64,000 nt of DNA from Halolamina sp. CBA1230 (lineage in GTDB: Archaea > Halobacteriota > Halobacteria > Halobacteriales > Haloferacaceae), in contig NZ_CP054587.1 in the NCBI RefSeq assembly GCF_002025255.2, forward strand, positions 2,604,001 to 2,668,000, written 5' to 3'. Positions 1-64,000 of the stretch are shown here, piece after piece (position 1 is the stretch's first letter; each line of letters starts with the position of its first letter). Position numbers and translations under genes: made by a program. The notes below the pieces were generated by a model. That model worked only from the letters and a program-made list of their open reading frames with translations, was not told the origin of the DNA and ran no database searches.

Positions 1-102
1 GCCGGCCGGCAGCGACCTGATCCCGCTCTCGGCGAGCATGATGTCTGCGTCGTGTTCGTACTCCGCGAACCAGCGTTCGAGCCCGAACGGCGAGACGTCC
101 AT
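1..102 (-). CDS. Aminotransferase class I/II, N-terminus only (partial)
   Basis: Only the first 34 codons lie in the window; the gene runs off the left edge. The start codon is ATG at 102, with an AGGAG-type ribosome binding site a few bases upstream. The N-terminus (MDVSPFGLERWF, then a MLAESGIRSL stretch) matches the opening of haloarchaeal PLP-dependent class I/II aminotransferases as I recall them. No catalytic residue is visible, so the substrate cannot be stated. It lies 43 bp downstream of the UbiB kinase gene on the same strand and may be co-transcribed with it. Confidence 0.65.
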   Translation of the reverse strand, partial: MDVSPFGLERWFAEYEHDADIMLAESGIRSLPAG

Positions 103-145
103 ACGCTCCTTGCGTCACGGGTCGACAAAAACCACCTGCTGCCGG

Positions 146-1813
146 CTACTCTCGATCGCGCTTTCGCATGTTCTGACGCGTGAACTGCGGCGTCGCCCGG
201 ATCGACCGCCGTTTCCGCCGGAATGAGCGCCAGAGCGCGAACACCAGCGGCGCCGTCACGGCGAGGATGCCGAGGGAGATCCGCCAGTCCTGCCCGAACG
301 CGTAGATCAGCGCCGCCGAGAGCACGCCGGCGGCGACGAAGATCCCCAGGATCAGTCGCTTCGCGAGATCCCGAAACACGTCGTCCTCGTCCTGGACGTT
401 GATGTTGACCGTGAGGTTCTCGTCCTCGACGCCGTCGAGCACGCGGTCGAGCTTCGGCGGGACCGACACCAGCGCGCCGGCGGTCTCCTGGGCCCGGTCG
501 GCGGCGTCGCCGGCGATCTTGCGGGCGGTCTGTTCGCGGTACCCCTGCTCGGTGAGGTAGTCGGTCGCGACGCTGATGAAGTCGAACTCGGGGTCGAGCG
601 TGACACACACTCCTTCGACGACGGTCGCGACACGGAGCACCAGCGCGAGGTTCCGGGGCAGGCGCAGCGGGAACTCGTAGATCGTCCCCTCGACCTGCTC
701 GATGATCTGCTGGACGCGGTACTGCTCGATATCCTCCCCCCGGGCGTCCTGGATCGCGAGCTCCATCACCCGGCCCATCACCTCGCGGTCGGCCTCCGGC
801 GAGAGCGTCCCCATCTCCACGAGGGCGTCGAGGATCGCGTCGGTGTCCCGCTCGGCGATGGCGATGTAGAACTCCACGATCTTCTCCTGAACGTACGGGT
901 CGACCCGGCCGCTCATCCCGAAGTCGTAGAAGATCACCGCGCCCTCGTCGTCGACTGCGAGGTTCCCGGGGTGGGGGTCGGCGTGGAACACGCCGTCGTC
1001 GATGATCATCTGGAGGTAGATGCGCTGGAGCCGCTCGGCGAGCTCGGTGCGATCGATCCCGTTCGCGTCGAGCTCGTCGACGTCGTTGATCTTCGTCCCC
1101 GGCAGGTACTCCATCGTCAGCACCGCCTCCCCCGAGGCCGCCTCGTGGGTGTCGGGGATGCGGATCTCCTCGTCCCCCTCGAAGTTCTCGCTGATCTCCT
1201 CGAGCATCGCGCGCTCGCGGTCGTAGTCCATCTCCTGGCGGATCGTCTTCGAGAACTCGTCGGCGAGGTTCGAGAGCGAGAACGAGCTCGACTCGTCGAC
1301 GAAGAAGACGATCACGGGCAGCGACCAGCGCAGCACCGTGAGGTCGGCGTTGACCAGCGGGACGATCCCCGGCCGGCGCACCTTCACGGCCACCTGCTCG
1401 CCGTCGTGGACCGCGCGGTACACCTGCCCGAGGCTGGCGCCGCTGATCGCCTCGCTGTCGAACTCGTCGAACGTCTCCTCGACGGGGCCGAGTTCGTCCT
1501 CCAGCACCTCCTTCGCCTCGTCCCAGTCAGCCGGGGGGACCTCGTCCTGCAGCGTCGAGAGCACGTCGACGTACTCCGGCGGGAGGATGTCCGGCCGCGT
1601 CGAGAGGAGTTGGCCGAGCTTGATGAACGTCGGCCCGAGCGTCAGCAGCGTCTCGAGCAGCGACTCGGCCCGGCGGACCCGCGTCTCGCTGTCGACGCTC
1701 CGGCTCCGGCCGAACAGGAGGAACCGGTTCCGGTCCCGCGCCCACGCGAACAGCAGCGGGAAAAACCCCTTGAGGACGACCAGGAAGCGCCAGTAAGCAC
1801 GGAGTGACGCCAG
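146..1813 (-). CDS. ABC1/AarF (UbiB-type) atypical protein kinase with two C-terminal membrane helices
   Basis: This is a UbiB/ABC1/ADCK family protein. The family is linked to isoprenoid-quinone metabolism through an atypical kinase or ATPase fold. From the proposed start, the KxGQ motif (KLGQ) is at residues 65-68, the alanine-rich nucleotide loop (SGASLGQVY) at about 124-132, the lysine of AVKVRRP near 144, and HADPHPGN followed by a YDFG metal motif in the middle. Two hydrophobic helices close the protein. The first ATG/GTG in frame is at 1564 and would remove the KxGQ region. Homologous sequence continues upstream to a TGA at 1822-1820. The only plausible start I see there is CTG at 1813-1811, preceded by GGTGATCC, a strong match to the archaeal anti-Shine-Dalgarno. 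The family is sure; the start codon is an inference. Confidence 0.88.
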   Translation of the reverse strand: MASLRAYWRFLVVLKGFFPLLFAWARDRNRFLLFGRSRSVDSETRVRRAESLLETLLTLGPTFIKLGQLLSTRPDILPPEYVDVLSTLQDEVPPADWDEAKEVLEDELGPVEETFDEFDSEAISGASLGQVYRAVHDGEQVAVKVRRPGIVPLVNADLTVLRWSLPVIVFFVDESSSFSLSNLADEFSKTIRQEMDYDRERAMLEEISENFEGDEEIRIPDTHEAASGEAVLTMEYLPGTKINDVDELDANGIDRTELAERLQRIYLQMIIDDGVFHADPHPGNLAVDDEGAVIFYDFGMSGRVDPYVQEKIVEFYIAIAERDTDAILDALVEMGTLSPEADREVMGRVMELAIQDARGEDIEQYRVQQIIEQVEGTIYEFPLRLPRNLALVLRVATVVEGVCVTLDPEFDFISVATDYLTEQGYREQTARKIAGDAADRAQETAGALVSVPPKLDRVLDGVEDENLTVNINVQDEDDVFRDLAKRLILGIFVAAGVLSAALIYAFGQDWRISLGILAVTAPLVFALWRSFRRKRRSIRATPQFTRQNMRKRDRE

Positions 1814-1863
1814 CCTGGATCACCCCCCCGTTCGCGGTTCGGCGGCTCGGCTCGCTCCGACCA

Positions 1864-2217
1864 TCAGGTGTCGTCGATGTCGATCGACTCGGCGGGGCCG
1901 GCCGATCGCTTGGGGACGGTGACGGTGAGCACGCCCCGGCTCATCGACGCCTCCGCGTCGGTGTCGGCGTCGGGCGGGAGCGGGATCTCGGCGTCGAGAA
2001 ACAGTGGCCGGTCCTCGCGCACGTAGTCGAACTCGTCGCCGAACGACTTCTCGCGGCGCGCTTCGACGTGGAGCCGACCGCCCTCGCTCCGCAGGTCGGT
2101 CGTCGCCGCCGTCGCTCCCGGCAGGTCGATCACGAGCCGGTAGGCGGACTCGCTCTCGAGCAGGTCGGCGAACACCGCGTCCGGGAGCTCTCGGAGCGCC
2201 TCGCGAACTGTGTCCAT
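1864..2217 (-). CDS. Hsp20/alpha-crystallin family small chaperone
   Basis: A 117-residue small heat-shock protein that would hold unfolding proteins in the cytosol as an oligomer. The alpha-crystallin beta-sandwich starts near AYRLVIDLPGA. The C-terminal part contains the typical beta-strand GVLTVTVPKRS; an IxI-like IDI lies at the extreme C-terminus. I chose ATG 2217 because the reading frame upstream has no Hsp20-like sequence and a TATA-like TTTTCGATACT lies about 25-35 bp before it, so the mRNA is probably leaderless. It stands alone between UbiB and the EMC3-like gene. A second Hsp20 gene lies at 43985-44326. Confidence 0.85.
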   Translation of the reverse strand: MDTVREALRELPDAVFADLLESESAYRLVIDLPGATAATTDLRSEGGRLHVEARREKSFGDEFDYVREDRPLFLDAEIPLPPDADTDAEASMSRGVLTVTVPKRSAGPAESIDIDDT

Positions 2218-2281
2218 ACTCGGAGCATGGGGCGGAGTATCGAAAAAGCCGGCGGTGGTGGCGTATCGCCACGGCAACGAT

Positions 2282-2386
2282 CAGCCGTGGCGGTGGCTCG
2301 ACGAAGCGGCGACGGACAGCCGCGGAGGTGACTCGACACCGCGGTGACTGTCAACCGCGGAGGTGGCTCGACGAAGCAGGAGCAGC
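2282..2386. repeat. Imperfect 35-bp tandem repeat, three units
   Basis: Three units start exactly 35 bp apart at 2282, 2317 and 2352. Each begins CARCCGYGG and continues with a GGTGRCTCGAC core; units 1 and 3 also share the following GAAGC. The array fills most of the gap between the 3' end of the EMC3-like gene (stop at 2409, minus strand) and the Hsp20 promoter. No reading frame uses it convincingly. It could be a slippage product, a transcription-end region or a protein-binding array. Confidence 0.8.
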
Positions 2387-2408
2387 GAGGAGAACGAAAC
2401 GGACCGCG

Positions 2409-3311
2409 TCAGGTCGACGGCGTCATCTCGATGTCCATCGCCTTCTGGATGATCTGGATCGACGCCGTCGAGCAGAGGAAGTACCAGAAGATCCACGGCC
2501 GGATCGGCCCGAGCATCGGCTCGGTCCACTCGAGGGTGCCCCAGATCGGGAACACGACATCGGTCAGCACGTGGTGGCTGCTCGCACCCCGGGCGCCGAT
2601 CGCCCAGTACATCCAGAGGAACACCGGGATGGTGAGGAACATGATCCACGCCATCGGGCGGAACTGCTCTTTGAACATGCCGAGCTGGTCGCCCATCGCC
2701 TCCATCTGCTCCTCCTGGATCTTCTGCATCGCGGCGTCGTCGCCGCGCTCCTTCGCCTCCTTCCGGCGCTCCTGGATATCCTTCATCCGGTCCTGGTACA
2801 TGCTCATCTTGTCCATGTCCATCAACAGCGCCCGAAGCACCGTCGAGTAGAGCCCGGTCGTCATCGCCAGCAGCAGCACGACCGCGTAGAACGGCAGCAC
2901 GTCCAGCAGCGGGCCCAGCCCGAGGTCGATGGTCTCGCCGACCGCGTTCCGGATCGGGGTGTACGCGTAGCCGATCATGAACAGCACCGTCCCCAGGCCG
3001 GCCAGCTTGTCCCACTTCGACCAGGACGTGCTCTCGACGTCGTCGAGGTCGACCGACGAGCTGGTGAGCTCGTCGTCGCTCTCGAGCGCCTCGCGGGCGG
3101 CCTCGGGGTCCTCGACGCGGAACCCGGTCTCGCCCTCGACGAGCACCTCCTTCTCGATCAGCCGGCCCCACTGCCCGCTCTCGATTTCACCTTTCACGTC
3201 CGTCCAGGCGACCTCGCCGTCGTCGGCGCGATCGAGCACCGTCTCGACGACGTCGCGCATCTCGGGATCCTCCGAGACGAGTTCGCGGACGCGTTTCTCG
3301 GTCCGTACCAT
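2409..3311 (-). CDS. EMC3/TMCO1 family (DUF106) membrane insertase, YidC/Oxa1 superfamily
   Basis: A 300-residue integral membrane protein of the archaeal DUF106 family, which belongs to the Oxa1/YidC/EMC3/TMCO1 insertase superfamily. An acidic, helical N-terminal extension of about 95 residues precedes the first membrane segment (about 99-119). Further membrane segments lie near 140-162, 221-243 and 271-293. A charged cytosolic coiled-coil region (about 168-215, rich in E, K and R) lies between segments 2 and 3, as in the family. It follows adk on the same strand, an order conserved in archaeal secY-adk-DUF106 clusters, although secY is not next to adk here. A TATA-like CTTCATAACG at 3334-3343 suggests its own leaderless promoter. 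Confidence 0.88.
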   Translation of the reverse strand: MVRTEKRVRELVSEDPEMRDVVETVLDRADDGEVAWTDVKGEIESGQWGRLIEKEVLVEGETGFRVEDPEAAREALESDDELTSSSVDLDDVESTSWSKWDKLAGLGTVLFMIGYAYTPIRNAVGETIDLGLGPLLDVLPFYAVVLLLAMTTGLYSTVLRALLMDMDKMSMYQDRMKDIQERRKEAKERGDDAAMQKIQEEQMEAMGDQLGMFKEQFRPMAWIMFLTIPVFLWMYWAIGARGASSHHVLTDVVFPIWGTLEWTEPMLGPIRPWIFWYFLCSTASIQIIQKAMDIEMTPST

Positions 3312-3333
3312 TGACTCTGCCTTTGCTACCGGG

Positions 3334-3343
3334 CGTTATGAAG
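3334..3343 (-). promoter_or_regulatory. TATA-like element for the EMC3-like gene
   Basis: CTTCATAACG lies 23-32 bp upstream of the ATG at 3311, in the spacing expected for a leaderless haloarchaeal transcript. Confidence 0.5.
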
Positions 3344-3394
3344 CTTTTACTTGGATCGTCGGACTGCCGCGGCGAGAGTATCGCGCCGCCGGCG

Positions 3395-4015
3395 TCAGTC
3401 GTCGTCCTCGATCGCGTCGGTCAGCCGCTCGAACACGTCTTCCGGGGCGCCCTCGCCGTCGACCTCGATCAGGTCGCCGCCCTCGCGGTAGTGTTCGATC
3501 ACGGGTTCGGTGTTCTCCTCGTACACTTCCAGGCGCTCGCGCACGACGTCCTCCTCGTCGTCGTCGCGCTGGACCAGTCGCTCGCGGACTTCCTCGTCCT
3601 CGGGCATGTCGAACTTCACGTGGTAGTTCTCGCCGGTCTCCGGGTCGACCCGGCGGCCGGTGAGGCGCTCGACCAGCGTCTCGCGGCCCACGTCGAGGAA
3701 GAACACGTAGTCGAGGTCGGTCGCGTCGTCGAGGAACTCGACCTGGTCGAGGTTGCGCGGGTAGCCGTCGAGCACGTAGCCGTCGGCGTTTTCGAGCGCG
3801 GTCTCGAGCACTTCGTTCACCACTTCGTCGGGGACGAGCTCGCCCGCCTCCATGAAGCTGCGCGGCGTGCCGTACTCCGTCTCCATGTCCTTGTTCGCCC
3901 GCAGCGCGTCGCCCGTCGAGACGTGGTCGAGATCGTACTCCTCACAGAGTTTCTTCGCCTGCGTCCCCTTGCCGGCGCCGGGCGGCCCCAGCAGCAGAAT
4001 GTGGTGGTCGGCCAT
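3395..4015 (-). CDS. adk: Adenylate kinase
   Basis: Adenylate kinase interconverts ATP + AMP and 2 ADP in the cytosol. The 206-residue protein has the P-loop GPPGAGKGT at residues 10-18, the AMP-binding STGDALR segment, the GYPRNLDQ motif and a long-type LID (TGRRVDPETGENYHVKF) without zinc cysteines. The length is normal for the bacterial-like long form used by haloarchaea. The ATG at 4015 is fixed by the P-loop distance and by a TATA-like CCTTTATGCCC at 4035-4045. It is divergent from the methyltransferase at 4106 and is followed 83 bp later by the EMC3-like gene. Confidence 0.96.
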   Translation of the reverse strand: MADHHILLLGPPGAGKGTQAKKLCEEYDLDHVSTGDALRANKDMETEYGTPRSFMEAGELVPDEVVNEVLETALENADGYVLDGYPRNLDQVEFLDDATDLDYVFFLDVGRETLVERLTGRRVDPETGENYHVKFDMPEDEEVRERLVQRDDDEEDVVRERLEVYEENTEPVIEHYREGGDLIEVDGEGAPEDVFERLTDAIEDDD

Positions 4016-4034
4016 ACTGGGTGTGACTCGGGCC

Positions 4035-4045
4035 GGGCATAAAGG
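4035..4045 (-). promoter_or_regulatory. TATA-like element for adk
   Basis: CCTTTATGCCC is centred about 25 bp upstream of the adk ATG, which implies a leaderless or near-leaderless mRNA. Confidence 0.5.
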
Positions 4046-4105
4046 CTTGAAGAAAGCGGTCGGAGCCGTACCAAGAGTTTTGTCGGCGCCACGGAACGTC
4101 CCCCC

Positions 4106-4747
4106 ATGGACGACCCGCCAGCGACCCCCGTCGACGACGACGCCGTGGACGTGGCCGTGACGGCGACGACGTACGCCGAGAACGCCCCCGACCTCGTCGA
4201 GAAGTACCTCGACTTCTCGCTGTTCGAGCGCCACGGCGACGCCTTCCGCGACGCGCTGCCCACCCCCCGAGACCGTCCGCCCCGCGTCCTCGATGTGGGG
4301 TGTGGCCCCGGCGCCGACACGGCGCCGATGGCTGACGCCGGCCTCGACGTGGTCGGCCTCGATCTGACGCCGCAGTTCCTCCACGAAGCCCGCGAGCAGG
4401 CCCCGGACGCGCGGTTGCTCCGGGGCGACATGCGGGCGCTCCCGGTCGCGACGGCGACGTTCGAGGGGCTCTGGAGCAGCGCCGCGTTCCTCCATCTCCC
4501 GCGCTCGGAAGCAACCCCGACGCTCGACGGCTTCCACCGCGTACTCGCCCCCCGCGGCGCCCTGCTGCTCTCGGTGATGGCGAGCGAGACCCGCGACGCC
4601 GACGCCGTGGAACTCCCCGACGGCCGGCGGTTCACGTTCTGGCAGGAGGAGTCGATCCGTGACCGTCTCCGCGAGGCCGGGTTCGCGGAGGTCCGCGCGC
4701 TCGGGGGCGAAGAAAACTGGCACGCTCTCCTCGCGGTCCGGGACTGA
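4106..4747 (+). CDS. Class I SAM-dependent methyltransferase
   Basis: A 213-residue Rossmann-fold methyltransferase of the Methyltransf_11/25 type. Motif I (VLDVGCGPGA) is at residues 61-70 and the acidic end of strand 2 (GLDLTP) at 83-88. A GDM segment then precedes the LWSSAAFLHLP motif and an LLLSVM strand. The substrate is unknown. It diverges from adk with 90 bp between the starts and is followed by two small genes on the same strand with short gaps. No transmembrane or signal sequence is visible. Confidence 0.85.
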   Translation: MDDPPATPVDDDAVDVAVTATTYAENAPDLVEKYLDFSLFERHGDAFRDALPTPRDRPPRVLDVGCGPGADTAPMADAGLDVVGLDLTPQFLHEAREQAPDARLLRGDMRALPVATATFEGLWSSAAFLHLPRSEATPTLDGFHRVLAPRGALLLSVMASETRDADAVELPDGRRFTFWQEESIRDRLREAGFAEVRALGGEENWHALLAVRD

Positions 4748-4774
4748 TTAGTCGCCGGCCCCCCGAGAGCCAGT

Positions 4775-5203
4775 ATGACCCGCTTCGATGCCGACACGTC
4801 GACCGAGCGCCGGAAGCTGTTCGCCGACGCCGTCACCGCCCACCGCACCCGGGGGAGCGCCTTCCTCACCATCGAGGCCGCGCCGCCGGAGACGCCGGCG
4901 TTCGACCCCGGCGGCGACGAAGAGGACGAGGAGGAAGACGAGCCCCAGCCCTGGCTCCAGTTCGCCGAGAAGACGTTCAACCTCGACACGACCGGCGATG
5001 AGCTCGACCGCGTGAAGTCGCTGGTCGACGAGTTCCCGGAGTTCCGCATCGACGAGCTCGAGTCGCCCGAGGAGGCCGAGGGGACGAACGTCCGGATCAC
5101 CGCCCGCTCCGACGCCAACCGTCTCGCGGACTTCGCGGATCGCGTGTTCCGCGAGGTGTACGAGCGCGACGAGGACTACCGCGCGTGGGTGGTGGCGGTC
5201 TGA
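4775..5203 (+). CDS. Conserved-looking haloarchaeal protein of unknown function
   Basis: I do not recognise a named family. The 142-residue protein is strongly acidic, with a run of D/E at about residues 49-58 between two mixed alpha/beta parts. It is cytosolic by appearance, with no signal peptide or membrane helix. It begins 27 bp after the methyltransferase stop on the same strand, so the two may share a transcript. The frame has normal haloarchaeal third-position GC bias and ends close to the next start, which supports a real gene. Confidence 0.65.
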   Translation: MTRFDADTSTERRKLFADAVTAHRTRGSAFLTIEAAPPETPAFDPGGDEEDEEEDEPQPWLQFAEKTFNLDTTGDELDRVKSLVDEFPEFRIDELESPEEAEGTNVRITARSDANRLADFADRVFREVYERDEDYRAWVVAV

Positions 5204-5243
5204 TCGGGGCAACGACTAACTCCCCAGCGACTCATCTCCCCCT

Positions 5244-5603
5244 GTGACTCGCCGCCTCGTACTCCGCGAACTGCTGTTCACCGTCGCGGGAGCGATGACG
5301 GGCGGGATACTGCTACTCGGCAGCGCGACCCCGTTCGCCGGCTGGCGGATCGGCGTCGTCGCCGTCCTCGTCACGACGCCGATGCTCGCCGCCGCGGACC
5401 GTCTCGACGGGTGGCGCGTGGCGGCCCCGCTCTCGCTGTTCGCCCTCCTCGCGGTCGCGTTTCTCGTCCTCCGCTACCCGCCGGATCCCGAAGCCGTCGG
5501 TGCCGGGATCGTCGGCGTGAACGCCGGGTGGGCGCTCAACAGGCTCGTCTTCGGGATCGCCCGCGACGTGCCCGAACCGCGCCTCCGGCGCGAACGCGCG
5601 TGA
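5244..5603 (+). CDS. Small multi-pass membrane protein, unknown function
   Basis: A 119-residue hydrophobic protein with a GTG start at 5244. About four membrane segments can be seen: near residues 7-26, 33-50, 60-76 and 85-102. An arginine-rich tail follows. No family is recognised. It is the last gene of a short plus-strand group (4106-5603) and converges on the GNAT gene ending at 5637. Confidence 0.6.
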   Translation: MTRRLVLRELLFTVAGAMTGGILLLGSATPFAGWRIGVVAVLVTTPMLAAADRLDGWRVAAPLSLFALLAVAFLVLRYPPDPEAVGAGIVGVNAGWALNRLVFGIARDVPEPRLRRERA

Positions 5604-5636
5604 TCGCTCCGGAATCGCGAACGAGAACGGAGTGGT

Positions 5637-6659
5637 CTACTCCCAGTGGCGCTCGGTCAGGTCCGCGCGCATCACGAAGTCCGGCTCGTCGCCGATGTCG
5701 GCGCCAGCGAGCGCCGTGTCGCTGACCCAGTCGACCGATTCGGGGATCAGCACGCGCGTCGTGTCGGCACCGACCGCCGCGGCGTCGCGACTGATCGCCG
5801 CCAGCAGCGCGTCGCAGGACTCGGCACCGTCCCACGCCGCGACGCCGTACTCCCCGCGGACCTGCGTCTCGCCGTCGTCGTCCTCGCGCTCGCTCGTCCG
5901 GACGCGGAAGCTGAAGCCGCCGATCCCGCCGTCGGGCGAGGAGACCGTCAGCAGGCGGTCGTCCGCCGCGACCGTCCGGAGTCGCTCGCGGGTCAGCGCC
6001 GACAGCGCCCACGACTCCGTGTCGTCGAGCGCGAGGCCGTCGAGCGCGTCACGGGTGGCCGCGTCGGTCCAGAACGACCACGCGGCGTCGGGGTCGGCGT
6101 CGATCTCGCTCGCGGCGTCGGTCCGGGCTGTCGCGTCGGCGTCCGGTTCGGGCTGGACCCACCGGAACTCGGTGCCGGGATCGAACCCGTTGACCCGCGA
6201 GGCGCCGAGCCCGCCCGTGTTCCAGGAGAACACCATGTTCCGCGCCACGCGCCGGCCGGTCTCGTGGAGCCAGTGGAAGCCGGCGTCGTTCAGCGCCCGC
6301 GAGAGCCGTCGGCCGCGGTACTCGGGATCGACCCGCATCGCCTGCATCCACCCCTCGTGCTCGCTGAGGCCGACCGCCTGACAGATCCCGACCGCGCGAT
6401 CGTCGGCGACCGCCTCGACGTCTGCCGGATCGACGGCGTCCACCGCCGCCGGGCCGGGCGGCGACTCGGTCGTGTCGACGGCGACGAACGTCCGCGTGTC
6501 CGGGTCGTCCGACTCCATCCACCGCGGGAACACGTCGGGGATGTAGTCACCGCCCTCCCACGTGTCGGCGGTGAACGCGGCGACCGCGGGGTAGTCGCCC
6601 GGGACCGCCTCCCGGACCACGATCTCGTCGTCGTCGGCGTAGTCGATTTCCCCAGTCAC
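5637..6659 (-). CDS. GNAT-family N-acetyltransferase, two-part protein
   Basis: A 340-residue protein whose N-terminal half carries a GNAT domain: VVREAVPGDYPAVAAFT, then the acetyl-CoA loop region AMRVDPEYRGRRLSRAL at about 107-123. The C-terminal half resembles a second, divergent acetyltransferase-like domain. The GTG start at 6659-6657 overlaps the gatD stop by four bases (GTGA), so it is translationally coupled to gatD. The substrate cannot be read from sequence. The upstream frame could be extended within gatD but adds no homologous sequence. Confidence 0.75.
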   Translation of the reverse strand: MTGEIDYADDDEIVVREAVPGDYPAVAAFTADTWEGGDYIPDVFPRWMESDDPDTRTFVAVDTTESPPGPAAVDAVDPADVEAVADDRAVGICQAVGLSEHEGWMQAMRVDPEYRGRRLSRALNDAGFHWLHETGRRVARNMVFSWNTGGLGASRVNGFDPGTEFRWVQPEPDADATARTDAASEIDADPDAAWSFWTDAATRDALDGLALDDTESWALSALTRERLRTVAADDRLLTVSSPDGGIGGFSFRVRTSEREDDDGETQVRGEYGVAAWDGAESCDALLAAISRDAAAVGADTTRVLIPESVDWVSDTALAGADIGDEPDFVMRADLTERHWE

Positions 6660-7927
6660 GTCCAGGGCTGTGACTCCTCGGTCAGTTCGCCTTCGAGGTC
6701 CCGTCCCATCGCGTCCGCCGGGTTGTGCGTGTTCGCGATCGCCCACATCAGCTTCACCTTCGCCGTGCCGGGGAGCGTATCGCCCGCCTCCACGACGCCG
6801 GCGTCGAGCAGGTCCCGGCCGGTGTCGTACACGCGGTCACAGACCCGCCCCTCGATGCACTGGGAGGTCATCGCGACCACGGCGCCGTCCGCGACCAGTT
6901 CCTCCAGCCGCGGGATCAGGTCCGTGTGCACGTGGCCGAGCCCGGTCCCCTCGACGATCACGCCCTCTTTCCCGTCGAGGTACTCCCACGCGGCAGGGTC
7001 CATGCCGGGGGTCGGTTTGACCAGCTCCACGTCGGTCGCCAGGTCGGGATGGATCGCGAGGTCGGTCCCCCCGCGTTCATCGTATTCGTCGTCGAAGGAG
7101 ACGCCCGCGGCGTCGCCCTTGCCGTCCTTCGCGGCCTCGTAGTCGACGGTGCCCAGCGGCTCGCTGCCGACGGTCTCGAACGCGTCGCGCCGCGAGGTGT
7201 GGTTCTTCCGGACGCGCGTGCCACGGTGGAGCGCGCAGTAGTCGTCGGAGGGTGTGCCGTGCATACAGACCATCACCTCGGCGGCGTCGGAAGTCGCCGC
7301 TTCGACCGAACAGACCGCGTTCATCACGTTGTCCGAGGAGGGGCGGTCCGCCGAGCGCTGGCTGCCCGTGAAGACGATCGGCACCGGCGTGTCCAGCATG
7401 TACGAGAGCGCGGCCGCCGAGAACTGCATCGTGTCGGTGCCGTGCATCACGACCACGCCGTCGGCGCCGGCTTCGATCTCCTCCCTCACCGCCTCGGCGA
7501 GCTCCTGCCAGATGGCGGGGGTCATGTTCTCGCTCAGGATGTCCGCGACCACGCGGCCGCGGTAGTTCGCCCGGCCCGCGAGTTCGGGGACGGCCCGCAG
7601 CACGTCCTCGGCGTCGAAGCGGGCGGTCACGGCGCCGGTGCGGTAGTCGACGGTCGAGGCGATCGTCCCGCCGGTCGAGACAAGCGCGACCGTCGGCAGG
7701 TCGTCGTCGAACTCGATCTCGGAGGCCTCGCCGCCGCCGGCCTCGCTCTCCTCGATGTCGTACACGTCCGACTCGACGACCTCCACGTCGGCCCCCTCGC
7801 GGGCGATCCCGACGTTGTAGCCGCCATCGAGTTTGAGCACGAGGTGGTCCTCGTCGGTCGTGGGCATCAGGACGCCCTCGTCGGTCGCGCCGTCGCGGTC
7901 GACGCGGACGCGGTCCCCTGGGTTCAT
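6656..7927 (-). CDS. gatD: Glutamyl-tRNA(Gln) amidotransferase subunit D
   Basis: GatD is the glutaminase subunit of the archaeal GatDE complex, which converts Glu-tRNA(Gln) to Gln-tRNA(Gln). The 423-residue protein has an N-terminal SH3-like barrel (about residues 1-60), an acidic linker, and an L-asparaginase domain with TGGTIAS at 85-91, MHGTDT at 161-166 and a conserved lysine in RVRKNHTS. I chose ATG 7927 because MNPGDRVRV is the canonical start of the barrel. gatE is not in the window. The gene leads an operon with the overlapping GNAT gene and diverges from the membrane protein gene at 8056. Confidence 0.95.
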   Translation of the reverse strand: MNPGDRVRVDRDGATDEGVLMPTTDEDHLVLKLDGGYNVGIAREGADVEVVESDVYDIEESEAGGGEASEIEFDDDLPTVALVSTGGTIASTVDYRTGAVTARFDAEDVLRAVPELAGRANYRGRVVADILSENMTPAIWQELAEAVREEIEAGADGVVVMHGTDTMQFSAAALSYMLDTPVPIVFTGSQRSADRPSSDNVMNAVCSVEAATSDAAEVMVCMHGTPSDDYCALHRGTRVRKNHTSRRDAFETVGSEPLGTVDYEAAKDGKGDAAGVSFDDEYDERGGTDLAIHPDLATDVELVKPTPGMDPAAWEYLDGKEGVIVEGTGLGHVHTDLIPRLEELVADGAVVAMTSQCIEGRVCDRVYDTGRDLLDAGVVEAGDTLPGTAKVKLMWAIANTHNPADAMGRDLEGELTEESQPWT

Positions 7928-8055
7928 GCTCGATGGTTCCCGTCGGCCGGACTTCAAACTGCCTCCTTCGGGCGGTGAGTGGACGGGCGTCCACCCGCCG
8001 AGTTCCCCCGCGAGACGGCGCAAGACCCATGTCGTCGGGCGCCTCATGTCGAGGC

Positions 8056-8535
8056 ATGCAGCGTTCCCTCGAACGCGACGACGAGACGAGAGCCGGGACC
8101 GAGGCGTCGAGCGACGGCGGCCGGCTCTCGGGCGTCCGTTCCCGCGTCGGTCGCGTGTTCTCGATCCGCGGGTTCCTGCTCGCGCTCGGCGTCGTCGTCG
8201 CGGGCGCCGTCGCCGGCGGCGCGATCGGCGGGATCGTCCCGTTCATGGGGACGATCGGCCGGGTCGTCGGCGTGTTCGCGGCGACGTTCCTCCTCGGCCT
8301 CGTTCGCTCCCACCGACAGTACCTCGAAGTCGGCATCGCGGGCGCGGCGGTAGCGGCACTGCTCGCGGTGACGCAGGTGTTCAGCGGCGTGTTCCTCCCG
8401 ATCGGCGTCGAGTGGCTCCAGCAGTACGGGCTGGCGCTGGGTGCGATCGGGGCGGGGAGTGGTGCGGTGGCGTCGCTGCTGGGGTACTACTTCGGCCGGG
8501 ATCTCCGCGATGGGTTGACGACGTCGATCGAGTGA
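8056..8535 (+). CDS. Haloarchaeal membrane protein with four predicted helices (DUF456-like, tentative)
   Basis: A 159-residue protein with a charged N-terminal tail of about 35 residues and four hydrophobic segments (about 36-56, 63-79, 85-104 and 119-142), several rich in glycine and alanine. The layout recalls DUF456-type proteins, but I would not insist on the family. Alternative in-frame starts exist upstream (ATG 8029, ATG 7933), and I chose MQRSLERDD because upstream residues look non-coding. The 3' end faces a hairpin-rich repeat element (8613-8939) and, beyond it, the convergent regulator gene. Confidence 0.6.
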   Translation: MQRSLERDDETRAGTEASSDGGRLSGVRSRVGRVFSIRGFLLALGVVVAGAVAGGAIGGIVPFMGTIGRVVGVFAATFLLGLVRSHRQYLEVGIAGAAVAALLAVTQVFSGVFLPIGVEWLQQYGLALGAIGAGSGAVASLLGYYFGRDLRDGLTTSIE

Positions 8536-8612
8536 CGGTTCGGGTCGTTGTCGGTTTTTGTTGGGAGTGCGGTGGCTAGTGCGGTGTCTGTTTATTTCTG
8601 AGTGATACTCAC

Positions 8613-8939
8613 AGCGACACCGCCTCGATGCATGTCCACTTGTAACCGCACCGCCCCGCACAGTCCACAGACCTCCCCAGCCGACTCAGTCGCTCACGTC
8701 CGTTCGCTCCCTCGTCCCTCGCGCGCTCGTTCGCGCACGGAGGCGCGAACGTCGCACGCCACCGCGGTTGCGGTGCGGTGGCGGTGGACGCCTCGTCGTT
8801 GCGGTGCGGTGGACGCCTCGCCGGCGCCATGTTGGCGCCGGCGGGGGGAGGGGTGGGGAATCCTTCACAGTGCCGGACCTCGTGTCCGGCACGTTGCGGT
8901 CACAAGTGGTCAAGCATCGAGATGCTGTCGCCGTCGCGG
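8613..8939. repeat. Hairpin element copy A (complete, with terminal inverted repeats)
   Basis: The intergenic stretch 8536-9034 lies between convergent genes and contains no gene. Its core is bounded by inverted 17-bp ends, GTCCACTTGTAACCGCA (8634-8650) and TGCGGTCACAAGTGGTC (8895-8911), flanked by TCGATGCAT/ATCGAGATGC blocks. Inside are a 9-bp perfect hairpin (8870-8878 with 8884-8892, loop CTCGT), a 10-bp perfect hairpin (8820-8829 with 8833-8842, loop TGT) and a shared CCTCCCCAGCCGACTC block. It is inverted relative to copy B. No transposase or reading frame is supported. Confidence 0.85.
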
Positions 8940-9034
8940 TAGCAGTCGACAGAACATTCACCGAACGGCAAACACACCAACAGAAACCCACCAGCAATCG
9001 CTCGACAGAATCAACGAACGCGATTCAACAACCC

Positions 9035-9697
9035 CTACGCCAGCTCCCACTCGCCCGCTTCGTCGACTTCGCGCAACAACCCCCGCTCGGTCAGCTGCTC
9101 CAGTGCGTCCTCGACCGCGCCGGCGTCGGCGTCGATCTCCTCGGTGATCGCCTGGAGCGACCCGTCGGTGGTGACGACCGCCGACAGCACCGCGGCGTAG
9201 AACCGCGAGTCGGCCTCCGCGCCGATGTGGCCGTTGAGGCGGTCGAGCACCTCGTTCAGCCGGCCGTCGACCCAGCGTTGGGCCAGCGAGAGCTCGCGTT
9301 CGAGGCTTTGGAGTCGGTCGAACTCCTTTGCCAGCCCGTCCAGCCCGTCGCCCTCGGGCTGGTCGTCGATGTCGATCTCCAGATGCGTGCAGCGCCCGGC
9401 CATGTCGAGACCGCGACTCGCCGGGTAGGCGCTCTTGGCGCCGAAGCTGTGCGGCGAGACGCTGACCTCCAGCCGGACCGCGCGGGCGATGTGGAAGTAC
9501 TTCCGCCGCTGGTCGTCGGTGTGGCTCTCGACCAGCCCGGCCTCCTCCAGCTTCCGCAGGTGGTCGATCACCGCCTTCGGGCTCACACCGAGGTACTCGC
9601 TGATCTCCGTGACGTAACAGGACTTGTGCGAGAGCAGCCGCAGGATACGCCGGCGGTTCTCGTTACCCAAAAGGTTCAGCAGTACCGCCGAGTCCAT
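9035..9697 (-). CDS. ArsR-family winged helix-turn-helix transcriptional regulator
   Basis: A 220-residue DNA-binding protein. Residues 1-70 form an ArsR-type winged helix (LLNLLGNENRRRILRLLS, then VTEISEYLGVSPKAVIDHLRKLEEAGLV and a wing with RKYFHIA). The C-terminal half contains a probable coiled coil (about 120-165) and a second small helical domain ending in LTERGLLREVDEAGEW, which itself looks like a degenerate winged helix. No metal-binding cysteine cluster is obvious. The ATG at 9697 sits directly before the conserved MDSAVLLNLLGNENRR opening. The target genes are unknown; the nearest same-strand gene upstream ends at 9829. Confidence 0.82.
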   Translation of the reverse strand: MDSAVLLNLLGNENRRRILRLLSHKSCYVTEISEYLGVSPKAVIDHLRKLEEAGLVESHTDDQRRKYFHIARAVRLEVSVSPHSFGAKSAYPASRGLDMAGRCTHLEIDIDDQPEGDGLDGLAKEFDRLQSLERELSLAQRWVDGRLNEVLDRLNGHIGAEADSRFYAAVLSAVVTTDGSLQAITEEIDADAGAVEDALEQLTERGLLREVDEAGEWELA

Positions 9698-9828
9698 AGA
9701 CGCGCTTGGCGGCAGGGAGCAAAAAGGCTGTCTCACTCGTCGACTCGACTGTCGACCGGGAAAACGGTGGCCGGCGGCGGGTCAGCCACCGTCCGGCGCG
9801 GACTCCGGGCGGACGCGAGACCGACCGG

Positions 9829-12099
9829 CTACCCGTCCAGCTCCGCCGCGATCGCCGCGTCGATGCGTGGCTGGATCCGCTCGGCTCGTCGAGTCACGAA
9901 CGCCCGCAGTTCCCTGGGCAGCCCCTCGTTCCCGTCCCGCTCCGCGAACGCCGCGAGCCGCGAGTCGAGATCCTCGAGCCGACTGTCGGCATCCTCCTCT
10001 CGCCCGTCGCGGGCGGCCGCCCGGGCGGCGACGGCGACCAGCAGCGCGGCGTCGACTGCTCGTACCACGCCGGCGACACCCCGTCCGGGGTTGCCGTTTC
10101 CGCCACCCTCGTCGTCACCGTCGTCGCTCTCCTCGTCGTCGAGTAGCCCCCCGACTGCGTCGCCGACGTCGTCGACCAGATCGCCGGCGTTCTCGTGGGC
10201 GGTCGCGACGGCGTCGTCGACGGTGTCCGCGTCGATGTTCCGCCCCGTGGGAACGTCGTCGACGGCGTCAGCGCCGTCGTCCCGGAACGCACGCACCTGC
10301 AGATGGGTTTCCACCAGATACCGGAGCAGGAACTCGATCAGCGCGAGCTTCCCCGTCTCGATCCCCGAGAGCTCGACCGTCTCGTCGTCGGCGTTCGGGT
10401 TGACCCTGATCGCCCCCTGCTCCCCCGACTCGTCGCGGATCTCGGCGGTGTAGGCGCCGTCGCGGTGGGCGTAGATGCCGAACCCCTCCTCCCCCGGGGG
10501 CCGGCCGTCGTACACCGGGCCGGCGAAGTCGTCGTCGAGCGACACCGACGCGAGCGTCGTCCCCTCGGCGGTTTCTCCGCGGATCTTCACGGCGTCCTCG
10601 TTCGCGCTCATCGGGATCGCCCCCTCGACGCCGGCACGGGTCGTGCCGCCCTCGTGGGTCAGGCGCTCGCCGTAGGGTGCCATCCCCGCGCCGTTGACAG
10701 TGAGTCGGTGGTCGCCCTCCCCCGGGTTCTCGACGGCGACGACGCCCGAGAACGAGGGAACCGCTTCCGGATCGCTCTCCAGTAGCGCGACCGTCTCGAT
10801 CGAAGGGGTAACCAGCGCGACGCCGTTGCTCCCCGGCGCGTCGTCGGCGCCGGTCGTCTCCCGGACGGCGCCCAGGATCCGGCTCACGTCGCCCCCGCTC
10901 TCGATCGGCTCGTATCGGTCCGCCATCGCCGCGCGGTGCTGGGGGTCGCTGATGTCGGTCTCGGGGTTGGTGAACCGTGGCTGCCCCCACGGCACGCCGA
11001 CGGTGGTGATGTGGCCCGAGACGGCGTCCTCGACGAACTCGGGGACGGTGAAGCTGAAACTCAGCTGTGGACCGGTGAACGCGTCGATGTGTTGGATCTC
11101 CTCCACGTCCGCGAGTTCGTAGCGCGCGTCGATCTCGGCGTTCGCCTCGGCGCGAACGTCCGGGACGAACGCCACGTCCCCCTCGCGTTTCGGGATGTCG
11201 TCGGGCGGGCTCGCGAGTTCGTCGAACGTGTCGACGGTGAGTTCCGCCGGGATCAGGTCCGCCGGGCGGACGTTCGGCAGTCGTTCGTGGTCCGGGAGCG
11301 GGTCGCCGTCGTACTCCGGGACGGCGTAGGGGAGCACCAGCCCCTCGTCCCGGGGGAGCCCGTACGCGAGCGGGAGCGACGCCTCGCCGGTGATCACCTC
11401 CACGGGGTCGTTGCTGATGTCCGCGGCGAGACCGTCGACCGGGGTGCGCTGGAACGTCGTCGGCCGGGCGTTCACCCCGAGCGTGCTGGAGTGGGAGCCG
11501 ACCTCGCTGATGATCGACGCCCGCGCCACGTCCGGGTCGAGATGCTCGTTGTTCGGCACCTTCCGGGAGTGCGCCGAGGCGACGAACAGCACCGGCTCGC
11601 CCGTGGTCGCTGTCGGCGACCCTCCGCCGTCGGTCCCGGTTCCCTCCGCGGAGCGGTCGACGAACACGTGTAACACCTCCCAGTCGTGCCAGTGGAAGTT
11701 GGTCGTGAACTGGTCGAACGCCGAGTAGATCCAGAACTGCACGCAGGACAGCGGCGAGTCCGGGTAGTCCACCGCGTGGTAGAACACCGTCGGATGGGGG
11801 TAGTCGTTCTCGCGGGCGTCGGCGCTGTACCCGTCGAGCGCGTCGAACCCGTCGACGACAGTTTCGCCGTCCTGCTCGCTCTCGTACTCGCGTGGGTCCG
11901 TGGCGGGCCACTGCTCGCGGGCGCCGTAGTACAGCGTCGGCGCGTGGGCCTCTGCCAGCCGTCGGGACTCCTCGTCGCCGAGCGATTCGGTTTCGGCTGG
12001 CGGGCCGCCGGTGAACAGGTACGCGCCGCCGGCCGTCGCCACACCACCGCCGGCGAGCAACGAGAGGAGGCGACGTCTGCCGAGGCTGTCGAGGTCCAC
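9829..12099 (-). CDS. Large Tat-exported protein with a Vps62/DUF946-like N-terminal region (tentative)
   Basis: A 756-residue protein starting at GTG 12099. The N-terminus has a Tat-like signal (GRRRLLSLLAGGG followed by an alanine/glycine-rich hydrophobic stretch), so it is probably exported folded. The region after the signal has an APTLYYGAREQWPAT opening, an FHWHDWEVLHVFVD motif and SAHSRKVPNNEH. This arrangement recalls Vps62/DUF946 proteins, whose function is not known to me. A central beta-rich region follows, then an acidic linker (EESDDGDDEGGG) and a helical C-terminus. The frame stays open far upstream antisense to gpmI, but nothing there resembles this protein. A TATA-like ACATACCCC lies about 30 bp before the start. 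Confidence 0.65.
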   Translation of the reverse strand: MDLDSLGRRRLLSLLAGGGVATAGGAYLFTGGPPAETESLGDEESRRLAEAHAPTLYYGAREQWPATDPREYESEQDGETVVDGFDALDGYSADARENDYPHPTVFYHAVDYPDSPLSCVQFWIYSAFDQFTTNFHWHDWEVLHVFVDRSAEGTGTDGGGSPTATTGEPVLFVASAHSRKVPNNEHLDPDVARASIISEVGSHSSTLGVNARPTTFQRTPVDGLAADISNDPVEVITGEASLPLAYGLPRDEGLVLPYAVPEYDGDPLPDHERLPNVRPADLIPAELTVDTFDELASPPDDIPKREGDVAFVPDVRAEANAEIDARYELADVEEIQHIDAFTGPQLSFSFTVPEFVEDAVSGHITTVGVPWGQPRFTNPETDISDPQHRAAMADRYEPIESGGDVSRILGAVRETTGADDAPGSNGVALVTPSIETVALLESDPEAVPSFSGVVAVENPGEGDHRLTVNGAGMAPYGERLTHEGGTTRAGVEGAIPMSANEDAVKIRGETAEGTTLASVSLDDDFAGPVYDGRPPGEEGFGIYAHRDGAYTAEIRDESGEQGAIRVNPNADDETVELSGIETGKLALIEFLLRYLVETHLQVRAFRDDGADAVDDVPTGRNIDADTVDDAVATAHENAGDLVDDVGDAVGGLLDDEESDDGDDEGGGNGNPGRGVAGVVRAVDAALLVAVAARAAARDGREEDADSRLEDLDSRLAAFAERDGNEGLPRELRAFVTRRAERIQPRIDAAIAAELDG

Positions 12100-12156
12100 G
12101 GTCGTTGGGCGCGATTCACCGCGGAGGGGTATGTGTCTTTGGCTGCCACCGAAGGC

Positions 12157-12166
12157 GTGATACACC
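12157..12166 (+). promoter_or_regulatory. TATA-like element for gpmI
   Basis: GTGATACACC lies 21-30 bp before the gpmI ATG, in the position expected for a leaderless haloarchaeal transcript. Confidence 0.4.
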
Positions 12167-12186
12167 GCCCTCCCCACCTCTCTCGC

Positions 12187-13716
12187 ATGGACGCAGCACT
12201 CGTGGTGCTCGACGGCTGGGGGCTTGCCCCCGACGATCAAGCCGGTCAGGACGCCGTCGGCGCGTCCGCGACGCCGAACTTCGATGCGCTCCGCGAGGCG
12301 GGCGCGTTCGGAGCGATGATCGCCCACGGCCGCCGGGTCGGCCTCCCCGAGGGACAGATGGGCAACAGCGAAGTCGGCCACACCCACCTCGGCGCGGGCC
12401 GGGTGGTCAAACAGCCCTACACCCGGATCAACGACGCCATCGACGACGGCGAACTGGGTGAGATCGACGCGATCACCGACGCGTTCGCCCACGCCGCCGA
12501 GAACGACGGCCGCGTCCACTTCGCGGGCCTCGTCAGCGACGGCGGCGTCCACTCGGATCAGGCCCACCTCCACGCGCTGATCGAACTCGCGGCCGAACGC
12601 GGCGTCGACGCCGTCACCCACGCGTTCACCGACGGGCGGGACACGCCGCCCGAGAGCGGCGTCGAGTTCCTCGGCGACCTCCAAGAGGTGATCGATGAGC
12701 ACGGAACTGGCCACGTCGCCACCGTCACGGGGCGGTACTACGCGATGGACCGCGACCACAACTGGGAGCGCACCAGGGAGACGTACGACGCCATCGTAAA
12801 TCGTGAGGCACGATACGAAACCGACTCCGCGGTGGCCGCGGTCGCGGAGAGCTACGAGCGCGGCGACACCGACGAGTTCGTCGAACCGACGCTTATCGCG
12901 GGCGGTCCAGCACTGGAAGACGGCGACTCGGTGATCTCGTTCAACTTCCGGGCCGACCGCACCCGGCAGCTCTGTCGCCTCCTCGGCGGCGTGAACACCG
13001 ACGGCTGGCCGTTCGACCTCGACCGCCCCGATATCCGGCTGACGACGATGACCCGCTACGAGGAGACGTACCCGTTCCCGGTCGCGTTCCCACCCAACGA
13101 CCCCGACGAGACGCTGGGGGAGCTGTGGGCCGACGCGGGGATGGCCCAGCTGCGGGTCGCCGAGAGCGAGAAGGAGCCCCACGTCACCTACTTCTTCAAC
13201 GGCGGCCGGGAGTCGCCGTTCCCGGGGGAGACGCGCCGGATCGTCGCCTCGCCGGACGTGGCAACGTACGACCTCCAGCCCGAGATGTCGGCGCCGGAGG
13301 TGACCGACGCCGCCGTCGCGGCGATCGCGGACGACGAGCCTCACCCGGACGCGCTCGTCCTCAACTACGCGAACCCGGACATGGTGGGCCACACCGGTGA
13401 CTTCGACGCCGCCGTGGAAGCGGTGGAGGCGGTTGACCGCGAACTCGGCCGCCTCGCGGAGACCCTCGCCGACGCGGGCGCACACCTGCTCGTGACCGCC
13501 GACCACGGCAACGCAGACGACATGGGAACACCCGAATCCCCCCACACCGCCCACACGTTCAACCCCGTCCCGGTGATCTACGTTTCGCCCGACGGCGACG
13601 CTGATGGGCGGACGATCCGCGACGGTGGCTCGCTGCCCGACGTGGCGCCGACGATCCTCTCGCTGCTGGGAATGGAGCAGCCCGACGTGATGACCGGCGA
13701 GTCGCTGTTCGAGTAG
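12187..13716 (+). CDS. gpmI: 2,3-bisphosphoglycerate-independent phosphoglycerate mutase
   Basis: This enzyme interconverts 3- and 2-phosphoglycerate in glycolysis and gluconeogenesis. The 509-residue, two-domain form belongs to the alkaline phosphatase superfamily. VVLDGWGL near the N-terminus supplies a metal-binding aspartate, MGNSEVGH at about 58-65 contains the phosphoserine nucleophile, and TADHGNADDM and PHTAHT near the C-terminus supply the remaining metal ligands. The length is normal for the bacterial-type enzyme, and ATG 12187 is the canonical start. It diverges from the Tat-exported protein gene. An AT-rich island begins about 8 bp after the stop codon. Confidence 0.96.
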   Translation: MDAALVVLDGWGLAPDDQAGQDAVGASATPNFDALREAGAFGAMIAHGRRVGLPEGQMGNSEVGHTHLGAGRVVKQPYTRINDAIDDGELGEIDAITDAFAHAAENDGRVHFAGLVSDGGVHSDQAHLHALIELAAERGVDAVTHAFTDGRDTPPESGVEFLGDLQEVIDEHGTGHVATVTGRYYAMDRDHNWERTRETYDAIVNREARYETDSAVAAVAESYERGDTDEFVEPTLIAGGPALEDGDSVISFNFRADRTRQLCRLLGGVNTDGWPFDLDRPDIRLTTMTRYEETYPFPVAFPPNDPDETLGELWADAGMAQLRVAESEKEPHVTYFFNGGRESPFPGETRRIVASPDVATYDLQPEMSAPEVTDAAVAAIADDEPHPDALVLNYANPDMVGHTGDFDAAVEAVEAVDRELGRLAETLADAGAHLLVTADHGNADDMGTPESPHTAHTFNPVPVIYVSPDGDADGRTIRDGGSLPDVAPTILSLLGMEQPDVMTGESLFE

Positions 13717-13724
13717 GGTCCAGC

Positions 13725-14318
13725 GGCGCTGTTGAAGTCCTCTTGGTCAGACACGGACTGCGATGAAACAGCCGGTAAGTGGGGTTGCCTATTTATCAGA
13801 GAGTTAGGCCGTTGAAGCCCCTAATTCGGTCTACATAGCACATTAAAACGGGAAATCCCCCTACGAAAGGTACATATGAATTAAAGCGGACGTTGTACTA
13901 TGCCCTCCAAGCGTGACCTTCTTGGTGATGATACTCCATTTGACGGATTAGACTGGTCCGAGTTTCGGTGGAATCGAATCTTGGCTTTCTTTGGAGGTGT
14001 CAGTACTCTCGTTTTTTACCTCTGGATAGACCTATATCAGTACCTGCCTGACTGGGTTGCCGCTATTCTCGTGTCCATTCCTGTTGGGTTACTCTATTTC
14101 GGCGTTACTGAACAATCTTGGCAGACATCCATAAAAATATCAATAGGTGCTGGAGTTGGGATTGCGCTTTCCACCCATCTGGATTCTATTGGGATACACC
14201 TTTTCCAATAATACGATATAGATTACATCGATAGTCTGTATTGACCGCTCAGAGTGATCGGTCTGTACTTTGCGAGTCGGGCACTACACCTATTAGCTGG
14301 TGAGGTTTCAACAAAGCC
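13725..14318. mobile_element. AT-rich island with IS-like inverted ends (possible IS remnant or MITE)
   Basis: The sequence between the gpmI and TVP38 stop codons is visibly richer in A and T than its surroundings. Its left end, GGCGCTGTTGAAGTCCTC at 13725-13742, resembles the inverted right end at 14302-14318, which reads GGCTTTGTTGAAACCTC on the minus strand. A third related block, GGCCGTTGAAGCCCCTA, starts at 13807. Such TGTTGAA termini recall insertion sequences, but no transposase and no exact target duplication are visible. The island carries one small membrane protein gene. Confidence 0.4.
13900..14211 (+). CDS. Small membrane protein of foreign-looking composition
   Basis: A 103-residue protein with ATG 13900. 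Residues 1-24 are charged and hydrophilic. Membrane segments are likely at about 27-46 and 50-68, and a weaker one at about 76-92. No family is recognised. Codon use is unlike every neighbour: many A/T third positions and codons such as ATA and TTA, which points to horizontal acquisition. A TATA-like ATTAAAGCGG lies about 20-30 bp upstream, so it may be expressed. It could be cargo of the surrounding IS-like island. Confidence 0.6.
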   Translation: MPSKRDLLGDDTPFDGLDWSEFRWNRILAFFGGVSTLVFYLWIDLYQYLPDWVAAILVSIPVGLLYFGVTEQSWQTSIKISIGAGVGIALSTHLDSIGIHLFQ

Positions 14319-14321
14319 GGT

Positions 14322-14966
14322 TCAGCCGAGTTCGTTCGGCCGATCTCGGAAGTGGCGGTATGCCGGCCCGGCCAGCAGGAGCACGGCCGCGACGCCGGCC
14401 GCGAGGATCAGCTGTGGGTCGATCACGGCGCCCAGCCCCTCTCGGAGCACGCGCTCGATCGACTGTCCGGCGACGATGCCCGCGACGGCCCACGGGAGTT
14501 CGCCGATCGCTGTGCCCACGACGAACGCCCGCAGGGGGACGCCCGAGAGGCCGACGCCGACCGAGACGACGTCCGAGGGTGCCGGGAGTAGGCGACTGAC
14601 GATCACGCTCCGCAGGTCGCCGGTCGCGTCGACGGCTCTCGCGCCCGCGATCGCGAACCGCCCGCCGTCGGCTGAGCGTCGGGCGAGCAGGAACGGCGGC
14701 ACGCTGGTGAGCGCGATCAGCGCCAGCGCGACCGGGAGCCCGCGCAGCCCCCAGCCGTAGCCGACGACGACCGCGATCAGCGTGGTCGGCCAGGCGAGCA
14801 GCGGGCGGATCAGCGCCAGCGCGACCAGCGCGGCGCCGAACCGCAACGGGTCCGCCGCCAGCCAGTCCAGCCGCGAGAGCAGCCACCGCGGCGAGGTGAG
14901 CGCGGCGCCGAGGCCGACGGCGAGGAGGACCGCGACCCCTATCGCCGCGCGAGTACGTCGCTGCAC
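14322..14966 (-). CDS. TVP38/TMEM64 (DedA-like, VTT domain) membrane protein
   Basis: A 214-residue multi-pass protein of the SNARE-associated/VTT family, members of which are implicated in lipid scrambling or membrane homeostasis. The sequence has LAWPTTLIAVVVGYGWG, followed by a SRLLPAPSDVVSVGVGLSGVPLRAFVVGTAIG region, which matches the VTT core. GTG 14966 is chosen because GGAGG lies 6 bp upstream and the first membrane helix follows at once; the open frame further upstream is not membrane-like. It diverges from the ArsA-type ATPase at 15056. Confidence 0.82.
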   Translation of the reverse strand: MQRRTRAAIGVAVLLAVGLGAALTSPRWLLSRLDWLAADPLRFGAALVALALIRPLLAWPTTLIAVVVGYGWGLRGLPVALALIALTSVPPFLLARRSADGGRFAIAGARAVDATGDLRSVIVSRLLPAPSDVVSVGVGLSGVPLRAFVVGTAIGELPWAVAGIVAGQSIERVLREGLGAVIDPQLILAAGVAAVLLLAGPAYRHFRDRPNELG

Positions 14967-15055
14967 AGTCGTCCTCCAGGGTCGAGGGCGATGGGGCTTG
15001 TGGTCGGCGTCCCCGGACCGAGAGACACACAAGTCCTCGCCGTCCAGACCCGGCA

Positions 15056-16168
15056 ATGAGCGAGATCGACGTGGAGCCGGTCGACTCCGTCGAGGACGAG
15101 GAGTCAGTCGACGTGGAGTCGTCCGGCCACGACGCCCCGGAGACGATCGACGTCGAGACTGCCCTCCCCGAGAGCGTGGACGCGCCGGAGTACGTCCTCT
15201 ACGGCGGCAAAGGCGGCGTCGGCAAGACCACCTGCGCGGCGGCGACGGCGCTAGCCTCCGCCGCGGCCGGGACGAAGACGCTCGTGGTTTCGACCGACCC
15301 CGCGCATTCGCTGTCGGACACGCTGGACGTCGACATCCCGGCCCAGCCCAGCCGACTCCGCGAGGACGTGCCGCTGTGGGGCGTCGAGATCGATCCCGAC
15401 GCCGCGATGGAGGAGGGGTTTTTCGCCGCCCAGCAGGAGGAGGGGCCGGTCGGCGACATCGCGGGGATGCTCGGCGAGGGCGCGGGGATGGAGTCCCTGC
15501 TCGGGGGCACGATGCCCGGCGCCGACGAGGCCGCGGCGATGCAGAAGCTGATCGAGCACATGGACGATCCGCGGTTCGACCGCGTCGTCGTCGACACGGC
15601 GCCGACGGGCCACACGCTGCGCCTGCTCCAGCTGCCGGAGATGCTCGACACGATGGTCGGCCGGATGATGAAGCTCCGCCAGCAGTTCTCGGGGATGATG
15701 GACGGCATCAAGGGGATGTTCGGCGGCGGCGAGGGCGACGACGCGGCGGGCCGCGAGGACCTCGACGAACTCAAGGAGCGCATCGAGCGCCTGCGCACGC
15801 TGCTCCGGGACCCCGAGCGCACGGATTTCCGGGTCGTGATGGTGCCCGAGACGATGAGCGTCACCGAGTCCGAACGGCTCGTAAACAGGCTTGACGAGTT
15901 CGACATCCCCGTGAGCACGCTCGTCGTCAACCGCGTGATGGAGGACCCCGCCGACGTGGCGGATCTGGACGATATCGCCGACGACTGGATCGTTACGCCG
16001 AGCCTGGAGGACTGTGAGTTCTGCCAGCGACGATGGAACGTGCAGCAGGACGCGCTGGGCCGGGCGAGCGACCTGTACCGCGGGCGGGACGTGAAGCGCG
16101 TGCCGCTGCTGGCCGACGACGTGCGCGGTGAGGCGGCGTTGCGGGTCGTTGCGGCGTGTCTGGACTGA
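15056..16168 (+). CDS. ArsA/Get3/TRC40-family ATPase
   Basis: A 370-residue deviant-Walker ATPase. In archaea and eukaryotes this family targets tail-anchored membrane proteins (Get3); in bacteria it drives arsenite export (ArsA). An acidic N-terminal tail of about 45 residues precedes the P-loop GKGGVGKTT at 51-59. Other motifs are STDPAHSLSDTLD (switch I/A-loop), VVDTAPTGHTLRLLQLPE and, near the C-terminus, a CxxC pair (DCEFCQRRW), as in Get3 zinc-binding dimers. A methionine/glycine-rich segment (QFSGMMDGIKGMFGGG) lies where Get3 binds hydrophobic helices. With no arsenic genes nearby, a Get3-like role is more likely. Confidence 0.9.
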   Translation: MSEIDVEPVDSVEDEESVDVESSGHDAPETIDVETALPESVDAPEYVLYGGKGGVGKTTCAAATALASAAAGTKTLVVSTDPAHSLSDTLDVDIPAQPSRLREDVPLWGVEIDPDAAMEEGFFAAQQEEGPVGDIAGMLGEGAGMESLLGGTMPGADEAAAMQKLIEHMDDPRFDRVVVDTAPTGHTLRLLQLPEMLDTMVGRMMKLRQQFSGMMDGIKGMFGGGEGDDAAGREDLDELKERIERLRTLLRDPERTDFRVVMVPETMSVTESERLVNRLDEFDIPVSTLVVNRVMEDPADVADLDDIADDWIVTPSLEDCEFCQRRWNVQQDALGRASDLYRGRDVKRVPLLADDVRGEAALRVVAACLD

Positions 16169-16221
16169 TTCGTTGGTGAGTGTGGTTTCTGGCTTTTCTG
16201 TGACTGGGTAGCCGACTGCTA

Positions 16222-16535
16222 CTGCGACCGCAACAGCATCTCGATGCTAGACCACTTGTGACCGCAGAGTGCCGAGCACGAGGCTCGGCACAGCCCGGAG
16301 TCCCCACCCCTCCCCCCGCGGGCGCGACGGTCGCGCCCGCGAGGCGTCCACCGCCACCGTACTGCCGCGACTGTCGGCGCGAGACGCGAGCGGCTCCGTC
16401 CGCGAGTCAGCGCGAGGGACGAGTGACTGAGCGCCAGCGAAGGAACGAGTCGGCTGGGGAGGTGTGAGGACTGTGCGGGGCGGTTGCGGTCACAAGTGGC
16501 CAACGATACTCCTGCTGTTGCTGCTCGCGGTTGCT
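16222..16535. repeat. Hairpin element copy B (complete, with terminal inverted repeats)
   Basis: The gap 16169-16626 lies between convergent genes and holds no gene. The element has inverted ends GACCACTTGTGACCGCA (16250-16266) and TGCGGTCACAAGTGGCC (16485-16501), each extended outward by GCAACAGCATC/GATACTCCTGCTGTTGC-type arms. Hairpin 1 is a perfect 9-bp stem (16269-16277 with 16283-16291, loop ACGAG). Hairpin 2 is a perfect 10-bp stem (16318-16327 with 16331-16340, loop CGG). GAGTCCCCACCCCTCC separates them, and GAGTCGGCTGGGGAGGTGTG leads to the right end. This copy serves as the reference orientation. Confidence 0.88.
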
Positions 16536-16626
16536 AACGAGCCACCAAACCACGACCAAACGAACCGACTCCCCCTGCGACACAGTCACCACGGAGAACG
16601 AACAGAGAAACGACCTAACGACTTGC

Positions 16627-17457
16627 TTACGCGAACCGCTTCCGCGCGAACCGCACCGCCAGATCCCGCACCGAATCCGGCAGGAACCGCGTCTTCACCA
16701 GCAGCTCCGCGACGGTCCCCACGGGCATCCGTGCGGGCGGGTTCGTGAGGTTTGCGGCGTCGACGATCGTCGTCGCCACGTCCTCGGGTTCGACCGCCCC
16801 CGGACCGCCACCCCCCAGCGCCTCGGTGTCCTCGAACGCCGACCAGAACCACTCGTAGGCGCCGGTGCGCTCGGTGCGGTCGGTCTCCTCGTCCGCCCGC
16901 TCGTCGAACTGCGTCCGCACCGGGCCGGGTTCGACCAGCACGGCGTCGATGTCGTGGCCCTCGACCTCCCAGCGCAGCGCGTCGGTCATCGCCTCCAGCG
17001 CGAACTTCGACCCCGCGTAGGCGCCGCCGCCGGGCACCGACACCCGCCCGGCGACCGAGGAGAGGTTCACGACCGTCCCCGCCCCGGCCTCGCGCATGTG
17101 CGGCAGCACCGCCCGCGTGAGGCGGTGCGGGCCGTAGACGTTCACCGCGAACTGGTCCTCGACGGCCTCCACGGGCACCTCCTCGGTCGGACCGAACTGG
17201 GCGTACCCCGCGTTGTTGACCAGGCAGTCGATCCGGTCCTCGTTGCGGAGCATCCGGTTCACGACGTTGCGCACGTCGCTGTCGTCGGTCACGTCGAGTT
17301 CGTCGACCACGCAGTTCTCGTGCTCGCCCAGGCCGTCGATATCGTCGGGGTCCCGGGCGGTCGCGTACACCGTCCAGCCGTCGTCGAGGAACGCCTCGGC
17401 GGTGGCGCGGCCGATGCCCGACGAACAGCCAGTGATCAACACCGTCTCCGGTCGCAT
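16627..17457 (-). CDS. Short-chain dehydrogenase/reductase (classical SDR)
   Basis: A 276-residue NAD(P)-dependent oxidoreductase. The cofactor motif TGCSSGIG is at residues 9-16, NNAGYAQFGP follows, and the catalytic serine lies in NLSSVAGRV with the tyrosine and lysine in GAYAGSKFALE. RDPDD after strand 2 suggests NADP preference. The sequence resembles the retinol dehydrogenase-like or 3-oxoacyl reductase-like SDRs often found singly in haloarchaea; the substrate is unknown. ATG 17457 fits the start of the Rossmann fold. It is separated by 68 bp from endonuclease V upstream on the same strand. Confidence 0.88.
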   Translation of the reverse strand: MRPETVLITGCSSGIGRATAEAFLDDGWTVYATARDPDDIDGLGEHENCVVDELDVTDDSDVRNVVNRMLRNEDRIDCLVNNAGYAQFGPTEEVPVEAVEDQFAVNVYGPHRLTRAVLPHMREAGAGTVVNLSSVAGRVSVPGGGAYAGSKFALEAMTDALRWEVEGHDIDAVLVEPGPVRTQFDERADEETDRTERTGAYEWFWSAFEDTEALGGGGPGAVEPEDVATTIVDAANLTNPPARMPVGTVAELLVKTRFLPDSVRDLAVRFARKRFA

Positions 17458-17525
17458 GATTACGCCGTTGGTCGGCCGAGGGTTAAGTGTGAGCAAACAG
17501 GGCCGAGAGAGCGAGCGGTCGCGAG

Positions 17526-18431
17526 CTACTCGTACTCCGCCTTCACGTCGTCGGCGTACCGATCCGCCAGCCGCGTCGGCTCCGGCAGCTTGTACCCCGC
17601 ACACAGCGCGTCGACCAGTTGGACCGTCGTCGCCGCCGAGACGCGGTGTCCGGGCGAGACGTAGAGCGGGTTGATCGACTGGGCTCGGTCCCACTGCCGG
17701 GACTGGTAGGCGTGGCCGATCACGGTTCCCTCCGGTGCCTCGACGTCCTGCTCGCGGGTCGTTTCACTCCCCGTCGCCGGCGGCCTTGCCGCCGGCTTCC
17801 TGCGGGACCTTCGGTCCCGCTCCGTTCGCTTCTCCGTGGTCTCCCGCCGGTCGACCACGCTCTCCCCTGACTCGATCGGCGTCGACCAGCCCGCGGGCCG
17901 ATCGTCCGTCGGTTCCCGGGGCGTCCCACAGAGGAGGCTCTTCGCGACGCCGATGCTCGGCAGGTCCAGCGCGACGCCGACGTGGGTCGCGATGCCGGCC
18001 TGCCGGAAGTGGATCCGGCCCGAGCCGTCGAACACCGCGAGGTCGGGATCGACGGCGAGTTCCTCGAACGCCGCGAGGATCGGTCCGCCCTCGCGGAACG
18101 CGAGCAGCCCCGGGATGTAGGGAATCTCGAGCGGCGTCACCGCGTGGGTTCGCTCGATCACGGTGCCGTCCTGGATCGCCACGATCGCCGACACCGCGCG
18201 CTCGTCGAGGAACGCCTGATCGATGCCGACGATCACCGGCGCGTCGCTGCTGCCGAGCCGCTCGTTGCCGGTGCTGTCGGCCTCGACGGGGCCGTCCACG
18301 CCCACCGTGTCGGGGTCGAACGGCAGGTCGTCGGTGAACGTCGCGGCGTCGGCGATCTCACGCTGGAGCGCCTCCATCTCTTCACGGGAGAGTTCGGGAT
18401 CGGGCCGGAACTCCGGGTGGGCGAGCTCCAC
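17526..18431 (-). CDS. nfi: Endonuclease V with an in-frame arginine-rich, hairpin-encoded insert
   Basis: Endonuclease V cleaves DNA or RNA next to deoxyinosine or inosine. The 301-residue protein has the active-site aspartate in VGIDQAF (D71), the YIPGLLAFREGG motif (105-116), a second acidic/basic site in AVFDGSGRIHFRQAGIATH, and IGVAKSLLCG. The C-terminal PLYVSPGHRVS motif is also present. Between residues about 190 and 230 is an extra basic segment. Its DNA contains two perfect palindromes (17776-17784 with 17788-17796, and 17802-17809 with 17813-17820), which encode roughly residues 204-219. The GTG start at 18431 lies 3 bp after the rhomboid stop, so the genes form an operon. Confidence 0.9.
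   Translation of the reverse strand: MELAHPEFRPDPELSREEMEALQREIADAATFTDDLPFDPDTVGVDGPVEADSTGNERLGSSDAPVIVGIDQAFLDERAVSAIVAIQDGTVIERTHAVTPLEIPYIPGLLAFREGGPILAAFEELAVDPDLAVFDGSGRIHFRQAGIATHVGVALDLPSIGVAKSLLCGTPREPTDDRPAGWSTPIESGESVVDRRETTEKRTERDRRSRRKPAARPPATGSETTREQDVEAPEGTVIGHAYQSRQWDRAQSINPLYVSPGHRVSAATTVQLVDALCAGYKLPEPTRLADRYADDVKAEYE
17776..17820. repeat. Double palindrome inside the endonuclease V gene
   Basis: Two adjacent perfect hairpins with three-base loops: GCCGGCGGC-CTT-GCCGCCGGC and, five bases later, GCGGGACC-TTC-GGTCCCGC. The reading frame passes through both. The design (8-10 bp perfect arms, three-base loop) matches the intergenic hairpins at 42638-42660 and 47860-48005. Confidence 0.85.
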
Positions 18432-18434
18432 GGC

Positions 18435-19322
18435 TCAGAACCGCCCGCCGCCGCGGCCGGGACCGCCGCCGCCACCGAACTGGAGCCGCTGGGGCGGGTC
18501 GACCTGCCCTTGGATGTAGGTGCCGTAGACGAGGCCGATCGCCAGCCCGGCGAGGTGGGCCCAGTGGGCGACGTTCCCGCCGCCCTGGAAGGCGCCGAAC
18601 CCCGACAGGAGGCTGAACGCGGCGAACCCGATCGTGAGTAGCCAGATGGGTACCGGGATGAAGAAGTAGAGGTACACCGTCAGCCCGGGGTTCAGGATGG
18701 TGAGCACGCCCATGATCGCCAGCAGCGCGCCGCTGGCGCCGAGCACGCCGACGGAGACGTTCGGGCCGACGAGCAGCATCGTCGCGCCGATCTGGGCGAG
18801 GCCGGCGGCGGCGCCGGAGACGAGGAACAGTCCGACGAAGCGCTTGGTGCCGATCCGGCGCTCGACCACCTGGCCGAAGAAGAAGATCCCGATGCTGTTG
18901 GCCGCGATGTGGACGATGCCGCCGTGGGCGAACACCGACGTGACCCACGTCCAGACGTACTCCGGGTGGCTCGACTGCAGGACGAACAGCGCGCTCTCGA
19001 CGCCGTCCATCCCGAACGCCCGGAGCCCGAGCTGGATCACCCACGTGACCCACATCAGCAGCAGGAGCACGAACGTCGCGTTGTTCCGGACGTAGCTCCG
19101 CCAGAGCGACCGGGCGCGCTCGCGGACGCCGAGTCCGCCCCCGCGGCCCGTACTGGTGTCACGCTCCTCGGCCTGGTTGAACACACCGACGGGGTCGTCC
19201 CACTCCAGCCCCGGGCAGTCGTGGTTCTCCGGGAGCCGGTGTTCCGCACAGAACGAGCCGCCACACCGTCGGCACTCGTACGGCATGTTCTCTTGCTTGC
19301 CACACTCGTCGCAGGTCGCCAT
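18435..19322 (-). CDS. Rhomboid-family intramembrane serine protease with N-terminal AN1-type zinc finger
   Basis: A 295-residue membrane protease. Residues 1-36 form a C/H-rich AN1-like finger (C4, C7, C17, C20, C25, H28, H34, C36), which may recruit substrates or ubiquitin-like proteins. Six or so membrane helices follow from about residue 83. Rhomboid motifs are HIAANSIG (H138, N142), the catalytic serine in GASGA (S198) and the catalytic histidine in AHWAHLAG (H256 or H253). A glycine-rich tail closes the protein. ATG 19322 is set by the finger. It leads the operon with endonuclease V (3 bp gap). Confidence 0.92.
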   Translation of the reverse strand: MATCDECGKQENMPYECRRCGGSFCAEHRLPENHDCPGLEWDDPVGVFNQAEERDTSTGRGGGLGVRERARSLWRSYVRNNATFVLLLLMWVTWVIQLGLRAFGMDGVESALFVLQSSHPEYVWTWVTSVFAHGGIVHIAANSIGIFFFGQVVERRIGTKRFVGLFLVSGAAAGLAQIGATMLLVGPNVSVGVLGASGALLAIMGVLTILNPGLTVYLYFFIPVPIWLLTIGFAAFSLLSGFGAFQGGGNVAHWAHLAGLAIGLVYGTYIQGQVDPPQRLQFGGGGGPGRGGGRF

Positions 19323-19371
19323 TACGCCGGGGTTGGCGGGGGCGGCTAATAGGTCTGGGGCTCTCGGCCCG

Positions 19372-21756
19372 CTACAGATGCTTGCGCAGGTAGCGGTACG
19401 GCGCGAACAGCGCCTCACCGATCCGGCCCCGGTAGCCGCCGGCCGCCGCGGTCGCGTAGACGATCACCGGCACGCCCCGCTCCTCGGCCAGCGACACCGC
19501 GCGGTCGGTGGTGGAGCCGAACACCCACTGGCGCAGGAACCGCGTCCGGCTCGCGCCGACGACCAGCGTCGCGTCGTGCTCGGCCGCCTGGTCGACCAGC
19601 GTCGCCGCGATGTTCTCGCCCGTGAGCGTGTGAACGTGGACGTCCTCGTCGTCGTCGAACACCGCGAGCGTCGGCTCGACGTCCTCGGCCATCCCGCTCT
19701 CGCCCTCGGGTTCGACGCTGACCACGTCGATCCGGCTCCCCACGTCGGCCAGCCGTTCGGCCAGATCCAGCAGCGCGTTGTGGTGGGGGCCGCCGCCGGC
19801 GCCGATGGTGACCCGCGAGAGATCCTCCGGCGTGTCGCCCCACCCCCCGACGAACAGCGTGTCACACGGCGCCTCGTACTCGACTTTCTCGGTGATGTGG
19901 GGGTTGTCCTCGGGGATCCCCATCAGGATCCGGTCGACCTCGTCGTCGCGGGCGGTCTGGAGGATGTCGAACGCGACGTCCTTCGAGACATGCCCCTCCG
20001 CGAGCAGGTCCGCCGACACGTCGCCCTCGATCTCCGCGAGGTCGGATTCGAGCTCGCGCATCCGCTCCTCGGCCGTGTCGAGGAACGCGGTGGAGTCCGC
20101 CTGGTCGGGGACGTTCACCGTGTTGAGCACTTTCACGACCGGCGTCCCGTCGTGGAGCTCGCCGATCCGGGCGGCCAGGCGCGCGTGGTCGACCGCCCGA
20201 TCCAGCCTGTTGATCGGTACCAGCACCGTGAAGCGGTCGTCGACGCTCGGGAGCGCGTGGCCCTGCCCGCCGTCGCCGATGGAGCCGACCACCTGCCGCT
20301 CGCTCGCGGCCTCCTCGACCAGTTCGTCGGCCTCGGGGGCGCCACCCCAGAGCAGGTAGGCGACGACGACCAGCAGCGTGAGCCCGATGCCGATGATCAC
20401 GCCGAGCGTCGGCAGCTTGTACACCAGCGCGAGATTGGCGATCACGCCGAGGATCGGCAGGTACGGGACGAGCGGCATCTCGAACCCCCGGGTGAGGTCG
20501 GAGTCGTTCCGCCGCGAGTAGATCAGCGCGATGTTGACCACCGACAGCGGTATGAGGAGGTTGAACGTCGCGAACCCGGTCAGCGGGTTCAGACCGAGCG
20601 CCGCCCACTGGAGCCCCACCGAGAGCGGGTCGAGGCTGAACGACGGGACGAGTATCTGCCCGAGCAGCCCGTGGTGACCGAACAGCGTGATGAACACGAA
20701 GATCAGCCCCGCGATGACGGCCGTCGCGCTCCAGACCGAGAAAAAGGGCGTCCCGTAGTCGGGATGAATGCGGGAGAACTTCCGGGGGGCGTCGCCCTGC
20801 CGCCCCATCAGCGAGCCGATCCCCGAGGCCGCAAGGATCGACGCGTTCGACGCCGACACCATCGAGAACACCGCGCCCGCGACGATCAGCAGCTGGCCGA
20901 ACGGGCCGAGGAACGCGGCTGCGACTTTCCCCATCGCGGTTTCGCCGGCCTGCAGCACCTCGCCGCGTGGCTGGCCCGCGATGGTTTCGGGGGTGTTCAC
21001 CATCGCGATGATGACGAACGTGTACAGCACGGTGACCGTGACGATCGAAGCCGCGATCGCTTTCGGCACCGTGTTCTTCGGGTCGATGATCTCGCCGGCC
21101 GAGGCCGCGATCGCCGAGAAGCCGAAGAACGTGATGAAGGCCAGCGCGGCCACCGAGAGGATGTCGGTCGACTGGCCGATCACGCTGCCGAAGCCGCCCG
21201 TGAACGTCGCCGTCGCCTGGCTCGGCCCGGCGAACTGGATCGCGCCGCCGATGAACACGAACAGCACCGCCACCTTCGCCGCCGTGACGACGACCTGGAA
21301 GGTGCCGGACTCCTCGGTCCCGCGGGCGTTCAGCGTTCCGAGAAGGACTGCGGCGGCGATGCCGACGCTTCCGTGGGGGAGCACCGATCCGACCGACTCC
21401 GGGAGGATGAACAGGAAGAACCACTCGTCCATCGTCGCGAGGTAGAAGGCGGTCGTTCCCGTGTACCCCAGGAACAGCGACGCGCCGATCGCGTAGGTCA
21501 ACAGGTCCCGGTCCTCGAACGTCCGGGAGGAGAACAGGTAGCCGCCGCCGTTCTCGGAGTAGATCGACGCGAACTCCGAGTACGCCGCGGCGGTGATGCT
21601 CGCGACTAGCGCCGCGATCACGAAGGCGATGACGGCGCTGGATCCGATCCGGTAGACTGCGGTCCCGGACAGCGAGAAGATCCCCGCTGCGATCATCGTC
21701 CCCAGCCCCAGCGCGAACGCGACACGGAAGCCAAGCGTACGAGTGCGCTCTACCAC
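19372..21756 (-). CDS. APC-superfamily amino acid transporter fused to two UspA-like domains
   Basis: A 794-residue protein with a GTG start at 21756. Residues 1 to about 480 form a 12-helix amino acid/polyamine antiporter fold, beginning with LGFRVAFALGLGTMIAAGIFSLSG, a typical APC helix 1 with the GxG substrate motif. Two cytosolic universal-stress-protein domains follow (about 505-640 and 650-790), the second with VVGASRTRFLRQWVFGSTTDRAV, an ATP-binding-like G-x-G-x9-G(S/T) pattern. The Usp part probably senses nucleotide or stress state. This domain fusion is common in haloarchaea. The gene stands alone between the rhomboid and halolysin genes. Confidence 0.92.
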   Translation of the reverse strand: MVERTRTLGFRVAFALGLGTMIAAGIFSLSGTAVYRIGSSAVIAFVIAALVASITAAAYSEFASIYSENGGGYLFSSRTFEDRDLLTYAIGASLFLGYTGTTAFYLATMDEWFFLFILPESVGSVLPHGSVGIAAAVLLGTLNARGTEESGTFQVVVTAAKVAVLFVFIGGAIQFAGPSQATATFTGGFGSVIGQSTDILSVAALAFITFFGFSAIAASAGEIIDPKNTVPKAIAASIVTVTVLYTFVIIAMVNTPETIAGQPRGEVLQAGETAMGKVAAAFLGPFGQLLIVAGAVFSMVSASNASILAASGIGSLMGRQGDAPRKFSRIHPDYGTPFFSVWSATAVIAGLIFVFITLFGHHGLLGQILVPSFSLDPLSVGLQWAALGLNPLTGFATFNLLIPLSVVNIALIYSRRNDSDLTRGFEMPLVPYLPILGVIANLALVYKLPTLGVIIGIGLTLLVVVAYLLWGGAPEADELVEEAASERQVVGSIGDGGQGHALPSVDDRFTVLVPINRLDRAVDHARLAARIGELHDGTPVVKVLNTVNVPDQADSTAFLDTAEERMRELESDLAEIEGDVSADLLAEGHVSKDVAFDILQTARDDEVDRILMGIPEDNPHITEKVEYEAPCDTLFVGGWGDTPEDLSRVTIGAGGGPHHNALLDLAERLADVGSRIDVVSVEPEGESGMAEDVEPTLAVFDDDEDVHVHTLTGENIAATLVDQAAEHDATLVVGASRTRFLRQWVFGSTTDRAVSLAEERGVPVIVYATAAAGGYRGRIGEALFAPYRYLRKHL

Positions 21757-21923
21757 GTTAGACCACCCGTTCGATCGGGGGCGGCGGCATGAGCCACGTC
21801 TCGTGGCGTCACGAACATACCACTAATCCTCAGGTAGCGAGGAAAAAATCCATCGGGTGGCGGACGGCATGACGGATATCTAACCCGTCCGCCGACCGTG
21901 CTGCGGTCGGGTCGACTGTGGCG

Positions 21924-23519
21924 TTACCGGTACTCCGTCACCGTCACTGTGTAGCTCCCCGACCCGGTGTAGGAGTCCACGTCGATCTGGAGCTCCGTGG
22001 AGTCGTCGGGGCTGTCGATCACGACCGTCTCCTGGCTGTTCGCGGTGTAGGAGGCGTAGTCGTAGTCGTTCGGCGACGCGTTCTGCGTGGTCCCCGTGTT
22101 GACGTAGAGGTCGAAGTCGGCGTCCGCGGGGCCGTCGAGTTCGATCACGACCTGCGAGGGGCTGTCGTAGCTCCACGCGTAGCTGTAGTCGTCGTAGTCC
22201 CAGTACCCCGTGAGGCTCCCGCTGACGGAGGCCGAGGTGGAGTCGCCGTCGCCGCCGTCGCCCCCGTCGTCACCATCGTCACCGTCGTCGCTGCCGGGTT
22301 CGGTGGTGACCGCCGCCGCGGCGTCGACCTGCCCGCTGCCCTGCTGGCTCTCCGGGAGGCCGATGTCGGCGGCCGTGTTTTTGAGGTGGTTCCGCAGGTC
22401 GGCGTTCGAGAGGTCCCACTGGGCGAGCGCGAGGCCGGCGACGCCGGAGACCACCGGACAGGCCATCGAGGTGCCCGAGAGCTGTTCGTAGCTCCCGCGG
22501 GCCCCCGTCGTCGTCGAGTACACGTCGACGCCCGGCGCGGCGAGTTCGACCGAGTCGCCGTACTGGGAGAACGACGCGAGGTTCTCGCTGTCGTCGACCG
22601 CCGAGACCGCGAGACACTCCGAGTACGCCGCGGGGTAGGAGACCGACGCGGAGCCGTTGTTCCCCGCCGCTGCGACGACGAGCGCGCCGTTGTTGGTGGC
22701 GTAGCTCACCGCGTTCTTCATCGTCTCGGTGTACCCGCCGCCGCCGAGGCTGAGGTTGATCACGTCGGCGCCCTGGTCGGCGGCCCACTGGACCGCGTCC
22801 GCGATGTCGGCGGTGGAGCCGCGGCCGCTCTCGTCCAGCGCGCGGCCGTTGATCAGCGTGGAGTTCCCCTGGCCGGCGACGCCAGTGTCGTTGTCGACGA
22901 CCGCGGCCGCACAGCCGGAGACGTGGGTCGCGTGGTACTCGGTCTGTGTGTCGTCCGGCGCCGGGTCGGAGTCGCCGTCGGCGAAGTCACGCCCGGGGTC
23001 CGAGGCGTAGTTGCCCGCGAGATCCGGGTGGTCGTACTGTGCGCCGGTGTCGACGACGGCGATCGTCACGTCCGAACTGCCGAACGTGGTGTCCCACGCC
23101 GACGGCGCGTTCACCTGCTCGGGCGCGTACTGGCTGCCGAACTGCGGGTCGTTCGGCGTCGCGAGCGACTCGTAGGTCGCGTTCTCCTCGGCGTACTTGA
23201 CGTGGTCTTTCTTCGTGACCGCCTCGATGAAGTTCTCCTTCGCGACGTCGGCGGCCTGACTCGGGAACTCCACCGCGACGTACTGTAGCGTCTCGTTGGT
23301 GTGGACGACTTCGGCGTTGCCCGGCACGGCACTCGTGACTGCCTGCTCGGTGTTGTCGGCCGTCGCGGAGACGCCGACCAGGATCTCCTCCTTCTTCGGC
23401 CCGGCACCACGACCCGGCGTCGCGGAGCTCACGCCCGCGAACCCCGCGGCGGCGCCCAGCGCGCCGATACCTTTCAGAACGCTTCGCCGTCCTCGCTGTG
23501 TCTCGTCACCGTTTAACAT
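21924..23519 (-). CDS. Halolysin-like extracellular serine protease (S8 family), Tat-secreted
   Basis: A 531-residue subtilase. The Tat signal has RRSVLKG at 11-17, then a hydrophobic core and a propeptide (about 40-115, I9-like). The catalytic triad is D157 (VVDTGAQ), H196 (HATHVSG) and S351 (GTSMACP), with the oxyanion asparagine in AAAGNNG (N287). After an acidic GDDGDDGGDGG linker (about 414-430) comes a pre-peptidase C-terminal beta-domain, as in halolysins. It acts outside the cell after propeptide removal. A TATA-like AATATATATCC at 23546-23556 lies 27-37 bp upstream of the ATG, so the mRNA is probably leaderless. Confidence 0.95.
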   Translation of the reverse strand: MLNGDETQRGRRSVLKGIGALGAAAGFAGVSSATPGRGAGPKKEEILVGVSATADNTEQAVTSAVPGNAEVVHTNETLQYVAVEFPSQAADVAKENFIEAVTKKDHVKYAEENATYESLATPNDPQFGSQYAPEQVNAPSAWDTTFGSSDVTIAVVDTGAQYDHPDLAGNYASDPGRDFADGDSDPAPDDTQTEYHATHVSGCAAAVVDNDTGVAGQGNSTLINGRALDESGRGSTADIADAVQWAADQGADVINLSLGGGGYTETMKNAVSYATNNGALVVAAAGNNGSASVSYPAAYSECLAVSAVDDSENLASFSQYGDSVELAAPGVDVYSTTTGARGSYEQLSGTSMACPVVSGVAGLALAQWDLSNADLRNHLKNTAADIGLPESQQGSGQVDAAAAVTTEPGSDDGDDGDDGGDGGDGDSTSASVSGSLTGYWDYDDYSYAWSYDSPSQVVIELDGPADADFDLYVNTGTTQNASPNDYDYASYTANSQETVVIDSPDDSTELQIDVDSYTGSGSYTVTVTEYR

Positions 23520-23545
23520 GGCGCGCTATCATAACTGAGGATCGG

Positions 23546-23556
23546 ATATATATTAC
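23546..23556 (-). promoter_or_regulatory. TATA box of the halolysin gene
   Basis: An A/T-only core (TATATAT) stands out from the GC-rich surroundings, 27-37 bp upstream of the halolysin ATG. Confidence 0.55.
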
Positions 23557-23683
23557 TATCGGTATAGCATGGATATTTCTTTTTGGGGAGTAAATAGTTC
23601 CCTTCCGTGGCGTTCGATCATCAGAATCAGGGGTGATCACCGGTTCCCGGAAGCGATATCCCGGGGCGGGCGCAGGGACGGAT

Positions 23684-24130
23684 ATGGACTGGCTGGGGCG
23701 GCTGTTCGGCGATCGGCGCGAGGGGGTCGCGCTGTTCGTTGACGGGCCGAACGTGTTGCGCGAGGAGTTCGACGTGGATCTGGACGACGTGCGCGCGGCC
23801 GCGGCGGCGTCGGGCCGGGTCGTCACGGCGCGGCTCTACCTGAACGAGCAGGCGCCGGGGAGTCTGATCCGGGCGGCGGAGGCCCACGGGTTCGAGGTGA
23901 TCACCACCAGCGGCGACGTCGACGTGAAACTCGCCGTCGACGTCTCCGAGTTCGTGCTCCGGAACCGCGTCCGGACGATCGCGATCGCGTCGCGGGACAC
24001 GGACTTCAAGCCCGCGCTGGAGCTGGCGGGCCGGGAAGGTGTGCGGACGCTGGCGATCGCGCCGGGGAGCCACGGGCGTTCGGACGCGCTGCGGAGCACG
24101 GCGGACGAGAGCGTGACGCTGGAGGAGTAG
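23684..24130 (+). CDS. NYN/PIN-like domain protein (LabA/DUF88-related), probable RNase
   Basis: A 148-residue protein with the NYN nuclease fold. The first acidic residue is in ALFVDGPN (D20), the second in TSGDVDVKLAVD and the third in IASRDTDFKPAL, which matches the acidic triad of NYN/PIN domain RNases. No extra domain is present. ATG 23684 is chosen over an upstream in-frame ATG because MDWLGRLFG fits the family start. It diverges from halolysin and is followed by a hairpin-rich element with no gene. The RNA target is unknown. Confidence 0.82.
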   Translation: MDWLGRLFGDRREGVALFVDGPNVLREEFDVDLDDVRAAAAASGRVVTARLYLNEQAPGSLIRAAEAHGFEVITTSGDVDVKLAVDVSEFVLRNRVRTIAIASRDTDFKPALELAGREGVRTLAIAPGSHGRSDALRSTADESVTLEE

Positions 24131-24133
24131 GCT

Positions 24134-24434
24134 GATTCTCTGCGGATTCTGATTGGCTGTGCGGTGGCGCGAAGCGCGAGCGGCGACGGCCGCGCCTCAG
24201 CGCGAGGTCCTCGTGAGCGGAGCGAACGAGGGCACGAGAGAGCTTGCTCTCTCGGAGGACGAACGAGCGAACGGACGTGAGCGAGTGAGTCGGTTGGGGA
24301 GGTTCGTGGGCTGTGCGGGCGGGACTGAAAGGGGCTGGCTGCTCCGGGAAGGCGGGCGACGCAAGCACCGGAGCGAAGCGAGGAGCGTAGCGAGCCCCCC
24401 GACCGGAGCAGCCAGGGGCTTTCACGGTGTTGCT
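24134..24434. repeat. Hairpin element copy C (lacks GACCACTTG ends; has the GGGACTGAAAGG module)
   Basis: The gap 24131-24537 has no gene. Its left half shares GAGTCGGTTGGGGAGGTTCGTGGGC with the core of copies B and E (read from about 24287) and holds the palindrome CGAGAGAGC-TT-GCTCTCTCG (24235-24254). The right half is a module from GGGACTGAAAGGGGCTGG (24321-24338) to AGGGGCTTTCACGGTGTTG (24414-24432). Its ends pair through a perfect 13-bp stem (24335-24347 with 24403-24415). The same module is found in copy E with a different stem. Confidence 0.8.
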
Positions 24435-24537
24435 GACCCAGTCAGTCGAACACGAGGGAGTTCGAAAGCTCGAAAACCTGTGGACGAAGAAGAACCGCTC
24501 CGATACGCCTTTCTCAGTCCCCCACCCACCCAGAGCC

Positions 24538-25245
24538 GTGACAGAGAACGCAGAGCGCCGACTCGCCCGCCGGATCGCCGGCGAGGTCGTGCTCTCCGAC
24601 GACCCCGGCGCGACGCTGCGGAAGTGGCGCACCGACTTCGAGGTGTCCCAGACAGCCCTCGCGGAAGAGCTCGGCGTCTCCTCGTCGGTCGTCTCCGACT
24701 ACGAGAGCGGCCGGCGGGAGAGCCCCGGCATCGGCGTCGTCCGCCGCCTCGTCGAGGGGCTGCTCGCTATCGACGCCGCCCGCGGCGGCGCACACATCCG
24801 CCAGTACGCCCGCGTCGTGACCGCGGGGTTCGAGAGCGACATCGTGCTCGACCTCCGGGAGTACGCCCGCTCGGTGCCGATGGACGAGTTCTACGCGGCC
24901 ACCGGCGCGACCGAGCTCGCCGACGGCGGCGCCGAGAGCGTCAACGGCCACACCGTCATCGACAGTATCGAGGCGATCACCCGCCTCTCCAGCGAGGAGT
25001 TCTACCGCCTCTACGGCGAGTCGACCGACCGCGCGCTCGTCTTTACGGAGGTCACGCGCGGCGAGTCGCCGCTGGTGGCGCTGCGCGTGCTGACGCCGAC
25101 GCCGAACGCCGTCGTGCTCCACGGGATCGAGCCCGACGACGTGTGGGATCACGCGCCCGCGCTCGCGAAGCGGGACGGGTTCTCGCTGGCGGCGTCGACG
25201 AAGGATCTCGACGGGATGCTCGCGGATCTGCGCGCGCTGCCCTGA
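24538..25245 (+). CDS. XRE-type helix-turn-helix transcriptional regulator (COG1709-like)
   Basis: A 235-residue regulator with a GTG start at 24538. The cro/C1-type HTH spans about residues 26-62 (LRKWRTDFEVSQTALAEELGVSSSVVSDYESGRR). The rest resembles the conserved C-terminal part of a widely distributed archaeal regulator family (COG1709), with an EFYAATGATELADGG segment. The upstream extension of the frame runs through the repeat element and is rejected. A TATA-like GATACGCC lies about 25-30 bp upstream, which makes leaderless translation likely. The target genes are unknown. Confidence 0.85.
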   Translation: MTENAERRLARRIAGEVVLSDDPGATLRKWRTDFEVSQTALAEELGVSSSVVSDYESGRRESPGIGVVRRLVEGLLAIDAARGGAHIRQYARVVTAGFESDIVLDLREYARSVPMDEFYAATGATELADGGAESVNGHTVIDSIEAITRLSSEEFYRLYGESTDRALVFTEVTRGESPLVALRVLTPTPNAVVLHGIEPDDVWDHAPALAKRDGFSLAASTKDLDGMLADLRALP

Positions 25246-25315
25246 GCCACGGCGGTCCCTGTCACGCTGCCCCGCGAAAACACGGGCTTAAACCGCTCGA
25301 ACGGGAACCACGGGT

Positions 25316-25975
25316 ATGAGCGACTCAGCCGAGCGCGTCCCCCTCCCCTGTCCGTCCTGCTCGCCCCGCGAGCAGACGGTCCACGAGGTACTTTCGCCGG
25401 GCGGGCAGTCGACGGTTCGCTGTACGGAGTGTGGCCACGTCCACAAGGAGACGATCGAGACGCCCGACGAGATCACCGTCGACGTGGTGGTCTCGCAGGA
25501 CGGCGACTCGTACAAGACTACCCTCGACGCCGAGAGCGAGGAAGAGATCGAGGCCGGCGACGAGTTCGTCGTGGAGACGGAGGCGGCGATCCAGCAGGTC
25601 GAGGTCACGAGCATCGAGGTCGGGCCCGAGCGCCGCACCGAACACGCCGACATGGACGAAGTGGAGACGGTCTGGACCCGCGTCGTCGACAACGTCGGCG
25701 TCAACGTCACCATCCACCCCAAGGAGGGCGACGGGCGCAACGAGCAGTCCCGCAGCACGAAGGTGTTCGTCCCCGGCGACTTCGAGTTCGTCGTCGGCAA
25801 GAGCTACGAGTTCGGCGACGACGAGTTCACGGTCGACAGCCTCCAGCTCCGGGACGCCGTCGCGGACGACTACCGGCACAAGAAGCTCGATCACGAGGGC
25901 GACCTCGCGTTCGCGAAGGACGTCAAGCGCGTCTTCGGCCGCGACGAGAAGACCAGCGCCTGGTCGGCCTGGTAG
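25316..25975 (+). CDS. HVO_0476-family zinc finger protein
   Basis: A 219-residue haloarchaeal protein with an N-terminal zinc ribbon (C12, C15, C36, C39) and two beta-rich domains. The first opens with DEITVDVVVSQDG, and the second carries a DRYH-like DDYRHKKLDHEGDLAFAKD tail. I recognise it as the HVO_0476 family; a biochemical function is not established to my knowledge. A TATA-like CTTAAACCG lies about 25 bp upstream of the ATG. It is followed 39 bp later by a methyltransferase on the same strand. Confidence 0.85.
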   Translation: MSDSAERVPLPCPSCSPREQTVHEVLSPGGQSTVRCTECGHVHKETIETPDEITVDVVVSQDGDSYKTTLDAESEEEIEAGDEFVVETEAAIQQVEVTSIEVGPERRTEHADMDEVETVWTRVVDNVGVNVTIHPKEGDGRNEQSRSTKVFVPGDFEFVVGKSYEFGDDEFTVDSLQLRDAVADDYRHKKLDHEGDLAFAKDVKRVFGRDEKTSAWSAW

Positions 25976-26014
25976 CGGAAACGATTTCTCCGACGCGTTC
26001 GGTCGTTCCGACCA

Positions 26015-26815
26015 ATGAGCGACGACGATACGGACGATCCGGCCGAACGCTTCGCGACGACCGCCGAGCAGTACGCCGTCTATCGTCCGGCGTACGACGA
26101 CCGGGCGATCGAGTACCTCCGGGAGCGGTTCGCCCTCGACGGCACCGGCCGCCTGCTCGACCTCGGCTGTGGCACCGGCCGCCTCGGCGTCGCGCTGGCA
26201 CCGCACGTCGGCGAGATCGTGGGTGTCGATCCGAACGAGACGATGATCGAGTACGCCCGGGAGCGCGCCGCGGTCGTGGATGCCGAGAACACCGACTGGC
26301 GAGTGGGGAGCGACGCCGACCTCCCCGAGATGGCGGACGAACTCGCCCCCCTCCGACTGACCGTGATGGGCCGGGCGTTCCACTGGATGGATCAGGAGCG
26401 GACGCTCGACACGCTCTACGAGATATGCGAGACCGGCGGCGGCGTCGCGCTCCTCAGCGACACGGAGTGGCTCGCGCGCGGAACGGCGGAGTGGCAGACC
26501 GCAGTGTACGCGGTCGTCGACGAGTATCTCGACGATCCGCCCGAACGGACTGGCCCCGTGGAGTACGACGATCCGTGGGACGAGACGCTCGAAGCGCACG
26601 GCTTCACGGACGCCGAGGAGCGAACGTTCGAGCTCGACCGCGAGTGGGACGCAGACGGCGTCGTCGGCTACCTGCTCTCGCTTTCGTTCTGTTCGCCGGC
26701 GGTGCTCGGCGACGACCGCGAACAGTTCGAGGCGGACGTGCGCGCCGCGCTGCAGGCGTACGAGCAGCCCTACGAGGAGGAAGCGGAGACGAGCGTCGTC
26801 GCCGGCGAGCGATAG
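26015..26815 (+). CDS. Class I SAM-dependent methyltransferase
   Basis: A 266-residue methyltransferase with motif I LLDLGCGTG at about 47-55, the acidic motif VGVDPNETM after strand 2, and GRAFHWMDQERTLD, which is typical of the Methyltransf_11/25 group acting on small molecules. The N-terminal DDPAERFATTAEQYAVYRPAYD segment also fits this group. The substrate is unknown. It lies 39 bp after the HVO_0476 gene and converges on the GNAT gene ending at 26901. Confidence 0.87.
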   Translation: MSDDDTDDPAERFATTAEQYAVYRPAYDDRAIEYLRERFALDGTGRLLDLGCGTGRLGVALAPHVGEIVGVDPNETMIEYARERAAVVDAENTDWRVGSDADLPEMADELAPLRLTVMGRAFHWMDQERTLDTLYEICETGGGVALLSDTEWLARGTAEWQTAVYAVVDEYLDDPPERTGPVEYDDPWDETLEAHGFTDAEERTFELDREWDADGVVGYLLSLSFCSPAVLGDDREQFEADVRAALQAYEQPYEEEAETSVVAGER

Positions 26816-26900
26816 CGCGCTGCGCGCCCGCGCTGCTTCCGGCTACTTCGACGCGTTCCGCCCGAGCGACGTCCGAACACCCGAACTCGCCGCGCTCGAA

Positions 26901-27497
26901 CTAGAGACGAATCGATGCCTCCCCGCGACGGAGTGCGTCCGCGACGTCGTCGGTCTCCCCGAGCTGGTCGAACGGCGTCGGCGGGTCGGGGGCCGGGTCC
27001 GGCGGCTGGAGTGCGGACTCCCAGTGGCCGACGTCGTGCCACTCGCCGTGTTTGTACCCCGCAGCCTCGTACACGCCGACGCGTTCGAACCCCATCGACT
27101 CGTGGAGCTCGACGCTCGCAGGGTTCGGGAGTGCGATGACCGCGTAGGCCCGGTAGTAGCCCTGTCGCCGGAGCAGTGCGAACAGGGACTCGTAGAGCCC
27201 GCGAGCGACCCCGTTCCGTCGCCGCTGCGCGTCGACGTAGACGGACACGTTGACGCCCCACTGGTACGCGGGTCGGTCGTTGTGCGGCCCGGCGTAGGCG
27301 TAGCCGACGACCTCGTCCTCGTACTCACAGACCAGCCACGGGAACCGTTCGAGCGTCTCCCGCAGCCGCGACCGCATCGACTCGACCGAGGGCGGTTCGG
27401 TCTCGAAGCTGACGTGGGTCTCCTCGACGAGTGGCGCATAGATGTCGCGGATCGCCGTCGCGTCCGCCGGAGCGGCGGCCCGGACGGTGACAGCCAT
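26901..27497 (-). CDS. GNAT acetyltransferase, phosphinothricin acetyltransferase-like
   Basis: A 198-residue enzyme with the layout of the phosphinothricin/arsinothricin or methionine sulfoximine N-acetyltransferases: IRDIYAPLVEETHVSFETEPPS at the N-terminus, the acetyl-CoA loop QRRRNGVARGLYESLF, NPASVELHESMGFERVGVY, and a C-terminal YKHGEWHDVGHWE signature. An acidic/proline-rich tail of about 35 residues is extra. ATG 27497 lies 64 bp downstream of the DUF5830 stop; earlier in-frame starts add an arginine-rich non-homologous extension inside that gene. The real substrate is unknown. Confidence 0.85.
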   Translation of the reverse strand: MAVTVRAAAPADATAIRDIYAPLVEETHVSFETEPPSVESMRSRLRETLERFPWLVCEYEDEVVGYAYAGPHNDRPAYQWGVNVSVYVDAQRRRNGVARGLYESLFALLRRQGYYRAYAVIALPNPASVELHESMGFERVGVYEAAGYKHGEWHDVGHWESALQPPDPAPDPPTPFDQLGETDDVADALRRGEASIRL

Positions 27498-27561
27498 AGC
27501 TGCCTGGACGGGCAAGAACCGCATAACTCTGTGGTCGCGAGCGCGGATCGTCCGCCGTCGT

Positions 27562-27927
27562 TCACTCCCGGCCGAGCACTTTCCGCACACACGACGGCCC
27601 GAACGGGCCCAGCTCCCCGCTCTCGAACTGGACGAAGTGCCCCGTCGAGATGGCCGCGCCACAGCGCCGGCAGTCGTACTCGCCCTCGCGTTCGACCACC
27701 TCGCTCTCGAAACTGACGTACGTCCCGCCGGTCCGGGTGCGCAGGCGGCCGTCCTCGCGTTCGATCAGCCCGCGCTTCTCGGCGTCGTCGAGGATCTCGC
27801 GGGTGAGCGCGGGGCTGGTGGTGACCGCCTCCAGACGGTCGATCGTCTCGGCCAGCGAGAGCTCCTCGTCCTCCAGGTGGGCGAGCAGTTCGAGGCCGAG
27901 CTCACGTTTCTCCTCGCGGGTCGACAC
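27562..27927 (-). CDS. DUF5830-family protein (winged-helix plus cysteine pair)
   Basis: A 121-residue haloarchaeal protein starting at GTG 27927. The N-terminal half (LSLAETIDRLEAVTTSPALTREILDDAEKRGLIERE) reads as a winged helix-turn-helix. The C-terminal half has C86-x2-C89 and C113, probably a zinc site (CRRCGAAISTGHFVQF and PFGPSCVRKV). I recognise the pattern as DUF5830. It may be a small DNA-binding regulator; its targets are unknown. It lies between the GNAT and aminotransferase genes on the same strand. Confidence 0.82.
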   Translation of the reverse strand: MSTREEKRELGLELLAHLEDEELSLAETIDRLEAVTTSPALTREILDDAEKRGLIEREDGRLRTRTGGTYVSFESEVVEREGEYDCRRCGAAISTGHFVQFESGELGPFGPSCVRKVLGRE

Positions 27928-28068
27928 GGGCGGGCGTTCTCGCCGGGGGCGCTTGAGCGTTGCGTGGCTCCACGAACGGACGTTCGCTATCCCGGGATGT
28001 GGTTTATAGCTGGGCGGCATGCCGACGCTGGTGCCGTCGAACGTGCGGAGAATGGCCTGTACGTGCCG

Positions 28069-29169
28069 CTACTCGAAGAACGCGACCAGCCGGTCGGCCG
28101 CCTCCTCGACGCGGGGCGTCACCAGCGCGAAGCGGAGCCAGTCGCTGTACGCTTCGCCGAACCCCTCGCCGGGCATCCCGGCGACGCCGGCCTCGTCGAT
28201 GAGGCGTTCGACGTTGGCCATCGTCCCGGGGTAGCCGTCGAAGCGCGCCATCACGTAGAACGCGCCGTCCGGGCGGGTGTACTCCGCACCCGCGGCGTCG
28301 AGCGCGTCGGTGAACGTGTCGACGCGGTCGCGGATCAGTTCGCGGGCGGCCTCGTAGTAGGCGGCGTCGGCGCCCTCCAGTCCGCGGAGGACGGCGTGCT
28401 GGCCCGGCCGCGTGGTCGCGACGTTGACCAGCATGTGCCGGGCTTTCGCGTTCTCGGCGAGCCACTCGGGGAAGATGGCGTACCCCACGCGGAACCCCGT
28501 GATCGCGAGCGACTTCGAGAAACCGGAGGTGACGATGCGGTTCTCGGAGTCGATGGTGAGCGCGGACTCGAACGTGCCCGAGAGGTCGAAGTGGTCGTAC
28601 ACCTCGTCGACGACCGCGAGCGCGCCGTGATCCTCGCAGAGCCGGACGATCTCCTCGACCTTCCCGTGGTCGTACACCGCGCCGGTGGGGTTGTTCGGCG
28701 TGTTGAGCACGACCAGCGCGGTTTCGTCGCTCATCGCCTCGCGGTAGGCGTCGACGTCGAGGCTCCCGTCGCGGTTGGCGGGGACGAACGTCGGCTCGCC
28801 GCCGAGTATCTTCGTCTTCCCCGGGTAGTAGGGGTAGACGGGATCGGTCAGGAGGACTTCGTCGCCGAGATCCCGTTCCAGTGCGGCGGCCATCCCGAGG
28901 TAGTTCGCCTCGCCGGTGCCGTTGGTGATCACGATCTGCGCGGGGTCGACGCCGCGCCGTTGGGCGATCTCGGCTTTGAGTTCGGCGGTGCCGTCGCTGG
29001 GCGGGTACTGGAAGCGGTCGGGTTCGAACTCGGCGTACTCCTTCAGTCCGTCGCGGAGCGCCTCCGGGGGCTCCCAGTCGGGGTTGCCGCTGACCATGTC
29101 GACCACGTCGTGGTCGGCCTCGCCGACGTAGCCCATCACCTGGAAGAACTTCGGCTCCTCGTACTCCAT
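28069..29169 (-). CDS. PLP-dependent aminotransferase class I/II
   Basis: A 366-residue fold-type I aminotransferase. Visible motifs are VSGNPDWEPP (substrate loop), NTPNNPTG (156-163), VVDEVYDHFD (PLP aspartate and tyrosine), the Schiff-base lysine in SGFSKSLAITGFRVGY (K219) and the substrate-carboxylate arginine in the C-terminal WLRFALVTPR. Likely substrates are aspartate, aromatic amino acids or alanine, but sequence alone does not decide. ATG 29169 is the first start and matches the family length. Its upstream side holds hairpin element D. Confidence 0.9.
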   Translation of the reverse strand: MEYEEPKFFQVMGYVGEADHDVVDMVSGNPDWEPPEALRDGLKEYAEFEPDRFQYPPSDGTAELKAEIAQRRGVDPAQIVITNGTGEANYLGMAAALERDLGDEVLLTDPVYPYYPGKTKILGGEPTFVPANRDGSLDVDAYREAMSDETALVVLNTPNNPTGAVYDHGKVEEIVRLCEDHGALAVVDEVYDHFDLSGTFESALTIDSENRIVTSGFSKSLAITGFRVGYAIFPEWLAENAKARHMLVNVATTRPGQHAVLRGLEGADAAYYEAARELIRDRVDTFTDALDAAGAEYTRPDGAFYVMARFDGYPGTMANVERLIDEAGVAGMPGEGFGEAYSDWLRFALVTPRVEEAADRLVAFFE

Positions 29170-29302
29170 GGGGCGTGGTGGGGGTGGCGTGGGTATGCCG
29201 TTTTCGGACGAATCAAAGTTGATGGTGGGTTCTTGGGCAGTTTGGAGTGTGGACCGACGAAACCGCGAACGGCACCGCGGAGTTCGGTGGATCGACCGAA
29301 AA

Positions 29303-29644
29303 CACGACCGCGGAGCGAGCATGACCACTTGCGACCGCAACCGCACAGCCCTCACACCTCCCCAACCGACTCGGTCACTCCTTTCAGTCGCTCCCTCGTC
29401 CCTCGCGCGCTCGTTCGCGCATGGACGCGCTCACGTCACGCGCCGACCCCGGCTGCGGTCGCGGTGGACGCCTCGCGCTCGCGACGGTCGCGAGCGCGGG
29501 GGGAGGGGTGGGGACTCCGGGCTGTGTCGGGCCTCGTGCCCGGCACTTCGCGGTCACAAGTGGTCATGCATCGAGATGCTGTTGCCGTCGCGGTTGCTGT
29601 CTCAGAAGTCGACAACCGAGATGCTGCCGCGGTCGCTGTTGGCT
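29303..29644. repeat. Hairpin element copy D (complete, with terminal inverted repeats)
   Basis: The gap 29170-29703 has no gene beyond a possible aminotransferase promoter. Inverted ends are GACCACTTGCGACCGCA (29323-29339) and CGCGGTCACAAGTGGTC (29549-29565). Hairpin 1 (29524-29532 with 29538-29546, loop CTCGT) has eight Watson-Crick pairs and one T-G pair. Hairpin 2 is a perfect 11-bp stem (29474-29484 with 29488-29498, loop CGG). The element is inverted relative to copy B. The right arm (GAGATGCTGTTGCCGTCGCGG) is followed by a second similar block at about 29617-29642. Confidence 0.87.
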
Positions 29645-29703
29645 CACGCTACTCAAAACCCACAAAGGCGCTCCGAAACCCACAGAAAATCCAGTTTTAC
29701 GCT

Positions 29704-31053
29704 TCAGCTCCGCACCAGGCTCGCGCCGTCGAACTCCGTCCGGGAGAACTCCAGCTCCATCAGATCAAGAATCGTCGGCGCGATATCCAGCAGGTCGCTG
29801 TCCTCGATATCCGCGTCGGGCGTGTCGACGAACAGCGCGGCGTTGTCGAAGCTGTGCATCCCGTTCCGGGGCCCGTCGGCGAACACGTCCGTGCCGCCGG
29901 TGAAGCCGGCCTTCAGGTCGAACCCGTGGTTCGGGATCGCCACCAGATCCGGCGCGATGTCGTCGTGGTCGCCGCGGAACGCCTCCTCCTTCTCGACGAC
30001 GCGGTCACACACCTTCCGCCCGTCCGGACCCTCGAGCGCCTCGAGCTCCGCTTTGAGTTCGTCGCGCACCTCGTCGTACTCCGCCTCGGGGACGCTCCCG
30101 CGGGGTTCGCGGTTCTCCAGGTTGATGTAGAACCGCCCCGGGATCAGCGAGTACGCCCGCGTGTCGTCGGCGATGTCGCCCAGCTCCTCGTGGCTCTCGT
30201 CCTGGTAGGAGAGCCAGCCCTCCTGCTCCAGCCACTCGTTGAAGTGGACCTCGTAGTCGAGGCTGGTGAACCCGTGGTCGGAGGCGACCACGAGCGTCAC
30301 GTCCTCGGGGAGGCGCTCTCGGATCTTGCCGACGTACTCGTCGACCTGCCGGTAGAACTCCATGAACGCCTCCTTCTCGGGGCCGTCGCGCTCGTAATCC
30401 TCGAACAGGAAGTGGTTGACCCGGTCGGTCGTCATGAACACGCCGAAGAAGAGGTCCCAGTCGTCCTGGTCGAGGTAGTGCTGGAACGCCTCGTAGCGCT
30501 TGTCGAGCGTCTCGTGGGCGTCCTCCATGAACGCCGACTTGTCGTCGTCGTGGCCCTGCTTCACGTCGGCGTCGATCTTGTAGTCGATCGACTCCAGATA
30601 CTCCCGGAGCTCGTCGGGGTAGGCGGCCTTCTCGACGCTCGGCGAGAGGAAGCCCGACACCATGCGCTGGACGTTGCGCTGGGGCGGGAACGTCACGGGG
30701 ACGTTCATCACCGTCGCGTCGCGGCCGTCGTTGGCGACGCGATCCCAGAGCCGGGTGGCCTGCACGTCACGGCCCATCGGGACGTACGTGTCGTACGTGC
30801 CGATCTCGCGGTCCTGAAAGCCGTAGACGCCGGTCTCGCCCGGGTTCACGCCCGTCGTGAGCGAGGGCCAGCAGGCGCTGGACTCCGGCGGGACGATACT
30901 GTCGATCGGGCCGGCGCTCCCCTCCTCGGCGAGCGAGGCGAAGTTCGGGAACTCGTCGGGGTGGTCGTCGAGCAGACTGAACGGCACGCCGTCGATACCG
31001 AGAAAGACGACCCGGGGGTCGCTCTCGCCCCGGAGTCGGTCGAACAGTCCCAT
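29704..31053 (-). CDS. Alkaline phosphatase superfamily enzyme (type I phosphodiesterase/nucleotide pyrophosphatase-like)
   Basis: A 449-residue metal-dependent hydrolase. FLGIDGVPFSLL (D21) gives the first metal ligand, PPESSACWPSLTTGVNPG holds the nucleophile region (about 56-72), TDRVNH and ASDHGF supply further ligands, and a late H in NGMHSFDNAALF completes the set. This matches archaeal AlkP-superfamily phosphodiesterases (COG3379-like), with an unknown substrate, possibly nucleotide-sugar or phospho-glycolipid. No signal peptide is visible. ATG 31053 is preceded at about 25 bp by CTTCTTAAGG, so the mRNA is probably leaderless. It diverges from the HVO_0416 zinc-finger gene. Confidence 0.88.
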   Translation of the reverse strand: MGLFDRLRGESDPRVVFLGIDGVPFSLLDDHPDEFPNFASLAEEGSAGPIDSIVPPESSACWPSLTTGVNPGETGVYGFQDREIGTYDTYVPMGRDVQATRLWDRVANDGRDATVMNVPVTFPPQRNVQRMVSGFLSPSVEKAAYPDELREYLESIDYKIDADVKQGHDDDKSAFMEDAHETLDKRYEAFQHYLDQDDWDLFFGVFMTTDRVNHFLFEDYERDGPEKEAFMEFYRQVDEYVGKIRERLPEDVTLVVASDHGFTSLDYEVHFNEWLEQEGWLSYQDESHEELGDIADDTRAYSLIPGRFYINLENREPRGSVPEAEYDEVRDELKAELEALEGPDGRKVCDRVVEKEEAFRGDHDDIAPDLVAIPNHGFDLKAGFTGGTDVFADGPRNGMHSFDNAALFVDTPDADIEDSDLLDIAPTILDLMELEFSRTEFDGASLVRS

Positions 31054-31197
31054 ACCCCGTCGTACCGTCGAACACCTTAAGAAGCTTCCCTCTACACTGG
31101 CGGATTGAGCTCCCTGATCGGCGCGGCCAGCATCGCCCTGCCGGGTGTGGCATGGGGGCACAAGACTTACCTAGATACGTGGTATACAATAGCATGC

Positions 31198-31371
31198 ATG
31201 GCGACGTCAGAGCAGCACTCCGCCGACGAACTGTTCGACGAGTTCCTCGAAGACCGCGGCCACGAGACACGGGGATGGGAGGAGTCCTATAACAAGAAAC
31301 AGTGTCCGGACTGCGGCGGCCTTCACGAGTCCAGCGCGGTGGAGTGTTCGGTCTGCGGCTGGCGGCCCTAA
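31198..31371 (+). CDS. HVO_0416-family zinc finger microprotein
   Basis: A 57-residue protein with an acidic helical N-terminus and one zinc ribbon made of CPDCGG (C36, C39) and CSVCGWRP (C50, C53). The sequence pattern matches the HVO_0416 family of small haloarchaeal zinc-finger proteins. The precise role is not known to me; such one-domain fingers are usually adaptors or nucleic-acid binders. ATG 31198 is preceded by a TATA-like CTTACCTAGATACG at about 31166-31179, and the gene ends in a hairpin/T-tract terminator at 31378-31411. Confidence 0.88.
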   Translation: MATSEQHSADELFDEFLEDRGHETRGWEESYNKKQCPDCGGLHESSAVECSVCGWRP

Positions 31372-31377
31372 GATCGT

Positions 31378-31411
31378 CCCGCCCGGACGGGCGGGATCTC
31401 TCTCGTTTTTT
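31378..31411 (+). terminator. Hairpin plus T-tract terminator after the HVO_0416 gene
   Basis: CCCGCCC (31378-31384) pairs with GGGCGGG (31389-31395) around a GGAC loop, and a run of six T follows at 31406-31411. The T-run alone could end archaeal transcription. It also lies just past the 3' end of the convergent permease gene (31433). Confidence 0.65.
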
Positions 31412-31432
31412 CGGAAAGAAGCAGTTAGGCAG

Positions 31433-32248
31433 CTATAGCTGTTCGGCCAGCCACTCGAGGTTCATCACGGCCGCCGAGAGCAACACGCCGACGATCGACG
31501 TGAGCACGAGGAACGCGGAGACGACGCTGACCATCGGCGTGAGCGAGGACTGCAGCGACGTCCACGCGAGCACGGGGACGGTCTTCACCTCGAAGGACTT
31601 CAGGAACAGCGCCATGATGAACTCTTGGAGGCTGACGATGAAGGCCACGACCGCGGAGATCGCGACGCCGCTGCGGACGTTCGGCAGGATGACGTGGTAG
31701 AACACGCGCGTGGGGCGCGCGCCGAGGTCCGTGCCGGCGTCCCGGAGGTTCCAGTCGAAGCGCGCGAACACCGACTGCATGATGAAGAACACGAGCGGCG
31801 TCGCCCAGAGCGTGTGCGCGACGACGATGTTCACGTAGCTGTTCGTGATCCCGATCCGGTTGAAGTAGATGAGCAGCGTGAGCCCGAGCACGACCGGCGG
31901 GATGAGCAGCGGCAGCAGGACGATCGGCGGGAGCAGCTTCGCGGCCCGGGAGTCCGAGCGCTGGACGGCCAGCGACCCCGTGACGCCGAGCACGGTCGCG
32001 AGCAGCGAGGCGCCGACGCCGATGGCGAGGCTGTCCCGGACGGCGCCGAGCCACTCCTCGCTCCCGAAGAACCGCGCGTACCACTCGAGGGTGTACCCGC
32101 TCGGCGGGAACGTCAGGTACGACGACTGCTGGAACGACGTCACGAAGACGACGACGATCGGCAGCATGAGCAGCGCGAACACCAGCCAGTAGCCCGCCCG
32201 GAACAGCGCGTCCTCGACGCGCTCGCGGGGGATGCTGGCCTCAGACAT
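31433..32248 (-). CDS. ABC transporter permease, PotC-type
   Basis: A 271-residue inner-membrane permease with six helices and the EAA-like cytosolic loop (LRDAGTDLGARPTRVFYHVILPNVRSG), which docks the ATPase. It is the last gene of a four-gene importer operon. ATG 32248 overlaps the previous permease stop by 8 bp. A GTG start three codons earlier (32257) is also possible. With the PotB-type partner it forms the channel for a polyamine-like or iron/thiamine-like substrate. Confidence 0.88.
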   Translation of the reverse strand: MSEASIPRERVEDALFRAGYWLVFALLMLPIVVVFVTSFQQSSYLTFPPSGYTLEWYARFFGSEEWLGAVRDSLAIGVGASLLATVLGVTGSLAVQRSDSRAAKLLPPIVLLPLLIPPVVLGLTLLIYFNRIGITNSYVNIVVAHTLWATPLVFFIMQSVFARFDWNLRDAGTDLGARPTRVFYHVILPNVRSGVAISAVVAFIVSLQEFIMALFLKSFEVKTVPVLAWTSLQSSLTPMVSVVSAFLVLTSIVGVLLSAAVMNLEWLAEQL

Positions 32249-33149
32249 CCTGAACACCCCCGACGGAGCCGGTGAGCAGCCGGATCACGGCGAGCGTCGC
32301 CGCGAGCATCGCGGCCAGCATCAGGATCGAGAACGCCGCGCCGAGCGGCCAGTTGAAGTTCGTGAGCATGAGGTTCCCGATCTCCATGGCGAACGTCGTC
32401 TGCTCGCCCGTCCCGAGCTGGGAGGGCGCGGCGTACGCGCCGACGCTCCACGCGAAGGAGACGACGGTCGCGACGGCGACCCCGGGGAGCACCTCGGGGA
32501 GGACGACCTCGAAGAACGACCGCGGGCGGGACGCGCCGAGGTCACGCGCGGCCTCCACGATGTCCCAGTCGAGCGTGGAGAGCACGCTGTAGATCGAGAG
32601 GACAGCGTACGGGAACACGATGTACACCTGGCCGACGACCGTGCCGAACAGCGAGGGCGCGAACTGGATCCGTCCCCCGATCAGCCCGACCGAGAGCAGG
32701 ATGTCGTTGAGAACGCCGTTCGGCGCGAGCAGCGGCCGCCACGCGTACGTCTTCACGACCAGCGTCGTCAGCAGCGGGAGGATCACCGAGAACAGCAGTA
32801 TCGACTTCGTCAGCCCCTCGGCGCGGTAGGCGGCGTACGCGTAGAACAGCCCGAGCAGTACCGCCGTTACGGTCGCGATGACGCCGAGCTTGAACGAGAA
32901 CAGGATGATCTGGTGGTAGAGGTTCGAAGCGAGGATATCCCCGTAGGCGGCGAGCGTCCAGCCGCTCTCGTAGAACCCGGTCTCGGGCTGGGTGTTGAAG
33001 CTCATCCGGACGAGGATGAGGAACGGCACGACGAAAAAGACCAGCTCGAACGCCGCGATCGGCGCGAGCAGGAACACCGTCGTGGAGTCCTGGCTCTTGA
33101 TGCGTTCCCCGACCCACCGGAACATCGACTCGTCGGAGAGCGCGTTCAT
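32241..33149 (-). CDS. ABC transporter permease, PotB-type
   Basis: A 302-residue permease with six membrane helices and the EAA loop (VEAARDLGASRPRSFFEVVLPEVLPG). The first helix is VFLLAPIAAFELVFFVVPFLIL, typical of PotB/spermidine-type permeases. The start is ATG 33149, which shares one base with the ATPase stop (TGATG). GTG one codon earlier would also work. It is tightly coupled on both sides in the operon. Confidence 0.88.
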   Translation of the reverse strand: MNALSDESMFRWVGERIKSQDSTTVFLLAPIAAFELVFFVVPFLILVRMSFNTQPETGFYESGWTLAAYGDILASNLYHQIILFSFKLGVIATVTAVLLGLFYAYAAYRAEGLTKSILLFSVILPLLTTLVVKTYAWRPLLAPNGVLNDILLSVGLIGGRIQFAPSLFGTVVGQVYIVFPYAVLSIYSVLSTLDWDIVEAARDLGASRPRSFFEVVLPEVLPGVAVATVVSFAWSVGAYAAPSQLGTGEQTTFAMEIGNLMLTNFNWPLGAAFSILMLAAMLAATLAVIRLLTGSVGGVQDV

Positions 33150-34282
33150 CACGTCCCACCCCGTCCGAGGCGTTTACCCTCCGAGAAGACCAGCAGGTCC
33201 GCGGGGTCCCAGGAGACGACGACGGGGTCGCCGACTTCGAGGTCCGTGTCGTCGCCGACGCTCTGCTCGAAGAACACGCTCGTCTCCCCGATCTCGACGT
33301 AGAACCGGACCGACGAGCCGCGGTAGAGGACGTCCGTGATGCTGCCCTCGAGTGCGCTCGTGACGTCCTCGGGCGCGGCGGCTTCGACCGACTGACCGCC
33401 GTCGGCGGCGAGTCGGGAGACGTCGAACTCCTCGGGGCGGAACGAGATGGTGAGCGGGTCGCCCGGCGAGACGTCGCCGTTCGGCGTCGGCACCTCGATC
33501 TCCTCGTCGAACTCGGTGGCGGCGACGATCCCCCCGTCGATCTCCTCCTCGACGGTCGCGTCCACGAGGTTGGTGTCGCCGAGGAACTCCTCGACGAACA
33601 GGCTCACGGGGTCGTCGTAGATCTCGCGGGGCTCGCCGACCTGCTCGATCTCGCCGTCGTTCATGATGGCGATGCTGTCCGCGAGCGTGAACGCCTCGTT
33701 CTGGTCGTGCGTGACGTGGACGAACGTCGTCTCGACGCCGTCGTGGATGTTCCGTAGCTCGAGCTGCATCTGCTCGCGGAGCCGCTTGTCGAGGTTCGAC
33801 AGCGGCTCGTCGAGCAGGAGGACGTCCGGTTCGATCGCCAGCGAGCGCGCGAGCGCGACGCGCTGTTTCTGGCCGCCGGAGAGGTCGCCGGGGTCGGCGT
33901 CCTCGAACTCGCTCATCTCGACGACTTCGAGGACGTCGCGGGCGCGCTCGACGCGCTCGTCCTCGCTGACGCCGTCCATCTTCAGGCCGAACGCGACGTT
34001 CTCCAGGACGTTCTTCTGCGGGAACAGCGCCCACGACTGGAACACCATCGACGTGTCCCGTTCGTACGCCGGCTGGTCGGTGACGCGATCGTCGCCGATG
34101 TGAACGTCGCCGGAGGTCGGCGTCTCGAGACCGCCGAGCATCCGGAGGGTCGTGGACTTCCCACAGCCCGACGGGCCGAGCAGGCAGAGCAGCTCCCCGT
34201 CGTCGACGTCGAGCTCGAGGTCGTCCACTGCGGTCAGATCGCCGTACTCCTTGGTCAGATCCGCGAGGGTTACAGAGGCCAT
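33149..34282 (-). CDS. ABC transporter ATP-binding protein, PotA-type with TOBE domain
   Basis: A 377-residue ATPase that powers the importer. Walker A GPSGCGKST is at 36-44, the Q-loop in MVFQSWALFP, the signature LSGGQKQR at 134-141, Walker B LLLDEP at 155-160 and the switch histidine in HVTHDQNEA. A C-terminal TOBE/OB region (about 275-370) probably regulates transport by binding substrate or another ligand. The gene lies 4 bp after the binding-protein stop. PotA-type ATPases accompany spermidine/putrescine, iron(III) and thiamine importers, so the exact substrate is open. Confidence 0.93.
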   Translation of the reverse strand: MASVTLADLTKEYGDLTAVDDLELDVDDGELLCLLGPSGCGKSTTLRMLGGLETPTSGDVHIGDDRVTDQPAYERDTSMVFQSWALFPQKNVLENVAFGLKMDGVSEDERVERARDVLEVVEMSEFEDADPGDLSGGQKQRVALARSLAIEPDVLLLDEPLSNLDKRLREQMQLELRNIHDGVETTFVHVTHDQNEAFTLADSIAIMNDGEIEQVGEPREIYDDPVSLFVEEFLGDTNLVDATVEEEIDGGIVAATEFDEEIEVPTPNGDVSPGDPLTISFRPEEFDVSRLAADGGQSVEAAAPEDVTSALEGSITDVLYRGSSVRFYVEIGETSVFFEQSVGDDTDLEVGDPVVVSWDPADLLVFSEGKRLGRGGT

Positions 34283-34286
34283 CGCC

Positions 34287-35411
34287 TTACTGGGTCTTCA
34301 TCCGTTTGAACTTGGTCGAGAACTTCTCCGAGTAGGGGGCGACCTTGTCCCACTGCGGGATCGACCACTGTTCGGCTTCCTCGGCGTCGGTCGGGAGGTA
34401 CTGGGCGAGGTCGTCCGGGTACGACATGTCGGCGTTCGTGAAGAACAGCGGGTGGTCCTCGGCCCACTTGCTCTGGACCTCGGCGTCGAGGAGCATGTTG
34501 ATGAACTCCTCGCCGAGCTGGCGCTTGTCCGTGCCGCGGACGACCGCCCAGTTGTTCATCCAGCCCGCGTTGGCGTCGGGCATCGAGAACTCGACGTTCT
34601 CGTGGCTGTCCATGTCGTAGTACACCTGGTCGAAGTACCACTGGGCGGCGTCGATGGTGCCGTTCCGGAACTGCTCCCAGATGTCGGTCCCGGAGGTCGC
34701 CCAGCCCTGGATGGGCCAGCTCTCGAGCGTGTTCAGGAGCTCCTCGTGGTACTGTTCCTGGTACAGTTCGCGCGCGCCGGGCGCGGCGTCCGTGCCGACG
34801 CCGGCGCCGAGCAGCGGGTAGATCCAGAACCCGGAGTCGACGCCGACGCCGCGGGACTGCTGGACGGTGGAGCTGGTGAAGTCGCTCCACGTCTCCACGG
34901 GCTCCTCGAGCTCCGTGTTGTAGAGGATGCTGAGCGGCGCGCCGTCGACGGGGGCGCCGTGGGAGTGGGGTCGGATGTCCTTGTAGTGCTGGATGACGTT
35001 GTCGATGTTCGGGATGTTCTCCTCGTACCGGAGCTCCTCGAACAGCCCCTGTGTTCGGCCGTTGTAGTAGATGGGCTCACACGCGACGGTCACGTCGAAC
35101 GGTGGGTCGTCGGGGGGCGCGGACTTGATCTTCGCGAGCAGCGAGTTCCACCCGGAGACCAGCTCGAGTTCGGCGTCGAACCGCGACTCGAAGATCGGCC
35201 GGATGGCTTTCTCGAAGCGCTCGATGTAGTTGCCGCTCCAGACCGGGACCCGGAGCGTCGGCGGTCCGCCGGTTCCACCGAGCACTCCCCCACAGCCGGC
35301 GAGCGCGGTGGCGCCCGCAGTGCCGGCCGCGCCGAGGAACGCCCGGCGGGTCGCAGAGCTGTGTCCAGTGTCTCGCGTCGCCTTCGCATCGTCCAGGCTA
35401 TCGCCTGACAT
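34287..35411 (-). CDS. Tat-exported lipoprotein, PotD-like extracellular solute-binding protein
   Basis: A 374-residue binding protein. The Tat motif TRRAFLG is at 21-27 and the lipobox LAGC ends at C40, so it should be anchored outside the membrane. The mature part (TLRVPVWSGNYIERFEKAIRPIFE) fits bacterial extracellular solute-binding family 1/PotD. It is the first gene of the importer operon (binding protein, ATPase, two permeases). ATG 35411 is chosen because MSGDS leads directly into the Tat signal, although GTG/ATG codons lie just upstream. A TATA-like GTTTTATG lies about 25-32 bp upstream. Confidence 0.9.
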   Translation of the reverse strand: MSGDSLDDAKATRDTGHSSATRRAFLGAAGTAGATALAGCGGVLGGTGGPPTLRVPVWSGNYIERFEKAIRPIFESRFDAELELVSGWNSLLAKIKSAPPDDPPFDVTVACEPIYYNGRTQGLFEELRYEENIPNIDNVIQHYKDIRPHSHGAPVDGAPLSILYNTELEEPVETWSDFTSSTVQQSRGVGVDSGFWIYPLLGAGVGTDAAPGARELYQEQYHEELLNTLESWPIQGWATSGTDIWEQFRNGTIDAAQWYFDQVYYDMDSHENVEFSMPDANAGWMNNWAVVRGTDKRQLGEEFINMLLDAEVQSKWAEDHPLFFTNADMSYPDDLAQYLPTDAEEAEQWSIPQWDKVAPYSEKFSTKFKRMKTQ

Positions 35412-35715
35412 ACCCGGCGCCAAACAGGGTGTGACATAAAACAGTGATGGCCTAGGGAAACATTATGAGAGTCCACAACAAGGAATTTCGAAGGTTCGTA
35501 CTGACGCGATCGCGTGACGCCAACGGTGGTGTAACGAGGCAGCAGGGGCGCGACGCCGGCGAGACCGGCCTGCCGTTCCCCAAGGAGGGTGAACGCCGAT
35601 CGTCGTCGCCCGCGTTCGAACGACCTCGGGGGACCTCCCATCGGCCCGGACACCCGCCCCTCGCCCTCTCTCGCGAACCCACTCCCTTATGGGGGACCGG
35701 CCCATGTAACCTCCA
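35412..35715. other. Divergent promoter region between importer operon and helicase gene
   Basis: No gene is supported in these 304 bp. A TATA-like GTTTTATG at about 35435-35442 (minus strand) serves the importer operon. CCTTATGGGG at 35685-35694 lies 22-31 bp before the helicase ATG. The middle contains no clear repeat or hairpin of the type seen elsewhere in the window. Confidence 0.5.
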
Positions 35716-37587
35716 ATGACCGACACGGACGCTCGCGTCACCCGCCTGTTCGGTGGGCCGGGGAGCGGGAAGACGACCGCCCTCCTCGACCGCGTCGAGG
35801 AACTGCTCGAGGACGACGGTGTCACCGTCAGGGACGTGCTCGTGGTCTCCTACACGCGCGCAGCCGCCGCCGAGATCCGCGAACGCCTCGCCGAGCGCCT
35901 CGACACGACGCCCCGAGCGCTGCAGGGGAACGTCTGTACGATGCACGCGAAGGCGTACGAACTGCTCGACCTCTCGCGGGGCGACGTGGTCGGCGAGAGC
36001 GACAAGGAGGAGTTCTGCGAGGATTTCGGCGTCGAGTACGAGGACGAGAAATCCGGCGCCGGCCGTCGGACCGCACGATCGACGACACTGGGCAACAAGG
36101 TGATCGCCACCTCGCAGTGGCTCCAGCGAACCGACCGCGAGGTCGCCGACTGGTACGACGTGCCGTTCAAGTGGGACGTCGAGGAGGTCCGCCTCCCGCC
36201 GGAGATCGACCCCAACGCCCAGGAGGGGAACAAGTACACGCCGACGTGGCCCTCCGACGACGACCGGCTCGACGTGCCCGAGGCGATCCGCGGCTGGCGC
36301 AGCTACAAGGGCGAGCACGACGTTATCGGCTTCGCCGACATGCTCGAACGCGTCGCCCAGCGCTCGCTCCAGCCCGACGTCGACTACCTGATCATCGACG
36401 AGTTCCAGGACATCACCACCCTCCAGTCGAAAGTGTACGAGGAGTGGAAACCCCACCTGGAGAAGGCGCTGATCGCCGGCGACGACGATCAGGTGGTGTA
36501 CGCCTGGCAGGGCGCCGACCCCGACCTGCTGCTCGACGAGGCGGTCGACGAGGACGTCGTCCTCCCGAACTCCTACCGGCTCCCCTCACGCGTGCTCAAC
36601 GTCGTGAACAAGGAGATCCGCCACATCGACAAACGCCAGGAGAAGGATCTCCGGCCGCGGAAGGAGGGCGGCACCGTCGAGGCCGCCGAGTCGCCGTCGA
36701 TGCTCGAACTCGTCCGGAACGTCCGGCACACGATCGAGCGGGAGAACTCCCGCGAGGACGGCGACGGGAGCGTGATGCTGCTGTTCCGGGCGCGCTACCA
36801 GATGTTCGACTTCGTCGACGAGTTCATCGACGAGGGGATGCCCTTCTCCTCGCTGACGGACCAGCGGCTCTGGACCGACCGACTGACAGACTACGTGCGG
36901 GCGATCGAGTCCGTCGACGCTGGCGAGCGCCTCACCGCGCTCCAGGCCCGGCGGCTGGCGGACATCCTCCAGGAGTCGGCGTTCGGCAGCGGCGAGCGCG
37001 ACGACCTGTACGACCTGATCGACGAGGTGGAGGAGCGGGCCGCCGAGGACGACCTCGCGTCGATCCCGGTCGCGCCCGACGCCGTCGAGGACGCGGTGCC
37101 GTTCATGCCCGGCCCCCGAAGCGCCGCGGACATGGCTCGGAAGATCACCTCGTTCCAGCGCAAGTCGATGAAGGCGTACTTCGAGGGCGACTACGCGGGG
37201 ATGGACCCCGACCGCGTCCGCGTCGGCACCATCCACTCCGCGAAGGGTCGCGAGGCCGACCACGTGTTCGTCGCGACCGACCTGACCGAGAAGGTGGTCG
37301 AGCAGATGGCGGCCCAGGCCGACCAGGAGGGGATCGACCTGCCGGGTGACGAGGAGTTCACCAAGACGACCGACCCCGTGCCGCTGCTGACGGACAACGA
37401 GCGCCGCGTGTTCTACGTCGGGATGTCCCGCGCCCGCGAGCGCCTCGTGCTGATGGAGAACCTCGTCACCGGCGCGCCGACGCTGCCGATCAGCGTCGTG
37501 CTGTTCAACGAACTCCGGGAGGAGCCCCCCGCGGAGCTGATCGACGAGGTGCAGGAGTCGCTGGAGGCGCCCGAACCGGAGCCGTGA
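35716..37587 (+). CDS. UvrD/Rep-like superfamily 1 DNA helicase
   Basis: A 623-residue SF1A helicase that would translocate 3' to 5' on single-stranded DNA in repair or replication. Motif I GGPGSGKTT is at 13-21, motif Ia in VVSYTRAAAAEI, motif II LIIDEFQD at about 225-232, motif III in GDDDQVVYAWQGA (255-267), motif IV in NSYRLP, motif V in VGTIHSAKGREADHVF and motif VI in YVGMSRARERLVL. It is shorter than bacterial UvrD (about 720), as in archaeal forms. The stop overlaps the next gene by four bases, so the two are translationally coupled. Confidence 0.93.
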   Translation: MTDTDARVTRLFGGPGSGKTTALLDRVEELLEDDGVTVRDVLVVSYTRAAAAEIRERLAERLDTTPRALQGNVCTMHAKAYELLDLSRGDVVGESDKEEFCEDFGVEYEDEKSGAGRRTARSTTLGNKVIATSQWLQRTDREVADWYDVPFKWDVEEVRLPPEIDPNAQEGNKYTPTWPSDDDRLDVPEAIRGWRSYKGEHDVIGFADMLERVAQRSLQPDVDYLIIDEFQDITTLQSKVYEEWKPHLEKALIAGDDDQVVYAWQGADPDLLLDEAVDEDVVLPNSYRLPSRVLNVVNKEIRHIDKRQEKDLRPRKEGGTVEAAESPSMLELVRNVRHTIERENSREDGDGSVMLLFRARYQMFDFVDEFIDEGMPFSSLTDQRLWTDRLTDYVRAIESVDAGERLTALQARRLADILQESAFGSGERDDLYDLIDEVEERAAEDDLASIPVAPDAVEDAVPFMPGPRSAADMARKITSFQRKSMKAYFEGDYAGMDPDRVRVGTIHSAKGREADHVFVATDLTEKVVEQMAAQADQEGIDLPGDEEFTKTTDPVPLLTDNERRVFYVGMSRARERLVLMENLVTGAPTLPISVVLFNELREEPPAELIDEVQESLEAPEPEP

Positions 37588-38798
37588 GTCCGGCGCTCGC
37601 GCCCGGGGCGCCCGAACTCGCTCCGGACTACCCCACCGCCCCCGGGACCGACCTCTCGCCGATCGTCGACGCCGTCGCTGAGCGCGACGCCGCGGGGTTC
37701 GTCGCCGTCGGCGACCGCTTCGACGGCGACCTGCGGTACCTCTCACGGTTCGGCGGCCCCGACCGCGCGTACGCCGTCGTCGTCACGCCCGACAGCGCCG
37801 TCCTCACCGCGCCCGCGCTGTTCGACGAGCAGGCCGAACGCGAGTTCGTCGACGGCGCACCGGACGACGGCGTCGCTCGCGAGGTCCGAACCGGGAATCA
37901 GGGCGACCCCGCGGGCGTCCGCGCGGCCGCGGCGCTTGACGACCTCCGCGAGGGAGAGACCGTACTCACGCCCGCGAGCATCCCCCACGACGCCGCGCTC
38001 TACCTCGAAGACGCCGGCTACAAGCCCGAATCAACGACGGTCGTCGCCGACGCCCGCGAACGGAAAACCGAGGCCGAACTCGCCTGTCTGCGCCGGGTGC
38101 AGGCGGTCACTTGCCGCGGGATGGCTCGCGCCGAGGCAGTGCTCGCGAGCGCGGAACCGGACGGCGACGACCTACTGTTCGAGGGTGAGCCGCTCACCAC
38201 CGAGCGCCTGCGCCGCGAGGTCGACGCGGAGCTGGCCCGCCACGGCGTCCGGAGCGCCGGGAACACCGTTATCGGCGCTGGCCCAACCGCGGCGGACCTC
38301 CACTACACCGGGATCGACCACGTCGCGCCCGGGGAGACGGTGCTGCTCGACGTCTCCCCACGCGGCCCCCACGGCTACTACGGCGACCTCACGCGGACGT
38401 TCGCCGTCGACAGCGACGGCGGCTGGGAACGCCGCGCGTTCGTCGCGGTCGAGCAGGCCCACGAGACCGCGCTTGAGCACGTCGAAGCGGGCGTCACCGC
38501 CGGGACGGTCCACGAGGAGGCCGCCGCCGAACTCACCGCTCACGGGTTCCGGATCGACTCCGCGGAAGTCGGCTTCACGCACGGTGTGGGCCACGGCGTC
38601 GGCGTGAGCCTCCACGAGGGTCCGTCGCTGCGTGCCGACACGCCGCTCGAAGTAGGCAACGTGGTCACGATCGAACCCGGCGTCTACGACCCCGATATCG
38701 GCGGCGTCCGTATCGAGGATCTCGTCGCCGTCACCGAGAACGGTGCCGAACGGCTGGCGACCTACCCGGTTCGGTTCACGCCGGCGGCGCCCGAGTAA
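37584..38798 (+). CDS. M24-family metallopeptidase (Xaa-Pro aminopeptidase/dipeptidase-like)
   Basis: A 404-residue 'pita-bread' peptidase with a creatinase-like N-terminal domain (about 1-160). All five metal ligands are visible: D256 (LLDVSP), D268 (GDLTRTF), H337 (GHGVGVSLHE), E364 (TIEPGVY) and E378 (RIEDLV). It should cleave Xaa-Pro bonds or a related amide in the cytosol. The GTG start at 37584 overlaps the helicase stop (GTGA). A distant homologue lacking these ligands is encoded at 59910-61013. Confidence 0.92.
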   Translation: MSPALAPGAPELAPDYPTAPGTDLSPIVDAVAERDAAGFVAVGDRFDGDLRYLSRFGGPDRAYAVVVTPDSAVLTAPALFDEQAEREFVDGAPDDGVAREVRTGNQGDPAGVRAAAALDDLREGETVLTPASIPHDAALYLEDAGYKPESTTVVADARERKTEAELACLRRVQAVTCRGMARAEAVLASAEPDGDDLLFEGEPLTTERLRREVDAELARHGVRSAGNTVIGAGPTAADLHYTGIDHVAPGETVLLDVSPRGPHGYYGDLTRTFAVDSDGGWERRAFVAVEQAHETALEHVEAGVTAGTVHEEAAAELTAHGFRIDSAEVGFTHGVGHGVGVSLHEGPSLRADTPLEVGNVVTIEPGVYDPDIGGVRIEDLVAVTENGAERLATYPVRFTPAAPE

Positions 38799-38833
38799 CG
38801 CGCCCCGACTTTTTGGCGGAGAGCGGGACCAGC

Positions 38834-38917
38834 CAGACCGTGGTCTGAACGGGACCGTAGGGCGGCCGAGGCGGGAGTACGGCGCACCCCCTGCGGCGTC
38901 GTCGGACGACGTCCGAC
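38834..38917. other. Palindromes in the intergenic gap after the M24 peptidase gene
   Basis: The 217-bp gap 38799-39015 between convergent genes holds CAGACC-GT-GGTCTG (38834-38847) and GTCGGAC-GAC-GTCCGAC (38901-38917). The second has the perfect-arm, three-base-loop design seen elsewhere in the window. Short open frames cross the region, but none is convincing. Confidence 0.45.
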
Positions 38918-39015
38918 TGCCAGCCCCTCGTCAGCGTCGACCGCGCGCGCCGTCTGTTCGCCACGGTCGGCAGCGGCGGCTCTCTCGTCGTGATAGCGGC
39001 GGCTCCCTCGCCGAC

Positions 39016-39261
39016 TCACTCCTCCTCGTCCTCGGGATCCTCGACGACGCCCTCGACCGCCCGCTCGGCGGCCATCCCCGGCAGGTCGCCGGGCGTGGTC
39101 AGGTACTTGGGGAGCAGCACCATCAGCGCCGCGACCGCGAGGAACGCGCCGCCCACGACGGTCTCACCCCCGAGCAGTCGCTCGACCGCGTAGATCCCCA
39201 GCGGGATCGCGAACACGAGGCTGCCCGCGATACCCACGGTCTCCAGCAGTCCCAGTCGCAT
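39016..39261 (-). CDS. Small haloarchaeal membrane protein with two helices
   Basis: An 81-residue protein with two hydrophobic segments (about residues 6-27 and 34-52), then a GDLPGMAAERAVEGV helix and an acidic tail (EDPEDEEE). It looks like one of the small DUF75xx-type haloarchaeal membrane proteins, but I cannot assign the family. ATG 39261 is chosen because the frame upstream has no membrane character. It diverges from riboflavin synthase with about 90 bp between starts. Confidence 0.65.
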   Translation of the reverse strand: MRLGLLETVGIAGSLVFAIPLGIYAVERLLGGETVVGGAFLAVAALMVLLPKYLTTPGDLPGMAAERAVEGVVEDPEDEEE

Positions 39262-39352
39262 CGCTCCCGCGTAGGCGGTCGGCGGGCAAAACCCTCCCGC
39301 CACAGAACTGAGAGTGGAAACGCTCTTGAGACGCGACCGCGGAGATCCGGGC

Positions 39353-39949
39353 GTGTTCACCGGCATCGTCGAGCGGACGGGCGAGATCACCGACGTGACC
39401 GAGACCGAGGACGGGCGCCGTCTCACGGTCGCGGCGTCGGGGCTGGACGACCTCCACCACGGGCAGTCGATCAGCGTCAGCGGCGTCTGTCTCACCGTCG
39501 AGGCGTTCGACCAGGGGGATGGCTGGTTCGAAGTGTTCCTCGCGAGCGAGACGGTCGAGAAGACGTATCTCGGCGCGGTCGGCGTCGGCGACTCGGTCAA
39601 CGTCGAGCGCGCGCTCCCGGCGGACGGCCGCTTCGACGGCCACGTCGTGCAGGGCCACGTCGACACCACCGCGACGGTCGAAGCGATCGAGCGGGTGGGC
39701 GAGGACTGGCGCTACACGTTCTCGCTGCCCGAGGCTGTCAGCCAGTACGTCGTCTCGAAGGGGGCGATCACGGTCGACGGGATCAGTCTCACCGTCGCCG
39801 AACGAGACGAGAGCTCCTTCGAGGTGGCGATCATCCCCGCGACCCGGGAGATCACGACGCTGTCGGAGAAAGCGGAGGGCGATCCGGTCCACCTGGAGGT
39901 CGACGTGGTGGCGAAGTACGTCGAACGGATGACGCAGGGCTACCAGTGA
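39353..39949 (+). CDS. ribE: Riboflavin synthase alpha subunit (bacterial type)
   Basis: Riboflavin synthase dismutates two 6,7-dimethyl-8-ribityllumazine to riboflavin. The 198-residue protein has two tandem lumazine-binding barrels: residues 1-87 (FTGIVERTGEI, SISVSGVCLTVEAF) and about 97-185 (HVVQGHVDTTATV, ITVDGISLTVAE). This is the bacterial-type enzyme that haloarchaea use, unlike the unrelated archaeal RibC. The GTG at 39353 gives the canonical (M)FTGIV start; earlier starts add a non-homologous leader. No other riboflavin gene is adjacent. Confidence 0.95.
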   Translation: MFTGIVERTGEITDVTETEDGRRLTVAASGLDDLHHGQSISVSGVCLTVEAFDQGDGWFEVFLASETVEKTYLGAVGVGDSVNVERALPADGRFDGHVVQGHVDTTATVEAIERVGEDWRYTFSLPEAVSQYVVSKGAITVDGISLTVAERDESSFEVAIIPATREITTLSEKAEGDPVHLEVDVVAKYVERMTQGYQ

Positions 39950-39956
39950 GGCTCGC

Positions 39957-40241
39957 TCAGTCGGCCTGGCCGGAACAGGCTTCGGCGCCGCCGTCGGCCT
40001 GCACCGGCTCGGGCGGGTTCAGCTGGTAGAGGTTCTGGCGCGCGTCGGCGAAGTAGACGTCCTCGTCCACGACGCCGATCCCTTCGAGGCGTTCGAGCGC
40101 GTACCGGACCGTCCGTGCGGAGAGCATCGACTCCTCGACGATCCCTTTCTGCGTCAGCGGACCGTCGTACTCGAGTACTTTGAACACGAGCTTGGCGCTT
40201 GGTGGGAGGTCGTCGAGAACCTCCTCGTCTGTGTCGGTCAT
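39957..40241 (-). CDS. MarR/TrmB-like winged helix transcriptional regulator
   Basis: A 94-residue protein that is almost only a winged helix: LPPSAKLVFKVLEYDGPLTQKGIVEESMLSARTVRYALERLEGIGVVDEDVYFADARQNLY. The recognition helix is SARTVRYALERL. A short cysteine-containing tail follows. Such single-domain regulators are common in haloarchaea; the target is unknown. ATG 40241 is fixed by MTDTDEEVL. It converges on ribE (7 bp gap between stops) and diverges from the EMC6-like gene. Confidence 0.82.
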   Translation of the reverse strand: MTDTDEEVLDDLPPSAKLVFKVLEYDGPLTQKGIVEESMLSARTVRYALERLEGIGVVDEDVYFADARQNLYQLNPPEPVQADGGAEACSGQAD

Positions 40242-40354
40242 CGTTTCGGATCGAAACCGCGCATGGCCATAAATCTTCGTGGACTGGTGACGCGGACCAG
40301 CGTCGCTTGGGTGCAAGCGAACCCCTTTTGTCGGCGCGTCACGGAGTCGTTCCC

Positions 40355-40669
40355 ATGGCTACGGAGAGTTCTCGCGGGCTTTCGGACCACGTCCGCGGGG
40401 TGACCGTCACGACCCTCGCCTGTCTGTCCGGCGTGGCCGCGACCGTCGTGAGCGCGATGGTGTTGGGGACCGATCCCGCCTCGATCGGGCTGACCACCCA
40501 GCTGGCGGTCGTCGCGGCGTTCGTGATCGTCCAGCAGCCGATCCTCTACGCGATCGGCGTCGACGTCGGCGACTTCGGGATCAAGGACAACCTCTACGTC
40601 GGGTTCATGACGTTCGCGCTCTGGTTCCTGAGCTACACCGTCGTGCTCTCGACCGGAGTGAGCTTCTGA
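40355..40669 (+). CDS. EMC6-like small membrane protein
   Basis: A 104-residue protein with three membrane helices (about 19-39, 46-66 and 82-101) and a conserved-looking DVGDFGIKDNLYVGFMTFALWF segment between helices 2 and 3. I recognise it as the haloarchaeal EMC6-like family (Rab5-interacting/EMC6 fold). In eukaryotes EMC6 works with EMC3 in membrane protein insertion. Its stop overlaps the ABCE1 start by one base (TGATG), so the two are translationally coupled. An EMC3-like gene lies at 2409-3311. Confidence 0.75.
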   Translation: MATESSRGLSDHVRGVTVTTLACLSGVAATVVSAMVLGTDPASIGLTTQLAVVAAFVIVQQPILYAIGVDVGDFGIKDNLYVGFMTFALWFLSYTVVLSTGVSF

Positions 40670-42483
40670 TGTCCAGCGACAGTATCGCGGTCGTGGATCT
40701 GGACCGCTGCCAGCCCGACCGATGCAACTACGAGTGTAAGAACTTCTGCCCGCCCAACCGGACCGGGAAGGAGTGCATCACGCTCCGCGGCGAGGACGCC
40801 GAGGAGGGAGACCCCGACCAGGTCCACATCTCCGAGGAGATCTGTCTGGGCGAGAGCTGTGGGATCTGCGTCGAGAAATGCCCCTTCGACGCGATCGAGA
40901 TCCTGAACCTCCCCAGCGAACTCGACGAGGAGCCGGTCCACCGCTACGGCGACAACGCCTTTGCGCTGTACGGGCTCCCCACCCCCGAGCCCGGGAAGGT
41001 GACGGGGATGCTCGGCCCGAACGGGATCGGGAAGTCGACCGCCGTCCACGCGTTGGCCGGCGAGATGACGCCGAACCTCGGCGAGTTCGAGGACGAGCCC
41101 GGCTGGGAGTCGGTGCTCGACCGCTACCGGGGCACGGAGCTCCAGAGCTACCTCGAACAGCTGATCGACGGCGAGATCGAGGTCGCGCGCAAGCCCCAGT
41201 ACGTCGACCAGATCCCCAAGCAGTTCGACGGCGAGGTACGCCAACTGCTCGAACAGACCGACGAACGGGACGAGCTCGACTACCTCGTCGACGAACTGTC
41301 GATCCGGCCGGTGATGGAGCAGGACATCGACTCGATCTCCGGCGGCGAGCTCCAGCGCGTCGCGCTCGCGGCGACGCTGGCTCGTGACGTCGACTTCTAC
41401 TTCCTCGACGAGATCACCCCCTACCTCGACATCAGCCAGCGGATGACCGCCGCGCGGCTGATCCGCGAGCTCGCCGACGACGGCGAGCGGTCGATGCTCG
41501 TCGTCGAGCACGACCTCGCGATCCTCGACCTGCTGGCGGACACGCTCCACGTCACCTACGGGGAGCCGGGAGCGTACGGTGTCGTCACGGACCCCAAATC
41601 GGTCCGCAACGGCATCAACGAGTACCTCTCGGGCTACCTCGATAACGAGAACATGCGCATCCGGCCGGAGGAGATCACGTTCGAGCAGCACGCGCCGCGG
41701 AAGGCGACGACCGGCCAGCCGCTGATCGAGTACCCCGACCTGCAGAAGTCCTACGGCGAGGGGGAGTTCTCGCTTTCCGTCGAGAGCGGCACCATCTACG
41801 AGTCAGAAGTGCTGGGCGTCGTCGGCCCGAACGGGATCGGGAAGTCGACGCTGGCGAAGATGTTCACCGGAGACTTGGAGCCCGAGGAGGGCGGTCTCGA
41901 CACGCGGCTGGACATCGCGTACAAGCCCCAGTACATCGAGATCGACCAGCCGATGCGCGTCGACGCGTTCCTCTCCTCGATCACCGACCAGTTCGGGAGC
42001 TCCTACTGGAACACCGAGATCGCCCAGCCGCTCCAGCTGGAGGGGATCATGGAGCAGAACCTCGACGACCTCTCGGGCGGTGAGCGCCAGCGCGTCGCGA
42101 TCGCGGCCTGCCTCTCGGAGGACGCCGACCTCTACCTGCTCGACGAGCCCTCCGCACACCTCGACGTGGAGCAGCGCGTTCAGGCGACGTCGGCGATCCG
42201 GCGCTACACCGAGAACCACGACGCGACGGCGATGGTGATCGACCACGACATCTACATGATCGACCTGCTGTCGGACCGCCTGATGGTGTTCGACGGCGAG
42301 CCCGCCGAGCATGGGACTGCTCGCCCGCCCCAGGAGATGCGCGCGGGGATGAACGATTTCCTCGCGGATCTGGACATCACGTTCCGCCGCGACGAGCGGA
42401 CGGGCCGGCCGCGTATTAATAAACCGGGGAGCCAGAAGGACCGCGAGCAGAAGCGGGAAGGCGAGTACTACTACTCGGGCTGA
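40669..42483 (+). CDS. abce1: ABCE1/Rli1 ribosome recycling ATPase
   Basis: ABCE1 splits ribosomes after termination. The 604-residue protein has an N-terminal domain for two 4Fe-4S clusters (C14, C19, C23, C27, C36, C59, C64, C67, C71 region). Two ABC ATPase domains follow, with Walker A GPNGIGKST at 116-124 and again near 386, signatures SISGGELQR and LSGGERQR, and Walker B motifs FLDEITPYLD and LLDEPSAHLD. An insertion of about 60 residues with CxQ-like KPQYVDQIPKQF lies in NBD1, as in the family. It is coupled to the EMC6-like gene upstream. A T-rich stretch follows the stop (TTTTCGGTCTTTTTCGG), a likely terminator. Confidence 0.97.
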   Translation: MSSDSIAVVDLDRCQPDRCNYECKNFCPPNRTGKECITLRGEDAEEGDPDQVHISEEICLGESCGICVEKCPFDAIEILNLPSELDEEPVHRYGDNAFALYGLPTPEPGKVTGMLGPNGIGKSTAVHALAGEMTPNLGEFEDEPGWESVLDRYRGTELQSYLEQLIDGEIEVARKPQYVDQIPKQFDGEVRQLLEQTDERDELDYLVDELSIRPVMEQDIDSISGGELQRVALAATLARDVDFYFLDEITPYLDISQRMTAARLIRELADDGERSMLVVEHDLAILDLLADTLHVTYGEPGAYGVVTDPKSVRNGINEYLSGYLDNENMRIRPEEITFEQHAPRKATTGQPLIEYPDLQKSYGEGEFSLSVESGTIYESEVLGVVGPNGIGKSTLAKMFTGDLEPEEGGLDTRLDIAYKPQYIEIDQPMRVDAFLSSITDQFGSSYWNTEIAQPLQLEGIMEQNLDDLSGGERQRVAIAACLSEDADLYLLDEPSAHLDVEQRVQATSAIRRYTENHDATAMVIDHDIYMIDLLSDRLMVFDGEPAEHGTARPPQEMRAGMNDFLADLDITFRRDERTGRPRINKPGSQKDREQKREGEYYYSG

Positions 42484-42568
42484 TTTTCGGTCTTTTTCGG
42501 TTGTTCGACCGTTGTTTGGCTGGTCTACCACCCGTCGGAGCAGCTACCAGAGTTGGTGGCATTTTCGG

Positions 42569-43016
42569 ACCGCGACCGCAACAGCATCTCGATGCATGAC
42601 CACTTGCGACCGCAGTGCGCCGGGGACGAGCCCCGTCATCAGAAATCGGAGATTTCTGATTGGCAGACGAGAGACTGCGGCTCTCGTCAACGGCGCAGCA
42701 TGGAATCCCCACCCCTCGCCCCGCGGCCGGCGACCGTCGACGGCCGCGAGGCGTCCACCGCGACCGCACCGCCACGGCCGTCGGCGCGTGACGTGAGCGC
42801 GTCCCTGCGCGAACGAGCGCGCGAGGGACGAGCGACCATCGGGAGCGAGTCGGCTGGGGAGGTTCGTGGGCTGTGCGGTTGGGAGGGACTGAAAGGGGCT
42901 GGTCGCTCGACGACGGCGGCCGAAGCAAGCACTGGAGCGAACGGAGTGAGCGAAGCGCGCAGCGAGGTCCCCGAGTCGAGCGGGCAGGGGCTTTCACGGT
43001 GTTGCCGTGCTCGGTT
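42569..43016. repeat. Hairpin element copy E (left end as B, right end as C, extra hairpins)
   Basis: The gap 42484-43106 has no gene. The left end carries GCAACAGCATCTCGATGCAT and GACCACTTGCGACCGCA (42598-42614). Hairpin 1 survives as CGGGG-ACGAG-CCCCG (42621-42635). Two hairpins absent from A, B and D follow: a perfect 10-bp stem (42638-42647 with 42651-42660, loop GGA) and a perfect 8-bp stem (42666-42673 with 42681-42688). An 8-bp GC stem lies at 42722-42748. The right side is the GGGACTGAAAGG module (42885-43004), not the TGCGGTCACAAGTGG end. Confidence 0.85.
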
Positions 43017-43106
43017 ACCTAACGAGTAGCCCAGATACCTCAACCAAACAATCCCCCCAGAACCACGAAGCTATACCCCACCACGACCCCCACACCAACC
43101 CAGACG

Positions 43107-43988
43107 ATGCTCCGGCTCGCCGTCGCCACCCAGCAGGAAACCTACAACCGAATACACGACCCCCTCGCCGAGCGCGACATCGAGGCAGTCCCGCTCCGAG
43201 CCAGCGAGCGCACGCTCTCGCTCACCGACCCCGACCTCCCGAGCGTCGACGTCGGCCTCGTGTTCCCCTCGCGGCTGATGGAGGGCGGCGCCGTCTCAGC
43301 CGCCCTGAACGTCCCGTGGGTGAACGACCGCGACGCGATCCTCACCTCCCGCAACAAGGCGGGCGTGCTCGCCACGCTCGCCGAGGCGGGCCTGCCCGTC
43401 CCCGACACCACGCTCGTCTCCAACCCCGTCGACGACGACGCCGTCGCTGCTGCAGCAGCGACCCTCCAGCGCGAGGCCGCCGCCGGCTCGCTCGTGATCA
43501 AACCCAACTCCACCACCCGCGGCGTCGGCGTCGCCCGCGTGGAGGACCCGGACTCGCTGCTCGGCGTCACCGACTACCTCGACCTCGTCCACGACTTCCG
43601 GGCGACCGGCGACCGGTCGTACCTCCTGCAGGAGTACCTCCCCGACGCCCGGGACTACCGCGCGATGGTCGTCGACGGCGAGTACGTCGGCGCCGTTGAG
43701 CGCCGCCTCCCCGAGGCGGAGACCGAGGCCGGCAAGTGGAAACACAACGTCCACCGCGGCGCCGTCGCGGAGGGTGTCTCGCTCCCGGCGGACGCTCGCG
43801 AACTCGCGGAGCGCGCGGCCGCGGTGCTGGGGATCGACTACCTCGGGGTGGATCTGCTGGAGACCGAGGACCGACTGGTGGTCAACGAGACGAACGCGCG
43901 GCCGACGGTCGACGACGCGACGAAGTACGAGCCGGAGTTTTACGACCGGCTGGCCGAGCTGATCCGGACGACGGCCGAAAACCGCTAG
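43107..43988 (+). CDS. RimK-like ATP-grasp ligase
   Basis: A 293-residue ATP-grasp enzyme. The nucleotide-binding lysine region is in SLVIKPNSTTRGVGVARVED, the LLQEYLPDARDYRAMVVDGE strand pair follows, and the metal/phosphate ligands are in GVDLLETEDRLVVNETNARPTV. The group includes RimK, LysX and coenzyme-gamma-glutamyl ligases, which join an amino acid to a carboxylate; the substrate is unknown. No amino-group carrier protein gene lies nearby. Its stop overlaps the stop of the convergent Hsp20 gene by four bases. Hairpin element E lies upstream. Confidence 0.87.
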   Translation: MLRLAVATQQETYNRIHDPLAERDIEAVPLRASERTLSLTDPDLPSVDVGLVFPSRLMEGGAVSAALNVPWVNDRDAILTSRNKAGVLATLAEAGLPVPDTTLVSNPVDDDAVAAAAATLQREAAAGSLVIKPNSTTRGVGVARVEDPDSLLGVTDYLDLVHDFRATGDRSYLLQEYLPDARDYRAMVVDGEYVGAVERRLPEAETEAGKWKHNVHRGAVAEGVSLPADARELAERAAAVLGIDYLGVDLLETEDRLVVNETNARPTVDDATKYEPEFYDRLAELIRTTAENR

Positions 43989-44326
43989 GAGAGGTCGATG
44001 TCGGCGGCGTCGTCGAGCTTCTCGAAGCTGACTTCGAGCACGCCGTTGTTGAACGTCGCCTCCGCAGTGTGTTCGTCGACGCGGGTCGGGAGCCGCACGC
44101 GCTCGCGGTACTCGCCCGCTTCGATCGTGAGCGTCTCGCCGTCACACTGGAGCGAGATATCCTCCTTGCTCGCGCTGGGGAGGTCCGCGACGAGCCGGAG
44201 TTCGTCCCCCTCGTCGAACGCGTCGACGTGGGCGTCGGCGCCGTCCTCGGCCGGGCCGCCGCCCATCATCCGCTCGATCTCGTCGAAGATATCGCCGAAC
44301 GGGTCTTCGCGGTCATCCCTACGCAT
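43985..44326 (-). CDS. Hsp20/alpha-crystallin family small chaperone
   Basis: A 113-residue small heat-shock protein. The N-terminus (DPFGDIFDEIERMMGG) is amphipathic, the alpha-crystallin domain runs from ELRLVADLPSASKEDISLQ to GVLEVSFEKLD, and the usual glycine-valine-leucine signature is present (NNGVLEVSF). It differs from the other Hsp20 (1864-2217) and is shorter at the C-terminus. A TATA-like GCTTTTGCCC lies about 30 bp before ATG 44326. It diverges from pgk. Confidence 0.88.
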   Translation of the reverse strand: MRRDDREDPFGDIFDEIERMMGGGPAEDGADAHVDAFDEGDELRLVADLPSASKEDISLQCDGETLTIEAGEYRERVRLPTRVDEHTAEATFNNGVLEVSFEKLDDAADIDLS

Positions 44327-44455
44327 GGATGTCCGTACACTAGCGCCGGGCAAAAGCCTTCTGTCGGCGGCTATCGTCGCCTTGTGTCCCGGTTCCGCCC
44401 GTCGGCTGCGCCGAACCGATCGGTTTGAAGTGTGGATGGATCCAACCGCGCGACG

Positions 44456-45685
44456 ATGGCCTCTTTCGCGACGCTCGACGCGCTCGCCGAGCAGTTCTCG
44501 GAAGCACGGGTGTTGGTTCGCCTCGACCTCAACTCCCCGATCGAGGACGGAACGGTCCAGGACAACCGTCGGTTCGAGCGCCACGCCCGCACCGTCGCCG
44601 AGCTGGCCGACGCCGGCCACCGAGTGATCTGTCTGGCCCACCAGGGCCGTCCCGGCCGCGACGACTTCACGCATCTCGACCAGCACGCCGGCGTGCTCGG
44701 CGACCACCTCGACCGCGACGTGCGGTTCGTCGACGACATCTGCGGGGAGACCGCCGTCGACGCGATCGAGGCCGCCGAGCCCGGCGAGGTGCTGCTGCTC
44801 GACAACGTCCGGATGGACGACGACGAGCTCGCCGACCGCGACCCCGAGCACCACGCGCAGTCGCGGCTGGTCACCCGTCTCGCGGAGGCGGCGGACGCGT
44901 ACGTCAACGACGCCTACTCCGCGGCCCACCGCGGGCACGCCTCGCTGGTCGGGTTCCCGTACGTCCTCCCCGCCTACGCCGGCCGGGTGATGGAGACGGA
45001 GTACGAGGCCAACTCCGCCATCGCCACCCGCGAGTTCGACGGCCGAGTGACGATGGTCGTCGGCGGGACAAAGGCAACTGACGTGATCCAGGTGATGGAC
45101 GCCATCGGCGACCGCGTCGACGCGTTCTGTCTGGGCGGGATCGCGGGCGAACTGTTCCTCCGGGCGGCGGGCCACTCCGTCGGCTACGACGTCGGCGACT
45201 CGAACCGCTACGACGAGCAGTGGGCCGAGAACGAGGAGACGATCCGCTCGGTGCTCGACGAGCGCGGCGACCAGATACACCTCCCGCTCGATCTGGCCTA
45301 CGAGAACGAGTACGGCGGGCGCGCCGAGATCGCGCTCTGGCAGATCGACGAGAAAACCACCTCCTTTCTCGATATCGGCTCGGCGTCGATCGACACCTAC
45401 CGCGACATCGTGGGTGACAGCGAGGCCGTGTTCGTGAAGGGGTCGATGGGCGTGTTCGAGGACGAACGCTTCGCCGACGGCACCGTCGAGGTGCTCGACG
45501 CCATCGCGGACACCGACTGCTTCTCGGTCGTCGGCGGCGGCGACACCTCCCGCGCGGTCGGGATGTACGGGCTCGACGAATCCGACTTCTCCCACGTCTC
45601 GATCGCCGGCGGCGCGTACATCCGCGCGCTCACGGGCGAGCCGCTGGTCGCTGTCGAGGCGCTGGAAGCGAACCGGCCCGAGTAG
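44456..45685 (+). CDS. pgk: Phosphoglycerate kinase
   Basis: Phosphoglycerate kinase interconverts 1,3-bisphosphoglycerate + ADP and 3-phosphoglycerate + ATP. The 409-residue archaeal enzyme has VLVRLDLNSPIEDG with the substrate-binding D-x-N, HQGRPGRDDF, VNDAYSAAHRGHAS and a C-terminal nucleotide region with VFVKGSMGVFED and VVGGGDTSRAV (the GGGDT-type loop). ATG 44456 precedes the canonical SFATLDAL; an earlier in-frame start adds eight residues. It converges on gap, leaving two bases between the stops, so two consecutive glycolytic enzymes sit tail to tail. Confidence 0.96.
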   Translation: MASFATLDALAEQFSEARVLVRLDLNSPIEDGTVQDNRRFERHARTVAELADAGHRVICLAHQGRPGRDDFTHLDQHAGVLGDHLDRDVRFVDDICGETAVDAIEAAEPGEVLLLDNVRMDDDELADRDPEHHAQSRLVTRLAEAADAYVNDAYSAAHRGHASLVGFPYVLPAYAGRVMETEYEANSAIATREFDGRVTMVVGGTKATDVIQVMDAIGDRVDAFCLGGIAGELFLRAAGHSVGYDVGDSNRYDEQWAENEETIRSVLDERGDQIHLPLDLAYENEYGGRAEIALWQIDEKTTSFLDIGSASIDTYRDIVGDSEAVFVKGSMGVFEDERFADGTVEVLDAIADTDCFSVVGGGDTSRAVGMYGLDESDFSHVSIAGGAYIRALTGEPLVAVEALEANRPE

Positions 45686-45687
45686 CG

Positions 45688-46719
45688 TTACCGCTCGAAC
45701 GTTCGGCCCAGCCCCATCCCGAGCGTCTCGTTGGTGGTCGCGATGCTCTCGGCTTTGCTCGCCGAGTCGGTCACCGCGCGGATCGCGTCGACGTTCTCGG
45801 GCACCACGTCGGACTCCTGGTGGATCGCTTGGAACAGGTAGAGGTCGTTCCCGCGGACGGCGATCGACTCCGCCCAGATACTGTTCTCCCAGATGTCACC
45901 GCGAGAGCGGCCGGAGTCGAGCGCGAACTCCTTGAGTTTGCCCGAGCCGTCGATGCCCGCCGACTCCGGGACCAGGAACAGCCGGGACTCCTCGGCCAGC
46001 AGCTCGCGAACGTCCGCGGCGTCGGCGTCGCTCTCGAGGGTGACGTTCACCGAGTGCATGTGCATCAGCGTCGCCGGCACCTTCAGCCCGAGCGTGTCGA
46101 TGTCGATGTCGGGGAAGATCGTCTTCACGTCCGGGCCGTGGTGGCTCGGCAGCGAGACGGGGTCGGGGAGGATGTCGTCGATCGGGCCGCGGCCGGTCTG
46201 GCCGGGGTCGCCCCCACGACGGACCAGCGTGACGCGGGCCTTCTCGACGCCGTACTCCTCGCGCAGCGGCGCGAGCAGGCGGGAGAGCCCGGTCGTGTTA
46301 CAGGAGACCACGCGGACGTGGTCGGCGCCGACCGCGTCCTCGTAGTTCGCGCGGGCGTTGAACGACGTGTCGGCCACGTCGGCGTCCTCGCCGCCCTGGT
46401 AGATCGCGGGTGTGTCGTGGGCCTCGTACACCTCCTTGTTCTGGGCGCCGATGCCGCTGGGGGTGGCGTCGACGATCACGTCGGCGGTGCTCACGAGGTC
46501 GTCGAGGTCGCCCGCGACGGGAACGCCCGCCTCGTCGAACAGCCCGCGGCGCTCCTCGACCGCGGCGTAGAGATCGTACCCCTTCGAGACGGCCGCTTCG
46601 GCCTCGAAGTTGGGCGACGTCTTGGCGACGCCGACGATCTCCATGTCGCGCTGTGCGGCGACCGCGTCGGCGACGCGTTTCCCGATGGTGCCGTAGCCGA
46701 CCACACCGACTTGGGTCAT
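45688..46719 (-). CDS. gap: Type II glyceraldehyde-3-phosphate dehydrogenase (archaeal)
   Basis: The 343-residue enzyme oxidises or reduces glyceraldehyde-3-phosphate. The NAD(P) fold starts [17 protein letters not shown] (G8-x-G10-x2-G13), the catalytic cysteine is C140 in [11 protein letters not shown], and HSVNVTLE and TLMHMH lie in the catalytic domain. It belongs to the archaeal form, in which the gluconeogenic direction often dominates; haloarchaea frequently keep a separate type I enzyme for glycolysis. A TATA-like TACTTATCC at 46741-46749 lies about 22-30 bp before ATG 46719. It is convergent with pgk. Confidence 0.95.
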
Positions 46720-46740
46720 GCCCGTAAGTGGGACGCTGGC

Positions 46741-46749
46741 GGATAAGTA
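46741..46749 (-). promoter_or_regulatory. TATA-like element for gap
   Basis: TACTTATCC lies 22-30 bp upstream of the gap ATG, consistent with a leaderless transcript. Confidence 0.5.
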
Positions 46750-46815
46750 GGCGGCGGTTCCTCGCGACTGCCCGCCGTCGCAAGACCTATTCGCGCCTCG
46801 GGCGAACCCGCGCCC

Positions 46816-47760
46816 GTGACTGAACTCCGTAACGCCGCCGAGACGGCGATTCACCAGTGTCTCGACCTCGGAGCCGGGGAGTCGATCGCGATCGTGACCG
46901 ACGACGAGCGCCGTTCCATCGCGGAAGCACTCTACGAGGTGGCGGCCGAGACCACCGACGACGCGACGTTTCTCCAGTACCCGCCGGGCGACCAGCACGG
47001 CCAGGAACCCCCGGAACCGGTCGCGGCGGCGATGAAGGCCGCCGACGCCTTCCTCGCGCCGACGACGCGCAGCCTCTCGCACACCCGCGCTCGCTCGGCC
47101 GCCTGCGAGGCGGGCGCACGCGGCGCGACGCTGCCCGGGATCACCGAGCGCGTGATGGTCGAGGGGCTCGACGCCGACTACGAGGCGATCGCAGCGCACT
47201 GCGCGGACGTGCTTGAACAGGTAGAGAACGCCGACGAGGTCCGCGTCACCAGCCCCGCCGGCACCGACATCACCTTCGCGGTCGGCGATCGCGAGTGGCA
47301 CGAGGACACCGGGATGGTCCGCGAGCCGGGGAGCTTCTCGAACCTCCCCGCGGGCGAGGTGTTCGTCGCCCCCGAGAGCGCCGAGGGGACGTTCGTCGTC
47401 GACGGGACGATGATGCCCCACGGGCTGCTCGCCGACGAGCAGGAACTCCGCTTCGAGGTCGAGGACGGCCACGTCACTCACCTCTCCGACGAGGCGGTTC
47501 GGGAGGACGTCGACGCCGCCCGCGAGGAGGTCGGCGACGCCGCGACCAACGTCGCCGAGTTGGGCATCGGCACCAACGTCGGCGTCGACGAGCTGGTGGG
47601 CTCGGTGCTGCTCGACGAGAAGGCCGCCGGCACGGTCCACATCGCGATCGGCGACAACGCCTCGATTGGCGGCGAGACCGAGGCGCCGATCCACCTCGAC
47701 GGCATCCTCCGCGCGCCGACGGTGTACGCCGACGGCGAAGAGATCAGTCTGCCCGAGTGA
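46816..47760 (+). CDS. M29-like aminopeptidase (thermophilic aminopeptidase T family)
   Basis: A 314-residue protein with a GTG start at 46816. The N-terminal half has a [19 protein letters not shown] fold, and the C-terminal half carries the probable metal ligands in [23 protein letters not shown] (conserved E/F-x-N-x-PxGE pattern), [13 protein letters not shown] and TVHIAIGDN. These match the M29/COG2309 leucyl aminopeptidase group, but shorter than typical M29 enzymes (about 370-410). Activity is therefore likely but not certain. The gene diverges from gap and is followed by the hairpin cluster at 47790-48180. Confidence 0.8.
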
Positions 47761-47789
47761 GGGATCGCGCGGCAGTCACTCGCCGTTTT

Positions 47790-48179
47790 GGTTCTACACA
47801 GTCACGGTATGGGCTCCGTGGTCGCGGCACAGAGGCCGCGACAGGTCACGCACCGTCAGCAGAAATCAAAGATTTCTGGTTGGCTAACGGGAGTGCTACG
47901 AGAGGCGCGTTGCGCCTCTCGGCATCACCGGAAATCAGAGATTTCCGGTTAGCAGTCAGAACTCGAAGAGTTCTGACGACATGACGAGAGAGCGAAGCTC
48001 TCTCGAACCACTTCGCTCCCGTGAACGTGACTGGTGTTACTCCATACGCGGTCGGCGTACGGTCCCCGACGACGACACGGAGGTCGTCGTCGGTCGCGTG
48101 CCGACCGCTACACAGTCACGGCATCGAGTTTCGTGGTGCCGACACGGAGGTCGGCACAGGTCACGCGCCGTGACTGGTG
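47790..48179. repeat. Hairpin cluster (eight perfect palindromes) between convergent genes
   Basis: No gene lies in 47761-48179. Perfect stems with loops are: 47821-47828/47835-47842 (ACAGAG), 47860-47867/47871-47878 (AAA), 47899-47908/47912-47921 (GTT), 47927-47936/47940-47949 (AGA) and 47955-47964/47968-47977 (GAA). The others are 47985-47993/47997-48005 (GAA), 48066-48076/48083-48093 (ACGGAG) and 48136-48143/48150-48157 (ACGGAG). CTACACAGTCACGG occurs at 47794 and 48108, AGGTCACGC follows hairpins 1 and 8, and GTGACTGGTGTTACTCCA occurs twice. The AAA hairpin shares its flanks with one in element E. Confidence 0.9.
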
Positions 48180-49517
48180 TTACTCCACGTACTCGTACAG
48201 CCGTTCGTTCATCCGGCCGCGCCCGGCGAACACGAACTCTCCGTCCGGCGTCGTGAACTCCTCGACGTCGACGGTCATGTCGTGGTTGTGGACGTCGTGG
48301 ATCTGCTCGTACTCCTCGAAGTCGAGGTCGTAGCGGTCCTCGAGCTGTCCGTCGATGTTTAGCTCCGCGATCTCCTCTTCCCAGCCGTCGGCGACGGTCT
48401 CGGCGTGGATCTCCGCCTGCGCGCCCGAGCCGTAGGAGCCGACCAGTAGCTTCTCGCCGGCCAGGTCACGACCCTCCTCGGCGGCCTGCTTCAGGGCGCT
48501 CGCCCGGGCGACGTGGACCGAGCCGGTGTACCAGTTCCCGACCTCGCGGGCGATCGACAGCGTCGGCTCGATCGTGTCGGCGTACCACTGTTGGTAGGCG
48601 TCGGTGCGCTTCAGGTCGTCCATGTAGTCGCGGATCGCCTCCTCGTAGGCCTCGCGGTCGTCGAACTCGCCCTCGCGGGGCTGGCGGCCGATCTCGCCGG
48701 CGAGCTCGTCCTCGATCTCCGTGTCGCGGATCATGTGCCGGTAGCCCAGCAGGCCGGCCTTCCTAACCATCCCCGGGAACGGCGTGTGGAACGGGATGTA
48801 CGTGAAGTCGTCGGGATGCATGTCCCACGCGACGGACTCGAAGTCCTCGACGGCCTCGCGCATCCGGGCGAGGTACACCTGCATCGAGCGCTTTCCGTCG
48901 ACGCTCGGGAACTGCTGGTTCGGCTTGAGGAAGTCCGTCTCGTCGGCGCTGCCGTACCCCTGCTCCGTCGAGAGCTCGACGAGGCTCGGGTCCTCGGTGA
49001 TCAGCATCGCCACCGCGCCGGCGCCCTGGGTCGCCTCGCCGCTGGACCCACGGGCGTACAGCGCGGTGTCGGTCGCGACGACGATCGCCGAGCGGCCCCG
49101 ATTGCGCCCGGCCTTGATCCAGTTGTACGCGTCGTCGATCGACTGCGTGCCGGCGATACAGGCGAACTTCCGCTCGCCCTTGTTGGCGTGGTGGAAGTCG
49201 CCGTCGTACACCTCCTCCAGACAGCCCGCGATGTACGTGGAGACGGGTTTGGAGTTGTCGAACGCGGACTCGGTCGCCACGTCGATGCGGCCGATGTCGT
49301 CCGGCTCGAGCCCCTTACGGTCCATCAGCCGCTTGGCGGCGTTGGCACCCATCGTGACGATGTCCTCGTAGGTGTCCGGGAACGAGGAGTTCTCCAGCCC
49401 CAGCCCCTTGCGGTACTTGGCCGGATCCTCCTCCTTCTCGGGAGCGAACGTGCCCGGCAGGTCGAGTTTGCACTTGCCCGCCCAGATCTCGACGGCGTCG
49501 ATGCCGACCGTAGTCAT
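48180..49517 (-). CDS. hmgB: Hydroxymethylglutaryl-CoA synthase
   Basis: HMG-CoA synthase condenses acetyl-CoA and acetoacetyl-CoA for the mevalonate pathway that builds archaeal isoprenoid lipids. The 445-residue thiolase-fold enzyme is of the eukaryote/bacterial type that haloarchaea use. Catalytic residues are E83 (ATESAFD), C120 (FACIAGTQ) and H244 (PFHTPFPGM). SYGSGAQAE near residue 380 is the usual late G-S-G motif. No other mevalonate gene is in the window. The 3' end faces the hairpin cluster directly: its TAA abuts the last repeat. Confidence 0.96.
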   Translation of the reverse strand: MTTVGIDAVEIWAGKCKLDLPGTFAPEKEEDPAKYRKGLGLENSSFPDTYEDIVTMGANAAKRLMDRKGLEPDDIGRIDVATESAFDNSKPVSTYIAGCLEEVYDGDFHHANKGERKFACIAGTQSIDDAYNWIKAGRNRGRSAIVVATDTALYARGSSGEATQGAGAVAMLITEDPSLVELSTEQGYGSADETDFLKPNQQFPSVDGKRSMQVYLARMREAVEDFESVAWDMHPDDFTYIPFHTPFPGMVRKAGLLGYRHMIRDTEIEDELAGEIGRQPREGEFDDREAYEEAIRDYMDDLKRTDAYQQWYADTIEPTLSIAREVGNWYTGSVHVARASALKQAAEEGRDLAGEKLLVGSYGSGAQAEIHAETVADGWEEEIAELNIDGQLEDRYDLDFEEYEQIHDVHNHDMTVDVEEFTTPDGEFVFAGRGRMNERLYEYVE

Positions 49518-49580
49518 GGTGTCGTGTGCGGCGGTTGGCTATTTGGGTTTGTCGATGAGGGTTACGTTGCGTGTCGAAAC

Positions 49581-51770
49581 TCAGACGACGGTCCCTTTCT
49601 CTGGCGTCCCCTCGACGTTCTGGGGCGGTTGCTGTCCGTTCCCCCGTCTGTCACCGGGGTTCACGTCGAACTCCTTGGGATCACCGTTCCCGCGTTCGAA
49701 CACTGCGCCATCGACGTAGACGGTGCTCCCTCTGCTCGGCCGTTCGCCGACGAAGTCACTGTACTGATCACCGATCAGTCTCGCGTTTTCAAGCGAGAGT
49801 TCGTTCGACGTGCCCAGAGTGATGTCTTGCTGACTACCGGCGGTCACGTCGAGGAGACTGTCGTCCGCGACGAGGTCACCGCTCGTCGACCGTACTGTGA
49901 TCTTTCCGGCGGCTTCGACTGTGCCGTCGGTCAGGTCGACCGAGGTTCCTTCGAGAGTAACCTGCTGACCATTTGCTGCGGACGTGTCGATCGTTCCCGC
50001 GACGCGGAGTTCGCCGTTTCTCGCACTGAACGTCGTATCGCCGTAGCTGGGGATTTCGACCCTCGCGCCGTCCTGGATCGTGATCGTGTCCGCTCTCACG
50101 TCGTAGCCGTTCTGACTCAGGCCCCTCGCGATGACGAGATCGACTTGTTCATCGAATCCTCCCTCGAAATCGGACGCCGTGTACGTCTCTTCGCCATCGT
50201 CGTACGTTCCGTCCCCGTCGGCGTCGGCGAACGCAACGGCGTCTGCGGGCAATTCGGATCCAGCGTCCGAATCATCGCCGTAGATGTACACCGTTTCGGA
50301 TCCAACTCCATCCCCCGAACTCGCGAGAATCCGACTCGTTCCGTTTTCGGGCACCTCGAGCGTACCGCTGAACTCTCCGTCGCTGTCAGTGTTCGCATTG
50401 TTTGACTCGAAGGCCGTGTTTGCGGAACCGTTCGTCGCGAGAGTAACCGGCATCCCAGGAATTCGTTCGTCGTACGCTGACACCGTTCCGTTCAGTGGGA
50501 CAGTCGCCCCCGTTACGGAGCGGTTCACTTCGAGGCGATCCTGCCCGGTGTCGTAGGTCACACCAGCCGGAAGATCACCCGATCGTGTTGCCCAGCTCAC
50601 TTCATACGTATCCGTGTCGCTCGGCGGGGACGGATCGTCCGAACCCGAAACTTCGACCGTGAGTTCCTCCCAGTCGTTCCGTTCGCTTCCGGTCAGCCAC
50701 ACCTCGACGGTGTCGGCCGATATCCCTTGATACGTGACTTGGCCGCTCTCGTCGGTTGTACGGTCCTCGCCGAGGGAACTCGACACGCGTTCCCCGGTCA
50801 CTGGGTTGTTGAACTTGTCCCGAACTTCGACTGTGACGCTCGAAGCGCTTCTCTCATCGACGACGAGGTACGCCGCTTCTGTCGTGACTTCACTCTCGGC
50901 TAACGAGCCGATACCGATGGCCCCCGCGCGGAGCCGATACGTCTTGTTCAGTTTGATCGTCGTTCGATTGTACTCGCTCCCGTTGATCCGATCGGATGCC
51001 GTGACCGTCGCGTTCGCTTCGTTTCCGAGGAGCGCGTCGCTGTTCCACGTCGCCCCCGAGAGCCGTGACGTGATGTTCAGAAACACTGGGTCACCGTCGC
51101 TCGCCTCGACGGTCACCGTTCGTGCAGTCTGACTCACGGATCGGATATCGGCCGTGTAAGCTCCGGCTCGTGTCGCTGACAGCTCCCCCCGAAGGGCGAA
51201 GAGGTTGAGCGTGTTTCCTTGGACGAGGTTCTGACTGGTCAGTGTCGACGTGTGGCCGTTCTCGAAAGCGTTGTACACGACACTGTTACCGTACACCGTC
51301 TCCGGGGCGTTATCGTACTCCGCATAGTCGGGGGAGTAGACGACTTTCGTCGTGTTGTACGAGAGGCCTTGACTCTCCCAATACTCCTTTGCGTTCTCGT
51401 GTTCGCCACTGATCGGCAGTGTTCCGCTCCCGTCTTCGAGGGAGACGTTCATCGTGACGTTTGGCTCGTTCACGGTCTGGAGCCGGCCGCTGGGTGGCGG
51501 CGGATTGACGAACAGCAGCCGATTGGGGTATCGTGTTCCGAGTGTGACCTGCGTCGGCTGGGGAAGACCAGTGTCGACAGCCCGGAACAGGTTACCCCGG
51601 AAATCCTGCATGTCGGACTGTACCGTCTGACTGTGATCGAACTCGATTGCGGCGTTCTGTCCGGGAACGACAGTCGTCTGGAACGTCGCCATCCCGACGA
51701 TCAGGAAGCCAAACAGGATAATGGCGCCAACCTGCATCGACTGCGCCCGATCGTCGTCCCAGAACCGCAT
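49581..51770 (-). CDS. Large surface protein with pilin-like N-terminus and Ig-like repeats
   Basis: A 729-residue protein beginning MRFWDDDRAQSMQVGAIILF. The short charged head with one hydrophobic helix (about 12-32) resembles type IV pilin-like or DUF7289-type haloarchaeal surface proteins. The rest is a long beta-rich ectodomain with N-glycosylation sequons (NVT, NNT-like), a Big-1/Ig-like segment (VTVEVRDKFNNPVTGERV) and an adhesin-like beta-solenoid region near 600-690 (RVEIPSYGDTTFSARNGELRVAGTIDTSAANGQQVTLEGTS omitted to key repeats). It ends in a low-complexity glutamine/glycine tail. Codon use is clearly less GC-biased than in its neighbours, as in fast-evolving or acquired surface genes. 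Function may be adhesion or cell envelope structure. Confidence 0.72.
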   Translation of the reverse strand: MRFWDDDRAQSMQVGAIILFGFLIVGMATFQTTVVPGQNAAIEFDHSQTVQSDMQDFRGNLFRAVDTGLPQPTQVTLGTRYPNRLLFVNPPPPSGRLQTVNEPNVTMNVSLEDGSGTLPISGEHENAKEYWESQGLSYNTTKVVYSPDYAEYDNAPETVYGNSVVYNAFENGHTSTLTSQNLVQGNTLNLFALRGELSATRAGAYTADIRSVSQTARTVTVEASDGDPVFLNITSRLSGATWNSDALLGNEANATVTASDRINGSEYNRTTIKLNKTYRLRAGAIGIGSLAESEVTTEAAYLVVDERSASSVTVEVRDKFNNPVTGERVSSSLGEDRTTDESGQVTYQGISADTVEVWLTGSERNDWEELTVEVSGSDDPSPPSDTDTYEVSWATRSGDLPAGVTYDTGQDRLEVNRSVTGATVPLNGTVSAYDERIPGMPVTLATNGSANTAFESNNANTDSDGEFSGTLEVPENGTSRILASSGDGVGSETVYIYGDDSDAGSELPADAVAFADADGDGTYDDGEETYTASDFEGGFDEQVDLVIARGLSQNGYDVRADTITIQDGARVEIPSYGDTTFSARNGELRVAGTIDTSAANGQQVTLEGTSVDLTDGTVEAAGKITVRSTSGDLVADDSLLDVTAGSQQDITLGTSNELSLENARLIGDQYSDFVGERPSRGSTVYVDGAVFERGNGDPKEFDVNPGDRRGNGQQPPQNVEGTPEKGTVV

Positions 51771-51822
51771 TATCGAATCAGCGACCGCCGGGGGGATAAA
51801 GCTCTCCCCCTCGAAGTACGGT

Positions 51823-52410
51823 TCAGTCCTCTTCCTCGACGGTTTCGGGCGAGGCAAGCGCGTTCTGCAGCGACTCCAGCCCGTTGATCCACTCCGCCAC
51901 CAGCCCGTACTCCATCTCGTCGGCCAGCGCGGGGTCGATCTCCTCGCCGTCGATCACGCGCGTCCCGGCCTGGACGATGTAGCCGATCGCGGTGTCGATA
52001 TCCTCCTCGGCCTCGGCGTCGGCGGCGGCGTCGACGTACTCCTCGACGCTGGCTTCGTCGGCCGCGCCCGCGGCGAGGTACTCCTGGGCGGCGTAGAACA
52101 CGACCTCGAGGCTCATCTGGACGCTCTCGATCAGCATCGCCTTCTCCTCGTTCTCGAGCGGCGCCTCGGCGAGCACGATCTCCTGCATCTCCGAGAGCTC
52201 CTCGTGGGCGCGCTCCTCGTCGATCTGGTCGTCCTCGTACGCCTCGATCACCTTCGCGACCGCGATGGCGGTGTCCTCCTGAAGGTTCATCAGGAGGCGG
52301 GCGGAGTCCTCGTCCTCGAGGTCCAGATCCTCCTCCTTCAGGCGGTCGATCCAGTTCTGCCAGCGCTCCTCGGTGTAGAACGTCTCCACCGGCTCGTCTT
52401 CGTCGGTCAT
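51823..52410 (-). CDS. DUF2150-family protein
   Basis: A 195-residue, very acidic, all-helical cytosolic protein: FYTEERWQNWIDRLKEEDLDLEDEDSARLLMNLQEDTAIAV and AEYGLVAEWINGLESLQNAL-type helices. The layout is that of DUF2150, a family found in haloarchaea and some methanogens with no known function. ATG 52410 is the family start. It lies 52 bp upstream of the surface protein gene on the same strand. Confidence 0.85.
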   Translation of the reverse strand: MTDEDEPVETFYTEERWQNWIDRLKEEDLDLEDEDSARLLMNLQEDTAIAVAKVIEAYEDDQIDEERAHEELSEMQEIVLAEAPLENEEKAMLIESVQMSLEVVFYAAQEYLAAGAADEASVEEYVDAAADAEAEEDIDTAIGYIVQAGTRVIDGEEIDPALADEMEYGLVAEWINGLESLQNALASPETVEEED

Positions 52411-52492
52411 GCCCCCATGTGCTCCCCGACGACGCAAAGGGTTTTCCTATCCGTCGGCGCTCGGGGCCCCGCCCCGAACCGGCATCTCGGGG

Positions 52493-53344
52493 CTACTCCC
52501 CGCGGGCGAGCGTCGCCTCGGTGTCGATCCCGTACACGCGTTCGGGCGTCTCGACGTGGGCGTTCTCGACTGCGTCGTCGTGGTCCTCCTCCAACAGCCA
52601 CCGCACGCGCCGCGGGACGGTTTTCGGCCCCAGCACCGCGCCCGGCCGGTCGGGGTCGTCGACGAAGTCCGTCTCCATCAGGAACGGCTCACCCGCCCCC
52701 GCAGCCGTCCGGAGGCGGTCCTTCTCGCTCATCACGCTCGGCGTCGGGCCCGCGAGCTCGCCGCCGGCGTAGTGTTTGACGACCATCTCGGCGGGCAGCC
52801 CGCGCTCCTCGGCCCACTCCGCGACCTCGGTCAGGTCGTCGGTGCCCTCGGTGTGGAGCTGGACCGCGCAGTCGTGTTCCGCCCCCAGCGCGAGCCCGTG
52901 TTTGAGCACCGCGTTCGAGGCGTCCCAAACCGCGTCGCTGACCTCGTAGTGGGGGCGCCCGGTTTTGAGCGCCAGCGCGCGCTGGTCCGCGACGTACTCG
53001 GCGGCGAGATCCAGGCCGGACTGCATCAGGTCTCGTGCCGCTTCCGGCTCGTACCCTTCGTCGACGAGGTGGCTGATCAGGCCGGGGTGCACGCCCAGCA
53101 CGGGCCAGGCCTTCCCAGGCAGGATCTCGTTCGCGTCGGCGACCGCGTCGATCGTCGCCTCGAACGCCCGGCGGAAGTCGGCCCGCTCGCTCGGCACCGG
53201 GCCGAGGTGCCACGAGGGCTTGTTCACGACGAGCAGGTGGGTGCCGCCGAGGTGTTCGAACTCCCGGACGGCCTCCATCCCCTGCCCGTGCTCCGGGTCG
53301 AGGTGGAGGTGGTTGTCCAGCACCGGCGTGTCGAGTTCGTCCAT
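52493..53344 (-). CDS. TatD-related metal-dependent hydrolase
   Basis: A 283-residue amidohydrolase-fold protein. The first metal site is in LDNHLHLDP (H12, H14), others are in VQLHTEGTDD and VVKHYAGG, and the catalytic aspartate is in METDFVDDP. This set fits the archaeal TatD-like DNase/hydrolase group (COG1099-type), for which nuclease activity is inferred rather than known. ATG 53344 starts at MDELDTPVLDNHLHL. It diverges from the membrane hydrolase gene at 53470. Confidence 0.85.
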   Translation of the reverse strand: MDELDTPVLDNHLHLDPEHGQGMEAVREFEHLGGTHLLVVNKPSWHLGPVPSERADFRRAFEATIDAVADANEILPGKAWPVLGVHPGLISHLVDEGYEPEAARDLMQSGLDLAAEYVADQRALALKTGRPHYEVSDAVWDASNAVLKHGLALGAEHDCAVQLHTEGTDDLTEVAEWAEERGLPAEMVVKHYAGGELAGPTPSVMSEKDRLRTAAGAGEPFLMETDFVDDPDRPGAVLGPKTVPRRVRWLLEEDHDDAVENAHVETPERVYGIDTEATLARGE

Positions 53345-53469
53345 ACCCGGACGACGGGGCGAGCGGCCCTTGAACGCTGTCTTGTCGGTTCGTCGGCGGG
53401 GGCGGATCCGGCGACGGGGCGATCCCGCCCGGCGCAAACGCTATACCCGTGTGTGTTGCACCCTCACAC

Positions 53470-54108
53470 GTGCCCTCGACGCTGGTCCACGTCGCCGTCG
53501 GCGGCCTCGTCGGCGCCGCGCTGCTGGGTGACCGGTTCACGCCGAAAGCCATCGCGGTCGTGCTCGTCGCCGCGGCGGTCCCGGATCTGGACTCCTTCCT
53601 CGCACCCGTGATCGCGGGGGCCCACCGCTCGGCGCTGCACACGCTGTTCCTCCCGGCACTGCTCGGTGCCGTGATCTACGCCGACGCGCGGCGCGACCGC
53701 TCGTGGCTCCGCGAGCGCAGGGGGGCGGACGCCAGCTACGTCGCCGGCGTCGCGGTCGCAGCACTTCTCGCTGGCGGGATCCTTCCCGACATGGTGACCA
53801 ACGGCGTCAACGCGCTCTGGCCGCTCCACGACCAGTTCTACACGGTCGACGGCGAACTAACGCTCTCGACGACGGAGGGGATCGTCCAGACGTTCGTCGA
53901 CCTCTCGCCGACCCCGGAGGAGACCTCGCGGCCGTCGACGACCGAGAACACGCGGTACAGCACCGGCGCGGACCCGACCCCGTGGCAGGCCGACGACGGG
54001 CCGACCGAGCGGGTGTTCCCGCTCGTGACCGCGGGTTGGCAGCTCATGCTCGTCGGGCTCGCGGCGGCGACGGTGAGCGTTCGCTCGTGGCAGACCCGCG
54101 GGCGTTGA
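53470..54108 (+). CDS. YdjM/LexA-binding-like membrane-bound metal-dependent hydrolase
   Basis: A 212-residue membrane protein with about four helices and the family motif VPDLDSFLAPV, followed by HRSALHTLFLP. The conserved D and H residues resemble the YdjM/DUF457 group of membrane-bound zinc hydrolases. A soluble region (about 125-185) lies before the last helix. The GTG at 53470 is chosen because a TATA-like GCTATACCCG lies about 25 bp upstream, so leaderless translation is likely; an earlier in-frame ATG (53449) would lie too close to it. Confidence 0.78.
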   Translation: MPSTLVHVAVGGLVGAALLGDRFTPKAIAVVLVAAAVPDLDSFLAPVIAGAHRSALHTLFLPALLGAVIYADARRDRSWLRERRGADASYVAGVAVAALLAGGILPDMVTNGVNALWPLHDQFYTVDGELTLSTTEGIVQTFVDLSPTPEETSRPSTTENTRYSTGADPTPWQADDGPTERVFPLVTAGWQLMLVGLAAATVSVRSWQTRGR

Positions 54109-54161
54109 CCGGTGACGAGAGGGAGCGACAGGCTCAACAGCGGGCGGGCGTCACTCGGTCC

Positions 54162-54662
54162 ATGGAGATCCGCCCGTACGACCCCGACGACGCCGAGGGG
54201 CTCTGGGACTGCAAGCGCGCGTTCGAGCTCGGCCTCGGCAGCGACACCGGCAGCGAGGAGAAACAGGGGAAGTACGAGGGGAAACTCGACGCCCAGTACC
54301 GCGATGAGTGGTTCGACTGGGTCGAGCGCTGTGTCGACGCGGACCCGCGGTGTGTGACCGTGGCGGTCGAGGCGGACGCGGACACCACCGACACCGTCGC
54401 CGGCTACGTCTTCGTCCTCCCCGAGAGCCACCGCTTCATCTGGGACGCGGCCGTCCTGAACGAGATCTACGTCGCGCCCGATCACCGCGGGACGGGCGTC
54501 GCCGACGACCTGATGGACGCCGCCGTCTCCCTCGCCCGCGATCAGGATCTGCCGCTGGACCGACTCGTGCTCGACGTGGATCGCGAGAACGACCGGGCGG
54601 GGGCGTTCTACGAGCGCCACGGCTTCGAGCACTGGGGCGAGATGGTCGCCCGGGAGCTCTGA
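54162..54662 (+). CDS. GNAT-family N-acetyltransferase
   Basis: A 166-residue GNAT: IRPYDPDDAEGLWDCKRAFE at the N-terminus, the acetyl-CoA loop IYVAPDHRGTGVADDLMDAAV (R/Q-x2-G-x-G/A at HRGTGVA), and NDRAGAFYERHGFEHWGEM. The segment KQGKYEGKLDAQYRDEWFDW is typical of a haloarchaeal subgroup. The substrate is unknown. It is followed by two other GNAT genes on the opposite strand, so three acetyltransferases are packed in 54162-55972. Confidence 0.88.
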   Translation: MEIRPYDPDDAEGLWDCKRAFELGLGSDTGSEEKQGKYEGKLDAQYRDEWFDWVERCVDADPRCVTVAVEADADTTDTVAGYVFVLPESHRFIWDAAVLNEIYVAPDHRGTGVADDLMDAAVSLARDQDLPLDRLVLDVDRENDRAGAFYERHGFEHWGEMVAREL

Positions 54663-54668
54663 GGGAGC

Positions 54669-55340
54669 TTACTCCCGGAACTCGACGGCGGTCTCGGCGC
54701 CGTCGGCCTCGCGCCACTCCCGCTGGCTGACCGAGTACTCGATCGTGTCGTGAACGCTCCCGTCGTCGAACGCCACGCGGTTCCGGAACCGCCCCGCTCG
54801 GCGGCCGCCGTGGCGCTCGACGTACTTCGTGATCGCGCGCTCGGAGTTCTCGTTCTCGGGGAGGTGTGAGACCCGGACGAGATCCAGATCCAGCCGGTCG
54901 AACGCCAGCGCCAGCAGGGCGTCGGCACGCTCGCCGGAGTACCCCCGCCCCCAGAACGGTTTCCGGAGCCACATCCCGAGGCCGCCGACCCTAGAGTCCC
55001 AGTCGACGAACAGCCCCGCCGTCCCGGCGAACTCGTCGTCGCCGGGCTCCGCCCGGCTGCCAGCGGAGCGTCGCTCTTCGCGGTCCTCCCCTTCGCGGGG
55101 ACGGAGGAGGTACATCGCTCCCTCACCGTCCTCGGCGCTGTCGGCCACGTCCGCCAGCGTCTCGGCAACGCCGTGGGGGTGGTCGTACGGGCTCCACGTG
55201 ACGTACTCGGTGGTCTCCTCGATGTTCGGGGCGCCCGCGTGCCAGTGCTCGTACAGGTCGAGCGCGTCGGCGTCGTCGGCGTCGGCCCGAACCAGCCGCA
55301 GACGGTCGGTCACCACCGTCTCGGGGAACAGGTCGCTCAC
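54669..55340 (-). CDS. RimJ/RimL-type GNAT acetyltransferase, tandem paralogue 2
   Basis: A 223-residue protein starting at GTG 55340, which overlaps the stop of the upstream paralogue (GTGA). RLRLVRADADDADALDLYEHW opens the GNAT fold, and RKPFWGRGYSGERADALLALAF carries the acetyl-CoA loop. It is clearly homologous over its whole length to the upstream gene. Unlike it, it has about 13 extra residues (EERRSAGSRAEPGD) whose DNA contains the hairpin GCCGGGC-TCC-GCCCGGC at 55041-55057. Family members acetylate ribosomal proteins or small amines; the substrate here is unknown. Confidence 0.87.
   Translation of the reverse strand: MSDLFPETVVTDRLRLVRADADDADALDLYEHWHAGAPNIEETTEYVTWSPYDHPHGVAETLADVADSAEDGEGAMYLLRPREGEDREERRSAGSRAEPGDDEFAGTAGLFVDWDSRVGGLGMWLRKPFWGRGYSGERADALLALAFDRLDLDLVRVSHLPENENSERAITKYVERHGGRRAGRFRNRVAFDDGSVHDTIEYSVSQREWREADGAETAVEFRE
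55041..55057. repeat. Three-base-loop palindrome inside a GNAT gene
   Basis: GCCGGGC-TCC-GCCCGGC is a perfect 7-bp stem in the coding sequence, at a place where the tandem paralogue has no matching residues. A 4-bp hairpin (GAGC-GTC-GCTC) and a TCCCC-TTCGC-GGGGA stem lie within the next 45 bp. Confidence 0.75.
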
Positions 55341-55972
55341 GGCCAGGGCTCCCCCTCGCCGTCGAGGAACGTCACCTCCTGCTCGGGGTCGGCGTCGCGG
55401 TACTCCGACTGCGTGACGCTGTAGCGGACGACGTCGACGGGCGGGTCGCCGGCGTGGAAGTTCCGCAGCGTTCCTTCACGACGGCCGCCCATGCGCTCGA
55501 TGTACTTCTCGATGGCCCGGGCCGACTGCTCGTTGTCGACGTCGTGGGTCACCGCCACCAGTTCGAGGTCGAGCTGCTCGAAGGCGAGTTCGGCCAGCGC
55601 CAGCGCGCGCTCGGCCGAGTAGCCGCGCCCCCAGAACGGCTTCCGGAGCCACGTCCCGAGTTCGGCGCTGTCGGTGTCCCAGTCGAGCGTGAGGCCGCCG
55701 AAGCCGGCGATCTCGTCAGCCCCCTCTTGGCCTTCGCGCGGTCGGATCACGTAGTCGATCCCCTCGCGCTCCTCGCGCCCCTCCACGCCGCGTTCGAGGA
55801 ACTCCGCGGTCTCGTTGGGGGTGGCGTGGGGCTCCCACGGCAGGTACTCGGTGATCTCGTCGATGTGTGGCGCGCCCTGCTTGCAGTGCTCGTAGAGGGC
55901 GAACGTGTCGACGTATTCGGGCGTCCGGGGCTCCAGTCTGAGCCGTTCGGTCTCGATGATCGCGGGGAACAT
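55337..55972 (-). CDS. RimJ/RimL-type GNAT acetyltransferase, tandem paralogue 1
   Basis: A 211-residue protein with the same fold and layout as its neighbour: IETERLRLEPRTPEYVDTFALYEHC, then RKPFWGRGYSAERALALAELAF, NEQSARAIEKYIERMGGRREG and a beta-rich end with VVRYSVTQSEYRDADPE. It lacks the arginine-rich, hairpin-encoded insert of paralogue 2. ATG 55972 is chosen because MFPAIIETERL is a family-type start and the open frame upstream does not align with the paralogue. Confidence 0.88.
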   Translation of the reverse strand: MFPAIIETERLRLEPRTPEYVDTFALYEHCKQGAPHIDEITEYLPWEPHATPNETAEFLERGVEGREEREGIDYVIRPREGQEGADEIAGFGGLTLDWDTDSAELGTWLRKPFWGRGYSAERALALAELAFEQLDLELVAVTHDVDNEQSARAIEKYIERMGGRREGTLRNFHAGDPPVDVVRYSVTQSEYRDADPEQEVTFLDGEGEPWP

Positions 55973-56080
55973 ACTCGGTGAGACGTGAGCGGACTGAAAA
56001 AACCTACCTCGGCTTTGGGGGGCGGTCGCACACGTCGCACCACCGAACGGTTCATGCGATAGCTGTCGAACCGCCCCACG

Positions 56081-56199
56081 ATGGCCGCACCCAGCGCACT
56101 CGCCGGCCTCGACGACGCGTTCACCCACGACTACGCCGGCGCCATTGGCTCATCTCGTTCGTGCTGTCTGCGCTGACGCGGAACGTGGACGGGGAGTAG
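56081..56199 (+). pseudogene. Possible frameshifted or internally deleted small gene
   Basis: ATG 56081 opens a 31-codon frame (MAAPSALAGLDDAFTHDYAG) that stops at 56174-56176. In a different frame the next bases read WLISFVLSALTRNVDGE to a TAG at 56197-56199, which looks like the end of a membrane protein. Joined by a frameshift near 56145 they could be one damaged small gene. The evidence is only local appearance, so this is a weak call. Confidence 0.25.
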
Positions 56200-56217
56200 C
56201 TTTCCGAGCACCCGTCT

Positions 56218-56440
56218 GGCTGGGCGGTGGCGCGAATCCGCGGCGTCCTCGTGACGCCGCGCAGCGCGAGGGATGAGCGAGGGCGAAGCCCGAGCGAATC
56301 GGGTGGGGAGGCAGCGAGACGGGAAAACGCGACCATCGGGAGCGGTAAACCGTCTCGAAGCGAGCGGTGAAGCCGCGAGAGTGTGGGCTGTGCGGTCGCA
56401 AGTGGCCATGCTTCGAGGGTGGTCGCGGTAGCGGTCGTTG
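56218..56440. repeat. Hairpin element copy F (degenerate, right end present)
   Basis: The gap between the possible remnant gene and the RFC gene (56200-56531) has no other gene. The right end reads TGCGGTCGCAAGTGGCC (56391-56407), followed by ATGCTTCGAGGGTGGTCGCGG, matching copies A, B and D. A perfect 8-bp hairpin with the diagnostic CTCGT loop lies at 56240-56247 with 56253-56260, with yet another stem sequence. The left end and hairpin 2 are not recognisable. Confidence 0.7.
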
Positions 56441-56531
56441 TCGGGGAAACAGACCGATCACCGTCACGAGAACAACCACCCAACACCCACGCTCCGGAAC
56501 AACTAACCACGCCAGCCACCTCCCTCCGGTA

Positions 56532-57968
56532 ATGGCTGACTGGACGGAGTCCTACCGGCCCGACACGCTCTCGGCGGTCCGGGGGAACGACAAAGCCCGC
56601 GACGCCTTCGAGGAGTGGGGGCGGACGTGGGACGATCACCGGGAGGCGGTGATCCTCCACGGCAGCCCCGGCGTGGGGAAGACCTCGGCGGCTCACGCGC
56701 TGGCGTCGGACATGGGCTGGGAGACGGTCGAACTCAACGCCTCCGACCAGCGCACCGCCGACAAGATCGAGCGGTTCGCCGGCCGTGCGGCGCGCAACGA
56801 GACGCTGGGTGGCGATGCGACCGACGAGGGAGGCCGACAGCTGATCATCGTCGACGAGGCTGACAACATCCACGGCAACTACGACCGCGGCGGCGCGGGG
56901 GCGATCACGGAGCTAGTGAAGGAAGCGAACCAGCCGATCGTCCTCATCGCCAACGAGTTCTACGAGATGAGCCGCGGGCTCCGGAACGCCTGCCGGGAGA
57001 TCGAGTTCCGGGACGTCTCCGCGCGCTCGATCGTCCCCGTCCTCCGGGACATCTGCCGGAAGGAGGGGATCGAGTTCGAGAGCGACGCGCTCCAGCGCAT
57101 CGCCGACGCCAACAGCGGCGACCTCCGCGGGGCGGTGAAGGACCTCCAAGCGACGGCGGAGGGGAGAGACCACCTTACCGTCGAGGACGTGGTCACGGGC
57201 GACCGCGACACGACGGCCGGCATCTTCACCGTCCTCGACGCGATCCTGAAAGAGGAGGAGAGCGCGCAGGACGCGCTCCACGTCGCCTACGACGCCGACG
57301 AGACGCCGGACGACCTCACGGCGTGGGTCGAGGACAAGGTGATGAAGGTGTACGAACCCCGGGAGACCGTCCGGGCCTACGAGTTCGTCGCCAACGCCGA
57401 CCGCTGGCTCGGCCGCGTGCAGGCCACACAGGAGTACGCCTACTGGCGCTACGTCACCGACAACGTCGCCGCGGGCGTCGCCGCCTCCCGCGACGACACC
57501 TACGGCGGCTGGACCCAGTACGGCGGCCGCCCGCAGATGTGGCCCTCCTCGGACGCGACGATCGACGAGATCTGCCGGAAGATCGCGGTCTCGGGCGGGC
57601 TGAGCATCGAGACCGCCCGGCGGGAGGTACTGCCGTTCCTCTCGGCGATGATCCACCACTGCAAGCCGCGCGAACTCGCCGTCGCCGTGACGGCGTACTT
57701 CGAGTTCGACGAGGCGGAGCTCGCGGCGGTGTCGGGCAGCGGCGAGTCCACCAACAAGGTCCAAGGGATCGTCGAGGACGCACAGGAACTCCGCGAAGAC
57801 GAACTGGAGGAACACGCCGGCGGCGCGTTCGCTGGCGACCTCCCGGAGCGCGAGGACGAGGGAGAGAGCGAAAACGGGGAGCCCGCCCCCGAGGAGGAGC
57901 CAGCGGAAGCCGAGCCCGAGGAGGAGGAGTCGGACGACTCGCAGGCGGGCCTCTCGGACTTCGTCTAG
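56532..57968 (+). CDS. rfcL: Replication factor C large subunit
   Basis: RFC-L is the large subunit of the clamp loader that opens PCNA at primer ends. The 478-residue AAA+ protein has Walker A HGSPGVGKTS at 43-52, Walker B IIVDEAD at 105-111, a sensor 1 region in PIVLIANEFYEMSRGLRNACREIEFR, and SGDLRGAVKDLQA (sensor 2). The acidic tail ends QAGLSDFV, a PIP-box-like PCNA-binding motif at the very C-terminus. ATG 56532 is fixed by the typical ADWTESYRP opening. Small subunits are not in the window. Confidence 0.95.
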   Translation: MADWTESYRPDTLSAVRGNDKARDAFEEWGRTWDDHREAVILHGSPGVGKTSAAHALASDMGWETVELNASDQRTADKIERFAGRAARNETLGGDATDEGGRQLIIVDEADNIHGNYDRGGAGAITELVKEANQPIVLIANEFYEMSRGLRNACREIEFRDVSARSIVPVLRDICRKEGIEFESDALQRIADANSGDLRGAVKDLQATAEGRDHLTVEDVVTGDRDTTAGIFTVLDAILKEEESAQDALHVAYDADETPDDLTAWVEDKVMKVYEPRETVRAYEFVANADRWLGRVQATQEYAYWRYVTDNVAAGVAASRDDTYGGWTQYGGRPQMWPSSDATIDEICRKIAVSGGLSIETARREVLPFLSAMIHHCKPRELAVAVTAYFEFDEAELAAVSGSGESTNKVQGIVEDAQELREDELEEHAGGAFAGDLPEREDEGESENGEPAPEEEPAEAEPEEEESDDSQAGLSDFV

Positions 57969-57971
57969 TTC

Positions 57972-58451
57972 TCAGTCGACGGTCGTCGCCCGCGCGGTCA
58001 CGCGCCGTCGCCGGACGGTGACCAGCATCGTGTCGGCCCCCGTTGGGCCGGGGAGCGCGGTGTGGAGGACGATCCGGGTGCGGTCGCCGTCCACGTCCTC
58101 GTCGTCGACGACGGCCTCGAACGCCCAGCGGCCGCCCTGCGGGAAGAAGTCGGGGACGCGACGCTCGCTCTCGGGACCGACACGGTACTCGCCGCTCGCA
58201 GCGGGGTCGTCGAGATCCGCGTCCCGCGGCGTCGCCGGCGTCGCAGTCGGCGACTCCGTGATCCCGACACCGTCGCCGTCGTTCTCCTCGAGTTCGGGCA
58301 GCAGCGCCGCCCGGACCGAGACGGTGACCGCTTCGCTCCGGCGGTTCCGGACGTCGAGCCCGCCAGGGACGGTGTTCTCCCGGAGCGATCGGCCACAGCC
58401 CGCGAGCGCGACCGGGACGGCGGCGAGCACGGCGCGGCGTGACCGCTGCAT
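57972..58451 (-). CDS. Putative haloarchaeal lipoprotein, unknown function
   Basis: A 159-residue protein with a twin-arginine-like start (QRSRRAVLAAVPVALAGC) and a lipobox LAGC ending at C19, so it is probably a membrane-anchored exported lipoprotein. The mature part is beta-rich, with GGLDVRNRRSEAVTVSVRAAL (an Ig- or CARDB-like strand pair) and RWAFEAVVDDEDVDGDRTRIVLHT. No family is recognised. It converges on RFC-L (3 bp gap between stops). Confidence 0.68.
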   Translation of the reverse strand: MQRSRRAVLAAVPVALAGCGRSLRENTVPGGLDVRNRRSEAVTVSVRAALLPELEENDGDGVGITESPTATPATPRDADLDDPAASGEYRVGPESERRVPDFFPQGGRWAFEAVVDDEDVDGDRTRIVLHTALPGPTGADTMLVTVRRRRVTARATTVD

Positions 58452-58494
58452 GGGCGAACGCTGACGGGGCGGGGAGAAGAGGATTGCGGGGCAG

Positions 58495-59337
58495 TTACGC
58501 CGGGATGGATCGATCCTCGCCGGACCCGCCGCGGGCGGCGTAGGCGACGACGGCCACGGCGGCGAACGCGACGAGGTAGAGCAGGCCGTTGACGAGGCGC
58601 GCCTCGTCGGTGTACACCACCAGATCCCGACCGAGCAGCGTCACGAGGAACACCGCGGCCCCGGCGACGAACACGCCCGGCCGGTAGCGCGCGAGCGACG
58701 TCTCAGGGAGCCAGACGGCGGCGGCGACCAGCGCGGCGAACGCCGCGAGCGCGGTCAGCGCGAACGCCCCCTGTGCGAACGGGCCGTAGTCGATAACCGG
58801 GCTCACTCGGCTGACGAGGTAGTTCGCGGGGATCAACAGCAGCGCGGCGCCGACGGCGAGCCGGCTCCGGTCGAACAGCGAGCGCTCGTAGTGGCCGCGG
58901 TAGGCGGTGATCGTCGACAGCGTCAGCGCGGTGAAGATCAGCAGCGCGAACAGCAGGTGGGCGGCGTGGGTCGGCACCGAGTACCCCCACGGGATCGCGC
59001 CGTTGAGCGTCACCGTGATCGCGCCGATCGAGATCTGGAACGGCAGCAGCACGAGCGCGGCGGTGGCGTACAGCGCCGTCCGCCGACCTTGGTCGCCGCG
59101 CCACGCGGCGGCGACGACGCCGACGATCGCAAACCCGGTGATCATCGCGACGAGGCGGTGGAACCACTCGATGAAGCTCGGGACCGTCTGTGGCAGCACA
59201 CCCCCGTCACACAGCGGCCACTGCTGGGAGCACGCCAGCCCGGAGCCCGTCGCCGCGGTGTAGACGCCGAGCGCGACCAGTACCCCGGTGAGTGCCGTGG
59301 TGAACAGGGCGAACCGCCGGTAGCTGGGACGCTTCAT
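58495..59337 (-). CDS. ctaA: CtaA/COX15-type heme A synthase
   Basis: Heme A synthase oxidises the C8 methyl of heme O to heme A for cytochrome oxidase. The 280-residue protein has eight membrane helices with heme-ligand histidines in SFIEWFHRLVAMITG (helix 2), PTHAAHLLFALLIF and later helices, and an extracellular LACSQQWPLCDGG loop with the conserved cysteine pair. This matches archaeal/bacterial CtaA. No ctaB or oxidase gene is in the window. It diverges from the SHOCT protein gene. Confidence 0.92.
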   Translation of the reverse strand: MKRPSYRRFALFTTALTGVLVALGVYTAATGSGLACSQQWPLCDGGVLPQTVPSFIEWFHRLVAMITGFAIVGVVAAAWRGDQGRRTALYATAALVLLPFQISIGAITVTLNGAIPWGYSVPTHAAHLLFALLIFTALTLSTITAYRGHYERSLFDRSRLAVGAALLLIPANYLVSRVSPVIDYGPFAQGAFALTALAAFAALVAAAVWLPETSLARYRPGVFVAGAAVFLVTLLGRDLVVYTDEARLVNGLLYLVAFAAVAVVAYAARGGSGEDRSIPA

Positions 59338-59442
59338 TCACCGAGAGTCGGGTTCGGGCGCACTTGTGGGTTCCGTTGGGGGACGGTGTTCCGTCGTTTT
59401 CGAGCCCACAGGAACTATGTGGACTCACGTGAACTACCCCAC

Positions 59443-59853
59443 ATGTACGATACGGTCCACGAGTACGCCCCTCCATCGCCGCTCGGACGGACGTTGGTCG
59501 CCGTCGTCGCCGCGTTCGTCGGGGTGCCTGTACTGCTACTCAGTCTGTTCGGACTGACGGGCAGCGGTGGGGTGACGGCGATCCTCCTGCTACTGCCCGC
59601 CCTCCTCTCGCTCACTGTCGCGACACACCTGACGATGGGCGTCGTCAGACAGGCGGCAGCAGCCCCCGAAGCCGCCCCGGGGGAGCAGACGGACGCCGAC
59701 CAGTCCGTCGAAACCCCGGTCGAGACGCTCCGACGGCGCTACGCCGAGGGCGAGCTGAACGACGCGGAGTTCGAGCGCCGTCTCGACGCCCTGCTGGAGA
59801 CGGAGGGTGAGACGACGACCGACTCCGAGCGGGAGATGGCCGTCGAGCGATAG
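59443..59853 (+). CDS. SHOCT-domain membrane protein
   Basis: A 136-residue protein with two membrane helices (about 17-37 and 45-66), a linker with many acidic residues, and a C-terminal SHOCT motif (LRRRYAEGELNDAEFERRLDALLE, about 98-121). SHOCT domains are short oligomerisation tails found on many archaeal membrane proteins. ATG 59443 is chosen because the frame further upstream lies antisense to ctaA. The function is unknown. Confidence 0.8.
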   Translation: MYDTVHEYAPPSPLGRTLVAVVAAFVGVPVLLLSLFGLTGSGGVTAILLLLPALLSLTVATHLTMGVVRQAAAAPEAAPGEQTDADQSVETPVETLRRRYAEGELNDAEFERRLDALLETEGETTTDSEREMAVER

Positions 59854-59909
59854 CCCAGCGTCCCGTACTCCTTCGGCGCGTTGAAGTCGCCGCCGCCGCC
59901 AGCGCCGGT

Positions 59910-61013
59910 ATGGTCGACCTCGACGCCCGCGCCGCACGCCTCGACGACTATCTGGCGGCGACGGGCCACGACGCCGTCTGGTTCGCCCGGCCGAACGCGT
60001 TCGCGTGGCTCACCGGCGGCCGGAACGCCCCGGCCCGCGAGGACGGCGTCGGCGTCGCCGCCGCGGGGTACGTCTCCGGCGACACGCCCGCGTTCCGCGC
60101 GGTCGCACCCGCCGGCGACGCCGAACGCATCGCGGACGAGGAGCTCCCCGACACGTTCGCCGTCGAGCCCGTCCCGTGGCACGAGTCGCTGGCCGAGGCC
60201 GTTGCCCGGGAATCGCCCGGCGCAGGTGCGGCCGATTTCGACGTTCCCGGACTGGACCGTATCGACGCCGGCGCGCTCCGCCAGCCGCTCGTCCCGAACG
60301 ACGTGGACCGCTACCGCTCGCTGGCCGAGGAGACCGCCGCCGCGGTCGAGCGCGTCTGCCGCGAACTCGGACCTGATGACGCCGAGTACGAGGCAGCGTC
60401 GGCGCTGCGGATCGCGCTCTCCTCGGGCGAGATGTCCGCGCCGGTCGTGCGAGTCGCGGGCAGCGAGCGAGCCGAAGCGTACCACTCCCCGCCGGCGGGC
60501 GCCGACGAGCTCGGCGACTACGCGGTGGTGACCGTCACCGCGGAGCGCCGGGGCCTCCACGCCTCGCTCACGCGAACCGTCGCGTTCGACCCCCCGGAGC
60601 GCTTCGAGGAGCAGTTCCGGTCGGCGGCGCGAGCCGAGGCGACCGCGCTCGCGGCGACCCACGAGGCGGTCGACTCCGGCGGCGACGCGGGCGACGTGTT
60701 CGCGGCGATCCGGGAGGCGTACGCCGAACTCGGCTTCCCGGACGCCTGGGAGGACGGCGAGCAGGGCGGCGCGGCGGGGTTCGCCCGCCGCGAGTGGCTG
60801 GCCGCACCCGAGGCGGACCAGGACGTGCGGGCGCCGATGGGGTACGCGTACAACCCCGTCGTCGGCGGCGCGCGCAGCGAGGACACGTACCTGGTGTCGT
60901 CGGGCGATGAGCCCTTCGAGTGTCTGACTGCGACGCCGAACTGGCCCACGTTCGACGCCGAGGCGGTCGGGTTCGACCTGACCGTCGAACGGCACGCGCC
61001 GTACGCGCCCTGA
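59910..61013 (+). CDS. M24-fold protein that lacks the metal ligands (probable pseudo-peptidase)
   Basis: A 367-residue protein with the creatinase/prolidase layout: LDDYLAATGHDAVWFARPNAFAWLTGG at the N-terminus and a C-terminal pita-bread region. Where active M24 enzymes have D-D-H-E-E, it reads YAVVTVTAERRGLHASLTRTVAF (no aspartate pair), GEQGGAAGFARREW (no GHGxG histidine) and MGYAYNPVVGG (no EPG glutamate). It is therefore probably a binding or regulatory paralogue. It lies between the SHOCT gene and malic enzyme on the same strand. Compare the intact M24 at 37584-38798. Confidence 0.78.
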   Translation: MVDLDARAARLDDYLAATGHDAVWFARPNAFAWLTGGRNAPAREDGVGVAAAGYVSGDTPAFRAVAPAGDAERIADEELPDTFAVEPVPWHESLAEAVARESPGAGAADFDVPGLDRIDAGALRQPLVPNDVDRYRSLAEETAAAVERVCRELGPDDAEYEAASALRIALSSGEMSAPVVRVAGSERAEAYHSPPAGADELGDYAVVTVTAERRGLHASLTRTVAFDPPERFEEQFRSAARAEATALAATHEAVDSGGDAGDVFAAIREAYAELGFPDAWEDGEQGGAAGFARREWLAAPEADQDVRAPMGYAYNPVVGGARSEDTYLVSSGDEPFECLTATPNWPTFDAEAVGFDLTVERHAPYAP

Positions 61014-61112
61014 TCGTCGCCGCCGTTCGTGACACTGCGTGTTCGACGTTCGTCGAATCGGGTTACGACGGAGGTGGATAGACTTTTGACGCCGCCGGGT
61101 TTGGGCGGGCGT

Positions 61113-63368
61113 ATGGGACTCGACGACGACGCCCGGGAGTATCACCGGTCCGATCCGCCCGGCAAGATCGAGATATCGACGACGAAGCCGACGAACACCC
61201 AGCGCGACCTCTCGCTGGCGTACTCGCCCGGCGTCGCGGCGCCGTGTCGCGACATCGACGAGGACGAGGACCGCGCCTACGAGTACACCGCGAAGGGGAA
61301 CATGGTGGGCGTCGTCTCGAACGGGACGGCCGTGCTCGGGCTCGGTGATATCGGCGCACAGGCCTCCAAACCCGTGATGGAGGGGAAGGGCGTGCTGTTC
61401 AAGCGCTTCGCCGACATCGACGTGTTCGACATCGAACTCGACGAGGCGGAGGTCGACGCGTTCTGCCAGTCCGTGGAGGCGATGGAGCCCACCTTCGGCG
61501 GGATCAACCTCGAGGACATCGCTGGCCCGGAGTGTTTCGAGATCGAGCAGCGGCTCCGGGAGTCGATGGACATCCCCGTGTTCCACGACGACCAGCACGG
61601 GACGGCGATCATCAGCGGCGCGGGGCTGCTCAACGCGGTCGACGTCCTCGACAAGGAGATCTCCGAGATGGAGATCACGTTCTCCGGCGCCGGCGCGTCG
61701 GCGCTGGCGACCGCGCGGTTCTACGTCGAACTCGGCGCCGACCCCGACAACATCACCATGTGTGACTCCTCGGGGATCATCACCGAACAGCGCGCCGCGA
61801 ACGACGACGTGAACGAGTACAAGAAGGAGTTCGCCCGCGACCTGCCCGAGGGCGACCTCGCGGACGCGATGGACGGCGCGGACATGTTCGTCGGGCTTTC
61901 GGTCGGCGGTATCGTCTCCCAGGAGATGGTGCAGTCGATGGCCGAGGACCCGATCGTGTTCGCGATGGCCAACCCCGAGCCGGAGATCGGCTACGAGGCG
62001 GCCCGCGAGGCCCGGGACGACACCGTGATCATGGCGACGGGGCGCTCGGACTACCCGAACCAGGTGAACAACGTGCTTGGGTTCCCGTTCCTGTTCCGTG
62101 GCGCGCTGGACGTGCGCGCGACCAGCATCACCGAGAACATGAAGATGGCCGCCGCCGAGGCGCTGGCCGAACTCGCCCGGAAGGACGTCCCCGACGCGGT
62201 CGTGAAGGCGTACGGCGACCAGCCCCTCCAGTACGGGCCGGAGTACGTCATCCCCAAACCGGTCGACCCGCGCGTGCTGTTCGAGGTCGCGCCCGCCGTC
62301 GCCGAGGCGGCGATGGACGAGGGCGTCGCCCGCACCGAGATCGACGTCGACGCCTACTCCGAGAAGCTGGAGGCGCGGCTGGGCAAGTCCCGGGAGATGA
62401 TGCGGGTCGTGCTCAACAAGGCGAAAAGCACCGACCAGCGCATCGCGCTCGCGGAGGGCACCGACGAGAAGATGGTCCGCGCCGCCGCCCAGATCCAGGA
62501 GCAGGGCATCGGTGACCCGGTGCTGCTCGGCAACGGCGACGAGATCCGGACGATCGCCGCCGATCTCGGGCTCGACTTCACCCCGGAGATCGTCGACCCC
62601 CGCGTCGACGAGACCGAGGCGTACGCCGACCGGCTGTACGAGCTCCGCCAGCGCAAGGGCGTCACCCGGAGCGAGGCGGGCGAACTGATCCGCCGGGACA
62701 CCAACTACCTCGGGAGCGCGATGGTCGAGCAGGGCGACGCCGACGCGCTGCTGACGGGGCTGACCCACCACTACCCGTCGGCGCTGCGCCCGCCGCTCGA
62801 GGTGATCGGCACCGCCGACGACGCCGACTACGCCGCCGGCGTGTACATGCTGACGTTCAAGAACCGCGTGGTGTTCATCGCCGACGCGACGGTGAACCAG
62901 GACCCAAGCGAGGAAGTGCTCGAGGAGATCACCAAGCACACCGCCGAGCTCGCCCGGAGTTTCAACGTCGAACCGCGGGCGGCGCTGCTGTCGTACTCCA
63001 ACTTCGGCTCCGTCGAGAACGAGGGGACCGCCAAACCCCGCGACGCCGCCGCGACCCTGCGGAACGATCCCGCGGTGGACTTCCCCGTCGACGGCGAGAT
63101 GCAGGCTGACACCGCGGTCGTCGAGGAGATCCTGACGGATACCTACGAGTTCTCCGAACTGGACGAGCCCGCGAACGTGCTCGTCTTCCCCAACCTGGAG
63201 GCCGGCAACATCGCGTACAAACTGCTCCAGCGCCTCGGCGGCGCGGAGGCGATCGGGCCGATGCTCGTGGGCATGGACGAGCCCGTCCACGTGATGCAGC
63301 GCGGCGACGAGGTCAAGGACATCGTCAACCTCGCGGGCGTCGCCGCCGTCGACGCACAGGCGGAGTAG
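61113..63368 (+). CDS. maeB: NADP-dependent malic enzyme fused to a phosphotransacetylase domain
   Basis: A 751-residue MaeB-type enzyme. The malic N-terminal domain ([41 protein letters not shown]) covers about 1-165, with the NAD(P) domain ([25 protein letters not shown]) to about 415 and a phosphate acetyl/butyryltransferase-like domain from about 430. The latter regulates rather than catalyses in known MaeB proteins. It oxidatively decarboxylates malate to pyruvate. ATG 61113 gives a normal start; the open frame upstream is not homologous. A TATA-like ATAGACTTTTG lies about 25-34 bp upstream. Confidence 0.95.
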
Positions 63369-63521
63369 AGCGGCCGCCACGTCCCCGCGTCAACCGGCAA
63401 CCGACTCCGTTTCCGCCGGGTTTAGGATAAACAGCCGCTTTTACTTCCGGGTCATCCCGACGGATTCCCGACGTGTTCCACCGCCCGTGGACGGATTGGT
63501 GTATGCGTGCGTGGCACAGGG

Positions 63522-63531
63522 TATAAGTTAA
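63522..63531 (+). promoter_or_regulatory. TATA box of the terminal binding-protein gene
   Basis: TATAAGTTAA lies 21-30 bp upstream of ATG 63552, one of the clearest TATA elements in the window and typical of a leaderless haloarchaeal gene. Confidence 0.6.
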
Positions 63532-63551
63532 TCCGCCTCTTCCGACTGCCT

Positions 63552-64000
63552 ATGTCTGACAAAGACAGCGCGGACGTGAGTCGACGGAAGTTCCTCGGCT
63601 TCGCGGGCGCGGCGACGGCGACTGCCGTCGCCGGCTGTGGTGGCGGTGGCGGCACTGAAACCGGCACCGACGAGCCGGGTGGCGGCACCGACGAGCCGAC
63701 GGACGAACCGACCGAGCCCGGGGAGACGGCGACCGAGCGGCCGGAGCCGGAGACCCGCGACGGCTACCTCCAGCGGGCGAACCGCGTCGCCCACGAGCAG
63801 GCGCCGTGGGTGTTCCTCAACCGCCAGTACTCGGTGTACGGCAAGAGCGACGACATCGAGTGGCAGGCCCGCGCCGACGAGTTCATCGACGCGTACGCGA
63901 TCACGCCGGCGAACGACGACGGCGACGACGTGGTGATCAACCAGTCCCAGATGGACAGCGGGCTCGACCCGCAGGACCACCGCGCGACGCCGACGGACAA
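63552..64000 (+). CDS. Tat-exported lipoprotein, dipeptide/oligopeptide-type solute-binding protein (partial)
   Basis: The gene runs off the right edge after about 149 codons. The start MSDKDSADVSRRKFLGFAG has the Tat motif SRRKFLG, and the lipobox VAGC follows at about residue 33. A low-complexity threonine/glutamate/proline linker (TDEPGGGTDEPTDEPTEPGE) leads into GYLQRANRVAHEQAPWVFLNRQYSVYG and SGLDPQDHRATPTD. The latter two are recognisable in haloarchaeal family 5 (DppA/OppA-like) substrate-binding proteins. The rest of the transporter would lie beyond the window. Confidence 0.75.
   Translation, partial: MSDKDSADVSRRKFLGFAGAATATAVAGCGGGGGTETGTDEPGGGTDEPTDEPTEPGETATERPEPETRDGYLQRANRVAHEQAPWVFLNRQYSVYGKSDDIEWQARADEFIDAYAITPANDDGDDVVINQSQMDSGLDPQDHRATPTD

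Follow-up and report, generated by a model that had tools for sequence, protein, structure and literature searches.

REPs are extragenic repeats that lie at the 3' sides of genes and sometimes supply the stop codon (PMC3733652). Together with BIMEs, they comprise the GTAG and CGTC superfamilies (PMC3733652). REPs have also been reported for archaea in general by a survey, which does not mention haloarchaea by name (PMC12306157). In Haloferax, hairpins located downstream of or within genes are able to end transcription, and a structural terminator without a T-run was reported to be functional in Haloferax volcanii (PMC7237163).

The locus described here lies in a window of 64 kb, that is, the whole stretch of DNA that was analysed, of the genome of Halolamina sp. 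CBA1230 (3.47 Mb, four contigs). It is composed of two palindromic repeat families, A and B, and a form related to B, which is referred to as C. Like REPs and BIMEs (PMC3733652), family A is dispersed, extragenic and hairpin-forming and is mainly found at the 3' side of genes (32 of 37 clusters). However, a unit of A spans 71 nt and forms two covarying helices with conserved internal loops, whereas the REP palindrome has 20-40 bp; it lacks the GTAG/CGTC foot tag, its ends in alignment A1 reading NNRCC and GTGT; neighbouring copies are arranged head to tail in all multi-copy clusters, in contrast to the opposite orientation seen in BIMEs and dimers; and no RAYT partner was found. REPs are the nearest relatives of A by behaviour, and A works like a REP, but it is not classed as one. 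Family A also resembles the Haloferax 3'-end hairpins, which, however, are single structures derived from RNA ends (PMC7237163), whereas A is a repeat family known from sequence. Family B is similar to REPINs in that it is a short unit of two inverted hairpins with a short spacer, has the same plan in its reverse complement and occurs in many dispersed copies; it differs from them by a 2-bp end duplication, 3-nt loops, its archaeal hosts and its nesting in other palindromes, and again no RAYT was found. No earlier description of A or B was found in the open-licence literature on haloarchaeal palindromic repeats, and Rfam yielded no match near the gathering threshold, only chance matches. The locus is a tandem array of A units behind the stop codon of a gene, one unit of which was split by a nest of B and C elements; with moderate confidence, A is read here as a REP-like element of gene 3' ends and B as a mobile passenger.

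Eight perfect stems between two convergent genes

The stop-to-stop gap between the convergent genes for an M29-like aminopeptidase and HMG-CoA synthase (HMGS), located at 47761-48179, contains exactly eight perfect, non-overlapping stems of at least 8 bp, all within 47821-48157. The stems are 8-11 bp long; five enclose 3-nt loops (47860-47878, 47899-47921, 47927-47949, 47955-47977 and 47985-48005) and three enclose 6-nt loops (47821-47842 with the loop ACAGAG; 48066-48093 and 48136-48157, both with ACGGAG), exactly as counted in the first-pass annotation of this DNA. The claim made there that such a density exceeds chance was borne out: 500 dinucleotide-preserving shuffles of the gap gave a mean of 0.054 and a maximum of two stems, and none of the other 419-nt bins of the window contains more than two. 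An assembly error, which had been considered as well, is unlikely, since copies of the 3-nt-loop block with 97% identity are present elsewhere in the genome and relatives of the 6-nt-loop copies are found in the corresponding gap of other Halolamina, which were assembled independently. HMGS of this genome is 91-93% identical to that of Halolamina species. The eight stems are distributed over three A units (three stems), an outer B unit (one), a C-like element (two) and an inner B unit (two), which are arranged as follows:

46816-47760, + strand: Peptidase_M29, gene for the M29-like aminopeptidase, convergent with HMGS (Pfam PF02073)
47773-47794, - strand: fourth A unit, a degenerate remnant (read from the sequence)
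47796-48037, - strand: A unit 3, in the pieces 48028-48037 and 47796-47855, with the stem 47821-47842 (ACAGAG) (R1, 59 bits on 47796-47865; nhmmer)
47856-48027, + strand: nested insert of 172 nt, with CG at either edge (47854-47855 and 48026-48027)
47860-47878, + strand: outermost B unit, hairpin 1 (partial R2 match, 34 bits at 47855-47889)
47887-48022, + strand: outermost B unit, hairpin 2, formed by ACGGGAG (47887-47893) and CTCCCGT (48016-48022) and split by the C-like element
47894-48015, + strand: C-like twin hairpin (47899-47921 and 47985-48005) within the B stem (in L014 and L027, C copies are undivided)
47925-47979, + strand: innermost B unit, TC[H1]TAGCA[H2]GA, with the hairpins 47927-47949 and 47955-47977 (R2 match, 71.9 bits)
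48037-48044, - strand: copy of the HMGS gene end (17-nt repeat, 48028-48044 being equal to 48171-48187)
48048-48108, - strand: A unit 2, with the stem 48066-48093 (R1 match, 38.1 bits)
48110-48180, - strand: A unit 1, intact, with the stem 48136-48157 (ACGGAG) (R1 match, 88.1 bits; alignment A1)
48180-49517, - strand: gene for HMGS, whose stop codon adjoins the A array (Pfam PF01154, PF08540)

Read in gene sense, A unit 1, which has a fold z of -5.5, starts on the final base of the HMGS stop codon. The outer stem of A unit 2 differs in sequence, yet it is fully paired (48048-48056 with 48100-48108). The 17-nt repeat of the HMGS end shows a tandem duplication of the gene end together with an A unit, and the same junction is also present in L051. 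In A unit 3, the outer stem is interrupted at CG by the insert, which is built like a Russian doll, as judged from its sequence: a C-like twin hairpin interrupts the second hairpin of a B unit, and the linker of this C-like element, GCATGA where it is unsplit (L014, L027), is in turn interrupted by another B unit. This innermost unit is flanked by a duplicated CA (47923-47924 and 47980-47981), as revealed by a test for target site duplications.

In this gap, three other Halolamina species (L048, L050 and L051) carry 2-4 A units and no 172-nt insert; in L049, the arrangement is absent. The insert block recurs with 97% identity at G000:C1:1230954 and G000:C1:2325033 in the genome studied here (G000). 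Even bigger nests with 7-9 B/C hairpins in a row, which include the 172-nt block of the window, are located at G000:C1:2325000-2325400 (L010) and G000:C1:1230950-1231300 (L009). The genome search showed that the cluster in the HMGS gap is one of dozens rather than unique. Among the roles considered in the first-pass annotation, a nursery of palindromic elements describes the locus well: it holds two repeat families, of which A grew in tandem and B inserted into other palindromes, and relatives possess insert-free counterpart sites. The families, their positions, their nesting and the insert-free sites are apparent from the genome sequences, which lend no support to a recombination or packaging site.

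Family B and the search for a mover

Family B, which comprises the 3-nt-loop stems, is a REPIN-like twin hairpin of about 55 bp, and C is a related form. The B unit reads TC[ACCAGAAnnC.nnn.GnnTTCTGGT]TTGGCA[GACGAGAGC.nnn.GCTCTCGTC]GA; its pairing amounts to 99.2%, and one-sided changes are absent. In 18 of 21 B units, the two letters outside TC agree with the two outside GA, being either CG or CA on both sides (permutation p 0.00015), as expected from a 2-bp target duplication. The B hairpin is preceded by CGTC or CATC, the first two letters of which track the right flank and thus look like target letters. Many B units on both strands are detected by the B model (R2), which has matches in 51 of 60 haloarchaeal genomes; the weaker ones may be unrelated hairpin pairs, and the best matches elsewhere have primary sequence in common. 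About 8 of the 49 B loci of this genome are located inside A units, whereas roughly 0.5 would be expected by a rough estimate if B were spread evenly over the intergenic DNA (A accounting for about 5 kb), and B units within A are also present in G003 (L245) and G004 (L174). We infer that B moves. The window contains a second, isolated B unit in intergenic DNA at 42635-42692 on the + strand (R2, 73.8 bits). In three genera, B units are found in or just behind genes of the tnpB/IS605 type (L020 at G000:C1:2083804; L253 in G013; L258 on the Halobacterium sp. DL1 plasmid CP007061.1), which may reflect transfer of B from genome to genome on IS605 elements or the tolerance of these elements as targets.

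No RAYT partner for A or B was identified among seven Y1 genes, which gave RAYT scores of 26-34 against a cut-off of 80 or no match at all. All seven were typed as IS200 transposases, weaker or broken Y1 matches having been left out of the typing, and their flanks are free of A and B except for one weak A copy, the only one near a Y1 locus, and one weak B match; they were thus rejected as movers of either family. Phages gave no match, and plasmids gave two weak matches, which concern the B part only.

Family A stands directly behind stop codons

Querying the genome with the gap sequence gave 60 partial copies, and reading these told the families apart. Family A comprises the 6-nt-loop stems, which form the inner helix of a two-helix repeat of about 71 nt. 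In gene sense, it reads NNRCC RRYCRCGGC KMGYGACC - inner stem - CTCCGT loop - inner stem - ACGGARC NNNATG CCGYGRYY GTGT; the internal-loop letters GNGACC and CGGARC are conserved, and so, for the most part, is an unpaired C in one of the two arms of the outer helix. A pseudoknot between the loop CTCCGT and the downstream ACGGAG was rejected, as the connectors are too short for an 8-bp stem and loop variants in alignment A1 retain ACGGAG without its partner. A model search detected 71 A matches in 37 clusters of this genome, all but one of them on the main chromosome. The exception is a weak match of 44.6 bits (L132, G000:C2:173742-173811), which sits roughly 160 nt upstream of a transposase gene of the IS200 type, beside a hairpin resembling an IS end. 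Six other Halolamina genomes contain 16-97 matches each, so that A is present in all seven genomes of the genus; no match was found in 33 other genera, and in a second draw of 146 genomes of the order, searched with stricter filters, matches occurred in Halolamina alone out of 56 genera.

In 46 copies from this genome, 92.7% of the pair cells are standard pairs, and 94.7% of the cells are paired in 144 distinct Halolamina copies, alignment A1 being a plain MAFFT alignment and alignment A2 having been made to the model, towards which it hence leans. In the 144 copies, both sides are changed in 589 cells compared with 171.5 in shuffles; the covariation is 0.611 versus 0.212 after shuffling, both-side changes affect 16 of 19 pairs, and slid controls are at most 50% paired.

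Gene contexts were taken from a simple codon-usage caller trained on the window, which mis-called the aminopeptidase on the opposite strand, so that single contexts may err. The 32 clusters that follow a gene share its sense; measured from the end of the stop codon, 30 of them start at -6 to +2 nt, one at -20 and one, which comes after a B insertion, at +56. Nineteen of the 37 clusters lie between two same-sense genes, and within any cluster all copies point the same way. Five clusters lack an upstream gene end, and four of these start 39-43 nt ahead of a divergent gene start (G000:C1:61735, 2000046 and 2784822; G000:C2:173742), flush with a likely core promoter rather than a stop codon. Other haloarchaea have the end of the HMGS protein at the same residue, which means that A sits behind a pre-existing stop that it did not create. 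The idea that A recognises a specific target sequence at stop codons was rejected, as the only upstream letters in common are the in-frame stop, and exceptions lack TAA, TAG or TGA.

The location of A is partly conserved between species. Of 33 A-site genes of this genome, 13 also have A in the corresponding position in a second species (G004), whereas less than one would be expected from the gene numbers. At the shared sites, the A stems often differ wholly in sequence while pairing is retained; at site 1600241, the inner stem differs from that of L183 by a single exchange of A-T for G-C in both arms.

It is a rather unlikely alternative that A is a selfish or neutral palindromic repeat without function, which is tolerated behind genes and whose arms are kept alike by quasi-palindrome correction during replication. 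Such a repeat could be confined to one genus and vary in copy number, its mismatches would be strand-symmetric, as they are here, and neither the tandem duplication that carried along a piece of HMGS nor site turnover (20 of 33 sites have no counterpart in G004) would be surprising. However, 30 of 37 clusters lie within a few nucleotides of the stop, a placement that is hard to obtain by neutral insertion into a gap of 50-300 nt, and the same placement recurs in other species despite replaced stems.

Covariation without a preference for G.U pairs

A constraint acting on RNA from the gene-sense strand would tolerate G.U but not A.C, which corresponds to G.T on the other strand. The mismatches of family A comprise 69 G.U and 59 A.C, whereas 5S rRNA from 30 genomes of the family, counted in the same way, has 78 G.U and 4 A.C, the 5S structure having been predicted from the alignment, which somewhat favours G.U. 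The contrast gives a Fisher p of 1.6e-11, which is a guide only, as the rows are related. Two-way transcription was rejected as the cause of the missing preference, since copies outside convergent-gene gaps are also near balance (22 G.U versus 16 A.C). The near-equality suggests that the constraint is one of inverted-repeat symmetry in DNA and not of single-strand RNA folding; it looks like selection on a DNA hairpin or like arm-to-arm correction.

This result bears on the possibility that A forms a structured RNA at mRNA 3' ends, involved in termination, processing or stability, whose covariation stems from selection on the RNA fold. Such a role would fit the fixed sense orientation directly behind stop codons, the conservation of the place between species, the strong covariation, the strong fold and the conserved internal-loop letters, and a hairpin inserted into a reporter ended 59% of the transcripts in Haloferax volcanii (PMC7237163). 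It is nevertheless unlikely as the whole explanation: G.U is not in excess, which weakens the case for a 3'-end role as RNA, a U-tract is lacking, and five clusters are not located behind a gene end, four of them standing beside divergent gene starts. An intrinsic terminator with a U-tract was rejected, as TTTT is not enriched, occurring in the 60 nt after 6 of 37 A clusters and after 6 of 55 ordinary stops; the T-run-less terminator of Haloferax volcanii (PMC7237163) means that this is not decisive against termination as such. Of the two transcript-related roles considered in the first-pass annotation, the two-way transcription end is conceivable, the elements standing at gene 3' ends in a single fixed orientation, with 19 of 37 clusters between same-sense genes and no T-run, and the processed RNA is weakened by pairing that is kept without the G.U preference seen in 5S rRNA.

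Alternatively, A might be a DNA-structure element at stop codons, the hairpin of which would be read as DNA, either single-stranded or extruded and from either strand, by a putative factor that marks gene ends, with arms renewed by arm-to-arm copying; its covariation would then report DNA symmetry and not RNA structure, but taken as a complete account this appears quite improbable. A structure-guided DNA recombination site similar to integron attC is very improbable: in its favour, the structure of A is conserved above sequence, A directly adjoins stop codons, an unpaired C in the outer helix is mostly conserved and the symmetry is of the DNA type, but A has no core boxes (RYYYAAC or GTTRRRY) in alignment A1 and a freely variable outer helix, and it stays in place behind conserved chromosomal genes, with no behaviour of exchangeable cassettes seen.

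A model for the array and its implications

Standing directly after the stop codon in fixed orientation, the A array grew by tandem duplication, and a nest of B/C twin hairpins, which are REPIN-like and spread across Halobacteria, later split one unit. In the preferred reading, A would be a REP-like element that transcription units retain at their 3' ends. At the DNA level, its arms would stay complementary on either strand, either by arm-templated correction or by selection on the DNA hairpin; once transcribed, it would place a strong hairpin right behind the stop codon, which probably terminates or shields the upstream transcript, thereby separating it from the next gene. Such a 3'-end role for A is plausible. 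B, in turn, may be a mobile passenger with a preference for palindromes, for which A arrays would act as landing pads, and this preference would let hairpins accumulate in A arrays.

Since the usual mark of RNA, the tolerance of G.U, is missing, family A may serve as a natural test case of whether covariation arises from RNA function, from DNA hairpin function or from copying between arms. It also calls for caution, as strong covariation within a repeat family does not prove a functional RNA. The nesting of B, finally, suggests that palindromes serve as targets for palindromes in archaea.
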